Assembly (NCBI RefSeq): GCF_022695595.1
Contig: NZ_CP074380.1
Coordinates: 930,001 to 994,000, forward strand
Reading direction: 5' to 3'
From: Streptomyces sp. MST-110588
GTDB lineage: Bacteria > Actinomycetota > Actinomycetes > Streptomycetales > Streptomycetaceae
Length of the DNA stretch: 64,000 nt
Shown here: one piece after another, positions 1 to 64,000 of the stretch
How the letters are laid out: every line of letters starts with the position of its first letter
Numbering within the stretch: the first letter of the stretch is position 1
Notes under the pieces: model-generated
What the model was told of the DNA's origin: nothing
The model's database searches: none
What the model saw: only the letters and a program-made list of their open reading frames with translations
Made by a program: the position numbers and the translations under genes

Positions 1-1
1 G

Positions 2-1123
2 CTGAACGTCTCGGCGATGAGTTTCGGCTCACTGTCGGCCAACGCGATCGAGGCGCTGAACCGCGGCGCGGCGCTGGGCGGTTTCGCCCACGACACCGGG
101 GAGGGCGGGCTGTCGGAGTACCACCTGCGGCACGGCGGCGACCTGGTGTGGGAGATCGGCACCGGCTACTTCGGCTGCCGGACCCGCGACGGCGGCTTCG
201 ACCCGCGCGAGTTCGCCGACAAAGCCGCCCACGACCAGGTCAAATGCGTGTCGCTGAAGCTGTCCCAGGGCGCGAAGCCGGGCATCGGCGGAGTGCTGCC
301 GGGCGGCAAGGTCAACGCGGAGATCGCCCGGGTCCGCGAGGTCCCCGAAGGACGTACGGTCATCTCCCCGCCGTACCACCGCGCGTTCTCCACCCCGCGC
401 GAACTGATCCGCTTCCTGGCCCGGATGCGGGAGCTGGCCGGCGGCAAACCCGTGGGGTTCAAGCTCTGTGTCGGCTCCCGCCGCCAGTTCCTGGCGGTGT
501 GCAAGGCGATGCTGGCGGAGGGCACCGGCCCCGACTTCGTCATCGTGGACGGCGCGGAGGGCGGCACCGGGGCCGCCCCGCTGGAATTCGCCGACCACCT
601 CGGGGCCCCGCTGACCGAAGGACTGATCACGGTGCACAACGCGCTGGTGGGCGCCGGACTGCGGGAACACGTACGGATCGGCGCCAGCGGAAAGGTGGCC
701 ACCGGCACCGACATCGTCAAGCGCCTCCTCCAGGGCGCGGACTACACCAACGCGGCACGCACGATGATGTTCGCCGTGGGCTGCATCCAGGCGCAGCGCT
801 GCCACACCAACACCTGCCCGGTCGGGGTGACCACCCAGGACCCACGGCGCGCGCGGGCCCTGCACGTCGGCGACAAGTCCCGGCGCGTCCACCGCTACCA
901 GGAGGCCACGGTCCACAGCGCCCTGCAGATCATGGCCGCCATGGGCGTACAGCACCCGCGCGAGCTGCGTCCGCACATGCTGCACCGGCGGCTGGACCCG
1001 CGCACGGTCGCCTCGTACGGGGAGCTGTACGAGTGGCTGGAGCCGGGGCAGCTCCTGGACGGGCCGCCGGCCACATGGGCGGCGGACTGGGCCGCCGCGG
1101 ACCCGGACCGCTTCGCCGTGTGA
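2..1123 (+). CDS. FMN-binding glutamate synthase family protein (5' end missing)
   Basis: This is the C-terminal part of a protein related to the FMN-binding synthase domain of glutamate synthase (GltB). The frame is open back to base 2, so the start lies outside the window. The glycine-rich run GVLPGGKV, the segment SPPYHRAFSTP and the phosphate-binding VDGAEGGTGAAP fit the synthase barrel. Near nt 782-820 the spacing C-x5-C-x4-CP-x-G matches the 3Fe-4S cluster motif of glutamate synthases. No glutaminase domain can be seen, so it may be one of the stand-alone synthase-like proteins of actinobacteria. The substrate is not known from sequence alone. Confidence 0.85.
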   Translation: MNVSAMSFGSLSANAIEALNRGAALGGFAHDTGEGGLSEYHLRHGGDLVWEIGTGYFGCRTRDGGFDPREFADKAAHDQVKCVSLKLSQGAKPGIGGVLPGGKVNAEIARVREVPEGRTVISPPYHRAFSTPRELIRFLARMRELAGGKPVGFKLCVGSRRQFLAVCKAMLAEGTGPDFVIVDGAEGGTGAAPLEFADHLGAPLTEGLITVHNALVGAGLREHVRIGASGKVATGTDIVKRLLQGADYTNAARTMMFAVGCIQAQRCHTNTCPVGVTTQDPRRARALHVGDKSRRVHRYQEATVHSALQIMAAMGVQHPRELRPHMLHRRLDPRTVASYGELYEWLEPGQLLDGPPATWAADWAAADPDRFAV

Positions 1124-1340
1124 CGGCTGTGCGGGGGTCCGGTGGCCGTTCAGGGCCTGTGTCCCGTGTCATGCGGAGACCGGCCGGGATGCAGGCGGAC
1201 GGTTGGGGAGTGACAGTGGGGAACACGTTCGACATGACTTCACCCGACCCCGCTTGATCCCACCGGCCCGACCGGCCCGGCCCCCCTTGATCCCAACGAC
1301 CCGACCCGTCCGGACCCACCCGAACCGGGGAGGCAGCACC

Positions 1341-2572
1341 GTGGACCCCGTGGCGGCGCTGGACCGGATCGCCTTCCTGCTGGAGCGGTCCGGGGCGCAG
1401 ACCTACCGCGTACAGGCGTTCCGTAACGCCGCCGCCGTCGTGGCGGACCTGCCGGCCGGCGAAGCGGAGCGCCGGGCCGCCTCGGGGACGCTCGCGGCTC
1501 TGAAGGGGCTGGGTCCCAAGACCGCGGCGGTGGTGGCCCAGGCGCTGGCCGGAGGCGTACCCGGCTACCTGGCCCACCTGGAGGAGGAGGCTGCCCGGCC
1601 GCTGGCCGAAGGCGGCGAGCGGCTGCGCGCGGCGCTGCGCGGGGACTGCCATCTGCACTCCGACTGGTCCGACGGCGGCAGCCCGATCGAGGCGATGGCC
1701 CGGGGCGCGCGGGCGGTGGGGCACGAGTGGGCGGTGCTGACCGACCACTCCCCCGGCTGAAGATCGCCCGCGGGCTCTCCGCCGACCGGCTGCGCGAGCA
1801 GTTGGAGGTCGTCGAGCGGGTCAACGACCTGCTCGGGGACGGTTTCCGGCTGCTGACCGGCATCGAGTGCGACATCCTGGACGACGGGACGCTGGACCAG
1901 GAACCGGAGCTGCTGGACCGGCTCGACGTGGTGGTGGCCTCGGTCCACTCCAAGCTGCGGATGGACGGGGAGGCGATGACCCGCCGCATGGTGGTGGCCG
2001 CCGCCGATCCGCTCGTGGACGTCCTGGGGCACTGCACGGGCCGGCTCGTCACCGGGCGGGGCCGCCCGGAGTCCTCCTTCGATGCGGACATGGTCTTCGC
2101 GGCCTGTGCGCGCTTCGGTACGGCCGTGGAGATCAACAGCCGGCCCGACCGGCTGGACCCGCCCCGGCGGCTGATCCGGCGGGCCCTGGACGCCGGGACC
2201 CTGTTCGCCATCGATTCCGACGCCCACGCTCCGGGACAACTGGACTGGCAGATCTTCGGCTGTGCCCGCGCGGAGGAGTGCGGTGTACCGGCCGGGAGGA
2301 TCATCAACACCTTCACGGCGGAGCAGCTCGCCACCTGGACGCGTACCCGGGAGACACCGGAGGCGACGCCGGGTGCGACAGCGAAGGGCGGACCGGACGG
2401 GACGCCGGGTGCGACAGCGAAGGGCGGACCGGACGGGACGCCGGGCGCGGCACCCGGCGCACCGGCCCGCCGGGCACCTCGTACGCGTCGTACGCGTACG
2501 GCATCCGGCACGCGCGAGGAAGCCGGTCCGCGTGAGGAAGCCGGCCGGCGCAAGGCGGCGGACGGGGACTGA
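1341..2572 (+). pseudogene. PHP-domain metal-dependent hydrolase (PolX-like C-terminal part), apparent -1 frameshift
   Basis: GTG 1341 follows a GGGGAGG box. The N-terminal ~90 residues form a helix-hairpin-helix region of the DNA polymerase X type (LKGLGPKT). The PHP domain follows, with DCHLHSDWSDGG, TDHSP, GIECDI, ASVHSKL, LGHCTGRL and DSDAHAP, which supply its metal ligands. The frame breaks in the C-run 1750-1754: one extra C turns TDHSPG-stop into TDHSPRLKIARGL and rejoins the downstream frame. The span is exactly one base short of 411 codons. A 36-bp tandem duplication (2365-2436) encodes a 12-residue repeat in a Gly/Pro/Ala-rich tail. The loss may be a base-calling error, in which case the protein is about 410 aa and intact. 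Confidence 0.8.
2365..2446 (+). repeat. 36-bp in-frame tandem repeat, 2.3 copies
   Basis: Bases 2365-2400 and 2401-2436 are identical and a third partial unit begins at 2437. The period is a multiple of three, so it only lengthens the low-complexity tail of the PHP protein. Confidence 0.9.
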
Positions 2573-2649
2573 GACCGGCCGCGGGCCGGAGGTTTTCACC
2601 GCGCCACCGTCGGTTACCCGCGCCAGGACACCCGTCCGAGGAGGTCCCC

Positions 2650-3606
2650 ATGACCGAATACGGCTATTTCCTGTCCAGCGAGGAGCACCGCCCCGCCGAT
2701 CTGGTCGAGCAGGCGCGGATGGCGGAACAGGCGGGATTCACCTCGCTGTGGATCTCCGACCACTTCCATCCGTGGAACGCCGCCCAGGGGCAGGCCCCCT
2801 TCGTCTGGTCGGTGATCGGAGCGCTGGCGGAGGCCACCTCACTGCCCGTCCAGACCGCCGTGACCTGCCCGATCATGCGTATGCACCCGGTCGTCACCGC
2901 GCAGGCCGCGGCCACCAGCGCGGTCCTGCTTGAGGGCCGCTTCCGGCTCGGCGTGGGCTCCGGCGAGGCGCTCAACGAGCACATCCTCGGCGATCACTGG
3001 CCGCAGGCGCCGGTGCGTCTGGAGATGCTGGAGGAGGCGATCCAGCTCATGCGGCTGCTCTTCGAGGGCGGCGAGGTCAGCCACCGCGGCAAGCACTACA
3101 CGGTGGAGAACGCCCGGCTCTACACCGTCCCCGACCGGCCGATCCCCATCGACGTGTCGGCCTTCGGTCCGGCGGCCACCGAGCTGGCCGGGCGGCTCGG
3201 CGACGGGTTCGTCACCAACACCCCGGACGCGGACGGGGTCGAACGGTTCCGGCGCAGCGGCGGCGGCACCAAGCCCGCGTTCGGCGGGGTGAAGGTCTGC
3301 TGGGGCCCGGACCGCGAGGAGGCCGTACGGACCGCGCACCGGCTGTGGGCCGTCGAACAGCTCCCCGGCGAGCTCGCGCAGGTCCTGCCCACCCCGGCCC
3401 ATTTCGAGCAGGCATGCGAACTGGTGCCGCCCGAGCGGGTCGCCGCGAACGTCACCTGCGGTAACGATGTCGAGGCCCATGTGAAGACGCTGGACGCCTA
3501 CGCCAAGGCCGGCTTCGACACCGTACACGTCAGTCAGATCGGCCCTGACCAGCGCGGATTCTTCGACTTCTACCGTACGAAGGTGCTGCCGCAACTGGCC
3601 GGCTGA
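2650..3606 (+). CDS. LLM-class F420-dependent oxidoreductase (TIGR03557-like)
   Basis: A 318-residue luciferase-like monooxygenase-fold flavin/F420 enzyme. ATG 2650 follows GAGGAGG. The N-terminus (EYGYFLSSEE) and the segments WISDHFHPW, TAVTCPIMRMHP, RLGVGSGEALNEHI and GDGFVTNTPD are typical of the family that includes F420-dependent glucose-6-phosphate dehydrogenase, in which the barrel binds the deazaflavin. The length fits the family. The substrate cannot be deduced. Use of F420 rather than FMN is inferred from family membership. Confidence 0.88.
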   Translation: MTEYGYFLSSEEHRPADLVEQARMAEQAGFTSLWISDHFHPWNAAQGQAPFVWSVIGALAEATSLPVQTAVTCPIMRMHPVVTAQAAATSAVLLEGRFRLGVGSGEALNEHILGDHWPQAPVRLEMLEEAIQLMRLLFEGGEVSHRGKHYTVENARLYTVPDRPIPIDVSAFGPAATELAGRLGDGFVTNTPDADGVERFRRSGGGTKPAFGGVKVCWGPDREEAVRTAHRLWAVEQLPGELAQVLPTPAHFEQACELVPPERVAANVTCGNDVEAHVKTLDAYAKAGFDTVHVSQIGPDQRGFFDFYRTKVLPQLAG

Positions 3607-3851
3607 GGGGCCCGCGGGGGCTCCGGCGCGGCAGGCGGGAGGCGACCGGAGGTCGGCCGGGAAGGGTCCGGAAGCGGTCGGGAAGGGGTCCGAAAGCGGT
3701 CGGAACGCAGCCGCGAGGCCATTGCGAGGCAATCGGAGGAATCGCTTCCGTGTGGGCCCTGGTCCGCCGGGTACCCGGTGGGCGACCAACCGCCGCGGGC
3801 CGGCGCCATGGACGGACCCATGGGGCAGCGCCACGGATTCTGGAGGGAGTT

Positions 3852-5020
3852 ATGCAACTCGGATTCCTCACGCCGGTGTTTCACCGCCCCGGCCCTTGGG
3901 CCAGCGTGTATTTCGGTACGGCTCAGCACACCGAGTCCACACCGGAGATGCGGGCGGTCGAAGCACGTAACGTGAGCCGCTATCTGGCCGCCCAGGGAGC
4001 CGAACAGGCCACCTGCGAGGCGGTCCACGACAAGCTCACATCTCTGGAACACTCCTCGGACCCCGCCGGGCGGGCCTTGTTCGCCTCGGGCGGCGAGGTC
4101 GTCCTGGACACCCCGCTGAGCGCTTCCCCGCCGCGCGGCGTCCAGGTCTCCTGGTCGACGCTGCCGCACGTCAGCCCGCTGGTCGAGCTGACCGGTGACG
4201 ACCCGGTCTGTCTGATCGCCCGCATCGACCGGATGGGCGCGAACTTCTCGCTGCGCGGTGGGCGGGGCACCCGTTCGCTGGGGCAGGTGGACGGCCAGGA
4301 CTGGCCCGTACACCGTACGTCGACCGCCGACTGGTCCGAGCGGCACTTCCAGACCGCGGTGGAGAACACCTGGGAGCACAACGCCGAGGAGATCGCCGGG
4401 GCACTGGCCGAATGCCAGCGGGACTCCGGGGCCGATCTGGTCATCCTGCTCGGCGATCCACGCGAGCGGCGTGCGGTGCACGACCGGCTGCCGCAGCATC
4501 TGCGGGCCGTGACGGTCGAGTCCGACCGCGGCGGCCGGGCCGCCGGGGCGCAGAGCGCCGCCCTGGAGGAGGAGCTGGAAGGTATCCGCACCGCGTTCGC
4601 GCGGCGGCACACCGAGGAGGAACTGCAGCGGTTCCAGGCCGCCCGCGGCCCCGCCGAGGGCCGGGTGGACGCCGTGGAGGGCGTACCGGCGCTGGTGGAG
4701 GCCGCACGCGAGCACCGCATCGCCGAGCTGATCCTCCAGCCCGACGGCGCCGATGTGCACCGTGAGGTGTGGGTGGGCCCCGAGCCGGACCAACTGGCGC
4801 TGCGCCGCTCCGAGAGCCAGTACCTGGGCGCGCCGGATCCGGTGTCCGCCCGCGCCGACGACGCGCTGCTGCGGTCGGCCGTGATGGCCGACTCGGAGGT
4901 GCTGGCCGTCCCCCGGGAGCCGGACACCCCAAGTCGCCGGGTCCGCCGGTCGGCGGTCTGGGCGCGCTGCTGCGCTGGCCCCAGCAGGAAGACGTGGCGG
5001 ACGGGGCACATCTGGCGTGA
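3852..5020 (+). pseudogene. baeRF2/Vms1-like (Rv2629-type) release-factor-fold protein, apparent frameshift near its end
   Basis: The start is ATG 3852, preceded by GGAGGGAG. The first ~360 residues look like the actinobacterial Rv2629 / baeRF2 family, a release-factor-1-like fold related to peptidyl-tRNA hydrolase Vms1 (GGRGTRSLGQ, LVILLGDPRERRAVHD, conserved LEEEL and VEGVPALVEAAREHRI). The reading frame leaves the family pattern at the C-run 4927-4930. One extra C gives PDTPKSPG and then the family-like end VGGLGALLRWPQQEDVADGAHLA with a stop at 5018-5020. Without it the frame runs on meaninglessly through the convergent barstar gene to 5633. The span is one base short of 390 codons. The function is uncertain; Rv2629 homologues are linked to hypoxia and drug tolerance in mycobacteria. 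Confidence 0.72.
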
Positions 5021-5156
5021 GGGAGCGTGGGGAGGCGCGGAGGCGCGGAGGGCGTTGAAAGAGAGGGGCCGGAGGGCTTGCGGGTCTCTCCGGTCTCCGG
5101 CTGTCGGGCCCAGCCTTCCGGCTTCCGGCTTCGTACGGGACCGTACGGCCGTACGC

Positions 5157-5606
5157 CTAAACCTGCCCCCCGCCCTGCCCTCGCCCCCGCGTCATCAGGA
5201 CCGTCAGCCCGGTGTCCGTGTCGCGCCAGTACGCCACCGCGTCGGCGACGACGCCCTCCGCGACGCCCCACTCGTCGGGCTCCGCCGCGGCGTACCCCTG
5301 CCAGTCGCTCATCACCAGCAGCCTGCCACGGGCCGCCGGGCACCAGGACAGATCGGTCAGACAGTCGGCGAGCGCGTCCCAGTTCCGGCCGAACCAGGCC
5401 GGCAGCCGCAGCGACCGGGCGCAGCGGTCCATGAACTCCGCCTTGTCCGCGACTCCTTCGAGGTCGAGTACGGCGGTGCTCCAGCCCGCCGTCCGCGCGG
5501 CGGACAGCGCCTGCTCCAGGGGCCGGTCGGCGGGCCAGGACAGCACCCCCGCGGGCGTACTGCCGTCGAGTACCGAGGCCAGCGACCGGGGCAGGGAGGG
5601 CGTCAT
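5157..5606 (-). CDS. Barstar family ribonuclease inhibitor
   Basis: A 149-residue cytoplasmic protein. The block LDLEGVADKAEF...PAWFGRNWDALADCLTDLSW corresponds to the barstar core, where the acidic helix plugs the RNase active site (barstar YGENLDALWDCLTG). The segments VLSWPADRPL and LVMSDW are also typical. Its ATG overlaps the stop of the upstream RNase gene (ATGA at 5603-5606), so the two are translationally coupled. The obvious role is protection of the cell from the RNase encoded immediately upstream. The partnership is inferred from position and families. Confidence 0.85.
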   Translation of the reverse strand: MTPSLPRSLASVLDGSTPAGVLSWPADRPLEQALSAARTAGWSTAVLDLEGVADKAEFMDRCARSLRLPAWFGRNWDALADCLTDLSWCPAARGRLLVMSDWQGYAAAEPDEWGVAEGVVADAVAYWRDTDTGLTVLMTRGRGQGGGQV

Positions 5607-6049
5607 CGCAGCACCGCCTTGAACGTCCGGTAGTGGTCCTCGGAGTAGAACGTCTCCCGGCCGTCGCCGGTGACCAGGCGCCGGGCGCCGCGGTCCTTGG
5701 AGCCCGGGGTGGGCACCGTGTACTCGTGGTAGTAGCCGCGCCGGTGCGCGGGCAGCCGGCGTTCGCGGTTGCCGAACACCACGCCGTCCTTCGGGTACGG
5801 GAACGGGCCGCCGGCATCGATGAGGCGCAGGGTCTCGCGCGCCTGCGCGGGGAGCCGGCCGGCCGGGACGGTCGGCATGCCGCGCGTCCAGTCGGGCGCC
5901 CCGGCCGCCTGCTTCCCGGACGTGCCCCCGGTCCGCGTCCCGCCGGTGCCGCCTCCGCTGTGGGAACAGCCGGTGAGCAGGACGAGAAGGCAGCTCAGCA
6001 GTGCGGCCAGGACACCGGGGAGCACCCGCCGGGCGGGAGGGATCGTCAT
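5603..6049 (-). CDS. Secreted guanyl-specific ribonuclease (RNase Sa/barnase family), predicted lipoprotein
   Basis: 148 residues. The N-terminus has a charged start, a hydrophobic core (VLAALLSCLLVLL) and a lipobox LTGC, so it is probably exported and lipid-anchored. A ~30-residue Gly/Thr linker precedes the catalytic domain, which aligns with RNase Sa: GGPFPYPKDGVVFGNRE, YYHEYTVPTPGSKDRGARR and YSEDHYRTF. The catalytic Glu, Arg and His of the family are all present. The two cysteines that form the RNase Sa disulfide are absent, and membrane anchoring is unlike the free extracellular enzyme. It forms a two-gene operon with barstar. Confidence 0.85.
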   Translation of the reverse strand: MTIPPARRVLPGVLAALLSCLLVLLTGCSHSGGGTGGTRTGGTSGKQAAGAPDWTRGMPTVPAGRLPAQARETLRLIDAGGPFPYPKDGVVFGNRERRLPAHRRGYYHEYTVPTPGSKDRGARRLVTGDGRETFYSEDHYRTFKAVLR

Positions 6050-6149
6050 GCGCCGATGCTGTCACAGCGCCGCGCCCGCCGCCCGCCCACGGGCCGCGGG
6101 TGCCCGGCGGGTGCCCGGCGGGTCCTGTACGGGTTCCCGGTGAGCGCCC

Positions 6150-6288
6150 GGGCCGTGCCGTTACGCCCCGCCCGGATTCGTACGCGCCGTGCCCTTACGC
6201 GCCGTCCCAGTCCGTACAGGCCCGTGCCCTTACGCCCCGTCCGGGTCCGTACGAGCCCTGCGCCTACGCCCCGTCCGGGTCCGTACGG
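6150..6288. repeat. Four imperfect ~35-bp tandem units rich in CGTACG
   Basis: Units at about 6149-6184, 6185-6219, 6220-6254 and 6255-6288 share CCCTTACGCCCCGTCC followed by GTCCGTACG. The array covers the intergenic space downstream of the SorC-family gene and reaches into its last codons (DRTDPDG). Confidence 0.8.
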
Positions 6289-7427
6289 TCCAGCGCGGGC
6301 CGCGGCCCCGGACCTGTCTCCAGCAGCAGGTGGTCGGCGGCGGCCGTGTCCGTCACCAGGCTCGTCACCAGCCCCGAGCGCAGCACCGCGCCGATCGCCG
6401 CGGCCTTGCGCCGGCCGCCCGCGATGGCGATGACCTCGGGGATCCGGCGCAGCCGGTCCGCCTCGACCGTGATGCAGCGCTCGCCCAGGTCGCGTCCGAT
6501 ACGGCGGCCCTCGGCGTCGAAGAGGTGGGCCGACATCTCGGCGGCGGCGCCGAGCGAGGCGTAGTGCTCGCGCTCTTCCTCCGAGAGCATGTCGTAGACC
6601 GTCGAGATGCCCGGCGCCCAGGAGCCGATGGACACGCAGGCGACGGTGACCTTGTCGAAGTATTCGAACGCGCGGGCGATGCCGGTCTGGCCGCGCAGTG
6701 CGGCGGCGGTCGCCGAGTCGGGCAGCAGCATCGGCGCGTAGATCGGGTGCGCCTCGCCGCCGGAGACGTCGGCCGCACGGCGCACCGCCTCCACCGAGCC
6801 GCGGTCGGCGGTGCCCGCGTCGTACACGCCCGTCAACTGCACGACCGTGCAGGGAGGGAGCCGGTTCAGGGCGGCTGCCATGTGGATGGTGGAGCGGCCC
6901 CAGGCCAGGCCGAGCACATCGCCCTCGGTGACCAGTTCCCCGAGGAGGTCGGCCGCCACCTCGCCGAGGTTCTCCGGGTCGGAGGAGTCGTCACCCGGCG
7001 CTCCGGCACCGGCGACACCCTGACCGCCGTGGGCCGCGTGGAGGCCGGCGGTACCGGCCGTCCCACCGCTCGCGCCGCTCGCGGGGACACCGGCGGTGGC
7101 GGCGTCGGCAGGCGACTCGACGACGACGGCGTGCCGCAGGCCGTACCGGGCCCGCAGGGCGTCCGAACGTTCGGCGTCCAGCTCCGCCGGGACACGGATC
7201 TCGATCCGTACGAGATCACGTTCCAGCGCCGTCTCCAGCACCCGTGCCACCTTGAAGCGGCTGACGCCGAACTCCTCGGCGATCTGGATCTTGGATTTGC
7301 CTTCCAGATAGAAGCGGCGGGCCATGGCCGCGGCCTGCACCAGCTCGGCGGGGCCCATTCCGGACAGCGGGCGGCTGGCAACCACGAGATTCTCCCCTTG
7401 TGCGCACCTGATCGAGTCTTTGCTCAT
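6264..7427 (-). CDS. SorC/DeoR-type sugar-binding transcriptional regulator
   Basis: 387 residues from ATG 7427. An N-terminal helix-turn-helix (residues ~30-60: RRFYLEGKSKIQIAEEFGVSRFKVARVL) precedes a large effector domain of the SorC sugar-binding type (GLAWGRSTIHMAAAL, VQLTGVYD, RGQTGIARAFEYFDKV, IAGGRRKAAAIGAVLRSGL). An Ala/Gly-rich insertion of ~40 residues (AGVPASGASGGTAG...) interrupts the junction of the two domains. Regulators of this family respond to phosphorylated sugars. The target genes are unknown; the neighbouring rpe is one possibility only by position. Confidence 0.85.
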   Translation of the reverse strand: MSKDSIRCAQGENLVVASRPLSGMGPAELVQAAAMARRFYLEGKSKIQIAEEFGVSRFKVARVLETALERDLVRIEIRVPAELDAERSDALRARYGLRHAVVVESPADAATAGVPASGASGGTAGTAGLHAAHGGQGVAGAGAPGDDSSDPENLGEVAADLLGELVTEGDVLGLAWGRSTIHMAAALNRLPPCTVVQLTGVYDAGTADRGSVEAVRRAADVSGGEAHPIYAPMLLPDSATAAALRGQTGIARAFEYFDKVTVACVSIGSWAPGISTVYDMLSEEEREHYASLGAAAEMSAHLFDAEGRRIGRDLGERCITVEADRLRRIPEVIAIAGGRRKAAAIGAVLRSGLVTSLVTDTAAADHLLLETGPGPRPALDRTDPDGA

Positions 7428-7623
7428 CCTTGCAGAAACCCGAGGTGGTCGGGGACCACGTCGGCCCCCGGCCTTCGTGAACGCTCGGTTGCGGCCCGGA
7501 CAACCGGACGTACGAGTGACCGCCGCGACCCATGAGCCTGGAGTTGCGGACGAACCGCCGCCCGGCCGGCCGACCACCCGGCCGCCTGGCTGCCCGACTC
7601 CCCGCCTCTCCGGCTCCCCGGCG

Positions 7624-8307
7624 TCAGTGCGCGCAGCCCCAGCCCGCCGCCGCCGTGGCGCTCTCGGCCTTGAGCCTCAAATCACGTACGGCCTTGGCCG
7701 GGTCGTCCGCGCCGTACACCGCCGAACCGGCCACGAACACATCTGCCCCCGCCTCCGCACAGCGCTCGATCGTGGATTCCGAGACCCCGCCGTCCACCTG
7801 GAGCCACAGCTCCAGACCGTGCTTGGAGATCAGCTCACGGGTGCGGCGGATCTTGGGAAGCATGATGTCCAGGAACGCCTGACCGCCGAACCCGGGCTCC
7901 ACGGTCATGATCAGCAGCATGTCCAGCTCGGGCAGCAGATCCTCGTACGGCTCGATCGGCGTGGCCGGCTTGAGTGCCATCGAAGCCCGCGCGCCCTTGG
8001 CCCGGATCTCCCGCGCCAGCCGTACGGGCGCCGCCGCGGCCTCCACGTGGAAGGTCACCGAACCGGCTCCGGCCTCCACGTACTGCGGCGCCCAGCGGTC
8101 CGGGTCCTCGATCATCAGATGCAGGTCGAGGGGGGTGTCCGTCGCCTTGCGCAGCGACTCCACGACCGGGACGCCGAGCGTGAGGTTCGGGACGAAGTGG
8201 TTGTCCATGACGTCCACGTGGAGCCAGTCGGCGCCTTCGACGGCCTTCGCCTCCTCGGCGAGGCGGGCGAAGTCTGCGGACAGGATGCTGGGGTTGATCA
8301 AGGCCAT
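7624..8307 (-). CDS. rpe: Ribulose-phosphate 3-epimerase
   Basis: 227 residues. It interconverts ribulose 5-phosphate and xylulose 5-phosphate in the pentose phosphate pathway. Visible family motifs are [27 protein letters not shown] (metal-binding His and Asp), [20 protein letters not shown] and VDGGVSEST (catalytic Asp region), then GSAVYG near the phosphate site. The start chosen is ATG 8307 (MALINPSI), which begins directly at the first beta-strand. The C-terminus carries a short Ala-rich extension. Confidence 0.95.
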
Positions 8308-8413
8308 ACCTCCAGTATGTCCTGCCGCCTGTGGGAGGCCGAAGCGGGTGGGCGGGGGCTTGGGGTGCGGCACTTACGGCAGGGCGCCGGGCGACAGCGC
8401 GTACGGCGGTGGT

Positions 8414-8920
8414 TCAGCTCGCGGCCAGCCGGCGGGCCGCCGCGAGCAGGCGGTCCCGCTGCTCCCTGCTCACACGAACGGGATCGCCCTCCCGGTCCCA
8501 CAGCTCCCGCAGGACCTCCCCGAAGCGGGCCAGCTCCTCGGGATGCCCCAGTTCGCACGCGGCCTCTTCCCAGATCAGGCGGGCACCGTCCACCGCGTCC
8601 AGGTCCCCGCGGACCATCCGGCCGGCCCACCACCGCGCCATCTCCCAGCGGGCCGCCGCCAGGTTCTCCGGGGTCGGCGGGACCAGCCCCAGCTCCACCA
8701 GCACGGCGTCGAACAGCTCGGCGACGTCATCGAGTTCGTTGCGCCCGAGCCCGGCCAGGTGCGCGAGGGACGGCGATACGCCGCCCGCGAGAAGGGCGTC
8801 CAGCGCCGCCTGGACGATCGCGGCCCGGTCGGCTCCGTACCAGCCGCCGAAGGAGCTGTCGCGGCAACGCCGGTCGGCCGCCAGACACCGGAGCGCGCTC
8901 AGGGCGACACCCACCGTCAT
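8414..8920 (-). CDS. Conserved hypothetical protein
   Basis: 168 residues if it starts at ATG 8920; upstream GTG codons in the same frame could lengthen it slightly. The sequence is helical, rich in Leu, Ala, Trp and Glu, with segments SSFGGWYGADRAAIVQAAL, GRNELDDVAELFDAVL and WEMARWWAGRMVRGDLDAV. No catalytic motif, signal peptide or membrane segment is visible. It lies between rsmB and rpe on the same strand. I do not recognise a function. Confidence 0.7.
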   Translation of the reverse strand: MTVGVALSALRCLAADRRCRDSSFGGWYGADRAAIVQAALDALLAGGVSPSLAHLAGLGRNELDDVAELFDAVLVELGLVPPTPENLAAARWEMARWWAGRMVRGDLDAVDGARLIWEEAACELGHPEELARFGEVLRELWDREGDPVRVSREQRDRLLAAARRLAAS

Positions 8921-9051
8921 CCGCGGCTCGCCGTCCGCGCACGCTCCCACGGCCGGGTCCGCTCCGCCCGTCCCCATCCGGTCGCCCGCTCCCCTCCGGT
9001 CCCCGTCCCCCATCGGGTCGCCCGTCCCCACCCGGCCCCGTCCTCGTCCGC

Positions 9052-10485
9052 TTAAGCCGTCCGTCGCAGCAGCGCCAGGTACATGGCGTCCGTACCGTGC
9101 AGGTGCGGCCAGAGCTGGATGTCCGGGCCGTCGCCCAGGGCCGGAACGCCCGGCAGCAGCGGGCGGGCGTCGATCCATTCGGTTTCCACGGCCGCCGCGC
9201 CGCCCCGACCCTTGAGGACGTCCTCGACCACGGCGCGCGTCTCGGCCAGGTGCGGCGAGCAGGTCGCGTAGCCGACGACGCCGCCGACACGGACGGAGGC
9301 GAGCGCCTGGCGGAGCAGTTCGCGCTGGAGCGGCGCGAAGCCGTCCAGGTCCTCGGGGCGGCGGCGCCAGCGTGCCTCGGGGCGGCGGCGCAGGGCGCCC
9401 AGGCCCGTACAGGGGACGTCCACCAGGACCCGGTCGAAGGAGCCGGGCCGCCACGCCGGGCGGGTGCCGTCGGCCGCGATGACCTCGTACGGACCGGGGT
9501 TGCCCGTCAGCGCACGGGCCACCAGGCGGGCCCGGTGCGGCTGCTTCTCGGAGGCCAGGAGGCGGGCGCCGCGCTGTGCCGCCAGGGCGGCCAGCAGCGC
9601 GGCCTTGCCGCCGGGGCCCGCACAGCCGTCCAGCCACAGGCCGTCGCTGCCTTCTACGGGTGCGTTGGCCAGCGCGAGTGCGACGAGCTGGCTGCCCTCG
9701 TCCTGTACGCCCGCGCGGCCTTCACGCACCGCGTCCAGCGCGCCGGGCTCTCCGCCTTCGGCGAGCCGTACCGCGTACGGGGACCAGCGCCCCGGCAGGG
9801 CGCCGCCCTCGCCCACGGCCCGCGTCAGCTCCTCGGCGGTGGACCGTCCGGGGCGTGCCACGAGCGTCACCTCGGGCCGCTCGTTGTCGGCCTCCAGCAG
9901 GTCCTCGATGCCGGCCCGGCCGCCGCCCAGCGCGTCCCACAGCGCGGAGACGACCCAGCGCGGGTGGGCGTGGACGATGCCCAGGTGCTCTTCGGGGTCC
10001 TCGTCGTAGTCCGGCGCGACCTGCTCCAGCCAGGCGTCCAGGTCATGGGCGGCGATCTTGCGCAGCACCGCGTTGACGAACTTCGCCCGGCCGTCGCCCA
10101 GGACGACCCGGGCCAGTTCCACGCTCGCGCTCACGGCGGCGTGCGTGGGGATGCGGGTGCCGAGCAACTGGTGCGCGCCCAGGCTCAGCACGTCCAGGAC
10201 CGGCGGGTCGACCTCGCGCAGCGGCCGGTCCACGCAGCGCGCGATGATCGCGTCGTACGTGCCCTGCCGGCGCAGCGTCCCGTAGACCAGCTCGGTCGCC
10301 AGCGCCGCGTCCCGGCCGTCGAAGCCGCCGCTCTCGCGGGCCTTGCGCAGCAGCGGCGGCAGGACGAGGTTGGCGTAGGCGTCGCGCTCGTCGACGGCCC
10401 GCAGCGCCTCGAACGCGAGGATGCGTACCGGGTCCTTCTTCGGCCTGCGATAGGGCTTGCTGGGACGACGCGACTGACCGCTCAC
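9052..10485 (-). CDS. rsmB: 16S rRNA (cytosine-967-C5)-methyltransferase
   Basis: 477 residues from GTG 10485. The N-terminal ~150 residues form a NusB-like RNA-binding domain (RILAFEALRAVDERDAYANLVLP). The C-terminal half is a Rossmann methyltransferase: SAM-binding GCAGPGGKAALLAAL, then VDVPCTGLGALRRRPEARWRR and the catalytic ATCSPH. It methylates C967 of 16S rRNA. It lies downstream of fmt on the same strand, the usual fmt-rsmB pairing. Confidence 0.94.
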   Translation of the reverse strand: MSGQSRRPSKPYRRPKKDPVRILAFEALRAVDERDAYANLVLPPLLRKARESGGFDGRDAALATELVYGTLRRQGTYDAIIARCVDRPLREVDPPVLDVLSLGAHQLLGTRIPTHAAVSASVELARVVLGDGRAKFVNAVLRKIAAHDLDAWLEQVAPDYDEDPEEHLGIVHAHPRWVVSALWDALGGGRAGIEDLLEADNERPEVTLVARPGRSTAEELTRAVGEGGALPGRWSPYAVRLAEGGEPGALDAVREGRAGVQDEGSQLVALALANAPVEGSDGLWLDGCAGPGGKAALLAALAAQRGARLLASEKQPHRARLVARALTGNPGPYEVIAADGTRPAWRPGSFDRVLVDVPCTGLGALRRRPEARWRRRPEDLDGFAPLQRELLRQALASVRVGGVVGYATCSPHLAETRAVVEDVLKGRGGAAAVETEWIDARPLLPGVPALGDGPDIQLWPHLHGTDAMYLALLRRTA

Positions 10486-10676
10486 GAGAAATGTGCTCCG
10501 GGTGGGTGAGGAAATTCCACCCCAGCCTACGTCGGCCGGTCCGCGGGCACTCACCGGCGGGGTCGCCCGGGGCTCCGCGGCTCTTCCCCAGGGTTTCCCC
10601 GGAGATCCCCGGAGATTCCCCGGATTCCGGACCTCGGGGCTTCCCGGCTTCCGGGCTTTCCGGCCGTCCTCCGGTG

Positions 10677-11609
10677 CTACCCGTCCAGCCGCTCCCCCGC
10701 CGCGATCCGTACGCCGCGCGCCCAGTCGGCGCCCCGCATCGGCTTCTTGCCCTGCGGCTGCACCCACAGCAGCTCCACCGCGTGGCTGCCGGTGCCCACG
10801 TACACCGCCTTCTTGGTGACGGCGAGTTCGCCGGGCGCCAGGTCCGTACGGTCGGCGACCAGACCCACCGACATCAGCTTGAGCCGCTCACCGCGGAAGA
10901 CCGTCCACGCGCCGGGCGCGGGGGCGCAGCCGCGTACCACCCGGTCCACGCGCAGCGCGGGCGCCGTCCAGTCCACCTTGGCGTCCTCGACCTCGATCTT
11001 CGGCGCGAGCGTGATGCCCTCGGAGGGCTGCGGCACGGCCTTGAGCGTGCCGTCCTCGATGCCGTCCATGGTGGCCGTCAGCAGCCCCGCCCCGGCCAGC
11101 GCCAGCCGCGTCAGCAGGTCGCCGCTGGTGTCGGTGGGCCGTACCTCCTCGGTCAGTACGCCGAACACCGGGCCGGAGTCGAGCCCTTCCTCGATGAGGA
11201 AGGTCGAGGCGCCGGTCACCTCGTCGCCGGCCAGCACCGCGTGCTGGACGGGGGCCGCGCCGCGCCACGCGGGCAGCAGCGAGAAGTGCAGATTGACCCA
11301 GCCCTTGGCGGGGATCTCCAGGGCCTTCTTCGGCAGCAGCGCGCCGTAGGCGACCACCGGGCAGCAGTCGGGGGCGATCTCCCGCAGCCGGGCGAGGAAG
11401 TCCTCATCCCGGGGCCTGGCGGGCTTGAGCACCTCGATTCCCGCCTCCTCGGCGCGCTCGGCCACCGGGCTGGCCACCAGCCTGCGTCCACGGCCGGCGG
11501 GGGCGTCGGGCCTGGTCACGACGGCGACGACATCATGCCGGTCCGAGGCGATCAGGGCATCCAGGGCGGGTACGGCGACCTCGGGGGTACCGGCGAAGAC
11601 GAGCCTCAT
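10677..11609 (-). CDS. fmt: Methionyl-tRNA formyltransferase
   Basis: 310 residues from ATG 11609. It formylates initiator Met-tRNA with 10-formyl-THF. The N-terminal Rossmann domain carries [12 protein letters not shown], the catalytic Asn/His/Asp region [17 protein letters not shown] and [19 protein letters not shown]. The C-terminal OB-like domain (from ~210) binds the tRNA. The 5' neighbour priA faces the same way but a divergent gene group lies between them. Confidence 0.95.
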
Positions 11610-11853
11610 GGGTGGCGCACTACCTCTCACACGCTGCGGAAGGACGCACCAGTGTAGGGCGCCGGTCCACAGGGGGGCGTACGAATAGACGCGCGCCCCG
11701 TGGAGAAGCTCGTGCGCCCCCATACCGTGACCACAGCCGCTGCTGCCGCGTTGGTCAAACAGTATTGACCGTCGGGCCGCTCTGACGGCCCGCTCGTTTT
11801 CAGCTTTTTGTCATCTTCCTTTTCACCTCAACGCCGGTTCGAGAGGCTTGTTC

Positions 11854-12393
11854 ATGGCCGACCACGCAACCCACGACGCCCAGGCGCGCGCCAGCCTGCA
11901 TCTACTGGTCCGGGACATCGAGCGGGTCCGCCGGCAGGTGGACGCGCTGCGCACCCTGACCGCTCAGCTCGGCAACGTCTACCGCCCGCGACGCACCGGC
12001 CCGTCCGCGGGCTTCGTCGTCTACGGGCGCGCGCCGGCGCCGACCGTACGTCTCGCCCAGGAACTGCGGGACAGCGTCGAGACGCTCGTGACGGCGGCGG
12101 TGGACTTCGACCGCTCGCTGGGCTTCTCGTGGGACGCCGTGGGTTCGGCGCTCGGGGTCACCAAACAGGCGGTGCACCGGCGTTACGGTGCGCGCCGGGC
12201 CTCGGCCCAGCCCACCGCCGAGGGCGTGGAGGGGGTCCGTACGGCCGAGGTGCCGGCGGCCCGCGCCATGTCGGTGAGCCAGGGGCTGCCGGCCGCACCG
12301 TCCGTACCCGCCGCGCGCACCTTGCCGGGACATCCGGGCGTCCCCAGGGAGGAGGCCCGCCCCGGAGCCTTCCCCGGCCCCCGCAACGGCTGA
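11854..12393 (+). CDS. Hypothetical protein with a helix-turn-helix segment
   Basis: 179 residues from ATG 11854, preceded by GAGAGG. The first ~60 residues are helical ([21 protein letters not shown]). Around residues 95-112, [21 protein letters not shown] has the pattern of a helix-turn-helix that would contact DNA. The tail is Pro/Ala-rich and probably disordered. I see no effector domain. It is probably a small DNA-binding protein; the target is unknown. Confidence 0.7.
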
Positions 12394-12574
12394 CGCACCG
12401 CCCGGCCGACACACCACCCGGCCGACGGTCGGCATACGGCCGGCATACGGCTGACGCCGCCCTCGCCGACGGCTGACGCGACGGCCGTGTCCACCCCCAG
12501 CCCCCCGGGGACTTCCTCACCGCTCCCTACAGTCCCCGGGGTACCCCCTCCCCCAAGCACGCCCGCACGATCGG
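12394..12574. other. Intergenic region with short repeats
   Basis: About 180 bases between convergent genes hold repeated CGGCCGAC/CGGCATACGG words and an inverted pair CCCCGGGG (near 12500 and 12535) that could terminate either gene. No gene is visible. Confidence 0.4.
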
Positions 12575-13150
12575 CTACGGCTGCACGATGCGCTCGACCG
12601 CGGCCGTGACGAGCCGTTCGCGCTCCTCCTCCGAGAGCACCTCCGGCAGGGTGAGCTGTTCGACGATGAGCCAGTTGAACGCCAGATAGAGCAGTTTGAC
12701 GGCAGTCGCGTCGCCGGGCAGGCCGGACTCCTCGTGATAGGCCATGTTGGCCTCGATGTCGGCGCGGACGCGCTCGGTCAGCACCGCGCGCAGCTTCGGG
12801 CGCCGGGTCGCCTCCAGACGCAGTTCGAGCAGCGCCAGATAGCCGGTTCGGAACGCGCTGACCCGGCCGACCACTTCACGCATCAGCACCGCGTAGGTCT
12901 CGCGGTCCGGGGTGCTCGCCCGTTGCCGCGCGATCGTCTCCTCGTCGGGCTGGAGCCGCTCGTAGACCCGGGCGCCGGCCTGGGTGAGCAGGTCGTCGCG
13001 GTTGGCGAAGTAGTTCGAGGCCGTACCCGGGGGCACCGCCGCCTCGATGTCCACGGCCCGGAAGGTCAGGCCCCGGGCACCCTCCTTGGCCAGGACCTCG
13101 ATGGCCGCGTCGACGAGAGCCGCCCTCCGCTCCGGATTCCTGCGCACCAT
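12575..13150 (-). CDS. TetR/AcrR family transcriptional regulator
   Basis: 191 residues from ATG 13150. The N-terminal HTH occupies residues ~5-50 (VDAAIEVLAKEGARGLTFRAVDIEAAV, then TASNYFANRDDLLTQ). The rest is a helical ligand/dimer domain with no assignable ligand. It is divergently transcribed from a RibD-like reductase gene, and the 71-bp spacer contains an inverted repeat likely to be its operator, so it probably represses itself and that reductase. Confidence 0.88.
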   Translation of the reverse strand: MVRRNPERRAALVDAAIEVLAKEGARGLTFRAVDIEAAVPPGTASNYFANRDDLLTQAGARVYERLQPDEETIARQRASTPDRETYAVLMREVVGRVSAFRTGYLALLELRLEATRRPKLRAVLTERVRADIEANMAYHEESGLPGDATAVKLLYLAFNWLIVEQLTLPEVLSEEERERLVTAAVERIVQP

Positions 13151-13203
13151 TGACACCACTCCATGTGTAGTACTACGTTTCAGACCACTACACGGATAGT
13201 ACT
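13150..13203. promoter_or_regulatory. Divergent operator/promoter with 7-bp inverted repeat
   Basis: GTGTAGT (13165-13171) and ACTACAC (13187-13193) are perfect inverted copies 15 bp apart, and AGTACT occurs at 13169 and 13198. On the plus strand TTGACA (13150) and TACGTT (13174), 18 bp apart, look like a promoter for the reductase whose -10 lies inside the repeat. Binding by the adjacent TetR protein is inferred. Confidence 0.6.
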
Positions 13204-13221
13204 GCACTAGGAGTTGTTTGC

Positions 13222-13812
13222 ATGCGCAAGCTCGTCTACTACATAGGAACCTCTCTCGACGGCCGCATCGCGGGCCCGCGCGGCGAAGTGGATTTCTTCC
13301 CCACGGGTGACGAGGAACAGACCCGCGCGTACGCCACATGGATCAACGCGCGCCACCCCGAGACCGTCCCCACCGCCCTGCGCGCCCGGGTGGGCCTCGC
13401 CGACGCGCCCAACCTCCGCTTCGACACGGTCCTGATGGGCCACGGCACCTACCGCGCGGCACTCGACCACGGCACGCCGAGCCCGTACGCGCATCTACGC
13501 CAGTACGTGGTCTCCCGCACCCTGGGCACGGCGCCCGACCCGGCCGTGACCGTGGTCGACGGCGATCCGCTCGCGCTGGTCCGCGGCCTCAAGCGTGAGG
13601 AGGGCCGGGACATCTGGCTGTGCGGCGGCGGCCGGCTCGCGGGCGCACTGCTGCCAGGGATCGATGAACTGATCATCAAGAGCTACCCCGTGGTCGCGGG
13701 CTCCGGAACCCCGGTGTTCGACGGGGAGTTCGACCCCGCCCGCTTCGCCGTGACCGACCGCCACACCTTTCCCAACGACGTCACGGTCACCTGGTTCACG
13801 GCCCGACGGTGA
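13222..13812 (+). CDS. Dihydrofolate reductase-like (RibD C-terminal domain) protein
   Basis: 196 residues; AGGAG lies nine bases before ATG 13222. The N-terminus MRKLVYYIGTSLDGRIAG is characteristic of the bacterial bifunctional deaminase-reductase (RibD C-terminal) fold. The middle VLMGHGTYRAAL, then DIWLCGGGRLAGALLPGIDELIIKSYPVVAGSGTPVFDG, is the NADPH-binding part. True DHFR activity is unlikely; most of these stand-alone proteins have unknown substrates. It is controlled, by position, by the divergent TetR protein. Confidence 0.87.
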   Translation: MRKLVYYIGTSLDGRIAGPRGEVDFFPTGDEEQTRAYATWINARHPETVPTALRARVGLADAPNLRFDTVLMGHGTYRAALDHGTPSPYAHLRQYVVSRTLGTAPDPAVTVVDGDPLALVRGLKREEGRDIWLCGGGRLAGALLPGIDELIIKSYPVVAGSGTPVFDGEFDPARFAVTDRHTFPNDVTVTWFTARR

Positions 13813-13927
13813 TCAGCGGTGCCCGGCAGCGCCGGGCACACGACAAGGCCACCCCGATCCCCGTAACGGAACAGGCCGGACCGGCCCCACCACACCGCAC
13901 CACACCCCAGATGGCCCCTATCACCCC

Positions 13928-16060
13928 TCACCCCACATCAGGCGGATCGATCCGCACCCGAACCGGCTCCCCCTCCCTCTTGACCAGCCGGGCCGCACGC
14001 GCCGCCTTGAGCGCCGCGGCCAGGGCCGCGCCCTGCCCCGGCCGTACCCGCACCAACGCGCGCTCCCATGTCTCACCGGGCGGCGGATCACCCGGACGCC
14101 GCGGCCGGCCCGGGTCCACGGGCGGCATCGGTACAGGCCCCAGCACCTGGGCGCCCTCAGGAAGCTCCGCCGCCGCTATCAGCTCCCCGACGTCCTGCGC
14201 CCGGCCGCTCACCGATGCCATCCGCGACACCGGCGGGAACCCCAGCTCGGCCCGCTCCGCCAGTTCCCGTACGGCGTGCCCGACCGGATCCCAGCGGACC
14301 AGCGCCTGCACCGGCCGTACGGTCGCCTCCGCGATCACCGCGACCGTGCCGCCGTCCGCCTGCCCGCGCACCAGCGCTGCGGCGCCCAGCCAGCGCCGCA
14401 GCGCCTCTTCCCCCGCCCGCAGGTCCGGCCGCCCGAGCAGCGCCCAGCCGTCCAGCAGCAGTGCCGCCGCGTAACCGCCCTCCGCCACCGGCTCCGCGCC
14501 CGGCGTGCTCACCACCAGCGCGGGAGTACCCGGCACCGACTCCAGCACATGGTCACGTCCGGACGTCCGCACCGGCACCGCCGGGAACGCCCGCCCCAGC
14601 TCCTCCGCCGTACGCCGCGCGCCCACGATCTGCGCCCGCAGCCGCCGGCCCCCGCACTCCGTACAGTGCCAGGCGCTCTCCTCCCGGCCGCACCAGCCGC
14701 AGACCAGTTCGCCCGCGCCCCGTGCCTCCAGCGGGCCGGCGCAGGCCCGGCAGCGGGCGGGCTCGCGGCAGCGCTCGCACGCCAGCCTCGGTACGTACCC
14801 CCGGCGCGGCACCTGCACCAGCACCGGCCCGCTCTTGAGCCCCTCCCGCACGACCTGCCACGCCAGAGTCGGCAGCCGGGCGGCCCGCGCCGCCGCGTCC
14901 CGCGCCTCGTCGTCGTCCCCGACCGTACGGATCAGCGGCGCCGCGGCCCGTACCCGTTCACGGTCGGCGGCCAGCGGGCGCGCCCATCCGGTCTCGACCA
15001 GTTGCGCCGCCTCGACCGTGCAGCTCAGCCCGCCCAGCAGGAAGCCCGCCCGCTCGGTCACCGACCGCTGGAGCAGCACCTCGCGGGCGTGCGGCTGCGG
15101 GGCGTGCGGATCGCTGTGGCTGGAGTCGCCGTCGTCCCAGATCGCCACCAGCCCCAGGTCCCGTACGGGCGCGAACATCGCCGCCCGCGTCCCTATGACG
15201 GCCCGCACCGAGCCCCGGCTGACCGCCAGCCAGCGCCGGTACCGCTCCTCGGGGCCGGCGTCGGCGGTCAGCAGCACATGCCGGCCGGTGCCGATCAGCC
15301 GCGTCAGCTCCGCATCCACCCGCGCCGCCGCCCGCCCGTCCGGTACGACCAGCAGAGCGCCACGGCCGGACGCCAGCGCCGCGGCCATCGCCCGCGCCAG
15401 CTCGGCAGGCCAGTGCGGCCCCGGCAACGCCGTCCACACAGCCCGCGGCGTCCCCCCACGCGCCAGCGCCTCCAAGAACCCGGGGCCCGCCGCATACCGC
15501 CCCCAACTCCCTTCCTCCGGCGGGGCGTTCGGCGGCAACGGCGCGGGCGACTCCTTCGCCTCCACCCGCGCCCGGCGCGGCGGCACGGCGAGCTGGACGA
15601 CATCGGCGAGCGTGCCGGCGTACCGGTCCGCGACGGCCCGGCACAGCGCGAGCAGCTCCGGCGTGAGCACCCGCTCGGGCGAGAGCACCTGCGCCACCGG
15701 GGCCAGCACCCCGCGGAAGTCGCTCTCGGCGACCCGCTCGACGATGAACCCGCTGACGAGCTTGCCCCCCTCGCGCCGCCCGCCCTTCTCTCCGGCCCCG
15801 AACCGCACCCGCACCCGCACCCCGGGCTGGGCCTGCTCATCCATGGCGGCCGGCACCGCGTAATCAAACAACCGGTCGAGATGCACCAGCCCCTTGTCCA
15901 CCAGCACCCGCGCCACCGGCAGCTCCGCCGCCAGCTCCGCCCCCCGCCACGTACGCGGCCGGGCCCGCGAAGCCTTCACCTCCCGCACCGTCTCCCGAAT
16001 CAGCGCAAGCTGCTCCCCCGGCCGCCCTCCGACCCCCTGCCCCTCATCCGCGCTGCTCAC
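13928..16060 (-). CDS. priA: Primosomal protein N' (actinobacterial PriA, probably helicase-dead)
   Basis: 710 residues from GTG 16060. It has the N-terminal 3'BD region (ARVLVDKGLVHLDRLFDYAVP) and a cysteine-rich zinc-binding insertion between the helicase lobes (C-x2-C-x5-C-x2-C, C-x2-C, C-x2-C, residues ~425-480). In place of a Walker A loop there is ALPGPHWPAELARAM, and the DEAH position reads WDDGDSSHSDPH. The ATPase motifs are therefore degenerate, as known for actinobacterial PriA. It would load the replisome at stalled forks through DNA and protein binding rather than unwinding. The conserved neighbour metK has been separated from it by the 16-23.6 kb block. Confidence 0.92.
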   Translation of the reverse strand: MSSADEGQGVGGRPGEQLALIRETVREVKASRARPRTWRGAELAAELPVARVLVDKGLVHLDRLFDYAVPAAMDEQAQPGVRVRVRFGAGEKGGRREGGKLVSGFIVERVAESDFRGVLAPVAQVLSPERVLTPELLALCRAVADRYAGTLADVVQLAVPPRRARVEAKESPAPLPPNAPPEEGSWGRYAAGPGFLEALARGGTPRAVWTALPGPHWPAELARAMAAALASGRGALLVVPDGRAAARVDAELTRLIGTGRHVLLTADAGPEERYRRWLAVSRGSVRAVIGTRAAMFAPVRDLGLVAIWDDGDSSHSDPHAPQPHAREVLLQRSVTERAGFLLGGLSCTVEAAQLVETGWARPLAADRERVRAAAPLIRTVGDDDEARDAAARAARLPTLAWQVVREGLKSGPVLVQVPRRGYVPRLACERCREPARCRACAGPLEARGAGELVCGWCGREESAWHCTECGGRRLRAQIVGARRTAEELGRAFPAVPVRTSGRDHVLESVPGTPALVVSTPGAEPVAEGGYAAALLLDGWALLGRPDLRAGEEALRRWLGAAALVRGQADGGTVAVIAEATVRPVQALVRWDPVGHAVRELAERAELGFPPVSRMASVSGRAQDVGELIAAAELPEGAQVLGPVPMPPVDPGRPRRPGDPPPGETWERALVRVRPGQGAALAAALKAARAARLVKREGEPVRVRIDPPDVG

Positions 16061-16358
16061 AGCACCAGTCCTACCAGAGCCCACTGACAGCGCCCGTCAC
16101 CAGCCACGATGACCGGATGACCTCCGGCACGGCAAAGCACCGACGAAAGGGGCAGAAAAACTGCGGAAACACCATCTACGGTCCCGCCCCGGGCGCCTGA
16201 GACCGACTGTGCGACATCCCGTGAGTTCCTCTGAGCTCTGCTGACTCCCTGGGCCCCTGGCCAGGGGGTTCTTCCTCCTTCGTGTGCTTTGGTGGCCTGT
16301 GACGTAACTTCGGGATTCTTGAAGCGTTCTCATCTCGTCCGACCGATTCGCAGTCGGG
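16061..16358. other. Left flank of the recombinase cassette, no gene seen
   Basis: About 300 bases between the priA start and the integrase hold a short perfect palindromic stem CCCCTGGCCAGGGG near 16255. An element end or attachment site might lie here, but I could not find a matching copy to the right of the cassette. Confidence 0.35.
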
Positions 16359-16364
16359 TTGAAG

Positions 16365-17459
16365 ATGAGGAGGCTCGGGTTGGCGGCGCTGGCAGTCGTA
16401 CGGGACCTGCGTGAGCACTGGGCGCCCGCGTCGGCTGAGGAGCTGGAGCGGTTCGAGACCGATGTGCTGTCCGGGTTCGTCCTCGCGCGGGCCTCGGCAG
16501 GTCTGGCGGACGGCACGATCCGGGGGGACGTCGGGCACCTGGAGCAGATCAGGACCTGGTTCGGCCGGCCCTTGTGGGACATGGAGCCCGCCGATGCGGA
16601 CGTGTACTTCGGGAAGGTGCTGCGGCACTCGCCCAGCGGTACTCGGCTGGGCCGGTCGCAGGCGCTGAGCACGTACTTCATGTTCTTGGAGCTGCGGCAC
16701 AAGGTCGAGATCCACCGGATGACCGGCCGGGTGGTCGAGTGCCCGATCGACGAGATGAACCGGCCGCGCGGGGCCAAGGACGCCCAGCTGCGGATCCCGC
16801 CGAGTGAGCCGGAGATCGGGACGTTGTTCACCGGCTGGGGCGGCGAGCTGGCCACCTGCCGGAAGTTCGCCCCCACCGCCCGGAACTACACCGCCTCGAA
16901 GCTGATGTCCCAGCTCGGCCTGCGGGTGAGCGAGGCATGCGGGCTCGACCTGGACGACATCAAGTGGGACCTGGGCCGCTTCGGCAAACTCCACGTCCGC
17001 CACGGCAAGGGGGCCCGTGGCTCGGGGCCGCGCGAGCGGATGGTGCCGCTGATCAACGGTGCCGACCGGACACTGCGGTGGTTCATCGAAGACGTGTGGG
17101 GCCAGTTCGACGACGATCACACTCGCCCTGGTGCCCCGCTGTTCCCCTCCGAGCGCAAGAACACCGACGGCTCCGCCCGCCGGGTCGGCGACGACGCCCT
17201 GCGCAACGGGCTCGACAACGCGGTCCAGGCTCATCTGGCGAGTTGAACGGACAGGTTGACACCGCACGTCCTGCGGCATTTCTGCGCGTCCCAACTCTAC
17301 CGAAACGGGCTGGACTTGCTCGCGATCCAGGAGGTCTTAGGACATTCCTGGATCGCTACGACCATGCGGTATATCCACGTGCAGCAGACCCGGGTCGAGG
17401 ACGCCTGGGTCGCCGGGATGGAACGGGCCGCGAAGCGGCTGGAAGGACTGGCCCGATGA
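16365..17459 (+). pseudogene. Tyrosine recombinase/integrase interrupted by an in-frame TGA
   Basis: Starts are ATG 16365 or TTG 16359. Residues ~20-120 form an arm/core-binding domain, and the catalytic domain starts at ~175. Conserved catalytic residues are Arg in LGLRVSEACGL, Lys in HGKGARG, HVLRH, GHSW and the nucleophile in TTMRYIHV. A TGA at 17244-17246 falls between the Lys and the HxxR box, in the same frame on both sides (AHLAS-stop-TDRLTPHVLRH). Trp (TGG) is the natural reading, so this is a nonsense change and not a frameshift. The 295-residue product lacks HxxR, His and Tyr and should be inactive unless read through. The full length would be ~364 aa. Its end overlaps the next gene (ATGA at 17456). 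Confidence 0.88.
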
Positions 17460-17788
17460 GGTGGAACCTGCGGCTGACCGCCGCGAACAAGGGTATCTGG
17501 AAGGCGTCCGAACTCCAGAGGAGCCTGGCCGAGCACGGCCTGGTGATCTCGGCCGGCAAGATGTCCGGGCTGTGGTCCGGGCAGCCGGTCTCGCTCAAGC
17601 TGGAGGACCTGGACGTCATCTGCGTGGTCCTCGGCTGCGAGATCGGAGACCTGCTGATCCCCGAACCGGAGAAGGTCCGCCGCCCTGGCCAGGCAGAGGA
17701 GACCGAACGGGCCGCGGTCGGTGCGGGAACCGCCGCACCGAAGGTGATCCCCAAGCGCCGGGACGGCCGGTCGCTGCCGCCGGAGTGA
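17456..17788 (+). CDS. Cro/C1-type (XRE) helix-turn-helix protein of the recombinase cassette
   Basis: 110 residues. ATG 17456 overlaps the integrase stop, so the two are coupled. Residues ~10-70 (NKGIWKASELQRSLAEHG, SAGKMSGLWSGQPVSLKLEDLDVICVVLGCEIGDLLIPE) match the HTH_26 / Cro type. The C-terminal ~40 residues are charged and disordered. In three-gene recombinase systems a small accessory protein often sets direction or expression; that role is inferred here. Confidence 0.85.
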   Translation: MRWNLRLTAANKGIWKASELQRSLAEHGLVISAGKMSGLWSGQPVSLKLEDLDVICVVLGCEIGDLLIPEPEKVRRPGQAEETERAAVGAGTAAPKVIPKRRDGRSLPPE

Positions 17789-17792
17789 GCCG

Positions 17793-19385
17793 ATGGCACG
17801 GTTCCCGAAGGGCTACGTCAAGCCCACCGACTCCTGCGACAATTGCCTGGCCTGGGGAAACTTCAGCGGCCGCCTCTGCCCCACCTGCTACATGTTCGGC
17901 CGCAGCCACAATGTGGCCGCATGCACCGGCTGCCGCCGCGTCCAGCCGCTGAAGTGGAACTACTGCCGCCTGTGCTGGTGCCAGGCCCGCCTCGGTGCGA
18001 AGGCCGTCGGCGGCCGGCCCACGGACGAGACGGACGTGCGGGACCGGCTCGCCGCCGTCCGGCATCACCAACTGTTCTTCGTCGGGATGCACTACCGCAG
18101 GAAACCGACCCCCGCGGCTCGGACGCGAGGAGGACGGCGGGGAGCCCCGCGCAAGCCGCCTCCTGCACCGGCCTGGCGCCCGGATCCCGGCTGGCGGCAG
18201 CTACCGCTGTTCGCCCAGATTCCCCGTGACTACAGCCGGCTCGCCCTGGCCGACGTTGACCTGGCCAGCCCGTGGCTGGCCTGGGCGAAGTACTTCGCCC
18301 ACCGGCTCGCCGAGGCCCGCGGCTGGGGACGCAACATCCGCTTCGCGGTCAACCGCGGCCTGGCCCTCGTCCTCACCGGCCACGTCGAGGGCGACGTCAT
18401 CCGGCACACGGAGATCTTCGCCCCGCTGCGGGCCCTGGACCTGCCGGTCGGCCACACCGTCACGGTCCTGGACGGGATGGGGATCTTCGAGGACGACAGC
18501 GAACCCTCCTTCGAGCGCTGGCTCGCCCAGAGGCTGGAGGATCTCGCGCCCGGTATCCGCTCGGAGGCCGAGCGCTGGACCCGCGTCCTGCGCGACGGCG
18601 GCCCCCGCAGCCTCCCGCGACGGGAAGGCACGGTCTGGCTCTACCTCAGCCGGGTCCGCCCGGCCCTGCTGGAATGGTCAAGCCCCTACGACCACCTGCG
18701 CGAAGTGACCCGCGACGACGTCCTCACCTACATCAAGACCCTGCACGGCCACCAGCGCCACGACCAACTCGTCGCCCTGCGCTCGCTGTTCACGTGGGCC
18801 AAGCGGAGCGGACTGATCTTCCGCGACCCCACCAGCCGGATCAGGGTCGGGCAATACGAGTACGCCGTGCTGCAACCGCTCGTCCCCGAGCAGGTCGACC
18901 GCTCCGTCGCGGCGGCCACCACCCCGGCGACGCGGCTCATCCTCGCCCTCGCAGCGGTCCACGCCGCCCGGGGCGCCCAGATCGCCACCCTCATGCTCGA
19001 CGACGTCGACCTCGGCAACCGTCGGCTGACCATCGCCGGACGTGTCCGCCCGCTGGACGACCTCACCATGCAGCTGCTGCTGGACTGGCTGGAGCACCGG
19101 CACCGACGATGGCCGAACACCGCGAACCTCCACCTACTGATCAACAACCAGACCGCCAACACCACCAGCCGGGCCAGCAACCACTGGATCAGCGCTGCGA
19201 TGCGCGGGCAGGACGCGACCCTGGAGAGACTCCGCGTCGACCGGCAGCTCGAAGAAGCCCTGGTCAAAGGCCCCGACCCACTCCACCTCGCGGAAGTCTT
19301 CGGACTCGACGAGAAGACCGCGATGCGCTACGCGGAATCCGCACGTGCCCTGCTGGAGCAGGCCGCCGAGCAGCAATCGCCGTGA
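17793..19385 (+). CDS. Zinc-ribbon protein with a degenerate tyrosine-recombinase-like domain
   Basis: 530 residues, starting four bases after the HTH gene. The N-terminus has four Cys pairs: CDNC, CPTC, CTGC and CRLC (residues ~10-65), so two zinc ribbons are likely. Residues ~280-360 (VRPALLEWSSPYDHLREVTRDDVLTYIKTLHG, LRSLFTWAKRSGLIFRDP) resemble a SAM-like core-binding domain. The C-terminal part has AARGAQIATLMLDDVDLGNRRLTIAGR, where the first catalytic Arg should be, but the HxxR box appears as LERLR without His. The end (PLHLAEVFGLDEKTAMRYAESARALLE) looks more like a winged-helix tail than an active-site Tyr. It is probably a DNA-binding partner of the integrase, and mobility-related by context. 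Confidence 0.75.
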   Translation: MARFPKGYVKPTDSCDNCLAWGNFSGRLCPTCYMFGRSHNVAACTGCRRVQPLKWNYCRLCWCQARLGAKAVGGRPTDETDVRDRLAAVRHHQLFFVGMHYRRKPTPAARTRGGRRGAPRKPPPAPAWRPDPGWRQLPLFAQIPRDYSRLALADVDLASPWLAWAKYFAHRLAEARGWGRNIRFAVNRGLALVLTGHVEGDVIRHTEIFAPLRALDLPVGHTVTVLDGMGIFEDDSEPSFERWLAQRLEDLAPGIRSEAERWTRVLRDGGPRSLPRREGTVWLYLSRVRPALLEWSSPYDHLREVTRDDVLTYIKTLHGHQRHDQLVALRSLFTWAKRSGLIFRDPTSRIRVGQYEYAVLQPLVPEQVDRSVAAATTPATRLILALAAVHAARGAQIATLMLDDVDLGNRRLTIAGRVRPLDDLTMQLLLDWLEHRHRRWPNTANLHLLINNQTANTTSRASNHWISAAMRGQDATLERLRVDRQLEEALVKGPDPLHLAEVFGLDEKTAMRYAESARALLEQAAEQQSP

Positions 19386-19427
19386 AACCCGCTCGACCTG
19401 GTCACCTCCTTGAAGAGATCTTTGGGC

Positions 19428-19979
19428 ATGGAGTTTTTCTGCTACCACCGCGACCGGCCCGCCTCCCTGCCACTGCGCTACGAGCTGGGGGAAGAGCATT
19501 GGTCCTACATGGACCAGTACGCGAAGGAGATGATCGCCAGGGGCCCGACTCTCGCCGACGACGGCGACACACCCACCGGCAGCGTGCACATCCTCGACCT
19601 GCCCGATCCCGCTGCTGCCCGCACATTCGCGTTCGACGAGCCGAACTACCAGGCCGGCGTCTACCGGGACGTGCTGCTACGACGGTGGAGCAACATGCTG
19701 GGGCGCACGATGTGGGACTTCCCCGGCGGCCGGACCGGTGGCAACCGGTATCTGGTGATCGGCCTCGGCACGGGACAGGCCGCCGACCTCGAAGTGCCGC
19801 CCGACCGGAATGAACTGATCGCCTACGGACCGCTGCTGTCCGACAACGGCGCCACCTGGCTGGGCACCGCGGCGGTGGTCCGAGCGCCGGACCCGGACAC
19901 GGCACGCGCCATCCTGACCCCGGACCGGTACGCCGACATCGAGGTGCACAACTGGCAGTTCGGCGGGCGACCGTCATAG
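19428..19979 (+). CDS. YciI-family (YCII-related) protein
   Basis: 183 residues from ATG 19428; an in-frame TTG at 19410 is less likely. Two YciI-like halves can be seen. The first has HWSYMDQYAKEMIARGPTLADDGDTPTGSVHILDLPD and the second ELIAYGPLLSDNGATWLGTAAVVRAPDPDTARAIL. The repeated GP-L-x-D-G/N followed by a ferredoxin-like strand is typical of the family. The biochemical role is unknown. It directly follows the recombinase cassette and may be cargo. Confidence 0.78.
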   Translation: MEFFCYHRDRPASLPLRYELGEEHWSYMDQYAKEMIARGPTLADDGDTPTGSVHILDLPDPAAARTFAFDEPNYQAGVYRDVLLRRWSNMLGRTMWDFPGGRTGGNRYLVIGLGTGQAADLEVPPDRNELIAYGPLLSDNGATWLGTAAVVRAPDPDTARAILTPDRYADIEVHNWQFGGRPS

Positions 19980-20044
19980 CCGAGGACCTCCGGCCGACGC
20001 CATCGCCGAAACCCTTCGGATCGCCCAGCAACCTCGTGTTTCCC

Positions 20045-20129
20045 CGAACCCACGGATGCACCGGCCTGACGCACACCGGTGAACCCGTGGGTTCGCGCTG
20101 AAGAACCTTCAGTTTCCGCGAACTCGCGG
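20045..20129. other. Three consecutive perfect hairpins in non-coding DNA
   Basis: Hairpin 1: CGAACCCACGG (20045-20055) pairs with CCGTGGGTTCG (20085-20095), and inside it CACCGG (20059) pairs with CCGGTG (20076), with symmetric 3-nt interruptions. Hairpin 2: CTGAAG-AAC-CTTCAG (20098-20112). Hairpin 3: CCGCG-AACT-CGCGG (20116-20129). No coding frame crosses them convincingly. The array could be an element end, a recombination site or a structured RNA. Confidence 0.7.
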
Positions 20130-20132
20130 GAC

Positions 20133-20300
20133 TCAGCGGGTGTGAGTAGCTGCGGTACAGAAAGTACCGTCGAGATTGACCATGGTTGGCCAGCACACGG
20201 GATGATCTGCACCGCCCGCTACATCGGCCGGTTCCGCGAGGGCCGGTGCGAGGGCGTGGCCGATGCCCTCGGTGGCACCGGTGATCAAGGCGCGGATCGC
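20133..20300 (-). pseudogene. Fragment of a short-chain dehydrogenase/reductase (N-terminal part)
   Basis: On the minus strand the frame reads ALITGATEGIGHALAPALAEP, which is the TGxxxGIG cofactor-binding start of an SDR, but the family pattern is lost after ~25 residues and a stop follows at 20133. It has no clear start codon and overlaps the end of the NTF2-like gene in another frame. It is read as a relic. Confidence 0.5.
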
Positions 20301-20797
20301 TTCTCCGCCTTCGGGGCGGTGTCGGGGGCCCAGAGGAAGGAGAAGCGCTCCATGACGTTGCTGCGCTCCGTGTTGTGGAAGGCTGCGATCCGCCAGGTGT
20401 CGTCGGTGTCGCGGACCAGGGTGAAGGTCGTCACCTTCGCGAGTTCGTCCGCGCCGGGCTTGTCACCGGTGTAGTCGGCGCCGCGGCTGGTGGGGACGGC
20501 GACGTCCTTGGTCAGGAAGCGCATGTCGAGGTACCTGGCGGCGAGCTTGCTGTCCTTGAGGAAGCCCTTGAAGAGCGCGCGGTGGCTAGCGGTGATGTCG
20601 GCGCGGCCCTCGTAGTGGCTGCCGATGTAGGTGGTGTACGTGCCGTTCTCGGTGAACTGGCGGCCGTACGCCTCCACGTCACCGCGCTCCCAGGCGCCGG
20701 CGAGGGCGTCGAGGGTGGCGCAGACGGCCTTGCCGTCGCGGCGGTCGGCGTCGGCCGGGATCACCTCGCCGCAGGTTTCGGCACCGGTGCGCTGCAC
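20285..20797 (-). CDS. NTF2-like / SgcJ-EcaC-DUF4440 protein, N-terminus probably lost
   Basis: About 170 residues from GTG 20797. The NTF2-like fold is visible: ATLDALAGAWERGDVEAYGRQFTENGTYTTYIGSHYEGRADITASHRALFKGFL, then TTFTLVRDTDDTWRIAAFHNTERS. In frame upstream lies a hydrophobic stretch (STLVLALGGAGTYVYLDATSD) like the secretion signal or membrane anchor of homologues, but no usable start codon precedes it. Sequence beyond ~20880 no longer looks like the family. The gene seems to have lost its 5' end in a rearrangement. The substrate is unknown. Confidence 0.68.
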   Translation of the reverse strand: MQRTGAETCGEVIPADADRRDGKAVCATLDALAGAWERGDVEAYGRQFTENGTYTTYIGSHYEGRADITASHRALFKGFLKDSKLAARYLDMRFLTKDVAVPTSRGADYTGDKPGADELAKVTTFTLVRDTDDTWRIAAFHNTERSNVMERFSFLWAPDTAPKAEKRSAP

Positions 20798-20969
20798 GTC
20801 GGAGGTGGCGTCGAGATAGACATAGGTGCCGGCCCCGCCGAGGGCCAGGACGAGAGTGGAGACGAGAGCGATACATCCAGTTCCGTCAGCGCCTGCCCTA
20901 TGCCGGCAGCAGGAGCTCGCAGTGGCTCTTCCCTGGCCGTCAGCCCGGACAGCCCATGAATCCGGTCAG

Positions 20970-21106
20970 CCTCCAGGTTCATCTGCCAGCTCGTCCTCCG
21001 GGCCCCAGCTCCCGTCAGCGCGAAGGCGCTCGGTTACCACGACAAGACAGCCACTCGCTTGGTCACCGAAGCCGGAGGACATGGAGCCGATACGCCCCAG
21101 GCGTCC
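20970..21106 (+). pseudogene. C-terminal relic of a second recombinase-type mobile-element protein
   Basis: The plus frame reads LVLRAPAPVSAKALGYHDKTATRLVTEAGG, then the next frame reads TWSRYAPGVHQR-stop. One missing A near 21076 would join them into the tail LAKALGYHDKTTTRL..AGGTWSRYAPGDH that I associate with Streptomyces recombinase proteins. The P-x2-LA-x3-G-x3-KTA-x-R spacing also resembles the last residues of the 530-aa cassette protein. No start or upstream domain remains. Confidence 0.55.
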
Positions 21107-21127
21107 ACCAGCGATGAAGCGCGGTAC

Positions 21128-21517
21128 TCATGCTGGGTCCGCTGAGCCTCGTTTGTCCTCAACATGGACGACGTGAAGTTCGGTGCCGTCCCGATGGCGC
21201 TTGGAACGCCCCAACAGTCCGACAGCGATCTGTGACTGATCCTGAGGCTCATCGGGGCCGACATAGGTAAGGACGTCATTGTGATGCCCGGTGACGACCC
21301 ATCCCTCGACGTCCTTGAGGTCGATCATCCCAAAGTCTCCTGCCGAGGATCCGGCATGCGCCGGGCCGAACTTCCTCAGGAGGTCGGTGGCCTGTTCAGC
21401 AAGCTCCCCTTCCGGAGCCGTCAGCACGACACAAGTGCCATGCTCGAACAGCACCCACGACTTGCGAGGGTCGGTGAGAAGCCGCTGCCAGACGTCTACC
21501 AGTATCTCGGTGTTCAC
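21128..21517 (-). CDS. Conserved hypothetical protein
   Basis: 129 residues from GTG 21517 (VNTEILVDVWQRLL); the open frame extends further upstream but without family-like sequence. Segments SWVLFEHGTCVVLTAPEGELAEQATDLLRKFGP, DFGMIDLKDVEGWVVTGHHNDVLTYV and LLGRSKRHRDGTELHVVHVEDKR suggest a compact alpha/beta protein. No motif indicates a reaction. I know only uncharacterised Streptomyces relatives. Confidence 0.72.
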   Translation of the reverse strand: MNTEILVDVWQRLLTDPRKSWVLFEHGTCVVLTAPEGELAEQATDLLRKFGPAHAGSSAGDFGMIDLKDVEGWVVTGHHNDVLTYVGPDEPQDQSQIAVGLLGRSKRHRDGTELHVVHVEDKRGSADPA

Positions 21518-21987
21518 GCTGGCATCATGCCGCAGAGCACCGACACAGGGTGACGATCGGCCGACGGCTACGACGAATACGCGACTCTTGAACATGCGGG
21601 CCTACCAGGCTCACACCCGGAAGCCGCCGTCGGCCCGCCGCACGAGGTGGGTGGTGGTTCCGGTGGCCTCCCGGATTCCGGGCGGGGAGGTGCCGGCCGC
21701 GGGAGTCCTGGTCGGCCGCCGTCGCCGACAGCGGCAGGCGGCCTGATGCTGCGGGAAGTCGTACGGGTCGTACGGGAGCAGCCGCCAGGCGCGGTCGGCG
21801 CGCAGACGGTGGCCCTGGCCGCCCCGCGCCGGGTGGGGAGTTCGCCGGGCTTCGGGGAGCGGCTCGCCGGGGCTTGTTCGCGCGAGTTTTGGAAAAGTCG
21901 GACGGTGATGTCGAGATCCTGTGAGCGGCTCCGTCCCTGGGGAGAACGCGGCCACAATGGGCCGCACCCGTACCGAGGAGAGACACG
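21518..21987. other. Intergenic, possible decayed SnoaL/NTF2-like tail
   Basis: On the minus strand 21611-21800 can be read as WRLLPYDPYDFPQH ... GTTTHLVRRADGGFRV-stop. This resembles the end of a SnoaL/DUF4440 protein, but the middle is Arg-rich and unlike any domain. I see no intact gene here. A Shine-Dalgarno for the next gene lies at 21978-21983. Confidence 0.35.
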
Positions 21988-22395
21988 ATGGCCAAGTACC
22001 TGCTGCTCAAGCACTACCGCGGCGCGCCGGCTCCGGTCAACGACGTGCCGATGGAGAGGTGGACGCCGGAGGAGATCTCGGCGCACATGCAGTACATGCA
22101 GGATTTCGCGGACCGGCTGGAGAAGACCGGCGAGTTCGTCGACGGGCAGGCGCTCGCCCCCGAGGGGGCGTGGGTCCGCTACGACGGTGAGGGGCGCCCG
22201 CCGGTCACCGACGGTCCGTTCGCCGAGACCAAGGACCTCATCGCCGGCTGGATGGTGATCGACGTCGACAGTTACGAGCGCGCCGTCGAACTGGCCGGGG
22301 AGCTGTCGGCCGCCCCGGGGGCGGGCGGCAAGCCGATTCACGAGTGGCTGGAGGTGCGCCCGTTCCTGGCCGCGCCGCCCACCATCACGGAATGA
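21988..22395 (+). CDS. DGPF-domain (YCII-related) protein paired with ECF42 sigma factor
   Basis: 135 residues; GAGGAGA precedes ATG 21988. The family signature VTDGPFAETKDLIAGW is present, preceded by MQDFADRLEKTGEFVDGQAL and followed by the VDVDSYERAVELA helix. Its stop overlaps the start of the sigma factor gene (ATGA at 22392-22395). DGPF proteins are the constant genomic partners of ECF42 sigma factors and are known or expected members of their regulons. The molecular function is unknown. Confidence 0.9.
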   Translation: MAKYLLLKHYRGAPAPVNDVPMERWTPEEISAHMQYMQDFADRLEKTGEFVDGQALAPEGAWVRYDGEGRPPVTDGPFAETKDLIAGWMVIDVDSYERAVELAGELSAAPGAGGKPIHEWLEVRPFLAAPPTITE

Positions 22396-23540
22396 TCCCG
22401 TCCATGGACGAGGCCCTGCTCAGGAGCCTCACCCCGAGTGTGCTCGCCGTCCTCGTCCGCCGCGGAGCCGACTTCGCGGCGGCCGAGGACGCCGTGCAGG
22501 ACGCGCTCATCGAGGCGCTCCGCGTCTGGCCGGCCGGCTCTCCGCGGGATGCGAAGGGCTGGCTGGTCACGGTGGCGTGGCGCAAGTTCCTCGACGCGAT
22601 GCGGGCGGACACCGCCCGCCGGCGACGGGAAGAGCTTTTCGACGAGGAGCCGCCGCCGGGGCCCGCGCCGACGGTGGACGACACCCTCCAGCTCTACCTC
22701 CTGTGCGCCCACCCGTCGCTGACCCCGGCGTCCGCCGTCGCGCTCACCCTGCGCGCCGTCGGCGGGCTGACCACCCGCCAGATCGCCCAGGCTTATCTGG
22801 TGCCCGAGGCGACCATGGCGCAGAGGATCAGCCGGGCCAAGCGCACCGTCGCCGGTGTGCGGTTCGACCGGCCCGGCGACGTCGCCACCGTGCTGCGCGT
22901 GCTGTACCTGGTCTTCAACGAGGGCTATTCCGGCGCTGTCGATCTCGCCGCCGAGGCCATCCGGCTCACCCGGCAGCTCGCGGCGGCGATCGACCACCCC
23001 GAGGTGGCCGGGCTGCTCGCCCTCATGCTGCTCCACCACGCCCGGCGCGCCGCCCGGACCGCGCCCGACGGCAGCCTGGTGCCGCTCGCCGAGCAGGACC
23101 GCGGCCGGTGGGACACCGGCTTGATCGCCGAGGGTGTCGGAATCCTGCAGGGGGCGCTCGCGCGTGACCGGCTGGGCGAGTTCCAGGCCCAGGCCGCCGT
23201 CGCCGCCCTGCACGCCGACGCGCCCACCGCCGAGGAGACCGACTGGGTGCAGATCGTCGAGTGGTACGACGAGCTCACGCGTCTGACCGACAGCCCGGTC
23301 GTCCGGCTCAACCGCGCGGTCGCCGTCGGTGAGGCCGACGGACCGCGGGCCGGCCTGGCGGCGCTCGCGGCGCTGGACGCCGCACTGCCCCGTTATGCCG
23401 CGGTGGCGGCGTACCTCCACGAGCGCGACGGCGACCTGGCGACGGCGGCACGGCTGTACGCCGAGGCCGCCCACAAGGCACCCGACCTCGCCGAGCGCGA
23501 CCACCTGACCCGTCAGGCCGCCCGTCTCAACGCCCGGTGA
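22392..23540 (+). CDS. ECF42-type RNA polymerase sigma factor with C-terminal TPR-like extension
   Basis: 382 residues from ATG 22392 (ATG 22404 is possible). Region sigma-2 (SVLAVLVRRGADFAAAEDAVQDALIEAL, KGWLVTVAWRKFLDAMR) and sigma-4 (LTTRQIAQAYLVPEATMAQRISRAKRTV) are clear. The remaining ~200 residues are helical repeats of the DUF6596/TPR-like type (VLRVLYLVFNEGYSG, RLNRAVAVGEADGPRAGL, YAAVAAYLHERDGDLATAARLYAEAA). There is no anti-sigma gene beside it. In this group the extension itself is thought to control activity. It probably directs transcription of the DGPF operon. Confidence 0.9.
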   Translation: MIPSMDEALLRSLTPSVLAVLVRRGADFAAAEDAVQDALIEALRVWPAGSPRDAKGWLVTVAWRKFLDAMRADTARRRREELFDEEPPPGPAPTVDDTLQLYLLCAHPSLTPASAVALTLRAVGGLTTRQIAQAYLVPEATMAQRISRAKRTVAGVRFDRPGDVATVLRVLYLVFNEGYSGAVDLAAEAIRLTRQLAAAIDHPEVAGLLALMLLHHARRAARTAPDGSLVPLAEQDRGRWDTGLIAEGVGILQGALARDRLGEFQAQAAVAALHADAPTAEETDWVQIVEWYDELTRLTDSPVVRLNRAVAVGEADGPRAGLAALAALDAALPRYAAVAAYLHERDGDLATAARLYAEAAHKAPDLAERDHLTRQAARLNAR

Positions 23541-23853
23541 TGCCGCTGAGAGGCCCGGTTGGTGTGCCTGTGGGTGCGTGGCGCCGACGCTGAACGGTAC
23601 GGCGCTGCCGCCGGAGCGGTGACGGGGCGCCTTCGGGGTGGCCCGTTCGACGAGAAGCGGCGCTGCGCGGGTGCGCCTGGGCGGCCGGGTACGGGACGGG
23701 ACGTACAGCCCGGGACGTACGGCCCGGAACGTCACCTGGTGATACTCGCCACCTGACCGTGGCCGTACAAGAACGGGGCCTATGCCGGCGGCCCCGGCCG
23801 TCCGGTGGGACGGGCGGGGCCGCTCGGGGTGGTGCGCGTGCGCGGGAAGGGGT
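23541..23853. other. Intergenic region at the right edge of the accessory block
   Basis: About 310 bases between the convergent sigma-factor and metK genes. Only short direct words (GGGACGTAC / CGGGACGTACGGCCCGG near 23700) stand out. I see no gene or clear terminator. Confidence 0.4.
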
Positions 23854-25077
23854 TTACAGGCCGGCGGCCTTGCGGAGGGCGTCGACGCGGTCGGTGCGCT
23901 CCCAGGTGAAGTCCTCCAGCTCGCGGCCGAAGTGGCCGTACGCCGCCGTCTGGGCGTAGATCGGGCGGAGCAGGTCCAGGTCGCGGATGATGGCGGCCGG
24001 GCGGAGGTCGAAGACCTCGGTGATGGCGTTCTCGATCTTCTCGGCGTCGATCGTGGCGGTGCCGAAGGTCTCGACGAAGAGGCCGACGGGCTCGGCCTTG
24101 CCGATGGCGTAGGCGACCTGGACCTCGCAGCGGGAGGCCAGCCCGGCCGCCACGACGTTCTTGGCGACCCAGCGCATCGCGTACGCGGCCGAGCGGTCGA
24201 CCTTGGAGGGGTCCTTGCCGGAGAAGGCGCCGCCGCCGTGGCGGGCCATGCCGCCGTACGTGTCGATGATGATCTTGCGGCCGGTCAGACCGGCGTCGCC
24301 CATGGGGCCGCCGATCTCGAAGCGGCCGGTGGGGTTGACCAGCAGGCGGTAGCCGTCGGTGTCCAGCTTGATGCCGTCCTCGACGAGCTGCGCGAGGACG
24401 TGCTCGACGACGAACTCGCGGATGTCGGGCGCGAGGAGGGAGTCGAGGTCGATGTCGCTGGCGTGCTGCGAGGAGACCACGACCGTGTCGAGGCGGACGG
24501 CCTTGTTGCCGTCGTACTCGATGGTGACCTGGGTCTTGCCGTCGGGGCGCAGGTAGGGGATGGTGCCGTTCTTGCGGACCTCGGACAGGCGGCGGGAGAG
24601 CCGGTGCGCGAGGTGGATCGGGAGCGGCATCAGCTCCGGGGTCTCGTCGCAGGCGTAGCCGAACATCAGGCCCTGGTCGCCGGCGCCCTGCTTGTCCAGC
24701 TCGTCCCCTTCTTCACCGGAGGCGGCACCCTCGACCCGCTTCTCGTACGCGGTGTCGACACCCTGCGCGATGTCCGGCGACTGGGCGCCGATGGAGACCG
24801 ACACACCGCAGGAAGCGCCGTCGAAGCCCTTCTTGGACGAGTCGTAGCCGATCTCCAGGACCTTGTTGCGCACGAGGGTGGGGATGTCGGCGTAGGCCTT
24901 CGTCGTCACCTCGCCGGCCACATGCACCAGGCCGGTGGTGATCAACGTCTCCACGGCGACCCGGGAGGCCGGGTCCTCCTTCAGGAGCGCGTCGAGGATC
25001 GTGTCGCTGATCTGGTCAGCGATCTTGTCGGGGTGGCCCTCGGTGACGGATTCCGAGGTGAACAGGCGGCGGGACAC
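23854..25077 (-). CDS. metK: S-adenosylmethionine synthetase
   Basis: 407 residues from ATG 25077. It makes SAM from methionine and ATP. Signature motifs are [16 protein letters not shown] at the N-terminus (ATP/Mg binding), [12 protein letters not shown] (residues ~130) and [16 protein letters not shown] (phosphate-binding loop, ~265), and the C-terminal [13 protein letters not shown]. The length fits the family. No S-box-type SAM riboswitch is recognisable in the 176-base upstream spacer. Transcription is away from coaBC's 3' end in the same direction. Confidence 0.97.
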
Positions 25078-25253
25078 ATCGCTCCCTGGGGTTGCAGCGG
25101 CTGCTGGCTGATCATGGGCGGAAAGGCTTGAGAGCTGCGCTCAGCGCGATCCACGGCCAGTTTATCGGTCGCGCGTGGCGTTCGGGTACAGAGTCTCGTT
25201 TTATGGCAAGGCCGTGACCTGGGACACCGTGGTCGCAAGGGGCGGAAATGGCC

Positions 25254-26489
25254 TCAGGAAGGGTCGGGAAGGCCGGCCGAGACCAGGTCCCAGACCCGGT
25301 CGGCCAGCGTTTCCTTGGGGCCGTACGGGACGGGGGTCTCGGTGCCGTCGGCGGCCAGGATCACCGCTTCGTTCTCCGCCGAGCCGAAGGTCTTGTGCTC
25401 GCCGACCTCGTTGACGACCAGCAGGTCACAGCCCTTGCGGGCGAGCTTGGCGCGGCCGTTGGCCAGGACGTCGTCGGTCTCCGCGGCGAAGCCGACGATC
25501 AGTTGTCCGGGGCGGGCGCGGTCGGCCGAGAGCTCGGCCAGGATGTCCGGATTACGCACCAGAGCGACTGGTTCCGGGTCCTGTCCGTCCTTCTTCTTGA
25601 TCTTCCCGGTGGCGTAGGTGGCGGGCCGGAAGTCGGCGACGGCGGCGGCCATGACCACCGCGTCGGCGTCCGCCGCGGCCTTCCGTACGGCCTCCCGGAG
25701 CTGTACGGCGGTGCCGACGCGCACGACGTCCGCCCCGGCCGGGTCGGACAGCTCGGTGTGGCCGGCGACCAGGGTGACGCGGGCGCCGCGGGCCACGGCC
25801 GTACGGGCGAGCGCGTAGCCCTGCTTGCCGGAGGACCGGTTGCCCAGGTAGCGCACCGGGTCCAGCGGCTCGCGGGTGCCGCCGGCGCTGATGACGACAT
25901 GGCGGCCCGCCAGGTCGGTGGTGTGCCCTTGCGGGCCGCGGGCCAGGACGCGGCGGCAGATCTCGTAGATCTCCACGGGGTCGGGGAAGCGCCCCTTGCC
26001 GGTGTCCACGCCGGTCAGCCGTCCGACCGCGGGTTCGATGACCACGGCGCCGCGGCGGCGGAGGGTGGCGACGTTCTCCTGGGTGGCGGGGTGCTCCCAC
26101 ATCTCGGTGTGCATCGCGGGCGCGAAGACCACCGGGCAGCGGGCGGTCAGCAGGGTGTTGGTCAGCAGGTCGTCGGCGAGGCCGTGAGCGGCCTTGGCGA
26201 GCAGGTCGGTGCTGGCGGGGGCGACGACGACGAGGTCGGCACTCTGGCCGATGCGTACGTGCGGGACCTCGTGGACGGTCTCCCAGACCTCGGTGGCGGC
26301 GGGATGGCCGGAAAGCGCCGCCCAGGTGGCCTCCCCGACGAAGTGCAGCGCCGCCGCGGTCGGCACGACCCGTACGTCGTGCCCGGACTCCGTCAGCCGG
26401 CGCAGCAGCTCGCACGCCTTGTAGGCGGCGATCCCGCCGCTGACCCCCAGGACGACCCTGGGCCGCCGCGGCCCGTCCAGCTTGTCCAT
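25254..26489 (-). CDS. coaBC: Bifunctional phosphopantothenoylcysteine decarboxylase/synthetase
   Basis: 411 residues from ATG 26489 (MDKLDGPRRPRVV). The N-terminal CoaC flavodoxin-like half has GVSGGIAAYKACELLR, the active-site His region PHVRIG and PAMHTEMWEHPA. The C-terminal CoaB half has SAGGTREPLDPVRYLGNRSSGKQG and the catalytic KIKKK, then VGFAAET. It performs two steps of coenzyme A synthesis (cysteine ligation by CTP, then decarboxylation). The position between rpoZ and metK is conserved in actinobacteria. Confidence 0.96.
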   Translation of the reverse strand: MDKLDGPRRPRVVLGVSGGIAAYKACELLRRLTESGHDVRVVPTAAALHFVGEATWAALSGHPAATEVWETVHEVPHVRIGQSADLVVVAPASTDLLAKAAHGLADDLLTNTLLTARCPVVFAPAMHTEMWEHPATQENVATLRRRGAVVIEPAVGRLTGVDTGKGRFPDPVEIYEICRRVLARGPQGHTTDLAGRHVVISAGGTREPLDPVRYLGNRSSGKQGYALARTAVARGARVTLVAGHTELSDPAGADVVRVGTAVQLREAVRKAAADADAVVMAAAVADFRPATYATGKIKKKDGQDPEPVALVRNPDILAELSADRARPGQLIVGFAAETDDVLANGRAKLARKGCDLLVVNEVGEHKTFGSAENEAVILAADGTETPVPYGPKETLADRVWDLVSAGLPDPS

Positions 26490-26525
26490 CGCTTCGCTTC
26501 TCCCCACGCCGTGCCGTGTACGCGT

Positions 26526-26595
26526 GTGTGCTGCGTACGCGGGTGTGCTGCGTACGGTTGCGTTCGCGTACGCCCGATGCGTACGCCTGCGTACG
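26526..26595. repeat. CGTACG-rich short direct repeats upstream of coaBC
   Basis: GTGTGCTGCGTACG occurs at 26526-26539 and 26543-26556, followed by four further GCGTACG-type words up to 26595. The rpoZ-coaBC spacer also carries the inverted words AGGGCCCGG (near 26611) and CCGGGCCCT (near 26661), a possible weak terminator for rpoZ. Confidence 0.6.
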
Positions 26596-26703
26596 TACCC
26601 ATGACACACCAAGGGCCCGGCGGGCACTCCCCCGGCTCCACGCCGCAGGTGCCTCGGTCCGGGCCCTCGGTGAACGAAAACGCCGATTACGACAGAACGC
26701 CGC

Positions 26704-26976
26704 TTACTGAGCCGGGCCCTCGACGGCCTCGGAGGTCAGCAGACCCGCGTTGATCTCGCGCAGCGCGATTGACAGGGGCTTCTCGTGGACGTGGGTGTCC
26801 ACGAGCGGGCCGACGTACTCCAGCAGGCCCTCGCCGAGCTGCGAGTAGTACGCGTTGATCTGGCGCGCGCGCTTGGCGGCGTAGATCACGAGGCTGTACT
26901 TCGAGTCGGTGGCCTCGAGAAGCTCATCAATCGGCGGGTTGATGATGCCCTCGGGCGCGGTGATGGAAGAGGACAC
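26704..26976 (-). CDS. rpoZ: DNA-directed RNA polymerase omega subunit
   Basis: 90 residues from ATG 26976. It supports assembly of the beta' subunit. The motif [30 protein letters not shown] is the conserved omega core. The C-terminal [15 protein letters not shown] is typical of actinobacterial omega. It lies directly downstream of gmk, the same order as in many bacteria. Confidence 0.96.
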
Positions 26977-27035
26977 TCGCTGCCTTCCGAAGGGGGGTGA
27001 AATCTGGTGTGAAGATCAATTCGGGGGTCTGGGGG

Positions 27036-27665
27036 TCATCCCTCAGATTGCCGCATCATCAAGGCTAGCAGTTCACGGCTGACGTCCTCGACGGAGGTGT
27101 TGACCAGCGTCACGTCGAACTCGGTCTCGGCGGCCAGCTCGACCTTCGCCGCCGCCAGCCTGCGCTCGATGACCTCCGGCGGTTCGGTGCCCCGCCCGGT
27201 GAGCCGGCGGACCAGCTCCTCCCAGCTCGGCGGGGCCAGGAAGACGAGCCGGGACTCCGGCAGGGACTCCCGGACCTGCCGGGCGCCCTGGAGGTCGATC
27301 TCCAGGAGGACGGGTTCCCCCGCCGCCAGGCGGTCCAGGACCGCCTGGCGCGGGGTGCCGTAGCGGTTGCCCGCGAACTCCGCCCACTCCAGCAGATCGC
27401 CGTTGGCGACGAGCTTGTCGAACTCCTCGTCGTCGACGAAGAAGTACTGGACGCCGTGCTGTTCCCCGGGCCGTGGTGTACGGGTGGTGGCCGAAACCGA
27501 GAGCCACACCTCGGGGTGAGCCTTGCGCAGGTGGGCGACGACCGTGCTCTTGCCGACCCCGGAGGGGCCGGAGAGCACGGTCAGCCGCGGACGGTCGTCC
27601 GGGGGCACCGGGGTTCCCCCCAGTGAAGCGAGGGGGAGGGTCGTCCCCCGGGGTGTTGCAGCCAT
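27036..27665 (-). CDS. gmk: Guanylate kinase
   Basis: 209 residues. It phosphorylates GMP to GDP. The P-loop GPSGVGKST (residues ~33-41), [13 protein letters not shown] (GMP binding), the Tyr/Phe lid YFFVDDEEF and GNRYGTP are all present. The N-terminal ~30 residues preceding RLTVLSGPS include [15 protein letters not shown], encoded by a palindromic C/G-run segment that looks inserted. The start could equally lie at a shorter in-frame codon. Confidence 0.95.
27614..27637. repeat. Small palindromic repeat inside the gmk 5' coding region
   Basis: TCCCCC (27615-27620) pairs with GGGGGA (27632-27637) around CAGTGAAGCGA, nested in a larger imperfect CACCGGGG/CCCCGGGGTG pair (27606-27652). The size and sequence resemble small Streptomyces intergenic palindromes, here translated in frame. 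Confidence 0.5.
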
Positions 27666-27703
27666 GCGGTGATTATTCCAGCTTCCCGGGAGTGCCCGGA
27701 AAT

Positions 27704-28027
27704 CTAGGACCCGTTGCTGCCGAACTCGCGCTCCAACGCAGCGATCTGGTTGGTGCCGAGCCCTCGTACGCGGCGGCTCTCGGAAATGCCGAGCCGCTCC
27801 ATGATCTGCTTGGCGCGGACCTTGCCCACGCCGGGCAGGGACTCAAGGAGAGCGGAAACCTTCATCTTGCCGATGACGTCGTTTTCCTGGCCCTGCTTGA
27901 TGACCTCGTGGAGGGAGGCGCCGGAATGCTTGAGCCGATTCTTGACCTCGGCGCGCTCCCGGCGAGCCGCGGCGGCCTTCTCGAGCGCGGCTGCGCGCTG
28001 TTCAGGGGTAAGGGGCGGAAGAGCCAC
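27704..28027 (-). CDS. mihF: Actinobacterial integration host factor (sIHF/mIHF)
   Basis: 107 residues from ATG 28027. This nucleoid protein bends DNA and is unrelated to proteobacterial IHF. The N-terminal helix ([30 protein letters not shown]) and the core [36 protein letters not shown], with its H2TH-like LPGVGKVRA, match Streptomyces sIHF. It is an abundant protein that affects sporulation and antibiotic production. Confidence 0.95.
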
Positions 28028-28219
28028 GCCTACGTCACCTCGGATGTCGAACTGTCGGATACGGACCGGTGTGGAACCTAGTCGCCCCGCACCTGCGGAG
28101 CAACGAACAACGCGCTTACGTGCGGTGCTCTCGACGGAGACTAGCGGCCGAGGGCGCCGGAGTCAGCGAGAACAGACGAAAAGTCCTGGTCAGACTCTGC
28201 TGACCAGGACATTTCAGGA
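28028..28219. other. mihF upstream region and pyrF downstream region
   Basis: About 190 bases with no coding frame. The region holds the terminator below and presumably the mihF promoter. Confidence 0.5.
28178..28213 (-). terminator. Intrinsic terminator after the pyr operon
   Basis: GTCCTGGTCAG (28183-28193) and CTGACCAGGAC (28200-28210) form a perfect 11-bp stem with a 6-base loop. Read on the minus strand it is followed by TTTT, the expected U-tract downstream of pyrF. Confidence 0.85.
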
Positions 28220-29109
28220 CTATTCTCCCCGCTTCTGGGCCGCCGTCCTCACTTCGTCGGCGAATCGGGCCGCCGCCTCGCGCAGCGCGGTGACGTCCGG
28301 ACCGTGCTTGAGGACCCCCCGGCTGACGTTCGGGACGACGTCGCGCACCGCGGCACCGAAGACCCGCGGCAGGTCCGCGGGGGTCGCGCCCTGCGCGCCG
28401 ATGCCGGGTGCCAGCAGCGGCCCGCCGATCGCCAGGTCGTAGGAGGGCAGCTCGCCCAGCGTCGCGCCGACGACCGCTCCGAACGAGCCGAGGGGCAGTC
28501 CCCGGGAGATCTCCCCGGCGTTCTCGTCCTTGAGGTGGCCCAGTACGGTGGCGGCCACCGTACGGCCGTCGGCCCGTACCGCGTGCTGGACCTCCTGGCC
28601 CTCCGGGTTGGAGGTCAGCGCCAGGACGAACAGCCCGCAGCCGCTCTCACGGGCCAGGTCCACCGCCGGGCGCAGCGAGCCGAAGCCCAGGTAGGGGCTG
28701 ACCGTGACCGCGTCGCTGAACAGCGGCGAGGCGGGGTCGAGGTAGGTGGCGGCGTAGGCGGCCATCGTGGAGCCGATGTCCCCGCGCTTGGCGTCCATCA
28801 GGACCAGGGCGCCGGCGGAGCGGGCCTCGGCGACCGCCTTCTCCAGGACGGCGGTGCCGCGCGAGCCGAAGCGCTCGAAGAAGGCGGACTGCGGCTTGAG
28901 GACGGCGACGCGGTCGGCCAGCGCCTCGACGGTGGTGCGGGCGAAGCGCTCCAGGCCCGCGATGTCCTCGCCCAGGCCCCAGTCGGCCAGCAGCGAGGCG
29001 TGCGGGTCGATGCCGACGCACAGCGGGCCGCGCTCGTCCATGGCACGCCGCAGACGGGCCCCGAAAGGAGTCACGGAGGGCTGCGGTGCCCCGGAGGGCT
29101 GCTGGGAGG

Positions 29110-29113
<4 letters not shown>
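28220..29113 (-). CDS. pyrF: Orotidine 5'-phosphate decarboxylase (type 2)
   Basis: 297 residues from ATG 29113. It decarboxylates OMP to UMP, the last step of the pathway. Motifs are [11 protein letters not shown], the catalytic [12 protein letters not shown] (Asp-x-Lys-x2-Asp), LTSNPEG and [17 protein letters not shown]. This is the longer pyrF type 2 of actinobacteria. The ATG overlaps the pyrD stop (29110-29113). Last gene of the operon. Confidence 0.96.
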
Positions 29114-30255
<1,142 letters not shown>

Positions 30256-30322
30256 GGCGTGCCTTCCACGCGGGAGGTCAGGTCGGGGCGAGGCCCTTGA
30301 ACGGGCCCCAGGGGCTCATGAA

Positions 30323-30351
30323 GAGGGGGACACCGCTTCGGTGTCCCCCTC
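30323..30351. terminator. Strong hairpin between carB and pyrD
   Basis: GAGGGGGACACCG (30323-30335) and CGGTGTCCCCCTC (30339-30351) form a 13-bp perfect stem with a 3-base loop, nested in a weaker GGGCCC pair. There is no U-tract. It may attenuate transcription or protect the carB mRNA end, separating carB from pyrDF. Confidence 0.7.
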
Positions 30352-30358
30352 CTGGGCC

Positions 30359-33662
<3,304 letters not shown>

Positions 33663-33670
<8 letters not shown>

Positions 33671-34832
33671 GCTGGGCTCCCTGTTCTGCCATGAGCTTGA
33701 CGAAGCGGTCGAAGAGGTAGGCGGCATCGTGCGGGCCGGCCGCCGCTTCGGGGTGGTACTGGACGCTGAAGGCCGGCCGGTCCAGGAGGTTCAGGCCCTC
33801 CACCACGTTGTCGTTCAGGCAGACGTGGGAGACCTCGGCGCGGCCGAAGGGGGTCTGGGAGATCTCATCGAGCGGGGCGTCGACGGCGAAGCCGTGGTTG
33901 TGCGCGGTGACCTCGACCTTGCCGGTCGAGCGGTCCTGCACCGGCTGGTTGATGCCGCGGTGGCCGTACTTGAGCTTGTACGTGCCAAAGCCCAGCGCCC
34001 GGCCCAGGATCTGGTTGCCGAAGCAGATGCCGAACAGCGGGGTGCCGCGCTCCAGGACGCCGCGCATGACGGAGACCGGGTGGTCGGCGGTGGCCGGGTC
34101 GCCCGGCCCGTTGGAGAAGAACACGCCGTCCGGCTCGACCGCGTACACGTCCTCGACCGTAGCGGTGGCGGGCAGTACGTGCACCTCGATGCCGCGCTCG
34201 GCCATGCGGTGCGGGGTCATGCCCTTGATGCCCAGGTCGATCGCGGCGACGGTGAACTTCTTGGTGCCGATGGCGGGGACGACGTACGGCTCCTTGGTCG
34301 CCACCTCCGCGGAGAGGTCGGCGCCCTTCATCTGGGGGGCGGCCTGCACCTTGGCGAGCAGGGCGGCCTCGTCGGCCAGGCTGTCGCCGGAGAAGATGCC
34401 CACCCGCATGGCGCCGCGCTCGCGCAGGTGGCGGGTCAGGGCGCGGGTGTCGATGCCGCTGATGCCGACGACGCCCTGGGCGGTCAGCTCCTCGTCCAAG
34501 GTGCGCACCGAGCGCCAGTTGGAGGGCACGCGGGCGGGGTCGCGGACGACGTACCCGGCGACCCAGATGCGCCGGGACTCGGGGTCCTCGTCGTTGACGC
34601 CGGTGTTGCCGATGTGCGGGGCGGTCATGACGACGACCTGGCGGTGGTAGGAGGGGTCGGTGAGGGTCTCCTGGTAACCGGTCATGCCGGTGGAGAAGAC
34701 CGCCTCGCCGAAGGTCTCCCCCACGGCCCCGTAGGCACGGCCGCGGAAGCTGCGGCCGTCCTCCAGGACGAGTACGGCGGGAGCCGTCTGCCTCCTCTTC
34801 GAGGCGTTCCCCTGGGTGGAGGTCGTCATCAT
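33663..34832 (-). CDS. carA: Carbamoyl-phosphate synthase small (glutaminase) subunit
   Basis: 389 residues from ATG 34832. The N-terminal CarA domain ([36 protein letters not shown]) is followed by the class I glutamine amidotransferase: NGPGDP, catalytic Cys in [13 protein letters not shown], and His/Glu in [10 protein letters not shown]. It feeds ammonia to CarB. The start overlaps the stop of the upstream membrane-protein gene (ATGA at 34829-34832). Confidence 0.97.
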
Positions 34833-35509
34833 GCGCCTTCCGTTGCGGTGGTGGTGCTGTTCTTGCCGGTCTCGCCGCTGCCGGTGCTGTTCCCGGTGCT
34901 GCTGCCGGTATTGCTGCCGGTATTGCTGTCGGTAGTGCTGTTGTTCTTGGCGGCCAGGTCGTTCAGGGCGCTCACCCAGGCGGAGTGCTCCTCGGCCCGG
35001 TCGGAGCGGAAACCGGAGTCGATCTCCTTGCCGCCGTGTGCCCAGGTGAGCACCAGCAGTCCGCCCTCGGGCAGGACCTTGCCGGCGATGCCCTTGTCCG
35101 GGCGGGCGCCGCGCAGTGCGGCGGCCGGTACGAAGAAGTCCTGTGCCCCGGGCCGTACGACTTCCACGCCCTGGTCCGTCAGGGTCAGCTCGGCCCGGCT
35201 GCGGGTGCCCAGGCCGCGGGCGACGATGCGGTCCAGCCACTGTCCGGCGGTGGTGGAGCCGTGGTAGCGCCCGGTCATGGTCAGCCGCGGCTCGCCGGGC
35301 TCCTCGGGGGCGGCCGGCAGTTCGGGCAGGTCGTTCTGGAGGGTGCCGCGCCACTTCCAGCCCTGGCGCATCAGCCAGTAGACGAAGACCACGAAGACCA
35401 GGAGTCCCACGACCCAGCCGACCCGCGCGGCCCAGTCGGTGACCTCCGCGGATTTGCGTTCGCCGGCCAGTTGCGTCAGTTGCATCAGTGAAGGTGTTAC
35501 GCGTGTCAC
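34829..35509 (-). CDS. Membrane-anchored PH-like protein of the pyr operon
   Basis: 226 residues from GTG 35509, which overlaps the pyrC stop (GTGA); ATG 35485 is an alternative. One transmembrane helix ([21 protein letters not shown], residues ~30-50) is followed by a cytosolic ~130-residue PH-like domain ([64 protein letters not shown]). The tail is a Ser/Asn/Thr/Gly repeat. It is conserved at this place in Streptomyces pyr operons and coupled to both neighbours. Its role is unknown; perhaps it anchors or regulates pyrimidine enzymes at the membrane. Confidence 0.85.
34881..34940 (-). repeat. Five 12-bp tandem units encoding an SNTG-type repeat
   Basis: Units CCGGTGCTGTTC, CCGGTGCTGCTG, CCGGTATTGCTG (twice) and TCGGTAGTGCTG follow each other without gaps, giving a tail of alternating Ser/Asn/Thr/Gly. 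Such repeats can change length by slippage without a frameshift. Confidence 0.85.
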
Positions 35510-36792
35510 GCCAGAGTCCCGTCGATAACCGTTGCCCGGCCCCGCAGGAAGGTGTGGGTGACGCGCCCCGGCAGTTCGCGGCCCTGGTAGGGGGTGTTGC
35601 GGCTGCGGGAGGCGAAGCCCGCGGGGTCCACCGGTCCACGGTATGCCGGGTCGACCAGGGTCAGGTTGGCGGGCTCACCTGCCGAGACGGGGCGGCCGTG
35701 GCCCTGGAGGCGGCCGATGGCGGCGGGGCGGAAGGACATCCGGTCGGCGACCCCGGCCCAGTCCAGCAGGCCGCTGTCGACCATCGTCTCCTGCACGACC
35801 GACAGCGCGGTCTCCAGGCCCACCATGCCCATGGCCGCCGCGCCCCACTCGCAGTCCTTGTCCTCGTGCGGGTGCGGGGCGTGGTCGGTGGCCACGCAGT
35901 CGATCGTGCCGTCGGCGAGCGCCTCGCGCAGCGCGAGCACGTCGGCCTCGGTGCGCAGCGGCGGGTTCACCTTGTAGACGGGGTTGTAGGACCGTACGAG
36001 CTCGTCCGTCAGCAGGAGGTGGTGCGGGGTGACCTCCGCCGTGACGTTCCAGCCCTTGGACTTGGCCCAGCGGACGATCTCCACGGATCCAGCGGTGGAC
36101 AGATGGCAGATGTGCACCCGCGAACCGACGTGTGCGGCGAGCAGCACGTCCCGGGCGATGATCGACTCCTCGGCGACGGCCGGCCAGCCGCCCAGGCCCA
36201 GTTCGGCGGAGACCACGCCCTCGTTCATCTGGGCGCCCTCGGTCAGCCGCGGCTCCTGCGCGTGCTGGGCGACCACGCCGTCGAACGCCTTCACGTACTC
36301 CAGGGCGCGGCGCATGATCACGGCGTCGTCCACGCACTTGCCGTCGTCGGAGAAGACCCGGACGCCCGCCGCGGACTCGTGCATGGCGCCCAGCTCGGCG
36401 AGCTTCTTGCCCTCCAGGCCGACGGTCACGGCACCCACCGGCTGTACGTCGCAGTAGCCGGACTCGCGGCCCAGCCGCCACACCTGCTCCACGACGCCGG
36501 CGGTGTCGGCGACCGGGAAGGTGTTGGCCATGGCATGGACGGCGGTGAAGCCGCCCTTGGCGGCCGCCTTGGTGCCCGTCAGGACCGTCTCGGAGTCCTC
36601 GCGGCCCGGCTCGCGCAGGTGGGTGTGCAGGTCGACCAGGCCGGGCAGCAGGATCCTGCCGTCCGCCTCGACGACGGTGGCGCCCTCGGCGCTCAGCCCG
36701 CTGCCGACCTCGGTGATGGTCTCGCCCGTGATCAGGACGTCCTGCGGCTCGCCACCGAGGATCTTCGCCCCGCGGATCAGGGTCTGGCTCAT
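35506..36792 (-). CDS. pyrC: Dihydroorotase
   Basis: 428 residues from ATG 36792. It closes carbamoyl aspartate to dihydroorotate. Amidohydrolase motifs are [13 protein letters not shown] (metal-binding HxH), [49 protein letters not shown] (catalytic Asp) and FRPAAIGRL. This is the type I enzyme. Its start is two bases from the pyrB stop. Confidence 0.97.
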
Positions 36793-36794
36793 GG

Positions 36795-37781
36795 TTACTT
36801 GCTCTCCTCGGTGCGGGGGGCGGTGCTGGTGGCGGCGGTGGTGACGGCGGGCTCGTTCCCGCCGAGCAGCAGGTACAGGACCGCCATACGGATGCTGACA
36901 CCGTTGGCGACCTGTTCGACGGCGGTGCAGCGCGGCGAGTCGGCGACCTCGGCGGTGATCTCCATGCCGCGGTTCATCGGCCCGGGGTGCATCACGATCG
37001 CGTGCCCGGGCATACGGGCCATGCGGTCGCCGTCCAGTCCGTACCGCCGGGCGTATTCCCGCTCGGTGGGGAAGAAGGCGGCGTTCATCCGCTCGCGCTG
37101 GACGCGCAGCATCATGACCGCGTCGGACTTGGCGAGGACGGCGTCGAGGTCGTAGCTGATCTCGCAGGGCCAGTTGGCGGCGCCGATGGGCACCAGCGTC
37201 GGCGGTGCGACGAGGGTGACCTCGGCGCCGAGCGTGGTCAGCAGGTGGACGTTGGAGCGGGCGACCCGGCTGTGCAGGATGTCGCCGACGACCGTGATGC
37301 GGCGGCCGGTCAGGTCGCCGGTGCCCGACGCCAGGTGACGGCGCATGGTGAAGGCGTCCAGGAGGGCCTGGGTGGGGTGTTCGTGGGTGCCGTCGCCGGC
37401 GTTGACCACCGAGCCGCCGATCCAGCCGGAGGTCGCCAGCCGGTGCGGAGCGCCGGAGTCGCCGTGCCGGATGACCACGGCGTCGGCGCCCATCGCCTCC
37501 AGCGTCAGGGCGGTGTCCTTGAGCGACTCGCCCTTGGAGACCGAGGAGCCCTTGGCGGAGAAGTTGATGACGTCCGCCGAGAGGCGCTTGGCGGCGGCCT
37601 CGAAGGAGATGCGGGTGCGGGTGGAGTCCTCGAAGAAGAGGTTGACGACGGTGCGTCCGCGCAGGGTGGGGAGTTTCTTGATCGGCCGGTCCGCGACCCG
37701 GGCCATCTCCTCGGCGGTGTCGAGGATCAGGACGGCGTCGTCGCGCGTGAGGTCGGCGGCCGAGATGAGGTGGCGCTTCAT
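36795..37781 (-). CDS. pyrB: Aspartate carbamoyltransferase catalytic subunit
   Basis: 328 residues from ATG 37781. The carbamoyl phosphate site is [16 protein letters not shown]. It also has [23 protein letters not shown] and the aspartate loop [10 protein letters not shown]. No pyrI regulatory subunit is present, as in other actinobacteria; regulation would come from PyrR. It follows pyrR after 92 bases. Confidence 0.97.
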
Positions 37782-37873
37782 CCGGTTTCTCCGTGTGTGA
37801 GGGAGGTATACGGGTATGTCCGGCGTGCAGGCATGGGTACGCGCCCGGCGTCACCGGGTTCGTACGGGTTGCG

Positions 37874-38494
<621 letters not shown>

Positions 38495-38583
38495 AGGACG
38501 TCGGAATTGCGGAGTCCACGTTACCAGGGTCCCGGGCGCTGCCCGTGAGCGGCCCCGCGTGCCCACCGAGTGACTCATTCGGC

Positions 38584-38626
38584 TTGACGAAGCCAAATTA
38601 CGCTGCGTAACCTCACAGTGAGTTAC
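38584..38626 (+). promoter_or_regulatory. bldD: bldD promoter with overlapping BldD operator
   Basis: TTGACG (38584) and TAACCT (38608) are spaced by 18 bases. The palindrome TAACCTCACAGTGAGTTA (38608-38625) contains TCAC-A-GTGA, an inverted form of the BldD half-site AGTGA / TCACC, and overlaps the -10. This agrees with the known autorepression of bldD. Confidence 0.65.
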
Positions 38627-38674
38627 CAGCCGCGCGGCACAGCCGCACGTCTACGACAGTGTCCGGGGAGCTTT

Positions 38675-39175
38675 ATGTCCAGCGAATACGCCAAACAGCT
38701 CGGGGCCAAGCTCCGCGCCATCCGTACCCAGCAGGGCCTTTCTCTCCATGGCGTCGAGGAGAAGTCCCAGGGCCGCTGGAAGGCGGTCGTGGTGGGCTCG
38801 TACGAGCGCGGCGACCGTGCCGTGACCGTCCAGCGCCTCGCCGAGCTGGCCGACTTCTACGGCGTGCCGGTGCAGGAGCTGCTGCCGGGTACGACTCCGG
38901 GTGGCGCCGCCGAGCCGCCGCCGAAGCTGGTGCTGGACCTGGAGCGGCTGGCCCATGTGCCCGCCGAGAAGGCCGGGCCGCTCCAGCGCTACGCCGCCAC
39001 GATCCAAAGTCAGCGTGGCGACTACAACGGCAAGGTTCTCTCGATCCGTCAGGACGACCTGCGCACGCTCGCGGTGATCTACGACCAGTCGCCCTCGGTC
39101 CTGACCGAGCAGCTCATCAGCTGGGGCGTGCTGGACTCCGACGCGCGCCGCGCCGTGCAGCACGAGGACATCTGA
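38675..39175 (+). CDS. bldD: Developmental master repressor BldD
   Basis: 166 residues; the start is ATG 38675 (MSSEYAKQLG). The N-terminal Cro/C1-type HTH domain (residues ~8-70: LGAKLRAIRTQQGLSLHGVEEKSQGRWKAVVVGSYERGDRAVTV) binds DNA. The C-terminal domain carries RGD-x8-RQDD (RGDYNGKVLSIRQDD), the bipartite cyclic-di-GMP binding signature. With tetrameric c-di-GMP it dimerises and represses sporulation genes during vegetative growth. Confidence 0.98.
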   Translation: MSSEYAKQLGAKLRAIRTQQGLSLHGVEEKSQGRWKAVVVGSYERGDRAVTVQRLAELADFYGVPVQELLPGTTPGGAAEPPPKLVLDLERLAHVPAEKAGPLQRYAATIQSQRGDYNGKVLSIRQDDLRTLAVIYDQSPSVLTEQLISWGVLDSDARRAVQHEDI

Positions 39176-39203
39176 CGACCTTGCCGTCAACCTGCAGAAA
39201 CGT

Positions 39204-39242
39204 ACCGCCGCTCCGGGTTCCGCCCGGGGCGGCGGTTCTTTG
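39204..39242 (+). terminator. Terminator downstream of bldD
   Basis: ACCGCCGCTCCGGG (39204-39217) pairs with CCCGGGGCGGCGGT (39223-39236) and is followed by TCTTTGT. Confidence 0.85.
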
Positions 39243-39364
39243 TGCCCCAGGAAGTCCCCAGAGGGCGCCCACGGCGCCCGGGACGGGGCGAATGAGGTGC
39301 CCTCCCATGAGGCATGCGGGACGGCCGTGACGGCACTCACAGGGCTTTCCCGCGGGTGAACGCG

Positions 39365-39413
39365 CGAGGGGCCCGGAGCGATGCGGACATGGCGTCCGAT
39401 GCGCTCCGGGCCC
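39365..39413 (-). terminator. Terminator downstream of nusB
   Basis: AGGGGCCCGGAGCG (39365-39378) pairs with CGCTCCGGGCCCCT (39400-39413), with an inner GCGGAC/GTCCG stem. It lies between the convergent bldD and nusB genes and could serve both strands. Confidence 0.8.
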
Positions 39414-39431
39414 CTGCGCCAGGTCCCTGTC

Positions 39432-39866
39432 CTACTGCGCGTCGCGCCGCAGGCTCGGCTTGAGCTCCTTGAGCCGGCCGAGCAGACCGTTGACGAAGGC
39501 CGGGGAGTCGTCCGTGGAGAACTCCTTGGCCAGTTGTACCGCCTCGTCGATCGCCACCGCGTCCGGGGTGGCGTCCACCCAGATCAGCTCGTACGCGCCG
39601 AGCCGCAGGATGTTGCGGTCCACGACCGGCATCCGGTCCAGCGTCCAGCCGACGGAGTAGGTGGAGATCAGTTCGTCGATGCGCTCGATGTGGTCCGCGT
39701 ACCCCTCGACCAGCTCCAGGGTGTACTCGTTGACCGGCGGCTGCCGGGAGTCGGTCCGGGCGTGCCGCATCCAGTCCGCGAGCACGGACTGCACGTCGGC
39801 GCCGCGCTGATCGGCCTCGAAGAGGATCTGGAAGGCGCGCTTGCGGGCCTTGTTGCGGGCGGCCAC
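39432..39866 (-). CDS. nusB: Transcription antitermination factor NusB
   Basis: 144 residues from ATG 39866. An all-helical RNA-binding protein that, with NusE (S10), binds boxA of rRNA leaders. Motifs are RNKARKRAFQILFEADQRG, then GWTLDRMPVVDRNILRLGAYEL and VAIDEAVQLAKEFSTDDSPAFVNGLLGRL. It directly follows efp (2-base gap), a common actinobacterial arrangement. Confidence 0.97.
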   Translation of the reverse strand: MAARNKARKRAFQILFEADQRGADVQSVLADWMRHARTDSRQPPVNEYTLELVEGYADHIERIDELISTYSVGWTLDRMPVVDRNILRLGAYELIWVDATPDAVAIDEAVQLAKEFSTDDSPAFVNGLLGRLKELKPSLRRDAQ

Positions 39867-39868
39867 GG

Positions 39869-40435
39869 TTAGCTGTTCACCCGGCCGAGGTACTCACCGG
39901 AACGGGTGTCGACCTTGATCTTCTCGCCGGTCGTGATGAAGAGCGGTACCTGGATCTCGTAGCCGGTCTCCAGGGTCGCGGGCTTGGTGCCACCGGTGGA
40001 GCGGTCGCCCTGGACGCCGGGCTCGGTCTCCTGGATGGTCAGCTCGACCGCGGCCGGCAGCTCGACGTAGAGCACCTGGCCCTCGTTCTGGGCCACGACC
40101 GCCTCGAAGCCCTCGAGCAGGAAGTTGGCGGCGTCACCGACGGTCTTGCGGTCGATGTGGAGCTGGTCGTAGGTGTCCATGTCCATGAAGACGAAGTACT
40201 CGCCGTCCATGTACGAGAACTGCATGCCGCGCTTGTCGACGTTGGCCGTCTCGACCTTCACACCGGCGTTGAAGGTCTTGTCCACCACCTTGCCGGACAG
40301 CACGTTCTTGAGCTTGGTGCGGACGAAGGCCGGGCCCTTGCCGGGCTTGACGTGCTGGAACTCGACTACGGACCAGAGCTGGCCGCCTTCGAGCTTGAGC
40401 ACCATGCCGTTCTTGAGGTCGTTCGTGGATGCCAC
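39869..40435 (-). CDS. efp: Elongation factor P
   Basis: 188 residues from GTG 40435 ([11 protein letters not shown]). It rescues ribosomes stalled at polyproline. The tip loop reads KPGKGPAF: a lysine at the modification position followed by the PGKGP palindromic loop of the actinobacterial EF-P group, thought to work without lysine modification. The last domain ends YLGRVNS. Confidence 0.97.
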
Positions 40436-40502
40436 GGTTGCGGTATCTCCTGGACTGCAGTCAGGTGGGGACCGGGGAAAGGCACGCGCAGAGCCGGTCG
40501 GC

Positions 40503-41608
40503 TCACAGCGCGAGCAGCTCCTTGGTCGTGATCGTGAGTAGCTCGGGCCCGCCGTCCGCCTCGGGGCGGACGACGAGTGTGTCGTCGATCCGGACGCCGC
40601 CGCGGCCCGGGAGGTGTACCCCCGGTTCGACGGTGACCGGCACGCAAGCGTCCAGTTTACCCATGGCCGCAGGTGACAGCCGAGGGTCCTCATCGATTTC
40701 GAGCCCCACACCGTGACCGGTCCACGGCTTGAGCCCCTCCCCGCGGCCCGCTGCCCGGAGCACCTGGCGGGCCGCCCGGTCCACCTCACGGCACTCCACA
40801 CCGGGCGCCAGCGCCTCCCGGCCGGCCCTCTGGGCTGCGAAGACCAGATCGTACAGCTCGATCTGCCAGTCCGCGGGCGTGGTGCCGATCACGAACGTAC
40901 GGCCGATCTGGCAGCGGTAGCCGCGGTAATTGGCGCCCAGGCCCACCGTCAGGAAATCCCCCTCCTCCACCCGGCGGTCGGTCGGAAGATGCCCGGAACG
41001 AGCGGCGTTGGGGCCGGTTCCCACGGAGGTGGGAAAGGCGGCGCCGTCCGCGCCGTGATCCACCAGCCGGCGCTCCAGTTCCAGCGCGAGATGGCGTTCG
41101 GTCCGGCCGACGAGGATCGACTCCAGGAGTTCGCCCAGGGCCTGGTCGGTGATCTCCCCGGCGATCCGCAGACAGGCGATCTCGTCCTCGTCCTTGATCA
41201 GGCGCTGCTGCTCCACGGCACAGGCCAGGTCCGCCAGGCGCAGCCGGGGGCGACCTGGGCGAGCGCCCGGTGCCGGGCGACGGTCAGGTGGTGCTCCTCC
41301 ACGGCGAGCGAATCCGCGCCGGCCCGCGCGGCGAGGTCGGCCCCGGCCACGACCGGGTCCCCGCCCGGCGTCGGCAGTACGCACACCCGCAGGTCCTCGG
41401 CGGGCCGCCCCTGCGCGGGGTCCCCGGACAGCGCCTGTGCACACAGCAGCAGATCCTCGGCGGGGCCGAGAAGGACCGTGCCGCCCGGCGGCGCGCACCC
41501 GGTGAGGTAGCGCACATTGGCGGGCCGGGTGACCAGCGCGGCAGCGCTGCCGGCCGCGGCGCAGCGGTCACGCAGCCGCGCACGTCGGGCGGCGTACAGC
41601 TCGGACAT
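40503..41608 (-). pseudogene. pepP: Xaa-Pro aminopeptidase (M24B), apparent -1 frameshift
   Basis: The start is ATG 41608. The N-terminal creatinase-like domain (ARRARLRDRCAAAGSAAALVTRPANVRYLTG) and the pitta-bread catalytic domain are in different frames. The break is in the G-run 41246-41250 (C-run on the coding strand): one more C turns VAPGCAW into VAPRLRLADLACAVEQQRLIKDEDE. The downstream part holds metal ligands: TVGLGANYRGYRCQIGRTF (Asp), [12 protein letters not shown] (His) and [20 protein letters not shown] (Glu). The span is one base short of 369 codons. It is probably intact in the living strain. Confidence 0.8.
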
Positions 41609-41738
41609 GCCCCGAGCGTACGGTCACCACCCCGACCCGGCCGGTCGGGCGGGGCCGCCCGGGGGACCCGTACCGGCACCCACGGCCCGGCACGGGCCCT
41701 CCGGGTCACGGGCGGCGGCCGGGTGCCGGTGGCTCTCC

Positions 41739-41888
41739 GGGAATCAACCCGCAGGTGCGGGGGCCACTTGTCAACGGCGACCTTGAAGGGCTCGATCGGG
41801 GGCCAACCCCGCACGCGCGGGGACCACGATGCCGCCACCTTCGCCGTCTCCGCCGCGGCGGGGCCACCCCCGCACGCGCGGGGACCAC
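41739..41888 (-). CRISPR. Type I-E CRISPR mini-array: three 29-nt repeats, two spacers
   Basis: Repeats lie at 41860-41888, 41799-41827 and 41739-41767. The first two are nearly identical, and on the minus strand begin GTGGTCCCCGCGCGTGCGGG. The third differs at eight positions, as terminal repeats often do. The spacers are 32 nt (41828-41859) and 31 nt (41768-41798), and the period is 60-61 nt, the standard for type I-E. Transcription would be on the minus strand from the A/T-richer leader at 41889-41960. No cas gene is visible in the window. Confidence 0.88.
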
Positions 41889-41960
41889 AGGAGTTGACTT
41901 GGGGTTTTACTCGGTGGGGGTGCTGTTTTTGCTTGCTTGCTGAGAATCGGACATTTCATT
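41889..41960 (-). promoter_or_regulatory. CRISPR leader
   Basis: This is the most A/T-rich stretch of the neighbourhood. On the minus strand it ends ACCCCAAGTCAACTCCT immediately before the first repeat, like leaders of Streptomyces I-E arrays. It contains runs of A (AAAAACAGC, GTAAAAC). Confidence 0.6.
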
Positions 41961-42005
41961 CATGGTCGGTGGCGGCCGGGTACGGGGCGCCCGGTAGCCG
42001 ACCCG

Positions 42006-42922
42006 CTACCAGTTGGGCGGGCTGGCGATGCTGCGGGCGACCACGTCGTCCAGCATCCGCGCCGTGGTGGCCACGTCGTGCGAGGAGTTGTCGATGATCG
42101 GCAGGCCGGAGCCGTACCAGCCGGCCATCCGGCCGTGGATACGGGCGACCTCCTCGTCCGACAGCCGCCGGTTGCCGGAGCGCCGGGCGTTGCGCTCCAG
42201 CACGATCTCCAGGCCCGGCAGCAGGACGACGGGCAGCAGGCCGGGGCCGACGTGGCGTTTCCAGCCGCCGAGGCCGACGACCGGGCGGTCGGGGAAGACC
42301 GCGTCGTCCAGGATGCAGGATATGCCGTTGGCCAGGAAGTTGCGGGCGGCGAAGCCGCAGGTGCGGCGGGCCAGCCGGTACTGGGCCTCGGAGTGGTCGT
42401 TCCAGCCGCTCTGCGGGTCGGCGAAGCCGGATCTGACCCACTCGCGGACGTCATCGAGGCTGATGTGCGCGGTGGGGACGCGCCGGGTGTCGGCCCAGTG
42501 CCGGGCGACGCTGGTCTTGCCCGCGCCGGCCGGGCCGATGAGCAGGACGGCCACGGCGGCGTGCGCGGCGTCCGGCGCGGCGGTGCCGGGCGGCGGGCTG
42601 GGCAGGGTGACGGGGGCGCCGGGCGGGAGCTGGACGTGCCCGGTGGGCTCGGGGGCGGGCGGCTGGTGCGGCGGGTGGCCGTTCCAGCCGGGCGCGGGGG
42701 CACCGCCCTGCGGAGGGACACCGCCCTGCGGAGGAACGCCGGGCGCGGGCGGCACCGGGGCCGCGGGCGGACCTGTGCCGGGGGCGCGGGCGGGCCCGCG
42801 GGCACGGGCGGCCGGCCCGGCGGTATGGGGTGGCCGGGGCCCGGGGTCCAGTTCATGGCGGCTCCCGGTACGGACACCGGTCCGTGCGGCGGCGGCAGCG
42901 GAGCCCCCACTGCGTACTGCAT
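42006..42922 (-). pseudogene. P-loop ATPase/kinase-like protein with Pro-rich N-terminus, apparent frameshift
   Basis: The start is probably ATG 42922 (MQYAVGAPLPPPHGP) or a later ATG (MNWTPGPGHP). A ~110-residue Pro/Gly/Ala tail precedes an AAA_33/kinase-like domain: Walker A IGPAGAGKTSVARHWAD, then HISLDDVREWVRSGF, AARNFLANGISCILDDAVFPDRP and GLEIVLERNARRSGNR. The frame changes in the G-run 42780-42784; one additional base restores a single frame of 306 codons. Homologues occupy this place in other Streptomyces. The substrate is unknown. Confidence 0.75.
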
Positions 42923-43257
42923 CCGGTGGCTCTCCGTCTCGTGCGGTGGGCTGGGCGCTGGGTCGGTGGTACGCGTTTCCGGTGCGGGTGGCGGTACGCG
43001 TGTCCGGTACTGCGGTGGTGCGGTGGTACGTGCGATCGGCCTGTGGGGCCGGCCGTCTGGACGCGTGGGCGTGCCGGGCGGCGAGAGTACGGTACTCCGG
43101 CGCGCGCAGCCCCGCCGCCCCGACTACCGCCGGGACGTGCTCCCGCCCCAGCTCAGCAGGGGTGCTGCCGCCGCCGGCCCCGGCCGTCGAAGGTTCAACG
43201 GCCGGGGCCGGACGGAAGTGCCCGGCGCCCCGGAGGCACTTGAAGGCGGCCGGCACG
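42923..43257. other. Intergenic region upstream of the ATPase gene, no gene seen
   Basis: 335 bases. It includes repeated GGTACG/GTACGCGT words near 42970-43030 and the terminator below. Confidence 0.5.
43174..43211 (-). terminator. Terminator downstream of aroQ
   Basis: CCGGCCCCGGCCGT (43174-43187) pairs perfectly with ACGGCCGGGGCCGG (43198-43211) over a 10-base loop. No U-tract is evident. Confidence 0.75.
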
Positions 43258-46554
<3,297 letters not shown>

Positions 46555-46678
46555 CGATGCTCCTCAGGGCCGTACGGGATTCTCCCGCAGATCCTCCCAT
46601 GGGCGCACACCCGCGCGACCCCGAGGTCCACGGTACGGACGCCTCACATACCTGTGCCGAGGTGACCGCGACCGGCTA

Positions 46679-46841
46679 GGGCGTTTCTGATGGATCTCCG
46701 TGGAAGACGGAGCGGTGTTCGGTGCGTGCGCTCGGCGTGCGGTGTGAAGGGTCATGTGGCGGAGCCACCTGTCCCTTTGCGCCGTGCGGCGAGGGTGCGT
46801 GCCGGGCGTCGCGAGGCCGCGGAGATCCGTCAGAAGCGCCC
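46679..46841. mobile_element. 163-bp MITE with 25-bp terminal inverted repeats
   Basis: The left end 46679-46703 and the reverse complement of 46817-46841 both start GGGCG and match at 22 of 25 positions; the three differences are transitions. TA flanks both ends (46677-46678 and 46842-46843), compatible with a TA target duplication of the IS630/mariner type. No ORF of note lies inside. The right end abuts the stop codon of aroE: the stop TAG uses the flanking TA plus the first base of the element. Confidence 0.8.
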
Positions 46842-47674
46842 TACACCCGACGCCCGGCCAGCGCCGCCTGCCCCGCCGCGCGCATCGCCTCCAGCGGGGC
46901 GCGGTCGCAGCCCGTCATCTGTTCGACCTGGAACACGGCCTGGTGGACGAGCAGGTCCAGGCCGCCGATCACCTTGCCGCCGCGCGCGGACCAGGCCGCG
47001 GCGAGCGGGGTCGGCCACGGCTCGTACAGCACGTCGAAGAGCACGCCCGGGGCCTGAGGAACGGCGCCGGCCAGGTCGTCGGTGGCCCCGGCGGGGGTGG
47101 TGGCGACCACCAGGGGCGCGTGGAGCGCGGCGGCGGCGTCGGCCCAGTCGGCCGTACGGACCGCGACGCCCAGCCGCTCGCCCCAGTTCCGCATCTCCTG
47201 CGCGCGGGCCCGGCTGCGTACGTAGACCGTCACCTCGCCCGTACACAGGGGGGCCAAGGCGGCGAGTGCGGAGGAGGCGGTGGCGCCGGCGCCGAGGACC
47301 GCGGCGTGCTCGACGCCCGTCATACCGCGCTCGTGCAACGCCGCCCGTATGCCGGGGATGTCGGTGTTGTCGCCCAGGCGCCGCCCGTCCTCGGTGAAGA
47401 CGACGGTGTTGACGGCCTCGACCGAGGCGGCGGTGTCGCTGACCTCGTCCAGGAGCGGGATGACCGCACGCTTCAGGGGCATGGTCAGCGACAGCCCCGC
47501 CCACCCGGGGCCGGTGCGTTCCATGAAGCCGGGCAGCGCGGCCTCGTCGACCTCGTACCGCCCGTACTCCCGGTCGCTGAGCCCCAGTGCGGCGTACGCG
47601 GCCCGGTGCAGGGCCGGGGAGAGGGAATGGGCGATGGGCGACCCCAGGACCGCCGCCTTCGTTCTCCGCGTCAT
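46841..47674 (-). CDS. aroE: Shikimate dehydrogenase
   Basis: 277 residues from ATG 47674 (GTG 47683 is also in frame). Motifs are GSPIAHSLSPALHRAAY (shikimate binding), LSLTMPLKRAV with the catalytic Lys, EAVNTVV, GDNTDIPG and the Rossmann loop VLGAGATASSALAAL. It reduces 3-dehydroshikimate using NADPH. The last codons (AGRRV-stop) run into the MITE's right end, so the natural 3' terminus may have been slightly altered. Confidence 0.95.
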   Translation of the reverse strand: MTRRTKAAVLGSPIAHSLSPALHRAAYAALGLSDREYGRYEVDEAALPGFMERTGPGWAGLSLTMPLKRAVIPLLDEVSDTAASVEAVNTVVFTEDGRRLGDNTDIPGIRAALHERGMTGVEHAAVLGAGATASSALAALAPLCTGEVTVYVRSRARAQEMRNWGERLGVAVRTADWADAAAALHAPLVVATTPAGATDDLAGAVPQAPGVLFDVLYEPWPTPLAAAWSARGGKVIGGLDLLVHQAVFQVEQMTGCDRAPLEAMRAAGQAALAGRRV

Positions 47675-47692
47675 CGTCGGCACTGCCCGCCC

Positions 47693-49748
47693 TCAGCCCT
47701 TCTTCCGGCGCTCGTTGAATTCCTCGACGAGTTTCTGGTGCTCTTTGTAGGTCTTGGTGAACTTCGTGGTCTTGCTGTCCAGCGAGATGAAGTAGTACCA
47801 GCCGTCGGTGGTCGGGTTCAGCGACGCCTTGACCGCGTCCACGCTCGGATTGCCGATCGGACCGGGCGGCAGGCCCTTGTAGAAGTACGTGTTGTACGGG
47901 TGGTCCAGCTTGCGGATCTGGGAGAGCGGAATGTCGATCTTGCTCTGGTTCTTGGCGTAGTTGTAGGTGGAATCGAACTGGAGCTTGCCGTAGGTCTCCG
48001 CGTTGCCCGGCTTGAGCCGGTTGTAGACGACCTCGGCCATCTTCCGGAAATCGTCGTGGGTCATGCCCTCGGCGGTCACCAGGCTGGCCACCGTGATCAC
48101 CTCGCGCGGCGACTTCAGCCCCAGCTTCCTGGCGCCGGCGGCCAGGTCGAGCTTGTCGTACTCCTGGACGGCCCGCTGCACCATCTGCCGCAGGACGTCC
48201 TTCGGCGCCGCCTTCTCGGTCACCTCGTACGTCGAGGGATACAAGAAGCCCTCCAGCGGGTCCTTGACCTTGTCGTCCGCCTGCTGCGCCCAGTCCGGCA
48301 GCCCCAGGTTCGCGGCCTGCTCCTTGGCCACCTTCTGGGTCGTGCCCTCACTGAGGTTCAGCTTCTTGTCGATCAGCCGGTAGACGGCGACGTCCCGCAG
48401 CCCCTCGGGGACGGTCAGGCCGCTGCGGCTCTTGGGGTCCAGCATCAGTTGGACGGCGGCGGCGGCCGACATCTCCTTGCGCAGCGAGTACACACCCGCC
48501 TGGAGGCTGTTGGCCTTGCTGCTCTCGCCCGCCGCCTGCGAGAAGGCGTCGGCGCTCTTGACGACGCCCTTCTCCTTGAGGATCAGGCCCATCTGCATCA
48601 CGGTGGCGCCCCGCGGGATCTCGACCTGGACCGGCGCGCCACCGTTGCCCGTGAAGTCGGGGCCGGGCCGAAGCGGCTCTTCCAGAAGTCGTAGCCGAAG
48701 TACGCGGCGGCGCCGCCCCCGCCGACGAGGACGACGGCGACGATCAGGCAGGCCAGGCCGCTGCGGCGCCTGGGCTTCTTCTTGCCGCCGGGCTTGCTGC
48801 CGTCGGCCTTCTTGCCGCGGCGCTCGCGGGCGGACCGGCGGTCCTCCTCCGGTTCCTCCTCGTCGTCCTCGTCCCGGTCCCGGGCGTCGTCCGAACGATT
48901 GTCGTTCCGGCCGCGGTCGCCTTGACGGCCGCCGTCGCGGCGGTCGTCCCGGTCCTCCCGGTGGTCGTCCTGGTCGGCGAAGAAGTCGTTCTCCGCGAAG
49001 AAGGGGTGCTCCGGCTCCCGCTCCCGCTGCTGCTCCCGCTCCTGCTGCTCGTGATCGGGCCCGCGCTGGGGGCCGAGGCCGCCCTCGCGGTGGGGCCGCT
49101 CGTACTCCGGCCGCCGGTCGTACCCCGTGCCCTGCCCGTCGTACTCCCGCCCCTGCTCGTACGCCTGCGGTTCGGGCGCGGCCCGCCAGTCGTCGCCCGG
49201 CGCGCCGCGCCGCTGCTGTTCGTGCAGGGGGGCCTGCTGCCGCAGGTGCCGGGGCTGCGGCGGCGGGAAGGCGTCCGGGGTGCCGTAGTAGTCGGGGCTG
49301 CCGCCGCTGTACGGGTCGACGGGCCGCTGCTGCCCGTACGGGTCGTGCGGGTCGTGGGGCACGCCGCTCCGGGCGGGGTCCCAGCCGCCGTTGTACTGCT
49401 GGTGCTGCTGATGCTGCCCGTGCTGCTGCTGGTGGGGGTGGTGAGGGTCGTGGGACTGCTGGGGGTAGTGACCGCCGGCCTGCCGTTCGTCCCAGTGCTG
49501 TCCCGACGGGTCCGCGTACCCCTGGTGGTGCGAGGGGTTGCCGTATCCGCCCTGCTGCTGACCGGTCTGGTAGGGATCGTGTCCCGGCTGGTGCGGCCCG
49601 GCTCCGTAGGAGGGGCCGCCGTGCTGCGACGGGTGTGGCTGCTGAGGCTGCTGCGACTGGGGGTCACCTCCGTACGGACCCGGTCTCCGTAGAGCGGGTC
49701 CTCCGGATGCCACGGTTCGGAGCCGTAGCCCCGGCCATACTCAGTCAT
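47693..49748 (-). pseudogene. mltG: Endolytic murein transglycosylase MltG, two apparent -1 frameshifts
   Basis: The start is ATG 49748 (MTEYGRGYGSEPWHPEDPLYGD). A ~280-residue Gln/His/Pro/Tyr-rich cytoplasmic tail precedes one transmembrane helix (LACLIVAVVLVGGGGAAAYFGYDFW) and the extracellular YceG/MltG domain (VPEGLRDVAVYRLIDKKL, the family Glu region EVITVASLVTAEG, NTYFYKGLPPGPIGNPS). One base is missing in CCC 49679-49681 and another in GGGG 48659-48662; restoring both gives one frame of 686 codons. MltG cuts nascent glycan strands. If the losses are real the enzyme would be dead. Confidence 0.82.
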
Positions 49749-49876
49749 CGATCCCCTAGAGCCGCGAGGCGGTGCGCTCCATGGTGGCAGCGCTTCTGTC
49801 GTACCGGTCCGCCTCTTCTTGCACGCGCGGCTGTTCGAACCGCCGCCGCGTCGCGCGGAACGTTACCGTACCGCGA

Positions 49877-50350
49877 TCAGATGACCACTTCGACGCTCTC
49901 GCCCGGCGGTCGCCCGGACACCCGTTCGGTCTCCAGCGCGCTCTGCAGGATGACCACCGCTGCCGCCTGGTCCACGACCGAGCGGCCCTTCTTGCTCCTG
50001 ACCCCCGAGGCCCGCAACCCCTGTGTCGCTGTGACGGTTGTCATGCGCTCATCGACCAGCCGGACGGCCACGGGAGCGATCCCCTTGGCCATCTCCTGGG
50101 CGAAGGCCCGGACCTTGGCCGCGGCCGGCCCCTCTCCCCCGTTGAGGGAGCGGGGCAGACCGACGACGACCTCGATGGGCTCGTACTCCTCGACAATCGC
50201 CTTGAGCCGCCGGTGCGCTGAGGGAACGTCACGTCCGGGGACGGTCTCCACCGGAGTGGCGAGCACCCCGTCGGGGTCGCACGAGGCGACCCCGATCCGG
50301 GCGTCCCCGACGTCGATGGCCAGGCGCCTGCCGCGCCGCATGGAGGTCAC
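49877..50350 (-). CDS. ruvX: Putative pre-16S rRNA nuclease / Holliday junction resolvase-like YqgF
   Basis: 157 residues from GTG 50350, or ATG 50341 (MRRGRRLAIDVGD). It has the RNase H-like fold: LAIDVGDARIGVASCDP, VVVGLPRSLNGGEG, RLVDERMTTV and SVVDQAAAVVILQSAL, with catalytic Asp/Glu/Asp. It lies between mltG and alaS as usual. Confidence 0.93.
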   Translation of the reverse strand: MTSMRRGRRLAIDVGDARIGVASCDPDGVLATPVETVPGRDVPSAHRRLKAIVEEYEPIEVVVGLPRSLNGGEGPAAAKVRAFAQEMAKGIAPVAVRLVDERMTTVTATQGLRASGVRSKKGRSVVDQAAAVVILQSALETERVSGRPPGESVEVVI

Positions 50351-50355
50351 GGCGC

Positions 50356-53025
50356 TCAGGCCGCCTCGGCCACGAGCCGCTCGACGGCCTCGATGGCCTC
50401 GGGCACGGCGGCGGCGTTCTGACCGCCGCCCTGGGCGACGTCCGGCTTGCCGCCGCCGCCTCCGCCGAGCGTCTTGGCGGCCGTACGGACCAGGTCACCG
50501 GCCTTGACGCCGCGCTCGCGGGCGGCCTCGTTGGTGGCGATGACCGTCAGCGGGCGGCCATTGGCCACCGTGAACAGCGCGACGACGGCCGGCCGGTCGC
50601 CCGGGATGCGGCCCCGTACGTCCAGCACCAGCTTGCGCAGGTCGTCGGCCGAGGTGCCCTCGGGCACCTGGGCGGCGACCAGGGCCAGCCCGCGGACGTC
50701 CTTGGCGCCCGCGGCCAGCCCGGCGGCGGCCTGGAGCACCTTCTCGGCGCGGAACCGCTCGATCTCCTTCTCGGCCTCCTTGAGCTTGGCCAGGACGCCG
50801 GAGATCTTCTCGGGCAGCTCGTCCGGGCGGCCCTTGACCAGCTCGGTGAGCTGCGAGACGACCGTGTGCTCGCGGGCGAGGAACTTGTAGGCGTCCACGC
50901 CGACCAGGGCCTCCACGCGGCGTACGCCGGAGCCGATGGAGGACTCGCCGAGCAGCTTGACCAGGCCGAGCTGGGCGGTGTTGTGGACGTGGGTGCCGCC
51001 GCACAGCTCCTTGGAGAAGTCGCCGATGGTCACCACGCGGACCCGGTCGCCGTACTTCTCGCCGAACTCGGCGATGGCGCCCTGCTTCTTGGCCTCCTCC
51101 ATGCTCATGACCTCGGCGTGTACGTCGAGTTCACGGGAGAGCACCTCGTTGATCTTCTGCTCGACGTCGGTGAGGACCGTGCCGGGTACGGCGGTCGGCG
51201 AGCCGAAGTCGAAGCGGAAGCGGCCCGGGGAGTTCTCCGAGCCGGCCTGTGCGGCCGTGGGGCCCAGGGCGTCACGCAGCGCCTGGTGGGTGAGGTGGGT
51301 GGCGCTGTGGGCGCGGGCGATGGCGCGGCGGCGCCTGACGTCGATGGCGGCGTACGCGGCTGCGCCGAGGACGACCTCGCCGACCTGGACGGTGCCCTTG
51401 TGCACGATGACGCCGGGAACCGGCTGCTGGACGTCGCGGACCTCGATCACGGCGCCGTTGTCGAGCTTGATGCGGCCGGTGTCGGCGAGCTGGCCGCCGC
51501 CCTCGGCGTAGAAGGGGGTGCGGTCCAGGACGACCTCGATGTCGTCGCCCTCGTGGGCGGCCGGGGCGGAGAGGCCGTTGACGACCAGTCCGACGACGAC
51601 GGACTCGCCCTCGGTGTCGGTGTAGCCGGTGAAGACCGTGGAGCCGGCGGAGTCGGCCACCTCGCGGTAGGCGGACATGTCGGCGTGGCCGTGCTTCTTG
51701 GCCAGGGCGTCGGCCTTGGCGCGCTCCCGCTGCTCCTTCATCAGGCGGCGGAAGCCCTCCTCGTCCACCGAAAGGCCCTGTTCGGCGGCCATTTCGAGGG
51801 TGAGGTCGATGGGGAAGCCCCAGGTGTCGTGGAGCAGGAACGCCTTGTCGCCGGAGAGCACCTTGCCGCCGGAGGACTTGGTCTCGCTGACGGCGGTGTC
51901 CAGGATGTTGGTGCCGGCCTTGAGCGTCTTGAGGAAGGCGGCCTCCTCGGCGAGGGCGACCGTCTCGATGCGCTTGCGGTCCTCCAGCAGCTCCGGGTAC
52001 TGCTGCCCCATCGTCTTGATGACGACGTCGAGCAGGTCGGCGACGACCGGGCCGGTGGCGCCGAGCAGCCGCATGTTGCGGATGGCGCGGCGCATGATGC
52101 GGCGCAGGACGTAGCCACGGCCTTCGTTGCCGGGGGTGACGCCGTCACCGATGAGCATCGTGGAGGTACGCATGTGGTCGGCGACCACGCGCAGCGACAC
52201 GTCGGTGTCCCGGCCCGTGCCGTAGGCGACACCGGTGAGGTCGGTGGCCTTGTCGATGACCACGCGCAGGGTGTCGGTCTCGTACATGTTCTGGACGCCC
52301 TGGAGGATCATCGCCAGGCGTTCCAGGCCGAGGCCGGTGTCGATGTTCTTGCTGGGCAGCTCGCCGAGGATCTCGAAGTCCTCCTTGCCCAGGCCCGCAC
52401 CGCGCTCGTACTGCATGAAGACCAGGTTCCAGATCTCCACGTAGCGCTCGTCGTTGACGGCCGGGCCGCCCTCGGCGCCGAACTCCGGGCCGCGGTCGTA
52501 GTTGATCTCCGAGCACGGGCCGCAGGGGCCCGGGACGCCCATGGACCAGTAGTTCTCCTTCTTGCCCAGGCGCTGGATGCGCTCCTTGGGCACGCCGACG
52601 ACCTCGTGCCAGATGCGCTCGGCCTCGTCGTCGTCGAGGTAGACCGTGATCCACAGCCGCTCGGGGTCCAGGCCGTAGCCGCCGTCCGCCACGGAGCTGG
52701 TCAGCAGCTCCCAGGCGTACTTGATGGCGCCTTCCTTGAAGTAGTCGCCGAAGGAGAAGTTGCCGCACATCTGGAAGAACGTGCCGTGCCGGGTGGTCTT
52801 GCCGACCTCTTCGATGTCGGGGGTGCGCACGCACTTCTGGACGCTGGTGGCGCGCTGGAAGGGCGGCTTGACCTCGCCGAGGAAGTACGGCTTGAAGGGC
52901 ACCATGCCCGCGGGAACCAGCAGCAGCGTCGGGTCGTCCGCGATGAGCGACGCGGACGGCACGACGGTGTGCCCGCGCTCCTCGAAGAAGCGCAGCCAGC
53001 GGCGGCGGATTTCAGCCGACTCCAT
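50356..53025 (-). CDS. alaS: Alanyl-tRNA synthetase
   Basis: 889 residues from ATG 53025. The class II catalytic core (residues ~1-250: [76 protein letters not shown]) is followed by the tRNA-recognition domain, an editing domain with HSATH and CGGTH zinc ligands (~590 and ~690), and a C-Ala domain ending in a Gly-rich [15 protein letters not shown]. Full length for the family. Confidence 0.98.
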
Positions 53026-53363
53026 CAGTGGTCCTCTTTTCCGGTCGGTCCGGTCGGGCCGGTCGTTCTCGTCGTGGAAGGGTGCGTGGGAAGCGCCGCG
53101 CGGGGGCGCGGCGCGGGCAGCTCCTGTGGCGCGCCGCGGTCGGTCAGACCCAGCGCCTCCTGGAGCTGCTCTTCACGGTCCGCCATTCCGCTGCGTACGT
53201 CCAATGCAAATTGACGCAGCCGGTGTCCGGTCTCGACGGCTTTGTCCGCGGCCTGGGCGGCGAGGCTGTCGGGATGGAGCTTGCGCAGCTTGCGGTTGAC
53301 CTTGGTGGTGGCCCACACTCCGGCGGCTGCGCCGGTGGTGAACCAAAATGCGCGGCGGAACAT
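53025..53363 (-). CDS. Small membrane-associated protein (DUF6167-like)
   Basis: 112 residues from ATG 53363. The N-terminal hydrophobic stretch ([28 protein letters not shown]) could be a membrane anchor. A helical basic/acidic segment with [42 protein letters not shown] follows, and a Pro-rich tail. Its stop overlaps the alaS start. It is conserved upstream of alaS in Streptomyces. Function unknown. Confidence 0.8.
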
Positions 53364-53371
53364 CGCTGTGA

Positions 53372-53806
53372 TCAGTCCTTGGAGCGGCGGTTGCGGCGCC
53401 CGCCACGGCGGGCGGGGGGCAGGGTACGGCTGACGACGACCGTGCGCTCGGGCTCGGGGGCGCCCTTCTTGCCGATCGCGCGGCGCACGCCGTAGCCGAA
53501 CGCCGCGACCTTGACCAGCGGGCCGCCGAAGGCGGAGGAGACGGTCGAGGAGAGTGCGGAGGCGTTGGCGGTGACTTCCTGGACGTCGGCGGCGATGGCG
53601 TCGACGCGGGCGAGCTGGGTGTGCGCGGAGCGGACGGTCGCGGACGCGTCGGCGAGCAGCGGTACGGCCTGTTCGGACACCTCGGCCACCATCTTGGTGG
53701 TCGCCTTGAGCGTCTGCGCGAGCCTCACCAGCACCAGGGCGAGGAAGGACACGAGGATCGCCCAGAAGACGGCCACGAGGATCCCGGCCACCTCTCCACC
53801 GGACAC
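53372..53806 (-). CDS. DUF948-family membrane protein
   Basis: 144 residues from GTG. One N-terminal transmembrane helix (AGILVAVFWAILVSFLALVLVRLAQTL) is followed by a long amphipathic helix (KMVAEVSEQAVPLLADASATVRSAHTQLARVDAIAADVQEVTANASAL), the pattern of DUF948 proteins. The C-terminus is very basic. It precedes the DUF6167-like gene by eight bases. Function unknown, probably at the membrane. Confidence 0.85.
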   Translation of the reverse strand: MSGGEVAGILVAVFWAILVSFLALVLVRLAQTLKATTKMVAEVSEQAVPLLADASATVRSAHTQLARVDAIAADVQEVTANASALSSTVSSAFGGPLVKVAAFGYGVRRAIGKKGAPEPERTVVVSRTLPPARRGGRRNRRSKD

Positions 53807-54056
53807 GTTGGCACCACTCTCCGACTGCTCTCGTCTGGATCTTCGCTCGACCTGCTCGATCGGCGGACTCCGACCTTATCGCGCCGCGCCACCGCGTCCG
53901 TACCGCATTCCCCGTCCGGCGCCGGTGTCCCTCATGAGGCACCGGCTCCCGCCCTGCCGGGGTGGGGGCGGGAACGACGAACCCGCCGCCTCCCGCGCCG
54001 CGAACGGCGGGGAGACGGCGGGCCGGGTGCGGATGACCGCGGTGACTACGTCCGGA

Positions 54057-54668
54057 TCAGCGGGCGTAGTACTCGACGACGAGCTGCTCGTCGCAGATCA
54101 CCGGGATCTCCTTGCGCTGCGGCTCGCGGTCCAGGCGGAAGGCCAGGGCCTTGAGGTTGACCTGGAGGTAGCGCGGGGTCTCGCCCTCGGGGGCGTAGCC
54201 GCCCTCACGCGCGACCTGGAAGGGGTGCTTCTCGCGGCTGCGCTCGCGGACCATCACGACGTCGTCGGGACGGACGCGGAAGGACGGCTTGTCGACCTTG
54301 CGGTCGTTCACCGAGATGTGGCCGTGCACGACCATCTGACGGGCCTGGTAGATCGTCCGGGCCAGGCCCGAACGCAGGACGAGCGCGTCCAGACGGCGCT
54401 CAAGCTCGATGATCAGCGCTTCGCCGGTCTTGCCTTCGACCTTCCGAGCGCGGTCGTAGGCACGCGCCATCTGGCGCTCGCTGATGTCGTACTGGGCGCG
54501 CAGGCGCTGCTTCTCCAGCAGACGGACCTTGTAGTCGCTGGACTGCTTACGGCCACGGCCGTGCTCGCCCGGCGGGTAGGGACGGGCCTCGAAGTACTTG
54601 ACGGCCTTCGGCGTCAGGGCGATGCCGAGCGCGCGGGACTTCTTGACCTTGGGACGCGACTGGTTCAC
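54057..54668 (-). CDS. rpsD: 30S ribosomal protein S4 (Cys-less type)
   Basis: 203 residues from ATG 54668. It binds 16S rRNA in 30S assembly. It has the S4 domain ([45 protein letters not shown]). The N-terminal region, where zinc-binding S4 proteins carry four Cys, has none ([27 protein letters not shown]), so it is the zinc-independent form. Confidence 0.97.
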
Positions 54669-54690
54669 GTGGAACGGACCTCCGTGTAAG

Positions 54691-54709
54691 TTAGGTGAGG
54701 CTTACCTTA
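54691..54709 (+). promoter_or_regulatory. IdeR/DmdR-type iron box
   Basis: TTAGGTGAGGCTTACCTTA matches the 19-bp actinobacterial iron box (TTAGGTTAGGCTAACCTAA) at 16 of 19 positions. It lies 16 bases before ATG 54725 and 23 bases from the divergent rpsD start. Confidence 0.78.
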
Positions 54710-54724
54710 CTGCGAGGAGAACGC

Positions 54725-55621
54725 ATGTTTCGACCTGGGATCCCCCTGCCCAGTGCTGGTCAGAGCGCTGAAGAGGGTCAGCCGCGTCCCGTGGAAGACG
54801 CCCGGCAACCGACCGCTGCCGAGCGCGTGCGAACTCTCGCCGAGTCCAATGGTATGGCGTCGCTGAGCATTCCCGGAGTCGAGGTCCCCGACGAGAGCGC
54901 GCTGGCGGCTCCCGTCTGCCGGACCGTGACACCCGAAGGAGACGTGCTGTTGCTGGTTCCTGGGGACTGTGCGGCGGCCCGGGCGGCCGTCCACGCCCAG
55001 GACGACGACCTCGCGGCCGTGATGGAGATCACGGACGTGGCACCGGTTTCGGTACCGCATCGTGTCCGTGGACGGGCCTGGATCGCCGGCTGGCTCACTC
55101 CCGTACGCAACGAGGAGCGGGCCCGCGCCGCCATGCTGCTCGCCGAGCGGCACCCGGTGGGCGAGCTGCTGGGCATCGGTGAGGCACTGCAGCCGGATCC
55201 GGCGCCGGGGATGTACGGGCGGGCCGCCTGGGTGATGCTGCGCCTGGAGGTCGGCGAAGCGAGCGTGGACGACCTGTGGGGCGTGCAGTCCGTCGAGCCG
55301 GAGGAATTCGCCGACGCCCTGCCCGACCCGCTGGTGGCCCACGAGGCGGAGCTGCTCCAGCACCTGGACGCGGCGCACGGCGCGCAGGTACGCGGGCTGT
55401 GCTCGCTGCTGGGCGACCGCTCGCGGCGGCTGTGCGGCGCGCGGGAGGGCCTGGACGCCGTCACGGTCACGCCGGTGGCGCTGGACCGCTTCGGCCTGCG
55501 GGTGCGCTTCACGGACGCCGCACGCAACTCCTTCGACGCCCGCTTCGAGTTCCCCGAGCCCGTACGCGACGTGGCGGAGCTGCGCCGCGCGATGCACACC
55601 CTCTTCGAGGCCGCGCAGTAG
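54725..55621 (+). CDS. DUF2470-domain protein under an iron box
   Basis: 298 residues from ATG 54725. The N-terminal half (LAESNGMASLSIPGVEVPDESALAAPVCRTVTPEGDVLLLVPGD, WIAGWLTPVRNEERARAAMLLAERHP) resembles an FMN-binding split-barrel-like fold. The last ~85 residues (HEAELLQHLDAAHGAQVRGLCSLLGD, VTVTPVALDRFGLRVRF, DVAELRRAMHTLF) are the DUF2470 domain, also found in heme-handling HugZ-type proteins. The iron box suggests derepression when iron is scarce. A role in heme or iron use is an inference. Confidence 0.82.
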   Translation: MFRPGIPLPSAGQSAEEGQPRPVEDARQPTAAERVRTLAESNGMASLSIPGVEVPDESALAAPVCRTVTPEGDVLLLVPGDCAAARAAVHAQDDDLAAVMEITDVAPVSVPHRVRGRAWIAGWLTPVRNEERARAAMLLAERHPVGELLGIGEALQPDPAPGMYGRAAWVMLRLEVGEASVDDLWGVQSVEPEEFADALPDPLVAHEAELLQHLDAAHGAQVRGLCSLLGDRSRRLCGAREGLDAVTVTPVALDRFGLRVRFTDAARNSFDARFEFPEPVRDVAELRRAMHTLFEAAQ

Positions 55622-55693
55622 ACCGGGCCGGACCGGGCCTTGCCGGCGCCCGGCCGCGACCGGGGGTTTCCCGTGCGGTGCGGCTCCCGGCTG

Positions 55694-55777
55694 CGTACGG
55701 CGTCGCAAGGGTTTCCGTACGGCGTCGGGAGGCTTTCTGTACGGCCTCGCGAGGTTTTCCGTACGGTCCGTACGGCG
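55694..55777. repeat. 22-bp tandem repeat with CGTACGG
   Basis: Three units (55694-55715, 55716-55737, 55738-55759) of type CGTACGGCGTCGCAAGGGTTTC and a partial fourth follow each other between the DUF2470 gene and rarA. Confidence 0.8.
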
Positions 55778-55782
55778 GCCCG

Positions 55783-57248
55783 TCAGCCGGCGGAACCCGA
55801 GGCGCTCCCCGTCCCCTCGCCGGACCGGTCGTCGGCCCGCGCCGCATCCGGGGCGGGAGAGGGAGCGGGACCGGTGGCCGGCTCGGCCGGGCGGGGCGGC
55901 GCCTCGCCGCGCAGCCGGGCGCGCACCCGGTCGGTGACCTCCGCGTACCGGGCCTCGGCTCCGTAGCGGGTCGGGGTGTAGTACCGCTTGCCGTGCACCG
56001 CGTCCGGGGCGTACTGCTGGGCCGCGATGCCGCCCGGCAGGTCGTGCGGGTACTGATAGCCCTTGCCGTGGCCGAGCTTCTCGGCGCCCTTGTAATGACT
56101 GTCGCGCAGATGCGGCGGCACCGGCCCGGCCAGCCCCGCCCGTACGTCCGCCAGGGCGGCGTCGATCGCCAGGTAGGCGGCATTGGACTTGGGCGCGAGC
56201 GCCAGCGCGATGGTGGCCTGGCTCAGCGTGATCCGGGCCTCGGGAAGCCGATCATCGCCACGGCCTGGGCGGCGGCGACCGCGGTCTGCAGCGCCGTCGG
56301 GTCGGCCAGGCCGATGTCCTCGCTCGCGGAGATCATCAGCCGCCGGGCGATGAACCGCGGGTCCTCGCCCGCCTCGATCATCCGGGCCAGGTAGTGCAGC
56401 GCCGCGTCCACGTCGGAGCCGCGGATGGACTTGATCAGGGCGCTGGCGACGTCGTAGTGCTGGTCGCCGTCCCGGTCGTACTTCACCGCGGCCCGGTTGA
56501 CGGACTCCTCCAGCGTCGTGAGCGTGATCTCCTTCTCGCCCTTGGAGATCGCGGCCCCGGCCCCGGCCTCCAGGGCCGTCAGGGCCCGCCGGGCGTCTCC
56601 CCCTGCGATCCGCAGCAGATGCGCCTCGGTGTCCTCAGGGAGCGTGACCGCCCCGGCCAGTCCGCGCGCGTCGGTCAGCGCGCGCCGCAGCAGTGCGCGC
56701 AGGTCCTCGTCGGTGAGCGGTTCCAGGGTCAGCAGGAGGGAGCGGGAGAGCAGCGGGGAGATCACGGAGAAGTACGGGTTCTCCGTGGTCGCCGCGATGA
56801 GCGTGACCCAGCGGTTCTCGACGGCGGGCAGCAGGGAGTCCTGCTGGGCCTTGCTGAAGCGGTGGATCTCGTCCAGGAAGAGGACCGTCTCCTTGCCGTA
56901 GCCGCCCGAGGCCCGGCGGGCGCCGTCGATGACGGCCCGGACCTCCTTGACGCCCGCCGTGATCGCCGACAGCTCCACGAAGCGCTTGTTGGTGGCCTGG
57001 CTGACGACATAGGCCAGCGTCGTCTTGCCGATACCGGGCGGCCCCCACAGGAAGACCGAGGACGGGCCCGCGGGTCCGCCGTTCCCCTCCCCCACCAGAC
57101 GGCGCAGCGGCGAGCCGGGCTTGAGCAGGTGCTGCTGTCCGACCACCTCGTCCAGGGTGCGCGGACGCATCCGTACGGCGAGGGGAGACCCCGCGGGGTC
57201 TTTCTCCTGGCGGTCTTCGGCAGCGGCGGTGAACAGGTCGGGCTCCAC
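55783..57248 (-). pseudogene. rarA: Replication-associated recombination protein RarA/MgsA, apparent -1 frameshift
   Basis: The start is GTG 57248. It has AAA+ clamp-loader-like motifs: Walker [18 protein letters not shown], Walker [13 protein letters not shown], sensor [10 protein letters not shown] and [12 protein letters not shown]. The lid/tetramer domain continues in another frame after MIGFP: one more G in GGG 56242-56244 gives [32 protein letters not shown] and then HYKGAEKLGHGKGYQYPHD, ending at 55783. The span is one base short of 489 codons. It acts at stalled replication forks. Confidence 0.85.
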
Positions 57249-57367
57249 GTCCCCGAGCCTATGTCACCCCACTGACAACGCCGGTGGAACGGCCGTGGCC
57301 CGGCACCCGGCCGTTCCGGGTACCGGGGCCACGGGCCGCGCGGGGGCCGGTCGGGCCTTCCGGCCGC

Positions 57368-58009
57368 TCAGAGCAGCGAGCTCCAGTACGTCCACCAGTT
57401 GGTGAGGATCAGCAGCGCGATCACGCCGTACCACAGCACCGGGACGACCCAGTGGAACTCCAGCACGGCACCGCGCACTCCCTGGGGCACCCGGATGATC
57501 CCGTGCTTGATGTTGTGCACGGTGGTGTACCAGAACATGGTGAGCGTCGTGAGCCAGGCCAGGGTGCACCACAGGCACAGCGCGTTGATGTCGTACAGCG
57601 CCTGGCTCATCAGCCACATGCAGAAGGCGGTGCCCAGGAAGGTGCCGATGTTCAGGCCCACCCAGAACCAGCGGCGGTAGCGCGCGCCGGCCACCACGCC
57701 CATGCCGATGGCGACGACCGCGCCGTACAGCACCAGGCCGGCAACCGGGTTCGGGAAGCCGAAGACGTCCGCCTGCCAGCTCTTCATCACGTCCGTGCAG
57801 GAGACGATCGGGCTGACGGTGCACGCCGGCGTGAAGTTCGGGTCCTTCAGCAGCTCGATCTTGTCGGTCGTGATGACGAACGAGGCGAGCACGCCGAGGG
57901 CACCGGTGATCGCCAGCAGCCAGCCGAGCCCGCGCCCCGCGCCGATGGAACCCCCACCGCCGCCGCGGTCGTCTTCGGTGGACACGTCGTCAAGCGCTGT
58001 CGTCGTCAT
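57368..58009 (-). CDS. Vitamin K epoxide reductase family membrane protein
   Basis: 213 residues from ATG 58009. Four to five transmembrane helices and the paired cysteines CTVSPIVSC (outer loop) and CLWC (CxxC active site, residues ~146-149) match bacterial VKOR homologues. These reoxidise a DsbA-like protein with quinone. The Ser in the first loop (FGFPNPVAG) is also typical. It likely supports disulfide formation in exported proteins. The Gly-rich N-terminal ~25 residues are not conserved. Confidence 0.9.
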
Positions 58010-58287
58010 ATCGCCGTTCCGTCGATGCCGTGGAGGTCCCGGTGGCGCGGTGACATCGCGCCCGGGAGGTGCTTTTGGGGCCTCATTGTGCCCCAACTCC
58101 GCGCCATATCACCGTTCGATGGACATAAAGGCACCTCACCGTGCACCGTCCGGCCCGGGCCGGACGGACCCCAAGGGAGCGTGGCGGGAGCGCAGAGGGG
58201 CACGGACCGGGACACGGAGCGGCCCGGCCGGCAGCCTTGCGCCACCGGCCAGGCCGCTTCACACGATCACCCGGTCAGCATGCCGGA

Positions 58288-59550
58288 TCAGCCCAGCCTG
58301 CGCCGGACCTCCTCGGTGACCGCGTCCAGCGCGACCGCGGTCTGCTCACCGCTCTCCAGGTCCTTGACCTGCACCACGCCTTCGGCCAGGTCCCGTTCGC
58401 CCGCGACGACCGCCAGGCGGGCGCCGGAGCGGTTGGCGGACTTCATGGCGTTCTTCAGACCTTTGCCGCCGAAGGCGAAGTCCGCGGCGATCTTGGCCCG
58501 GCGCAGCTCGGTGACCACGGCGAACAGGGTCCGGCGGGCCTCCTCGCCGAGCGGCACCGCGAAGACGGCCGTGGCGGCGGGCAGTTCGAGCTCGATGCCC
58601 TCGGCTTCCAGCGCCAGCACCGTACGGTCCACGCCCAGCGCCCAGCCGACCGACGGCAGCGCGGGGCCGCCGATCATCTCGGACAGGCCGTCGTAGCGCC
58701 CGCCGCCGCCGACCGCGGACTGCGCGCCCAGGCCGTCGTGGACGAACTCGAAGGTCGTACGGGTGTAGTAGTCCAGCCCGCGCACCAGCTTCGGGTCGTC
58801 CTCGTACGCCACGCCCGCCGCGCCCAGCAGCTCGCGCACCTGCTCGTGGTACGCCTTGCACGCCTCGCACAGGTGGTCGCGCAGCAGCGGCGCGCCCGCC
58901 AGTTGCTCCTGGACCTGCGCACGCTTGTCGTCCAGGACCCGCAGCGGGTTGATGTCGATCCGGCGCCGGGTGTCCTCGTCCAGGTCCAGACCGCGCAGGA
59001 AGTCCTGGAGGGCGGCCCGGTAGACGGGGCGGCACTCCTTGTCGCCGAGCGAGTTCAGCAGCAGGCGGAAGTTCTTCAGCCCGAGGGACTTGTACGCGTC
59101 GACGGCGAGGATGATCAGCTCGGCGTCCAGCGCCGGGTCCTCGGCGCCGATCGCCTCCGCGCCGACCTGCGAGAAGTGGCGGTAGCGGCCCTTTTGCGGG
59201 CGCTCGTAGCGGTAGTAGGAGCCGGAGTACCAGAGCTTGACGGGCAGGTTGCCGGACTTGTGGAGGTTGGCCTCCAGCGCCGCGCGCAGGACGGAGGCGG
59301 TGCCCTCGGGGCGCAGGGCCAGCTTGTCGCCGCCCTTGGTCTCGAAGGCGTACATCTCCTTGGTGACGATGTCGGTGGACTCGCCGACGCCGCGCGCGAA
59401 CAGTTCGACGTTCTCGAAGCCGGGGGTCTCGATGTAGCCGTAGCCGGAGCGCTTGAGCGGCGCGGAGATCGCCTCGCGCACCGCGAGGTAGGTCGCGGAC
59501 TGCGGCGGGATCAGGTCGTAGGTGCCCTTGGGGGCCTTGAAGGTGCTCAC
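58288..59550 (-). CDS. hisS: Histidyl-tRNA synthetase
   Basis: 420 residues from GTG 59550. Class II motifs are [13 protein letters not shown], motif 2 [28 protein letters not shown], the His-specific [15 protein letters not shown] and motif 3 GGGGRYDGL plus GWALGVDR. The C-terminal anticodon domain ([26 protein letters not shown]) is present. Confidence 0.97.
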
Positions 59551-59560
59551 GGAAGTCTTG

Positions 59561-60277
59561 TCACATTCCTCGTCGCGGAGCCGCGGTGGGTGCCTGGGCT
59601 CCGAGGCCGGCGGCCACCTCCCGCAGGTACGGGTTGGTGGCGCGCTCGCGGCCGATGGTGGTCTGGGGACCGTGTCCGGACAGCACCACGGTCGAGTCGT
59701 CCTGGGGCAGGCACACGCGTGCCAGCGACCGCAGGATCTCGGCGTGGTCACCGCCGGGCAGATCTGTGCGTCCGATGGAGCCGGCGAACAGCAGGTCGCC
59801 CGAGAAGAAGACCGGCGGAATGTCGGCCTGCTCGGGCATCCGGAAGGTCACCGACCCCTTGGTATGGCCCGGGGCGTGCGCGACGGTGAATTCCAGACCC
59901 GCCAGTTCCAGCTTCCCGCCGTCGGCCAGTTCCTTGACGTCGTCCGGTTCCCCGACGGTCAGCTCGCCCATGAGCGGCTGCCCGATGGAACGGCCCAGCG
60001 CCTTTTCCGGGTCGCTCATCATGTAGCGGTCCGCGGGGTGGATCCAGGCCGGGACGTCGTGCGCCCCGCACACCGGGACGACCGAGGCGACGTGGTCGAT
60101 GTGGCCGTGGGTGAGGACGACGGCGACGGGCTTGAGCCGATGCTTCTTCAGCGTTTCCTCGACGCCCTCGGTGGCCAGATGGCCGGGGTCGATGATCACG
60201 CACTCCTCACCTGCGGCCGGGGCGACCAGGTAACAGTTGGTCCCCCAGGCCCCGGCGGGGAACCCGGCAATCAGCAC
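59561..60277 (-). CDS. MBL-fold metallo-hydrolase (glyoxalase II-like)
   Basis: 238 residues from GTG 60277. The zinc-binding motif [10 protein letters not shown], a second ligand [28 protein letters not shown] and [11 protein letters not shown] fit the hydroxyacylglutathione hydrolase-like subgroup. Actinobacteria lack glutathione, so a mycothiol thioester is a possible substrate. This is inference. It sits upstream of hisS, 10 bases apart. Confidence 0.87.
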
Positions 60278-60418
60278 GTTCGTCCTTAAAATTCGGTCCG
60301 GCAGACAGATCCCAGAGGGTTCAGCAGTTCCAGAGCCTACCGGCGGGACTCCCGCGGGGGCGAACCCGTATACGGTACGGGCCACGGCAGATCACGAGCG
60401 CACACAAGGAGACGACCG

Positions 60419-61261
60419 GTGGTCAGCAGCGATCAGCGGCGGCGGCAGCTCGCCCGGGAGAAGTTCGAGCGCCAGCAGCAGCGGCGGGCCGCGGCCCGGG
60501 CCAAGGCCAAGCGGCGCAACGCGGTCATCGCCGCCGTCCTGGCGGTGGCGCTGGCGGGCGGCGCAGCCTCGTGTGCCGCCCTGACCGCGAACGGCGACAA
60601 GGGCAAGGACGAGAAGTCCACCGACGCGGCGGCCCGGCCGACGACCCCGGCCAAGGCTCCCGACCCGTGCGGCAAGCCCGCCCCGGGCAAGCCGTCCACG
60701 CAGCACTGGGAGAAGGAACCGGCCATGTCGGTCGACACCTCGGCCGCGTACACGATGAAGCTGAAGACGACCTGCGGTGACATCGGCCTGAAGCTGGACG
60801 CCGCCAAGGCCCCGCACACCGTGAACGCCTTCGCCTTCCTCGCGGACAAGAAGTACTTCGACCACAGCAAGTGCCACCGGCTGACCGACCAGGGGATCTT
60901 CGTCCTCCAGTGCGGCGACCCGACCGGTACGGGCAAGGGCGGCCCCGGCTTCACCCTCCCGGACGAGAACCTCAAGGACCCCCGGCTCAAGGGCGGCGTC
61001 TACCCGGCGGGCACGGTGGCGATGGCCAACCGTTACGACGGCCGCGACGAGAAGACCCGCAACACCGGCGGCAGCCAGTTCTTCCTCGTCTACCAGGACA
61101 GCCGGCTCCCGGCGAACTACACCCCCTTCGGGACGGTCACCGAGGGCATGGACGTCCTGAAGAAGATCGCCAAGGCGGGCACCACGCTCGATCCGGCCAC
61201 GCAGAACACGGCGCCCAACGCCACGGTGGTCATCGACCGGGCGACCGTCACCACGTCCTGA
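60419..61261 (+). CDS. Membrane-anchored cyclophilin-type peptidyl-prolyl isomerase
   Basis: 280 residues from GTG 60419, divergent from the MBL gene. A basic cytosolic segment (RRRQLAREKFERQQQRRAAARAKAKRR) precedes a transmembrane/signal helix (NAVIAAVLAVALAGGAASCAAL) with an embedded Cys that could be a lipobox (GAASC). A linker leads to the cyclophilin domain: TTCGDIGLKLDAAKAPHTVNAFAFLA, FDHSKCHRLTDQGIFVLQCGDPTGTG and NTGGSQFFLVYQDSRLP. It helps fold secreted proteins. Confidence 0.92.
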   Translation: MVSSDQRRRQLAREKFERQQQRRAAARAKAKRRNAVIAAVLAVALAGGAASCAALTANGDKGKDEKSTDAAARPTTPAKAPDPCGKPAPGKPSTQHWEKEPAMSVDTSAAYTMKLKTTCGDIGLKLDAAKAPHTVNAFAFLADKKYFDHSKCHRLTDQGIFVLQCGDPTGTGKGGPGFTLPDENLKDPRLKGGVYPAGTVAMANRYDGRDEKTRNTGGSQFFLVYQDSRLPANYTPFGTVTEGMDVLKKIAKAGTTLDPATQNTAPNATVVIDRATVTTS

Positions 61262-61646
61262 AACCGCCTGTTCCCCGGACCGCCGAGACCTGGGATCACC
61301 GGGTCCCAAGAGGTCCCCGGCCGCCGGACGGCGCCGCCGGGGGACCTCCACGGGCCCCCGCGCGGCACCCCGCGGGTGACCTCCACGGGCCCGTAAGGGA
61401 CTCGTAAGGGGTGCGCACCACGGAATTTCGGTCGTGCTGGATGCGGACAGCCGGGCCGCCGGTCGCCTAGATTGGCGTTGTGCAGGGTGCTTGCTCTGGG
61501 GTCCCGTGGCCGATGGCCCAGGGAGGCTGTCCCCCGCACCCGCAAGACAGCCCGTCGGACCGGCCAGGGCGCGGCCCTGCCGGACAGAAAATGTGGACGA
61601 TGCCGGGGGGCGAACGCCCTCGTCGGCATCATGTGGAGGAGGCGCT
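61262..61646 (+). other. 385-base leader/intergenic region upstream of the DUF349 gene
   Basis: The first part (61270-61400) holds G/C-rich inverted words such as GGTCCCCGG and GGGGACC that may terminate the isomerase gene. A possible -10 (TAGATT) lies at 61468. The rest is highly structured; see the separate entry. Confidence 0.5.
61525..61630 (+). ncRNA. Candidate structured 5' leader RNA: three hairpins before the DUF349 gene
   Basis: Hairpin 1: GGCTGTC (61525-61531) / GACAGCC (61546-61552), with a C-rich loop. Hairpin 2: CCGGCCAGGGC / GCCCTGCCGG (61560-61583). Hairpin 3: GATGCCG (61599-61605) / CGGCATC (61624-61630) with an inner GGGCG/GCCC pair. The last stem ends four bases before the ribosome site GGAGGAGG. 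I cannot assign a known riboswitch class. Confidence 0.45.
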
Positions 61647-62876
61647 GTGAGCAGCGACCCATGGGGCCGCGTCGATGAGACGGGGACCGTGTACGTGCGT
61701 ACCGCCGACGGCGAGCAGGTCGTCGGATCGTGGCAGGCGGGATCTCCCGAGGAGGCCCTCGCCTACTTCGAGCGCAAGTATGAGGGCCTGGTCGTCGAGA
61801 TCGGCCTCCTCGAGCGCCGGGTCAAAACCACCGACCTGTCGGCGAAGGACGCGACGGCCGCGATCGAGCACCTGCGTCAGCAGGTGGACGAGCACCACGC
61901 CGTGGGCGACCTGGACGCCCTGAAGAAGCGGCTGGACAAGCTCGTGGGCGACGTCGAGGCCCGCCGGGAGGAGCGCAAGGCCGAGAAGGCCCGGCAGAGC
62001 GACGAGGCGCGCCAGGCCAAGGAGAAGCTGGTCGCCGAGGCCGAGGAACTGGCGGCCAGCGAGCAGTGGCGGGCGGCGGGCGAGCGGCTGCGCGCGCTGG
62101 TCGACACCTGGAAGGGCCTGCCGCGCCTGGACCGCAAGGCGGACGACGAACTGTGGCACCGCTTCTCGCACGCCCGTTCGGCGTTCTCCAAGCGGCGCAA
62201 GGCGCACTTCGCCTCGCTGGACGCCCAGCGCGAGGAGGCCCGTAAGACCAAGGAGAAGCTGGTCGCCGAGGCGGAGGCGCTGTCCGGCTCGACGGACTGG
62301 GGCCCCACCGCGGCCCGCTACCGCGAGCTGATGGCCGAGTGGAAGGCCGCGGGGCGCGCCCAGCGGGAGCACGAGGACGACCTGTGGAACCGCTTCCGCG
62401 GCGCCCAGGACATCTTCTTCCAGGCGCGCGGCGAGGTCTTCGCGGAGCGGGACGCCGAGCAGCGGGAGAACCTCACCCGCAAGGAGGAACTGGTCGCCGA
62501 GGCGGAGAAGCTGCTGCCGGTCTCGGACCTGAAGGCCGCGCGGGCGGCCTTCCGCTCGATCAACGAGCGCTGGGAGGCGATCGGTCACGTCCCGCGGGAC
62601 GCCCGCCCGAAGATCGAGGGCCGGATGCACGCGGTCGAGCGCGCCATCCAGGAGGCCGAGGAGGCCGACTGGCGGCGTACGAACCCCGAGGCGCGGGCCC
62701 GGGCGGAGGGCCTGACCGGCCAGCTCCAGGACGCCGTGGACAAGCTCCAGCGGCAGATCGACGCGGCCCGGGCGGCCGGGAACGACGCCAAGGCCGACAA
62801 GCTCGCGCGGGAGCTGGAGGGCCGGCAGGCGCTGCTGGACCAGGCGCTGAAGGGCCTGGAGGAGTTCGGCGGCTGA
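61647..62876 (+). CDS. DUF349-domain coiled-coil protein
   Basis: 409 residues from GTG 61647, preceded by GGAGGAGG. After a short N-terminal beta part (GTVYVRTADGEQVVGSWQAGSPEEALAYFERK), the sequence is highly charged alpha-helix with at least three DUF349 repeats: EQWRAAGERLRALVDTWKGL...DDELWHRF, TDWGPTAARYRELMAEWKAAG...DDLWNRF and DLKAARAAFRSINERWEAIG. Each has the W-K/E pattern followed by LW-x-RF. No enzyme motif is visible. Relatives are abundant bacterial proteins of unclear function. Confidence 0.92.
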   Translation: MSSDPWGRVDETGTVYVRTADGEQVVGSWQAGSPEEALAYFERKYEGLVVEIGLLERRVKTTDLSAKDATAAIEHLRQQVDEHHAVGDLDALKKRLDKLVGDVEARREERKAEKARQSDEARQAKEKLVAEAEELAASEQWRAAGERLRALVDTWKGLPRLDRKADDELWHRFSHARSAFSKRRKAHFASLDAQREEARKTKEKLVAEAEALSGSTDWGPTAARYRELMAEWKAAGRAQREHEDDLWNRFRGAQDIFFQARGEVFAERDAEQRENLTRKEELVAEAEKLLPVSDLKAARAAFRSINERWEAIGHVPRDARPKIEGRMHAVERAIQEAEEADWRRTNPEARARAEGLTGQLQDAVDKLQRQIDAARAAGNDAKADKLARELEGRQALLDQALKGLEEFGG

Positions 62877-62913
62877 GGGCGCGCGCCCTTCGCGGCTGAC
62901 AGCGGCCACCACC

Positions 62914-62951
62914 CCGAGGGCCCTGTACGGATCTCCGTACAGGGCCCTCGG
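62914..62951. terminator. Bidirectional terminator between the DUF349 gene and relA
   Basis: CCGAGGGCCCTGTACGGA (62914-62931) pairs perfectly with TCCGTACAGGGCCCTCGG (62934-62951) around a 2-base loop, between two convergent genes. Confidence 0.85.
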
Positions 62952-62990
62952 ACGTGCGGTGCCGGGTCCTACGGCCGCCTGTGGCCCTGC

Positions 62991-64000
62991 TTACGGCCGG
63001 CGGGCCGAGGTCACACGGTAGACGTCGTACACGCCCTCCACGCCCCGTACGGCCTTGAGGACGTGCCCCAGGTGCTTGGGGTCGCCCATCTCGAAGGTGA
63101 AGCGCGAGGTGGCGACCCGGTCGCGGGAGGTCTGGACGGCCGCGGACAGGATGTTGACGTGCTGGTCGGACAGGACACGGGTGACGTCCGACAGCAGCCG
63201 GGAGCGGTCCAGGGCCTCGACCTGGATGGCGACCAGGAAGACCGAGGACTGGGTGGGGGCCCACTCGACGTCCAGGATGCGCTCCGGCTGCCGGGACAGG
63301 GAGTCGACGTTGAGGCAGTCGGCGCGGTGCACCGACACACCGCTGCCGCGGGTGACGAAGCCGATGATGGGGTCGCCCGGGACCGGCGTACAGCACCGGG
63401 CCAGCTTGACCCACACGTCCTCGACGCCCTTGACCACCACGCCCGGGTCGGCGCTGGAGCGCCGCTTGGAGCGCGGCCGGATCGGGGTGGACTCGGCGAT
63501 GTCCTCGGTCGCCTCGTCCTGTCCGCCGAGCGCCTGCACCAGCTTCTGTACGACGCTCTGCGCGGTGACATGCCCCTCGCCGATGGCGGCGTAGAGGGAG
63601 GAGATGTCCGGATAGCGCATCTCGTGGGCGAGGGTGACCAGCGAGTCGCCCGTCAGGATGCGCTGGATCGGCAGGTTCTGCTTGCGCATGGCCCGCGCGA
63701 TGGCGTCCTTGCCGTGCTCGATGGCCTCGTCCCGGCGCTCCTTGGAGAACCAGCCGCGGATCTTGTTGCGGGCGCGCGGGGACTTCACGAAGCCCAGCCA
63801 GTCGCGGGAGGGCCCCGCGCCGGGCGCCTTGGAGGTGAAGACCTCGACGAGATCCCCGTTGTCCAGGGTCGACTCCAGCGGCACCAGGCGGCCGTTGACC
63901 CGCGCCCCTATGGTGCGGTGACCGACCTCGGTGTGGACGGCGTACGCGAAGTCCACCGGGGTGGCGCCGGCCGGCAGCGCTATGACATCGCCCTTGGGCG
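62991..64000 (-). CDS. relA: (p)ppGpp synthetase/hydrolase RelA/SpoT family (C-terminal part, 5' end outside the window)
   Basis: The C-terminal ~336 residues; the frame continues past base 64000 ([36 protein letters not shown]). The visible parts are the TGS domain (residues up to ~60), a helical segment ([24 protein letters not shown]), the conserved-Cys/RIS region ([31 protein letters not shown]) and the ACT domain ([33 protein letters not shown]). The hydrolase/synthetase domains are not in the window. It senses uncharged tRNA on ribosomes and makes ppGpp. Confidence 0.96.

Follow-up and report, generated by a model that had tools for sequence, protein, structure and literature searches.

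A three-gene recombinase cassette from Streptomyces as the engine of a small transposon that probably inserts beside Tn3-family terminal inverted repeats

Positions 16365 to 19385 of a 64,000-nucleotide stretch of the Streptomyces sp. MST-110588 genome (the window) hold three tightly packed genes, and the question is whether they form a mobile system and, if so, where it ends and what it recognizes. The original prediction described them as a coupled, poorly described mobile cassette. Comparison of copies extends the element beyond this interval, to 16208-20134, and, judged by that comparison, the trio A-HTH-B is the engine of a small transposon of 3.9 kb, which has fixed ends and a slot for cargo. 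The features are as follows.

16208..20134, plus strand: whole element, 3927 bp, with A-HTH-B, one cargo gene and both ends (copy comparison and an empty/filled plasmid pair)
16208..16228, plus strand: left end, TGTGCGACAT plus motif CCCGTGAGTTC, subterminal repeat at 16218-16228 (sharp boundary, pattern survey)
16359..17459, plus strand: gene A, tyrosine recombinase, start TTG 16359 or ATG 16365, broken by an in-frame TGA at 17244-17246
17456..17788, plus strand: gene HTH, 110 aa, Cro/C1-type helix-turn-helix (PF13443 HTH_26, 1.7e-10)
17793..19385, plus strand: gene B, 530 aa, double zinc ribbon (residues 15-61) and degenerate tyrosine-recombinase part
19410..19979, plus strand: cargo gene, 189 aa, YCII domains (PF03795, 6.6e-25)
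20084..20134, plus strand: right end, CCCGTGGGTTC (20084-20094) ... GAACTCGCGGG (20120-20130) ACTC (profile match 3.8e-16)
20137..20198, plus strand: target, outside the element; class b terminal inverted repeat (TIR) of a truncated Tn3-family transposon, with the interior next to it
20204..20233, plus strand: remnant of a Tn3 tnpA, about 10 codons (30 bp with 90% identity to the tnpA region of locus L267)

Comparison with 15 further left ends, whose flanks are unrelated, shows the left boundary to be sharp. The left-end pattern is found in 48 of the 295 genomes of the genus (one match for the reversed-pattern control), and the right-end pattern at 56 places in 43 of the 295 (none for the control). 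The subterminal repeats are 11 bp long, with 10 bp outside them at one end and 4 bp at the other. Left flanks differ between copies and are poor in information (no more than 0.34 bits at any position in 33 flanks), which rules out a fixed chromosomal place for the trio. Moreover, two near-identical copies (99.97% identity over 3798 bp) occupy separate places in one plasmid, NZ_CP108566.1. From these comparisons the family is a transposon, mostly of 3-5 kb, in Streptomyces and other actinobacteria. A phage origin of the trio was set aside, as B had no match in 50,697 phage records. Left ends lacking the trio genes were also observed; several are deletion derivatives and others orphan ends, with no clear non-autonomous family among them.

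The insertion itself can be followed in one pair of alleles, from near-identical Streptomyces zaomyceticus plasmids, empty in NZ_CP108226.1 (..CCCGTG/CTCGGCCTCGGGG.., slash at the insertion point) and filled in NZ_CP108190.1 (..CCCGTG(element)CTCGGCCTCGGGG..). The filled allele holds a precise insertion of 3962 bp, with target bases neither duplicated nor lost; in the empty allele the TIR is already in place, and no transposase is annotated in the 6 kb downstream. Among other plasmids of the species, match listings suggest that NZ_CP108063.1 and NZ_CP108232.1 may be empty and NZ_CP108275.1 filled. Together with the defined ends, the differing left flanks and the two plasmid copies, this pair supports the predicted mobility, empty site included.

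Gene A is the likely catalyst, since in relatives with an open frame R188, K216, H302xxR305, H328 and Y337 (L022 numbering) are invariant in 12/12. In the window its TGA leaves 295 codons, upstream of the HxxR box and the catalytic Tyr, and the predicted protein of about 364 residues is therefore not intact. That the stop might be common to relatives is ruled out by a sense codon at this position in 18/18 distinct relatives (two more rows repeat the same copies, and row L020, off register, was dropped); among the copies compared it is private to the window. Because A is interrupted, the window copy appears defective and is probably dead, a sequencing error at the TGA being conceivable.

The predicted layout and the description of the other two genes held up. 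The genes lie on the same strand; A and HTH overlap by ATGA (HTH starts at 17456, the frame of A ends at 17459), and a 4-base gap separates the end of HTH (17788) from the start of B (17793). The order A-HTH-B is kept in 32/35 copies, the genes thus not occurring mostly apart. The Cro-type HTH protein has a mean column identity of 82% across 10 copies and no NCBIfam match. At the N-terminus of B there are two Cys4 zinc ribbons, whose eight Cys persist in almost every aligned stretch, close or distant, the Pfam double-zinc-ribbon match being weak (0.23). The recombinase part of B matches PF00589 under the family cut-off (1.7e-3, 18.6 bits) and, as predicted, has lost the His of HxxR, the alignment placing Glu478 there; the later His/Trp is also missing (Leu505). 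Weak matches named GmtY/GmtZ turned up as well, with no relevant paper among the matches listed (best 5 of 31). Other copies carry different genes, or hardly anything, in the cargo slot, the distance from B to the right end being only 46-62 bp in 11/58.

The predicted division into one catalytic and one structural recombinase is plausible in view of the missing HxxR His, but it sits less easily with Tyr513 of B, kept in 68/70 close and 15/15 distant aligned stretches. B could accordingly be a second active recombinase with Tyr513 as its nucleophile, which we regard as possible though rather doubtful. R393, R481 and Y513 are invariant in 23/23 aligned sequences, R481 is kept in 14/15 distant stretches, and a 2012 survey (Van Houdt et al., PMC3414803) credits both partners of a related pair with a potential catalytic motif. 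On the other hand, B lacks the two His or His/Trp positions named above, its Arg393 column is kept in only 3/13 distant stretches, and the region round Y513 can also be read as an HTH (weak BldC match, 0.2). A profile comparison of A with B (7 sequences, Neff 1.6) told nothing.

What the element recognizes is suggested by its right flank. A repeat resembling a Tn3-family TIR adjoins, at 2-3 bp, 70 of the 76 distinct right ends, a count that is partly circular because the repeat classes came from the right flanks themselves. Independently checked classes (a, b, c, d and g, g being represented only by a 650-bp inverted-repeat element that lacks a transposase) account for 55 of the 76, while 15 adjoin candidate TIRs of class e, f or f2, Tn3-like by resemblance only, and 6 have no recognisable TIR alongside. 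The class a repeat occurs at 54 places in 38/295 genomes, with 10 inverted pairs 1-14 kb apart as read from the list. Class b, the type in the window, occurs at 14 places in 12/295 genomes, and an exact pair 7.2 kb apart in genome G029 encloses a Tn3 TnpA. Along 62 bp, the window target shares 87% identity with a terminus of the Tn3-type pair in L267, which encloses a TnpA (PF01526, 2.4e-133); matches like the tnpA remnant of the window are also present in L013, L268 and L270. In L013, a Tn3 of about 7.5 kb (TnpA PF01526, 2e-124) has the element at its near end and a free far end. A TnpA match is found in the tails of 11/54 right-end entries versus 0/54 heads (one entry duplicated, tail lengths varying up to 9 kb, one match only 23% identical). 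The Tn3 copies adjoining the element are mostly decayed.

Our main reading, to which as a whole we assign a probability of roughly 0.85, is that the trio is a transposition module and that its relatives insert precisely and in one orientation, with the right end 2-3 bp outside a Tn3-family TIR, which would place the insertion point inside the 5-bp target duplication flanking Tn3. Most likely, A would cut and join strands at the subterminal motifs CCCGTGAGTTC and GAACTCACGGG, B and HTH may bind the ends and the target, and the clade of B, or something linked to it, would pick the class of Tn3 end. A circular intermediate would have a junction reading ...GGGNCTC/TGTGCGACATC..., and movement could be cut-and-paste or copying. 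The sequences themselves establish the ends, the orientation, the single insertion free of duplication or loss, the Tn3-end target, the cargo slot and the association of B clade with target class; the roles of the proteins, a circular intermediate and the mode of movement are deduced. The class of Tn3 end tracks the B clade (36:3 versus 1:13, p 9e-9, in a statistic that ignores shared ancestry and has one B gene, L052/L159, entered twice in its <70% group), and the clades have tree support of 100/100, 100/99 and 100/100.

Taken singly, classes a and b do not cluster on the B tree. One clade contains classes a, b and c intermingled, although the outer 20 bp of their TIRs differ much, and this, together with an insertion point inside the 5-bp duplication, would fit recognition of a structure made in Tn3 transposition (the 5-bp staggered joint) instead of the TIR sequence. 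We consider this improbable, since the d and f clades of B occur at other TIR classes and the S. zaomyceticus insertion lies at a TIR with no transposase annotated within 6 kb downstream of the empty allele. Far less probable is that Tn3 transposons insert beside the trio element or carry it, as might be supposed from their adjacency and from L190 and L291, which have a common right-hand flank and different left flanks. The element, however, splits the Tn3 target duplication in the two copies where it could be rebuilt, L029 (GGATA/GGATA) and L013 (GATGG/GATGA, one mismatch), one of the two requiring a 1-bp difference between the Tn3 ends; moreover, the element keeps a fixed distance from the TIR (gap 3 in 5/5), and the TIR is present in the empty allele too. 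That the partly conserved stretch present after most right ends is the element's own, the true right end lying about 60 bp further with no Tn3 target, is scarcely credible: inverted pairs of the stretch exist in the absence of the element, two of them enclosing Tn3 transposases, 37 of the 60 listed rows of a plasmid search with the class a joint start at query 56-58 (repeat only) and 4 stop at 53 (right end only), the rest spanning the joint or lying elsewhere, and for class a the empty allele, which holds the TIR, refutes it.

Insertion beside Tn3 TIRs, our preferred reading, leads to a broader and more tentative view, held at a little under even odds: the family would be parasites of transposons, with B, a zinc-ribbon pseudo-recombinase, and the HTH adaptor as a dedicated module that reads foreign TIRs, apart from the catalyst A, the B clade setting the Tn3 subgroup, and single cargo genes swapped in a fixed slot while the element hitch-hikes with Tn3 on plasmids and chromosomes. 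If true, this would be a further route for single genes to collect at Tn3 ends in Streptomyces, and comparing the a/b/c, d and f clades could reveal how the target changes in such a system.

Tn554 has the gene order tnpA-tnpB-tnpC, with cargo downstream. Unlike in this Staphylococcus element, the order here is A-HTH-B, and the HTH type of the small protein differs (set apart by description). Tn554 has one specific att site, whereas the present family shows unrelated left flanks and no single chromosomal target; Tn554 and the SEs carry a 6-bp footprint from the donor to the new right flank, whereas the single empty/filled pair shows no such footprint and no extra or lost target bases. The original prediction put the likeness to Tn554 down to size and layout only; judging from PMC3414803, the likeness of A goes beyond size, but the small gene is of Cro type and a single att site is lacking.

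That survey makes "poorly described" a fair term, as it lists what is presumably the pair in question, the actinobacterial Famint36/41, among Tn554-related elements, and by sequence the trio family is a relative of these pairs. According to the survey, the short partner is significantly similar to Tn554 TnpB, whose relation to the long partner is weaker, and a TnpC partner is not obvious. Both systems place a short recombinase beside an abnormally long one, Famint36/41 mostly on actinobacterial plasmids; here the two genes have the same direction, with the HTH gene between. Nocardioides pNOCA01 (NC_008697), a record in Table 2 of the survey, has homologues of all three proteins (39% and 57% for the two parts of A, 63% over 77 aa for HTH, 31% for B), and its right end matches that of the window family (4e-7); from the record and the layout we infer that its genes are the Famint36/41 proteins. 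The differences are that the survey text reports no TnpC partner, while here the two are separated by a conserved HTH gene, which is annotated in pNOCA01 today; that its long proteins have 611-828 aa, versus 530 for B; and that its passages on the pair name neither ends nor target nor cargo. A literature search, with preprints and most subscription papers outside it, found no report of the HTH gene, the ends or the Tn3-end target of the family. If our reading is true, a listed but uncharacterised recombinase pair gains the third gene it lacked, together with ends and a target.

SEs and GInts, as described in PMC10214605 and PMC5385486, resemble the family in a left-end operon of recombinases plus a small protein, cargo to the right, imperfect inverted-repeat ends and one recombinase-fold protein without the full catalytic set (Tfp/GinC), but have four core genes (intA-tfp-intB-srap or ginABCD) instead of three, and other hosts. 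RIT elements have three recombinases, each with the catalytic motif, whereas here the full set is in A only and the third gene is an HTH. A parallel in target is IS4321/IS5075 of the IS1111 family, which a reference title in PMC11187229 describes as targeting Tn21-family TIRs: these too have a Tn3-superfamily TIR as target and subterminal repeats (11-13 bp) that extend outward unequally, but they use an RNA-guided DEDD transposase (a type not seen in the Pfam results for A, HTH, B or the cargo protein), versus tyrosine recombinases that insert outside the TIR. If true, a site-specific recombinase system able to read the ends of transposons from an unrelated family would parallel the RNA-guided IS1111 elements.

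Sequence comparison of related loci established the ends and orientation of the element, one clean insertion, its target (Tn3-family ends) and the link between the target and the clade of B, the large 530-aa degenerate tyrosine-recombinase partner encoded together with the tyrosine recombinase A and a small Cro/C1-type helix-turn-helix protein (HTH).

16208-20134: transposon carrying the A-HTH-B trio and a cargo slot
19386-20083: cargo slot between B and the right end, with an equivalent slot in other loci

The left boundary is abrupt at 16208 (TGTGCGACATCCCGTGAGTTCC) irrespective of the flank in the window and related loci, and the right end, at 20134, has a palindrome-like core CCCGTGGGTTC...GAACTCRCGGGNNTC. 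Of 295 genomes from the genus, 48 contain the left-end pattern with at most two mismatches (one match for the reversed control), and 43 contain the right-end pattern, which has 56 occurrences (control, 0). The element length is 3.2-4.8 kb in 26 of 38 bounded rows, the 38 including the false left end of L015 (60 bp), L018 with no left flank, L289 (850 bp, poor ends) and two rows of L159 sharing one left end. In 25 of 45 left-end loci (L140-L184), none of A, HTH and B is matched by tblastn; some trio-less loci derive from deletions and retain a B tail or a right end, and others are orphan left ends.

The three gene positions originally predicted were borne out, and A and HTH lie upstream of B in 32 of the 35 copies with the B start and at least 1.7 kb of upstream sequence, in agreement with the synteny that was to be checked. 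The exceptions are L132, L076 and L270, the HTH match in L076 being slightly further away. B matches (E-value of 0.001 or lower, counting fragments and distant relatives) occur in 44 of the 101 genomes searched for the genus and in 107 plasmid records, 84 from Streptomyces and the others from Arthrobacter, Nocardia, Rhodococcus, Pimelobacter, Mycobacterium and other hosts; the phage collection searched for B gave no match.

In Pfam, PF00589 matches both halves of A (2.2e-6 and 8.5e-15), HTH belongs to PF13443 (HTH_26), and B matches PF00589 (1.7e-3) and a SAM-like domain (9.4e-3), each under its own cut-off, the double-zinc-ribbon match being weak (0.23). A PDB search with the 23-sequence B profile yielded the tyrosine recombinases Gp33 (2.5e-4) and a XerC-like protein (0.027), with Arg393 of B aligned on Arg of GLRV. 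The R, K, HxxR, H, Y set of A is kept in 12 of 12 open relatives. Two Arg and Tyr513 of B are conserved in all 23 B sequences, and the predicted loss of the HxxR His holds, as Glu478 occupies that position; in distant B stretches Tyr513 is always present (15 of 15), Arg481 almost always (14 of 15) and Arg393 in 3 of 13. The predicted 364-residue A, however, is not made from the window, barring read-through or a sequencing error, because of an in-frame TGA (17244-17246), a codon that is sense in 18 of 18 distinct relatives compared. Past it, the frame is open to the HTH overlap and contains HxxR and Tyr. Lacking a complete A, the window copy would be expected to move only with help in trans.

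An empty-site allele, which the original prediction had proposed to look for, was found on Streptomyces zaomyceticus plasmids (NZ_CP108226.1, empty; NZ_CP108190.1, filled), with flanks 99.3% and 99.9% identical on either side; in this one pair the insertion is 3962 bp, and target bases are neither duplicated nor lost. In plasmid NZ_CP108566.1 the element is present twice, between different flanks, and the two copies share 99.97% identity over 3798 bp. Distant trio copies of 4205 bp (L074, 6359-10563; L075, 6447-10651), 99.95% identical, lie in one genome in unrelated flanks, the right ones, by eye, unlike Tn3 ends. Separately, one chromosome contains a 10.7-kb block twice (L072, 5504-16209; L073, 3980-14684; 99.95%), and this block includes a truncated trio.

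Most right ends are followed by 2-3 variable bases and then a sequence of about 38 bases. A class repeat is present beside 70 of 76 distinct right ends, the classes being defined from these same flanks and called at the 99th percentile for 2000 random stretches (class a, 24; b, 15; c, 8; d, 6; f, 6; f2, 6; e, 3; g, 2; none, 6; e, f and f2 are putative Tn3 ends). The class a repeat was located in 38 of 295 genomes, with 54 occurrences in all, and forms ten inverted pairs separated by 1-14 kb. Class b, that of the window, has 14 occurrences spread over 12 of 295 genomes, and its exact pair in genome G029 encloses a Tn3 transposase. The class c pair of L029 has TnpA fragments in between, and class d is directly followed by a Tn3 transposase (L189, PF01526, 9.1e-132). 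Class g supplies the inverted repeats of a 650-bp element in L281 (about 3979-4630); adjoined by a trio right end, this element has no transposase and is perhaps a miniature Tn3 derivative. In L190 (11178-11324) a class f repeat lies at the trio right end and a class a Tn3 repeat 70 bp further on.

The element occupies 3 of 31 fetched class a places and 2 of 14 class b places, with identical spacing in each. TnpA matches were found in 11 of 54 right-end tails (including one repeated entry and one weak match) vs. 0 of 54 heads. Among the 60 matches listed in a plasmid search with the class a joint, 37 start at query positions 56-58 and 4 stop at 53, the remaining ones overlapping the joint or mapping elsewhere.

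The target class follows the clade of B. With 4 of 57 elements untyped and dropped, 36 of 39 elements with a B fragment sharing 70% identity or more with that of the window are at classes a, b, c or e, and 13 of 14 with less similar B at d, f or g (p 9e-9, loci counted without kinship correction). For B matches of at least 200 residues the counts are 22:0 vs. 0:11, also without kinship correction, with classes typed by hand, one untyped dropped, and L052 and L159 sharing one B. A tree built from 23 B sequences separates three clades, namely f/f2 (100/100), d (100/99) and a/b/c (100/100); a, b and c are intermixed in theirs, and the single g is isolated.

The Tn3 of L013 is about 7.5 kb long, with the element sitting at its near end and the far end free. 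Setting flanks side by side, with element ends taken from the empty/filled plasmid pair, rebuilds Tn3 duplications in L029 (GGATA/GGATA, the two TIRs then differing by one G) and L013 (GATGG/GATGA); thus, the element sits inside the Tn3 target duplication. The window copy has on its right a truncated Tn3 end that matches the L267 terminus (87% over 62 bp) and keeps a 30-bp tnpA remnant, and to the left lies a minus-strand ORF of 718 codons (13928-16084), presumably priA.

Of 58 copies listed, 11 have a gap of only 46-62 bp between B and the right end; in the others it is 0.5-2.2 kb, frequently with one long ORF. Six of ten cargo proteins tested with Pfam were named (GNAT twice, HEAT, LysR, dehydrogenase, YCII) and four had no family; GNAT occurs in L188, with B of the d clade, and in L049, with a closer B. 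Motifs resembling CGAACCCACGGG lie upstream of the right end, and some copies have them behind B as well, a pattern suggestive of cassette exchange at this slot.

Mechanistically, A would cut DNA, B and HTH would read the ends and the target, and the intermediate may be a circle.

A separate region of the same genome (G000:C1:221942-228054, partly L002-L004) has four adjacent tyrosine-recombinase matches on one strand, possibly a multi-integrase element. The literature searched, with incomplete coverage, gave no report of a tyrosine-recombinase transposon targeting Tn3 ends. Van Houdt et al. (PMC3414803) class what is probably this pair as Tn554-related, with no TnpC partner, and their records include Nocardioides pNOCA01, whose annotation today has a trio homologous to A-HTH-B. 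SEs, GInts, RITs and Tn554 differ from the element in gene content, order or footprint. IS4321/IS5075, according to the title of a reference cited in PMC11187229, likewise target Tn3-superfamily TIRs, but with a different enzyme class.
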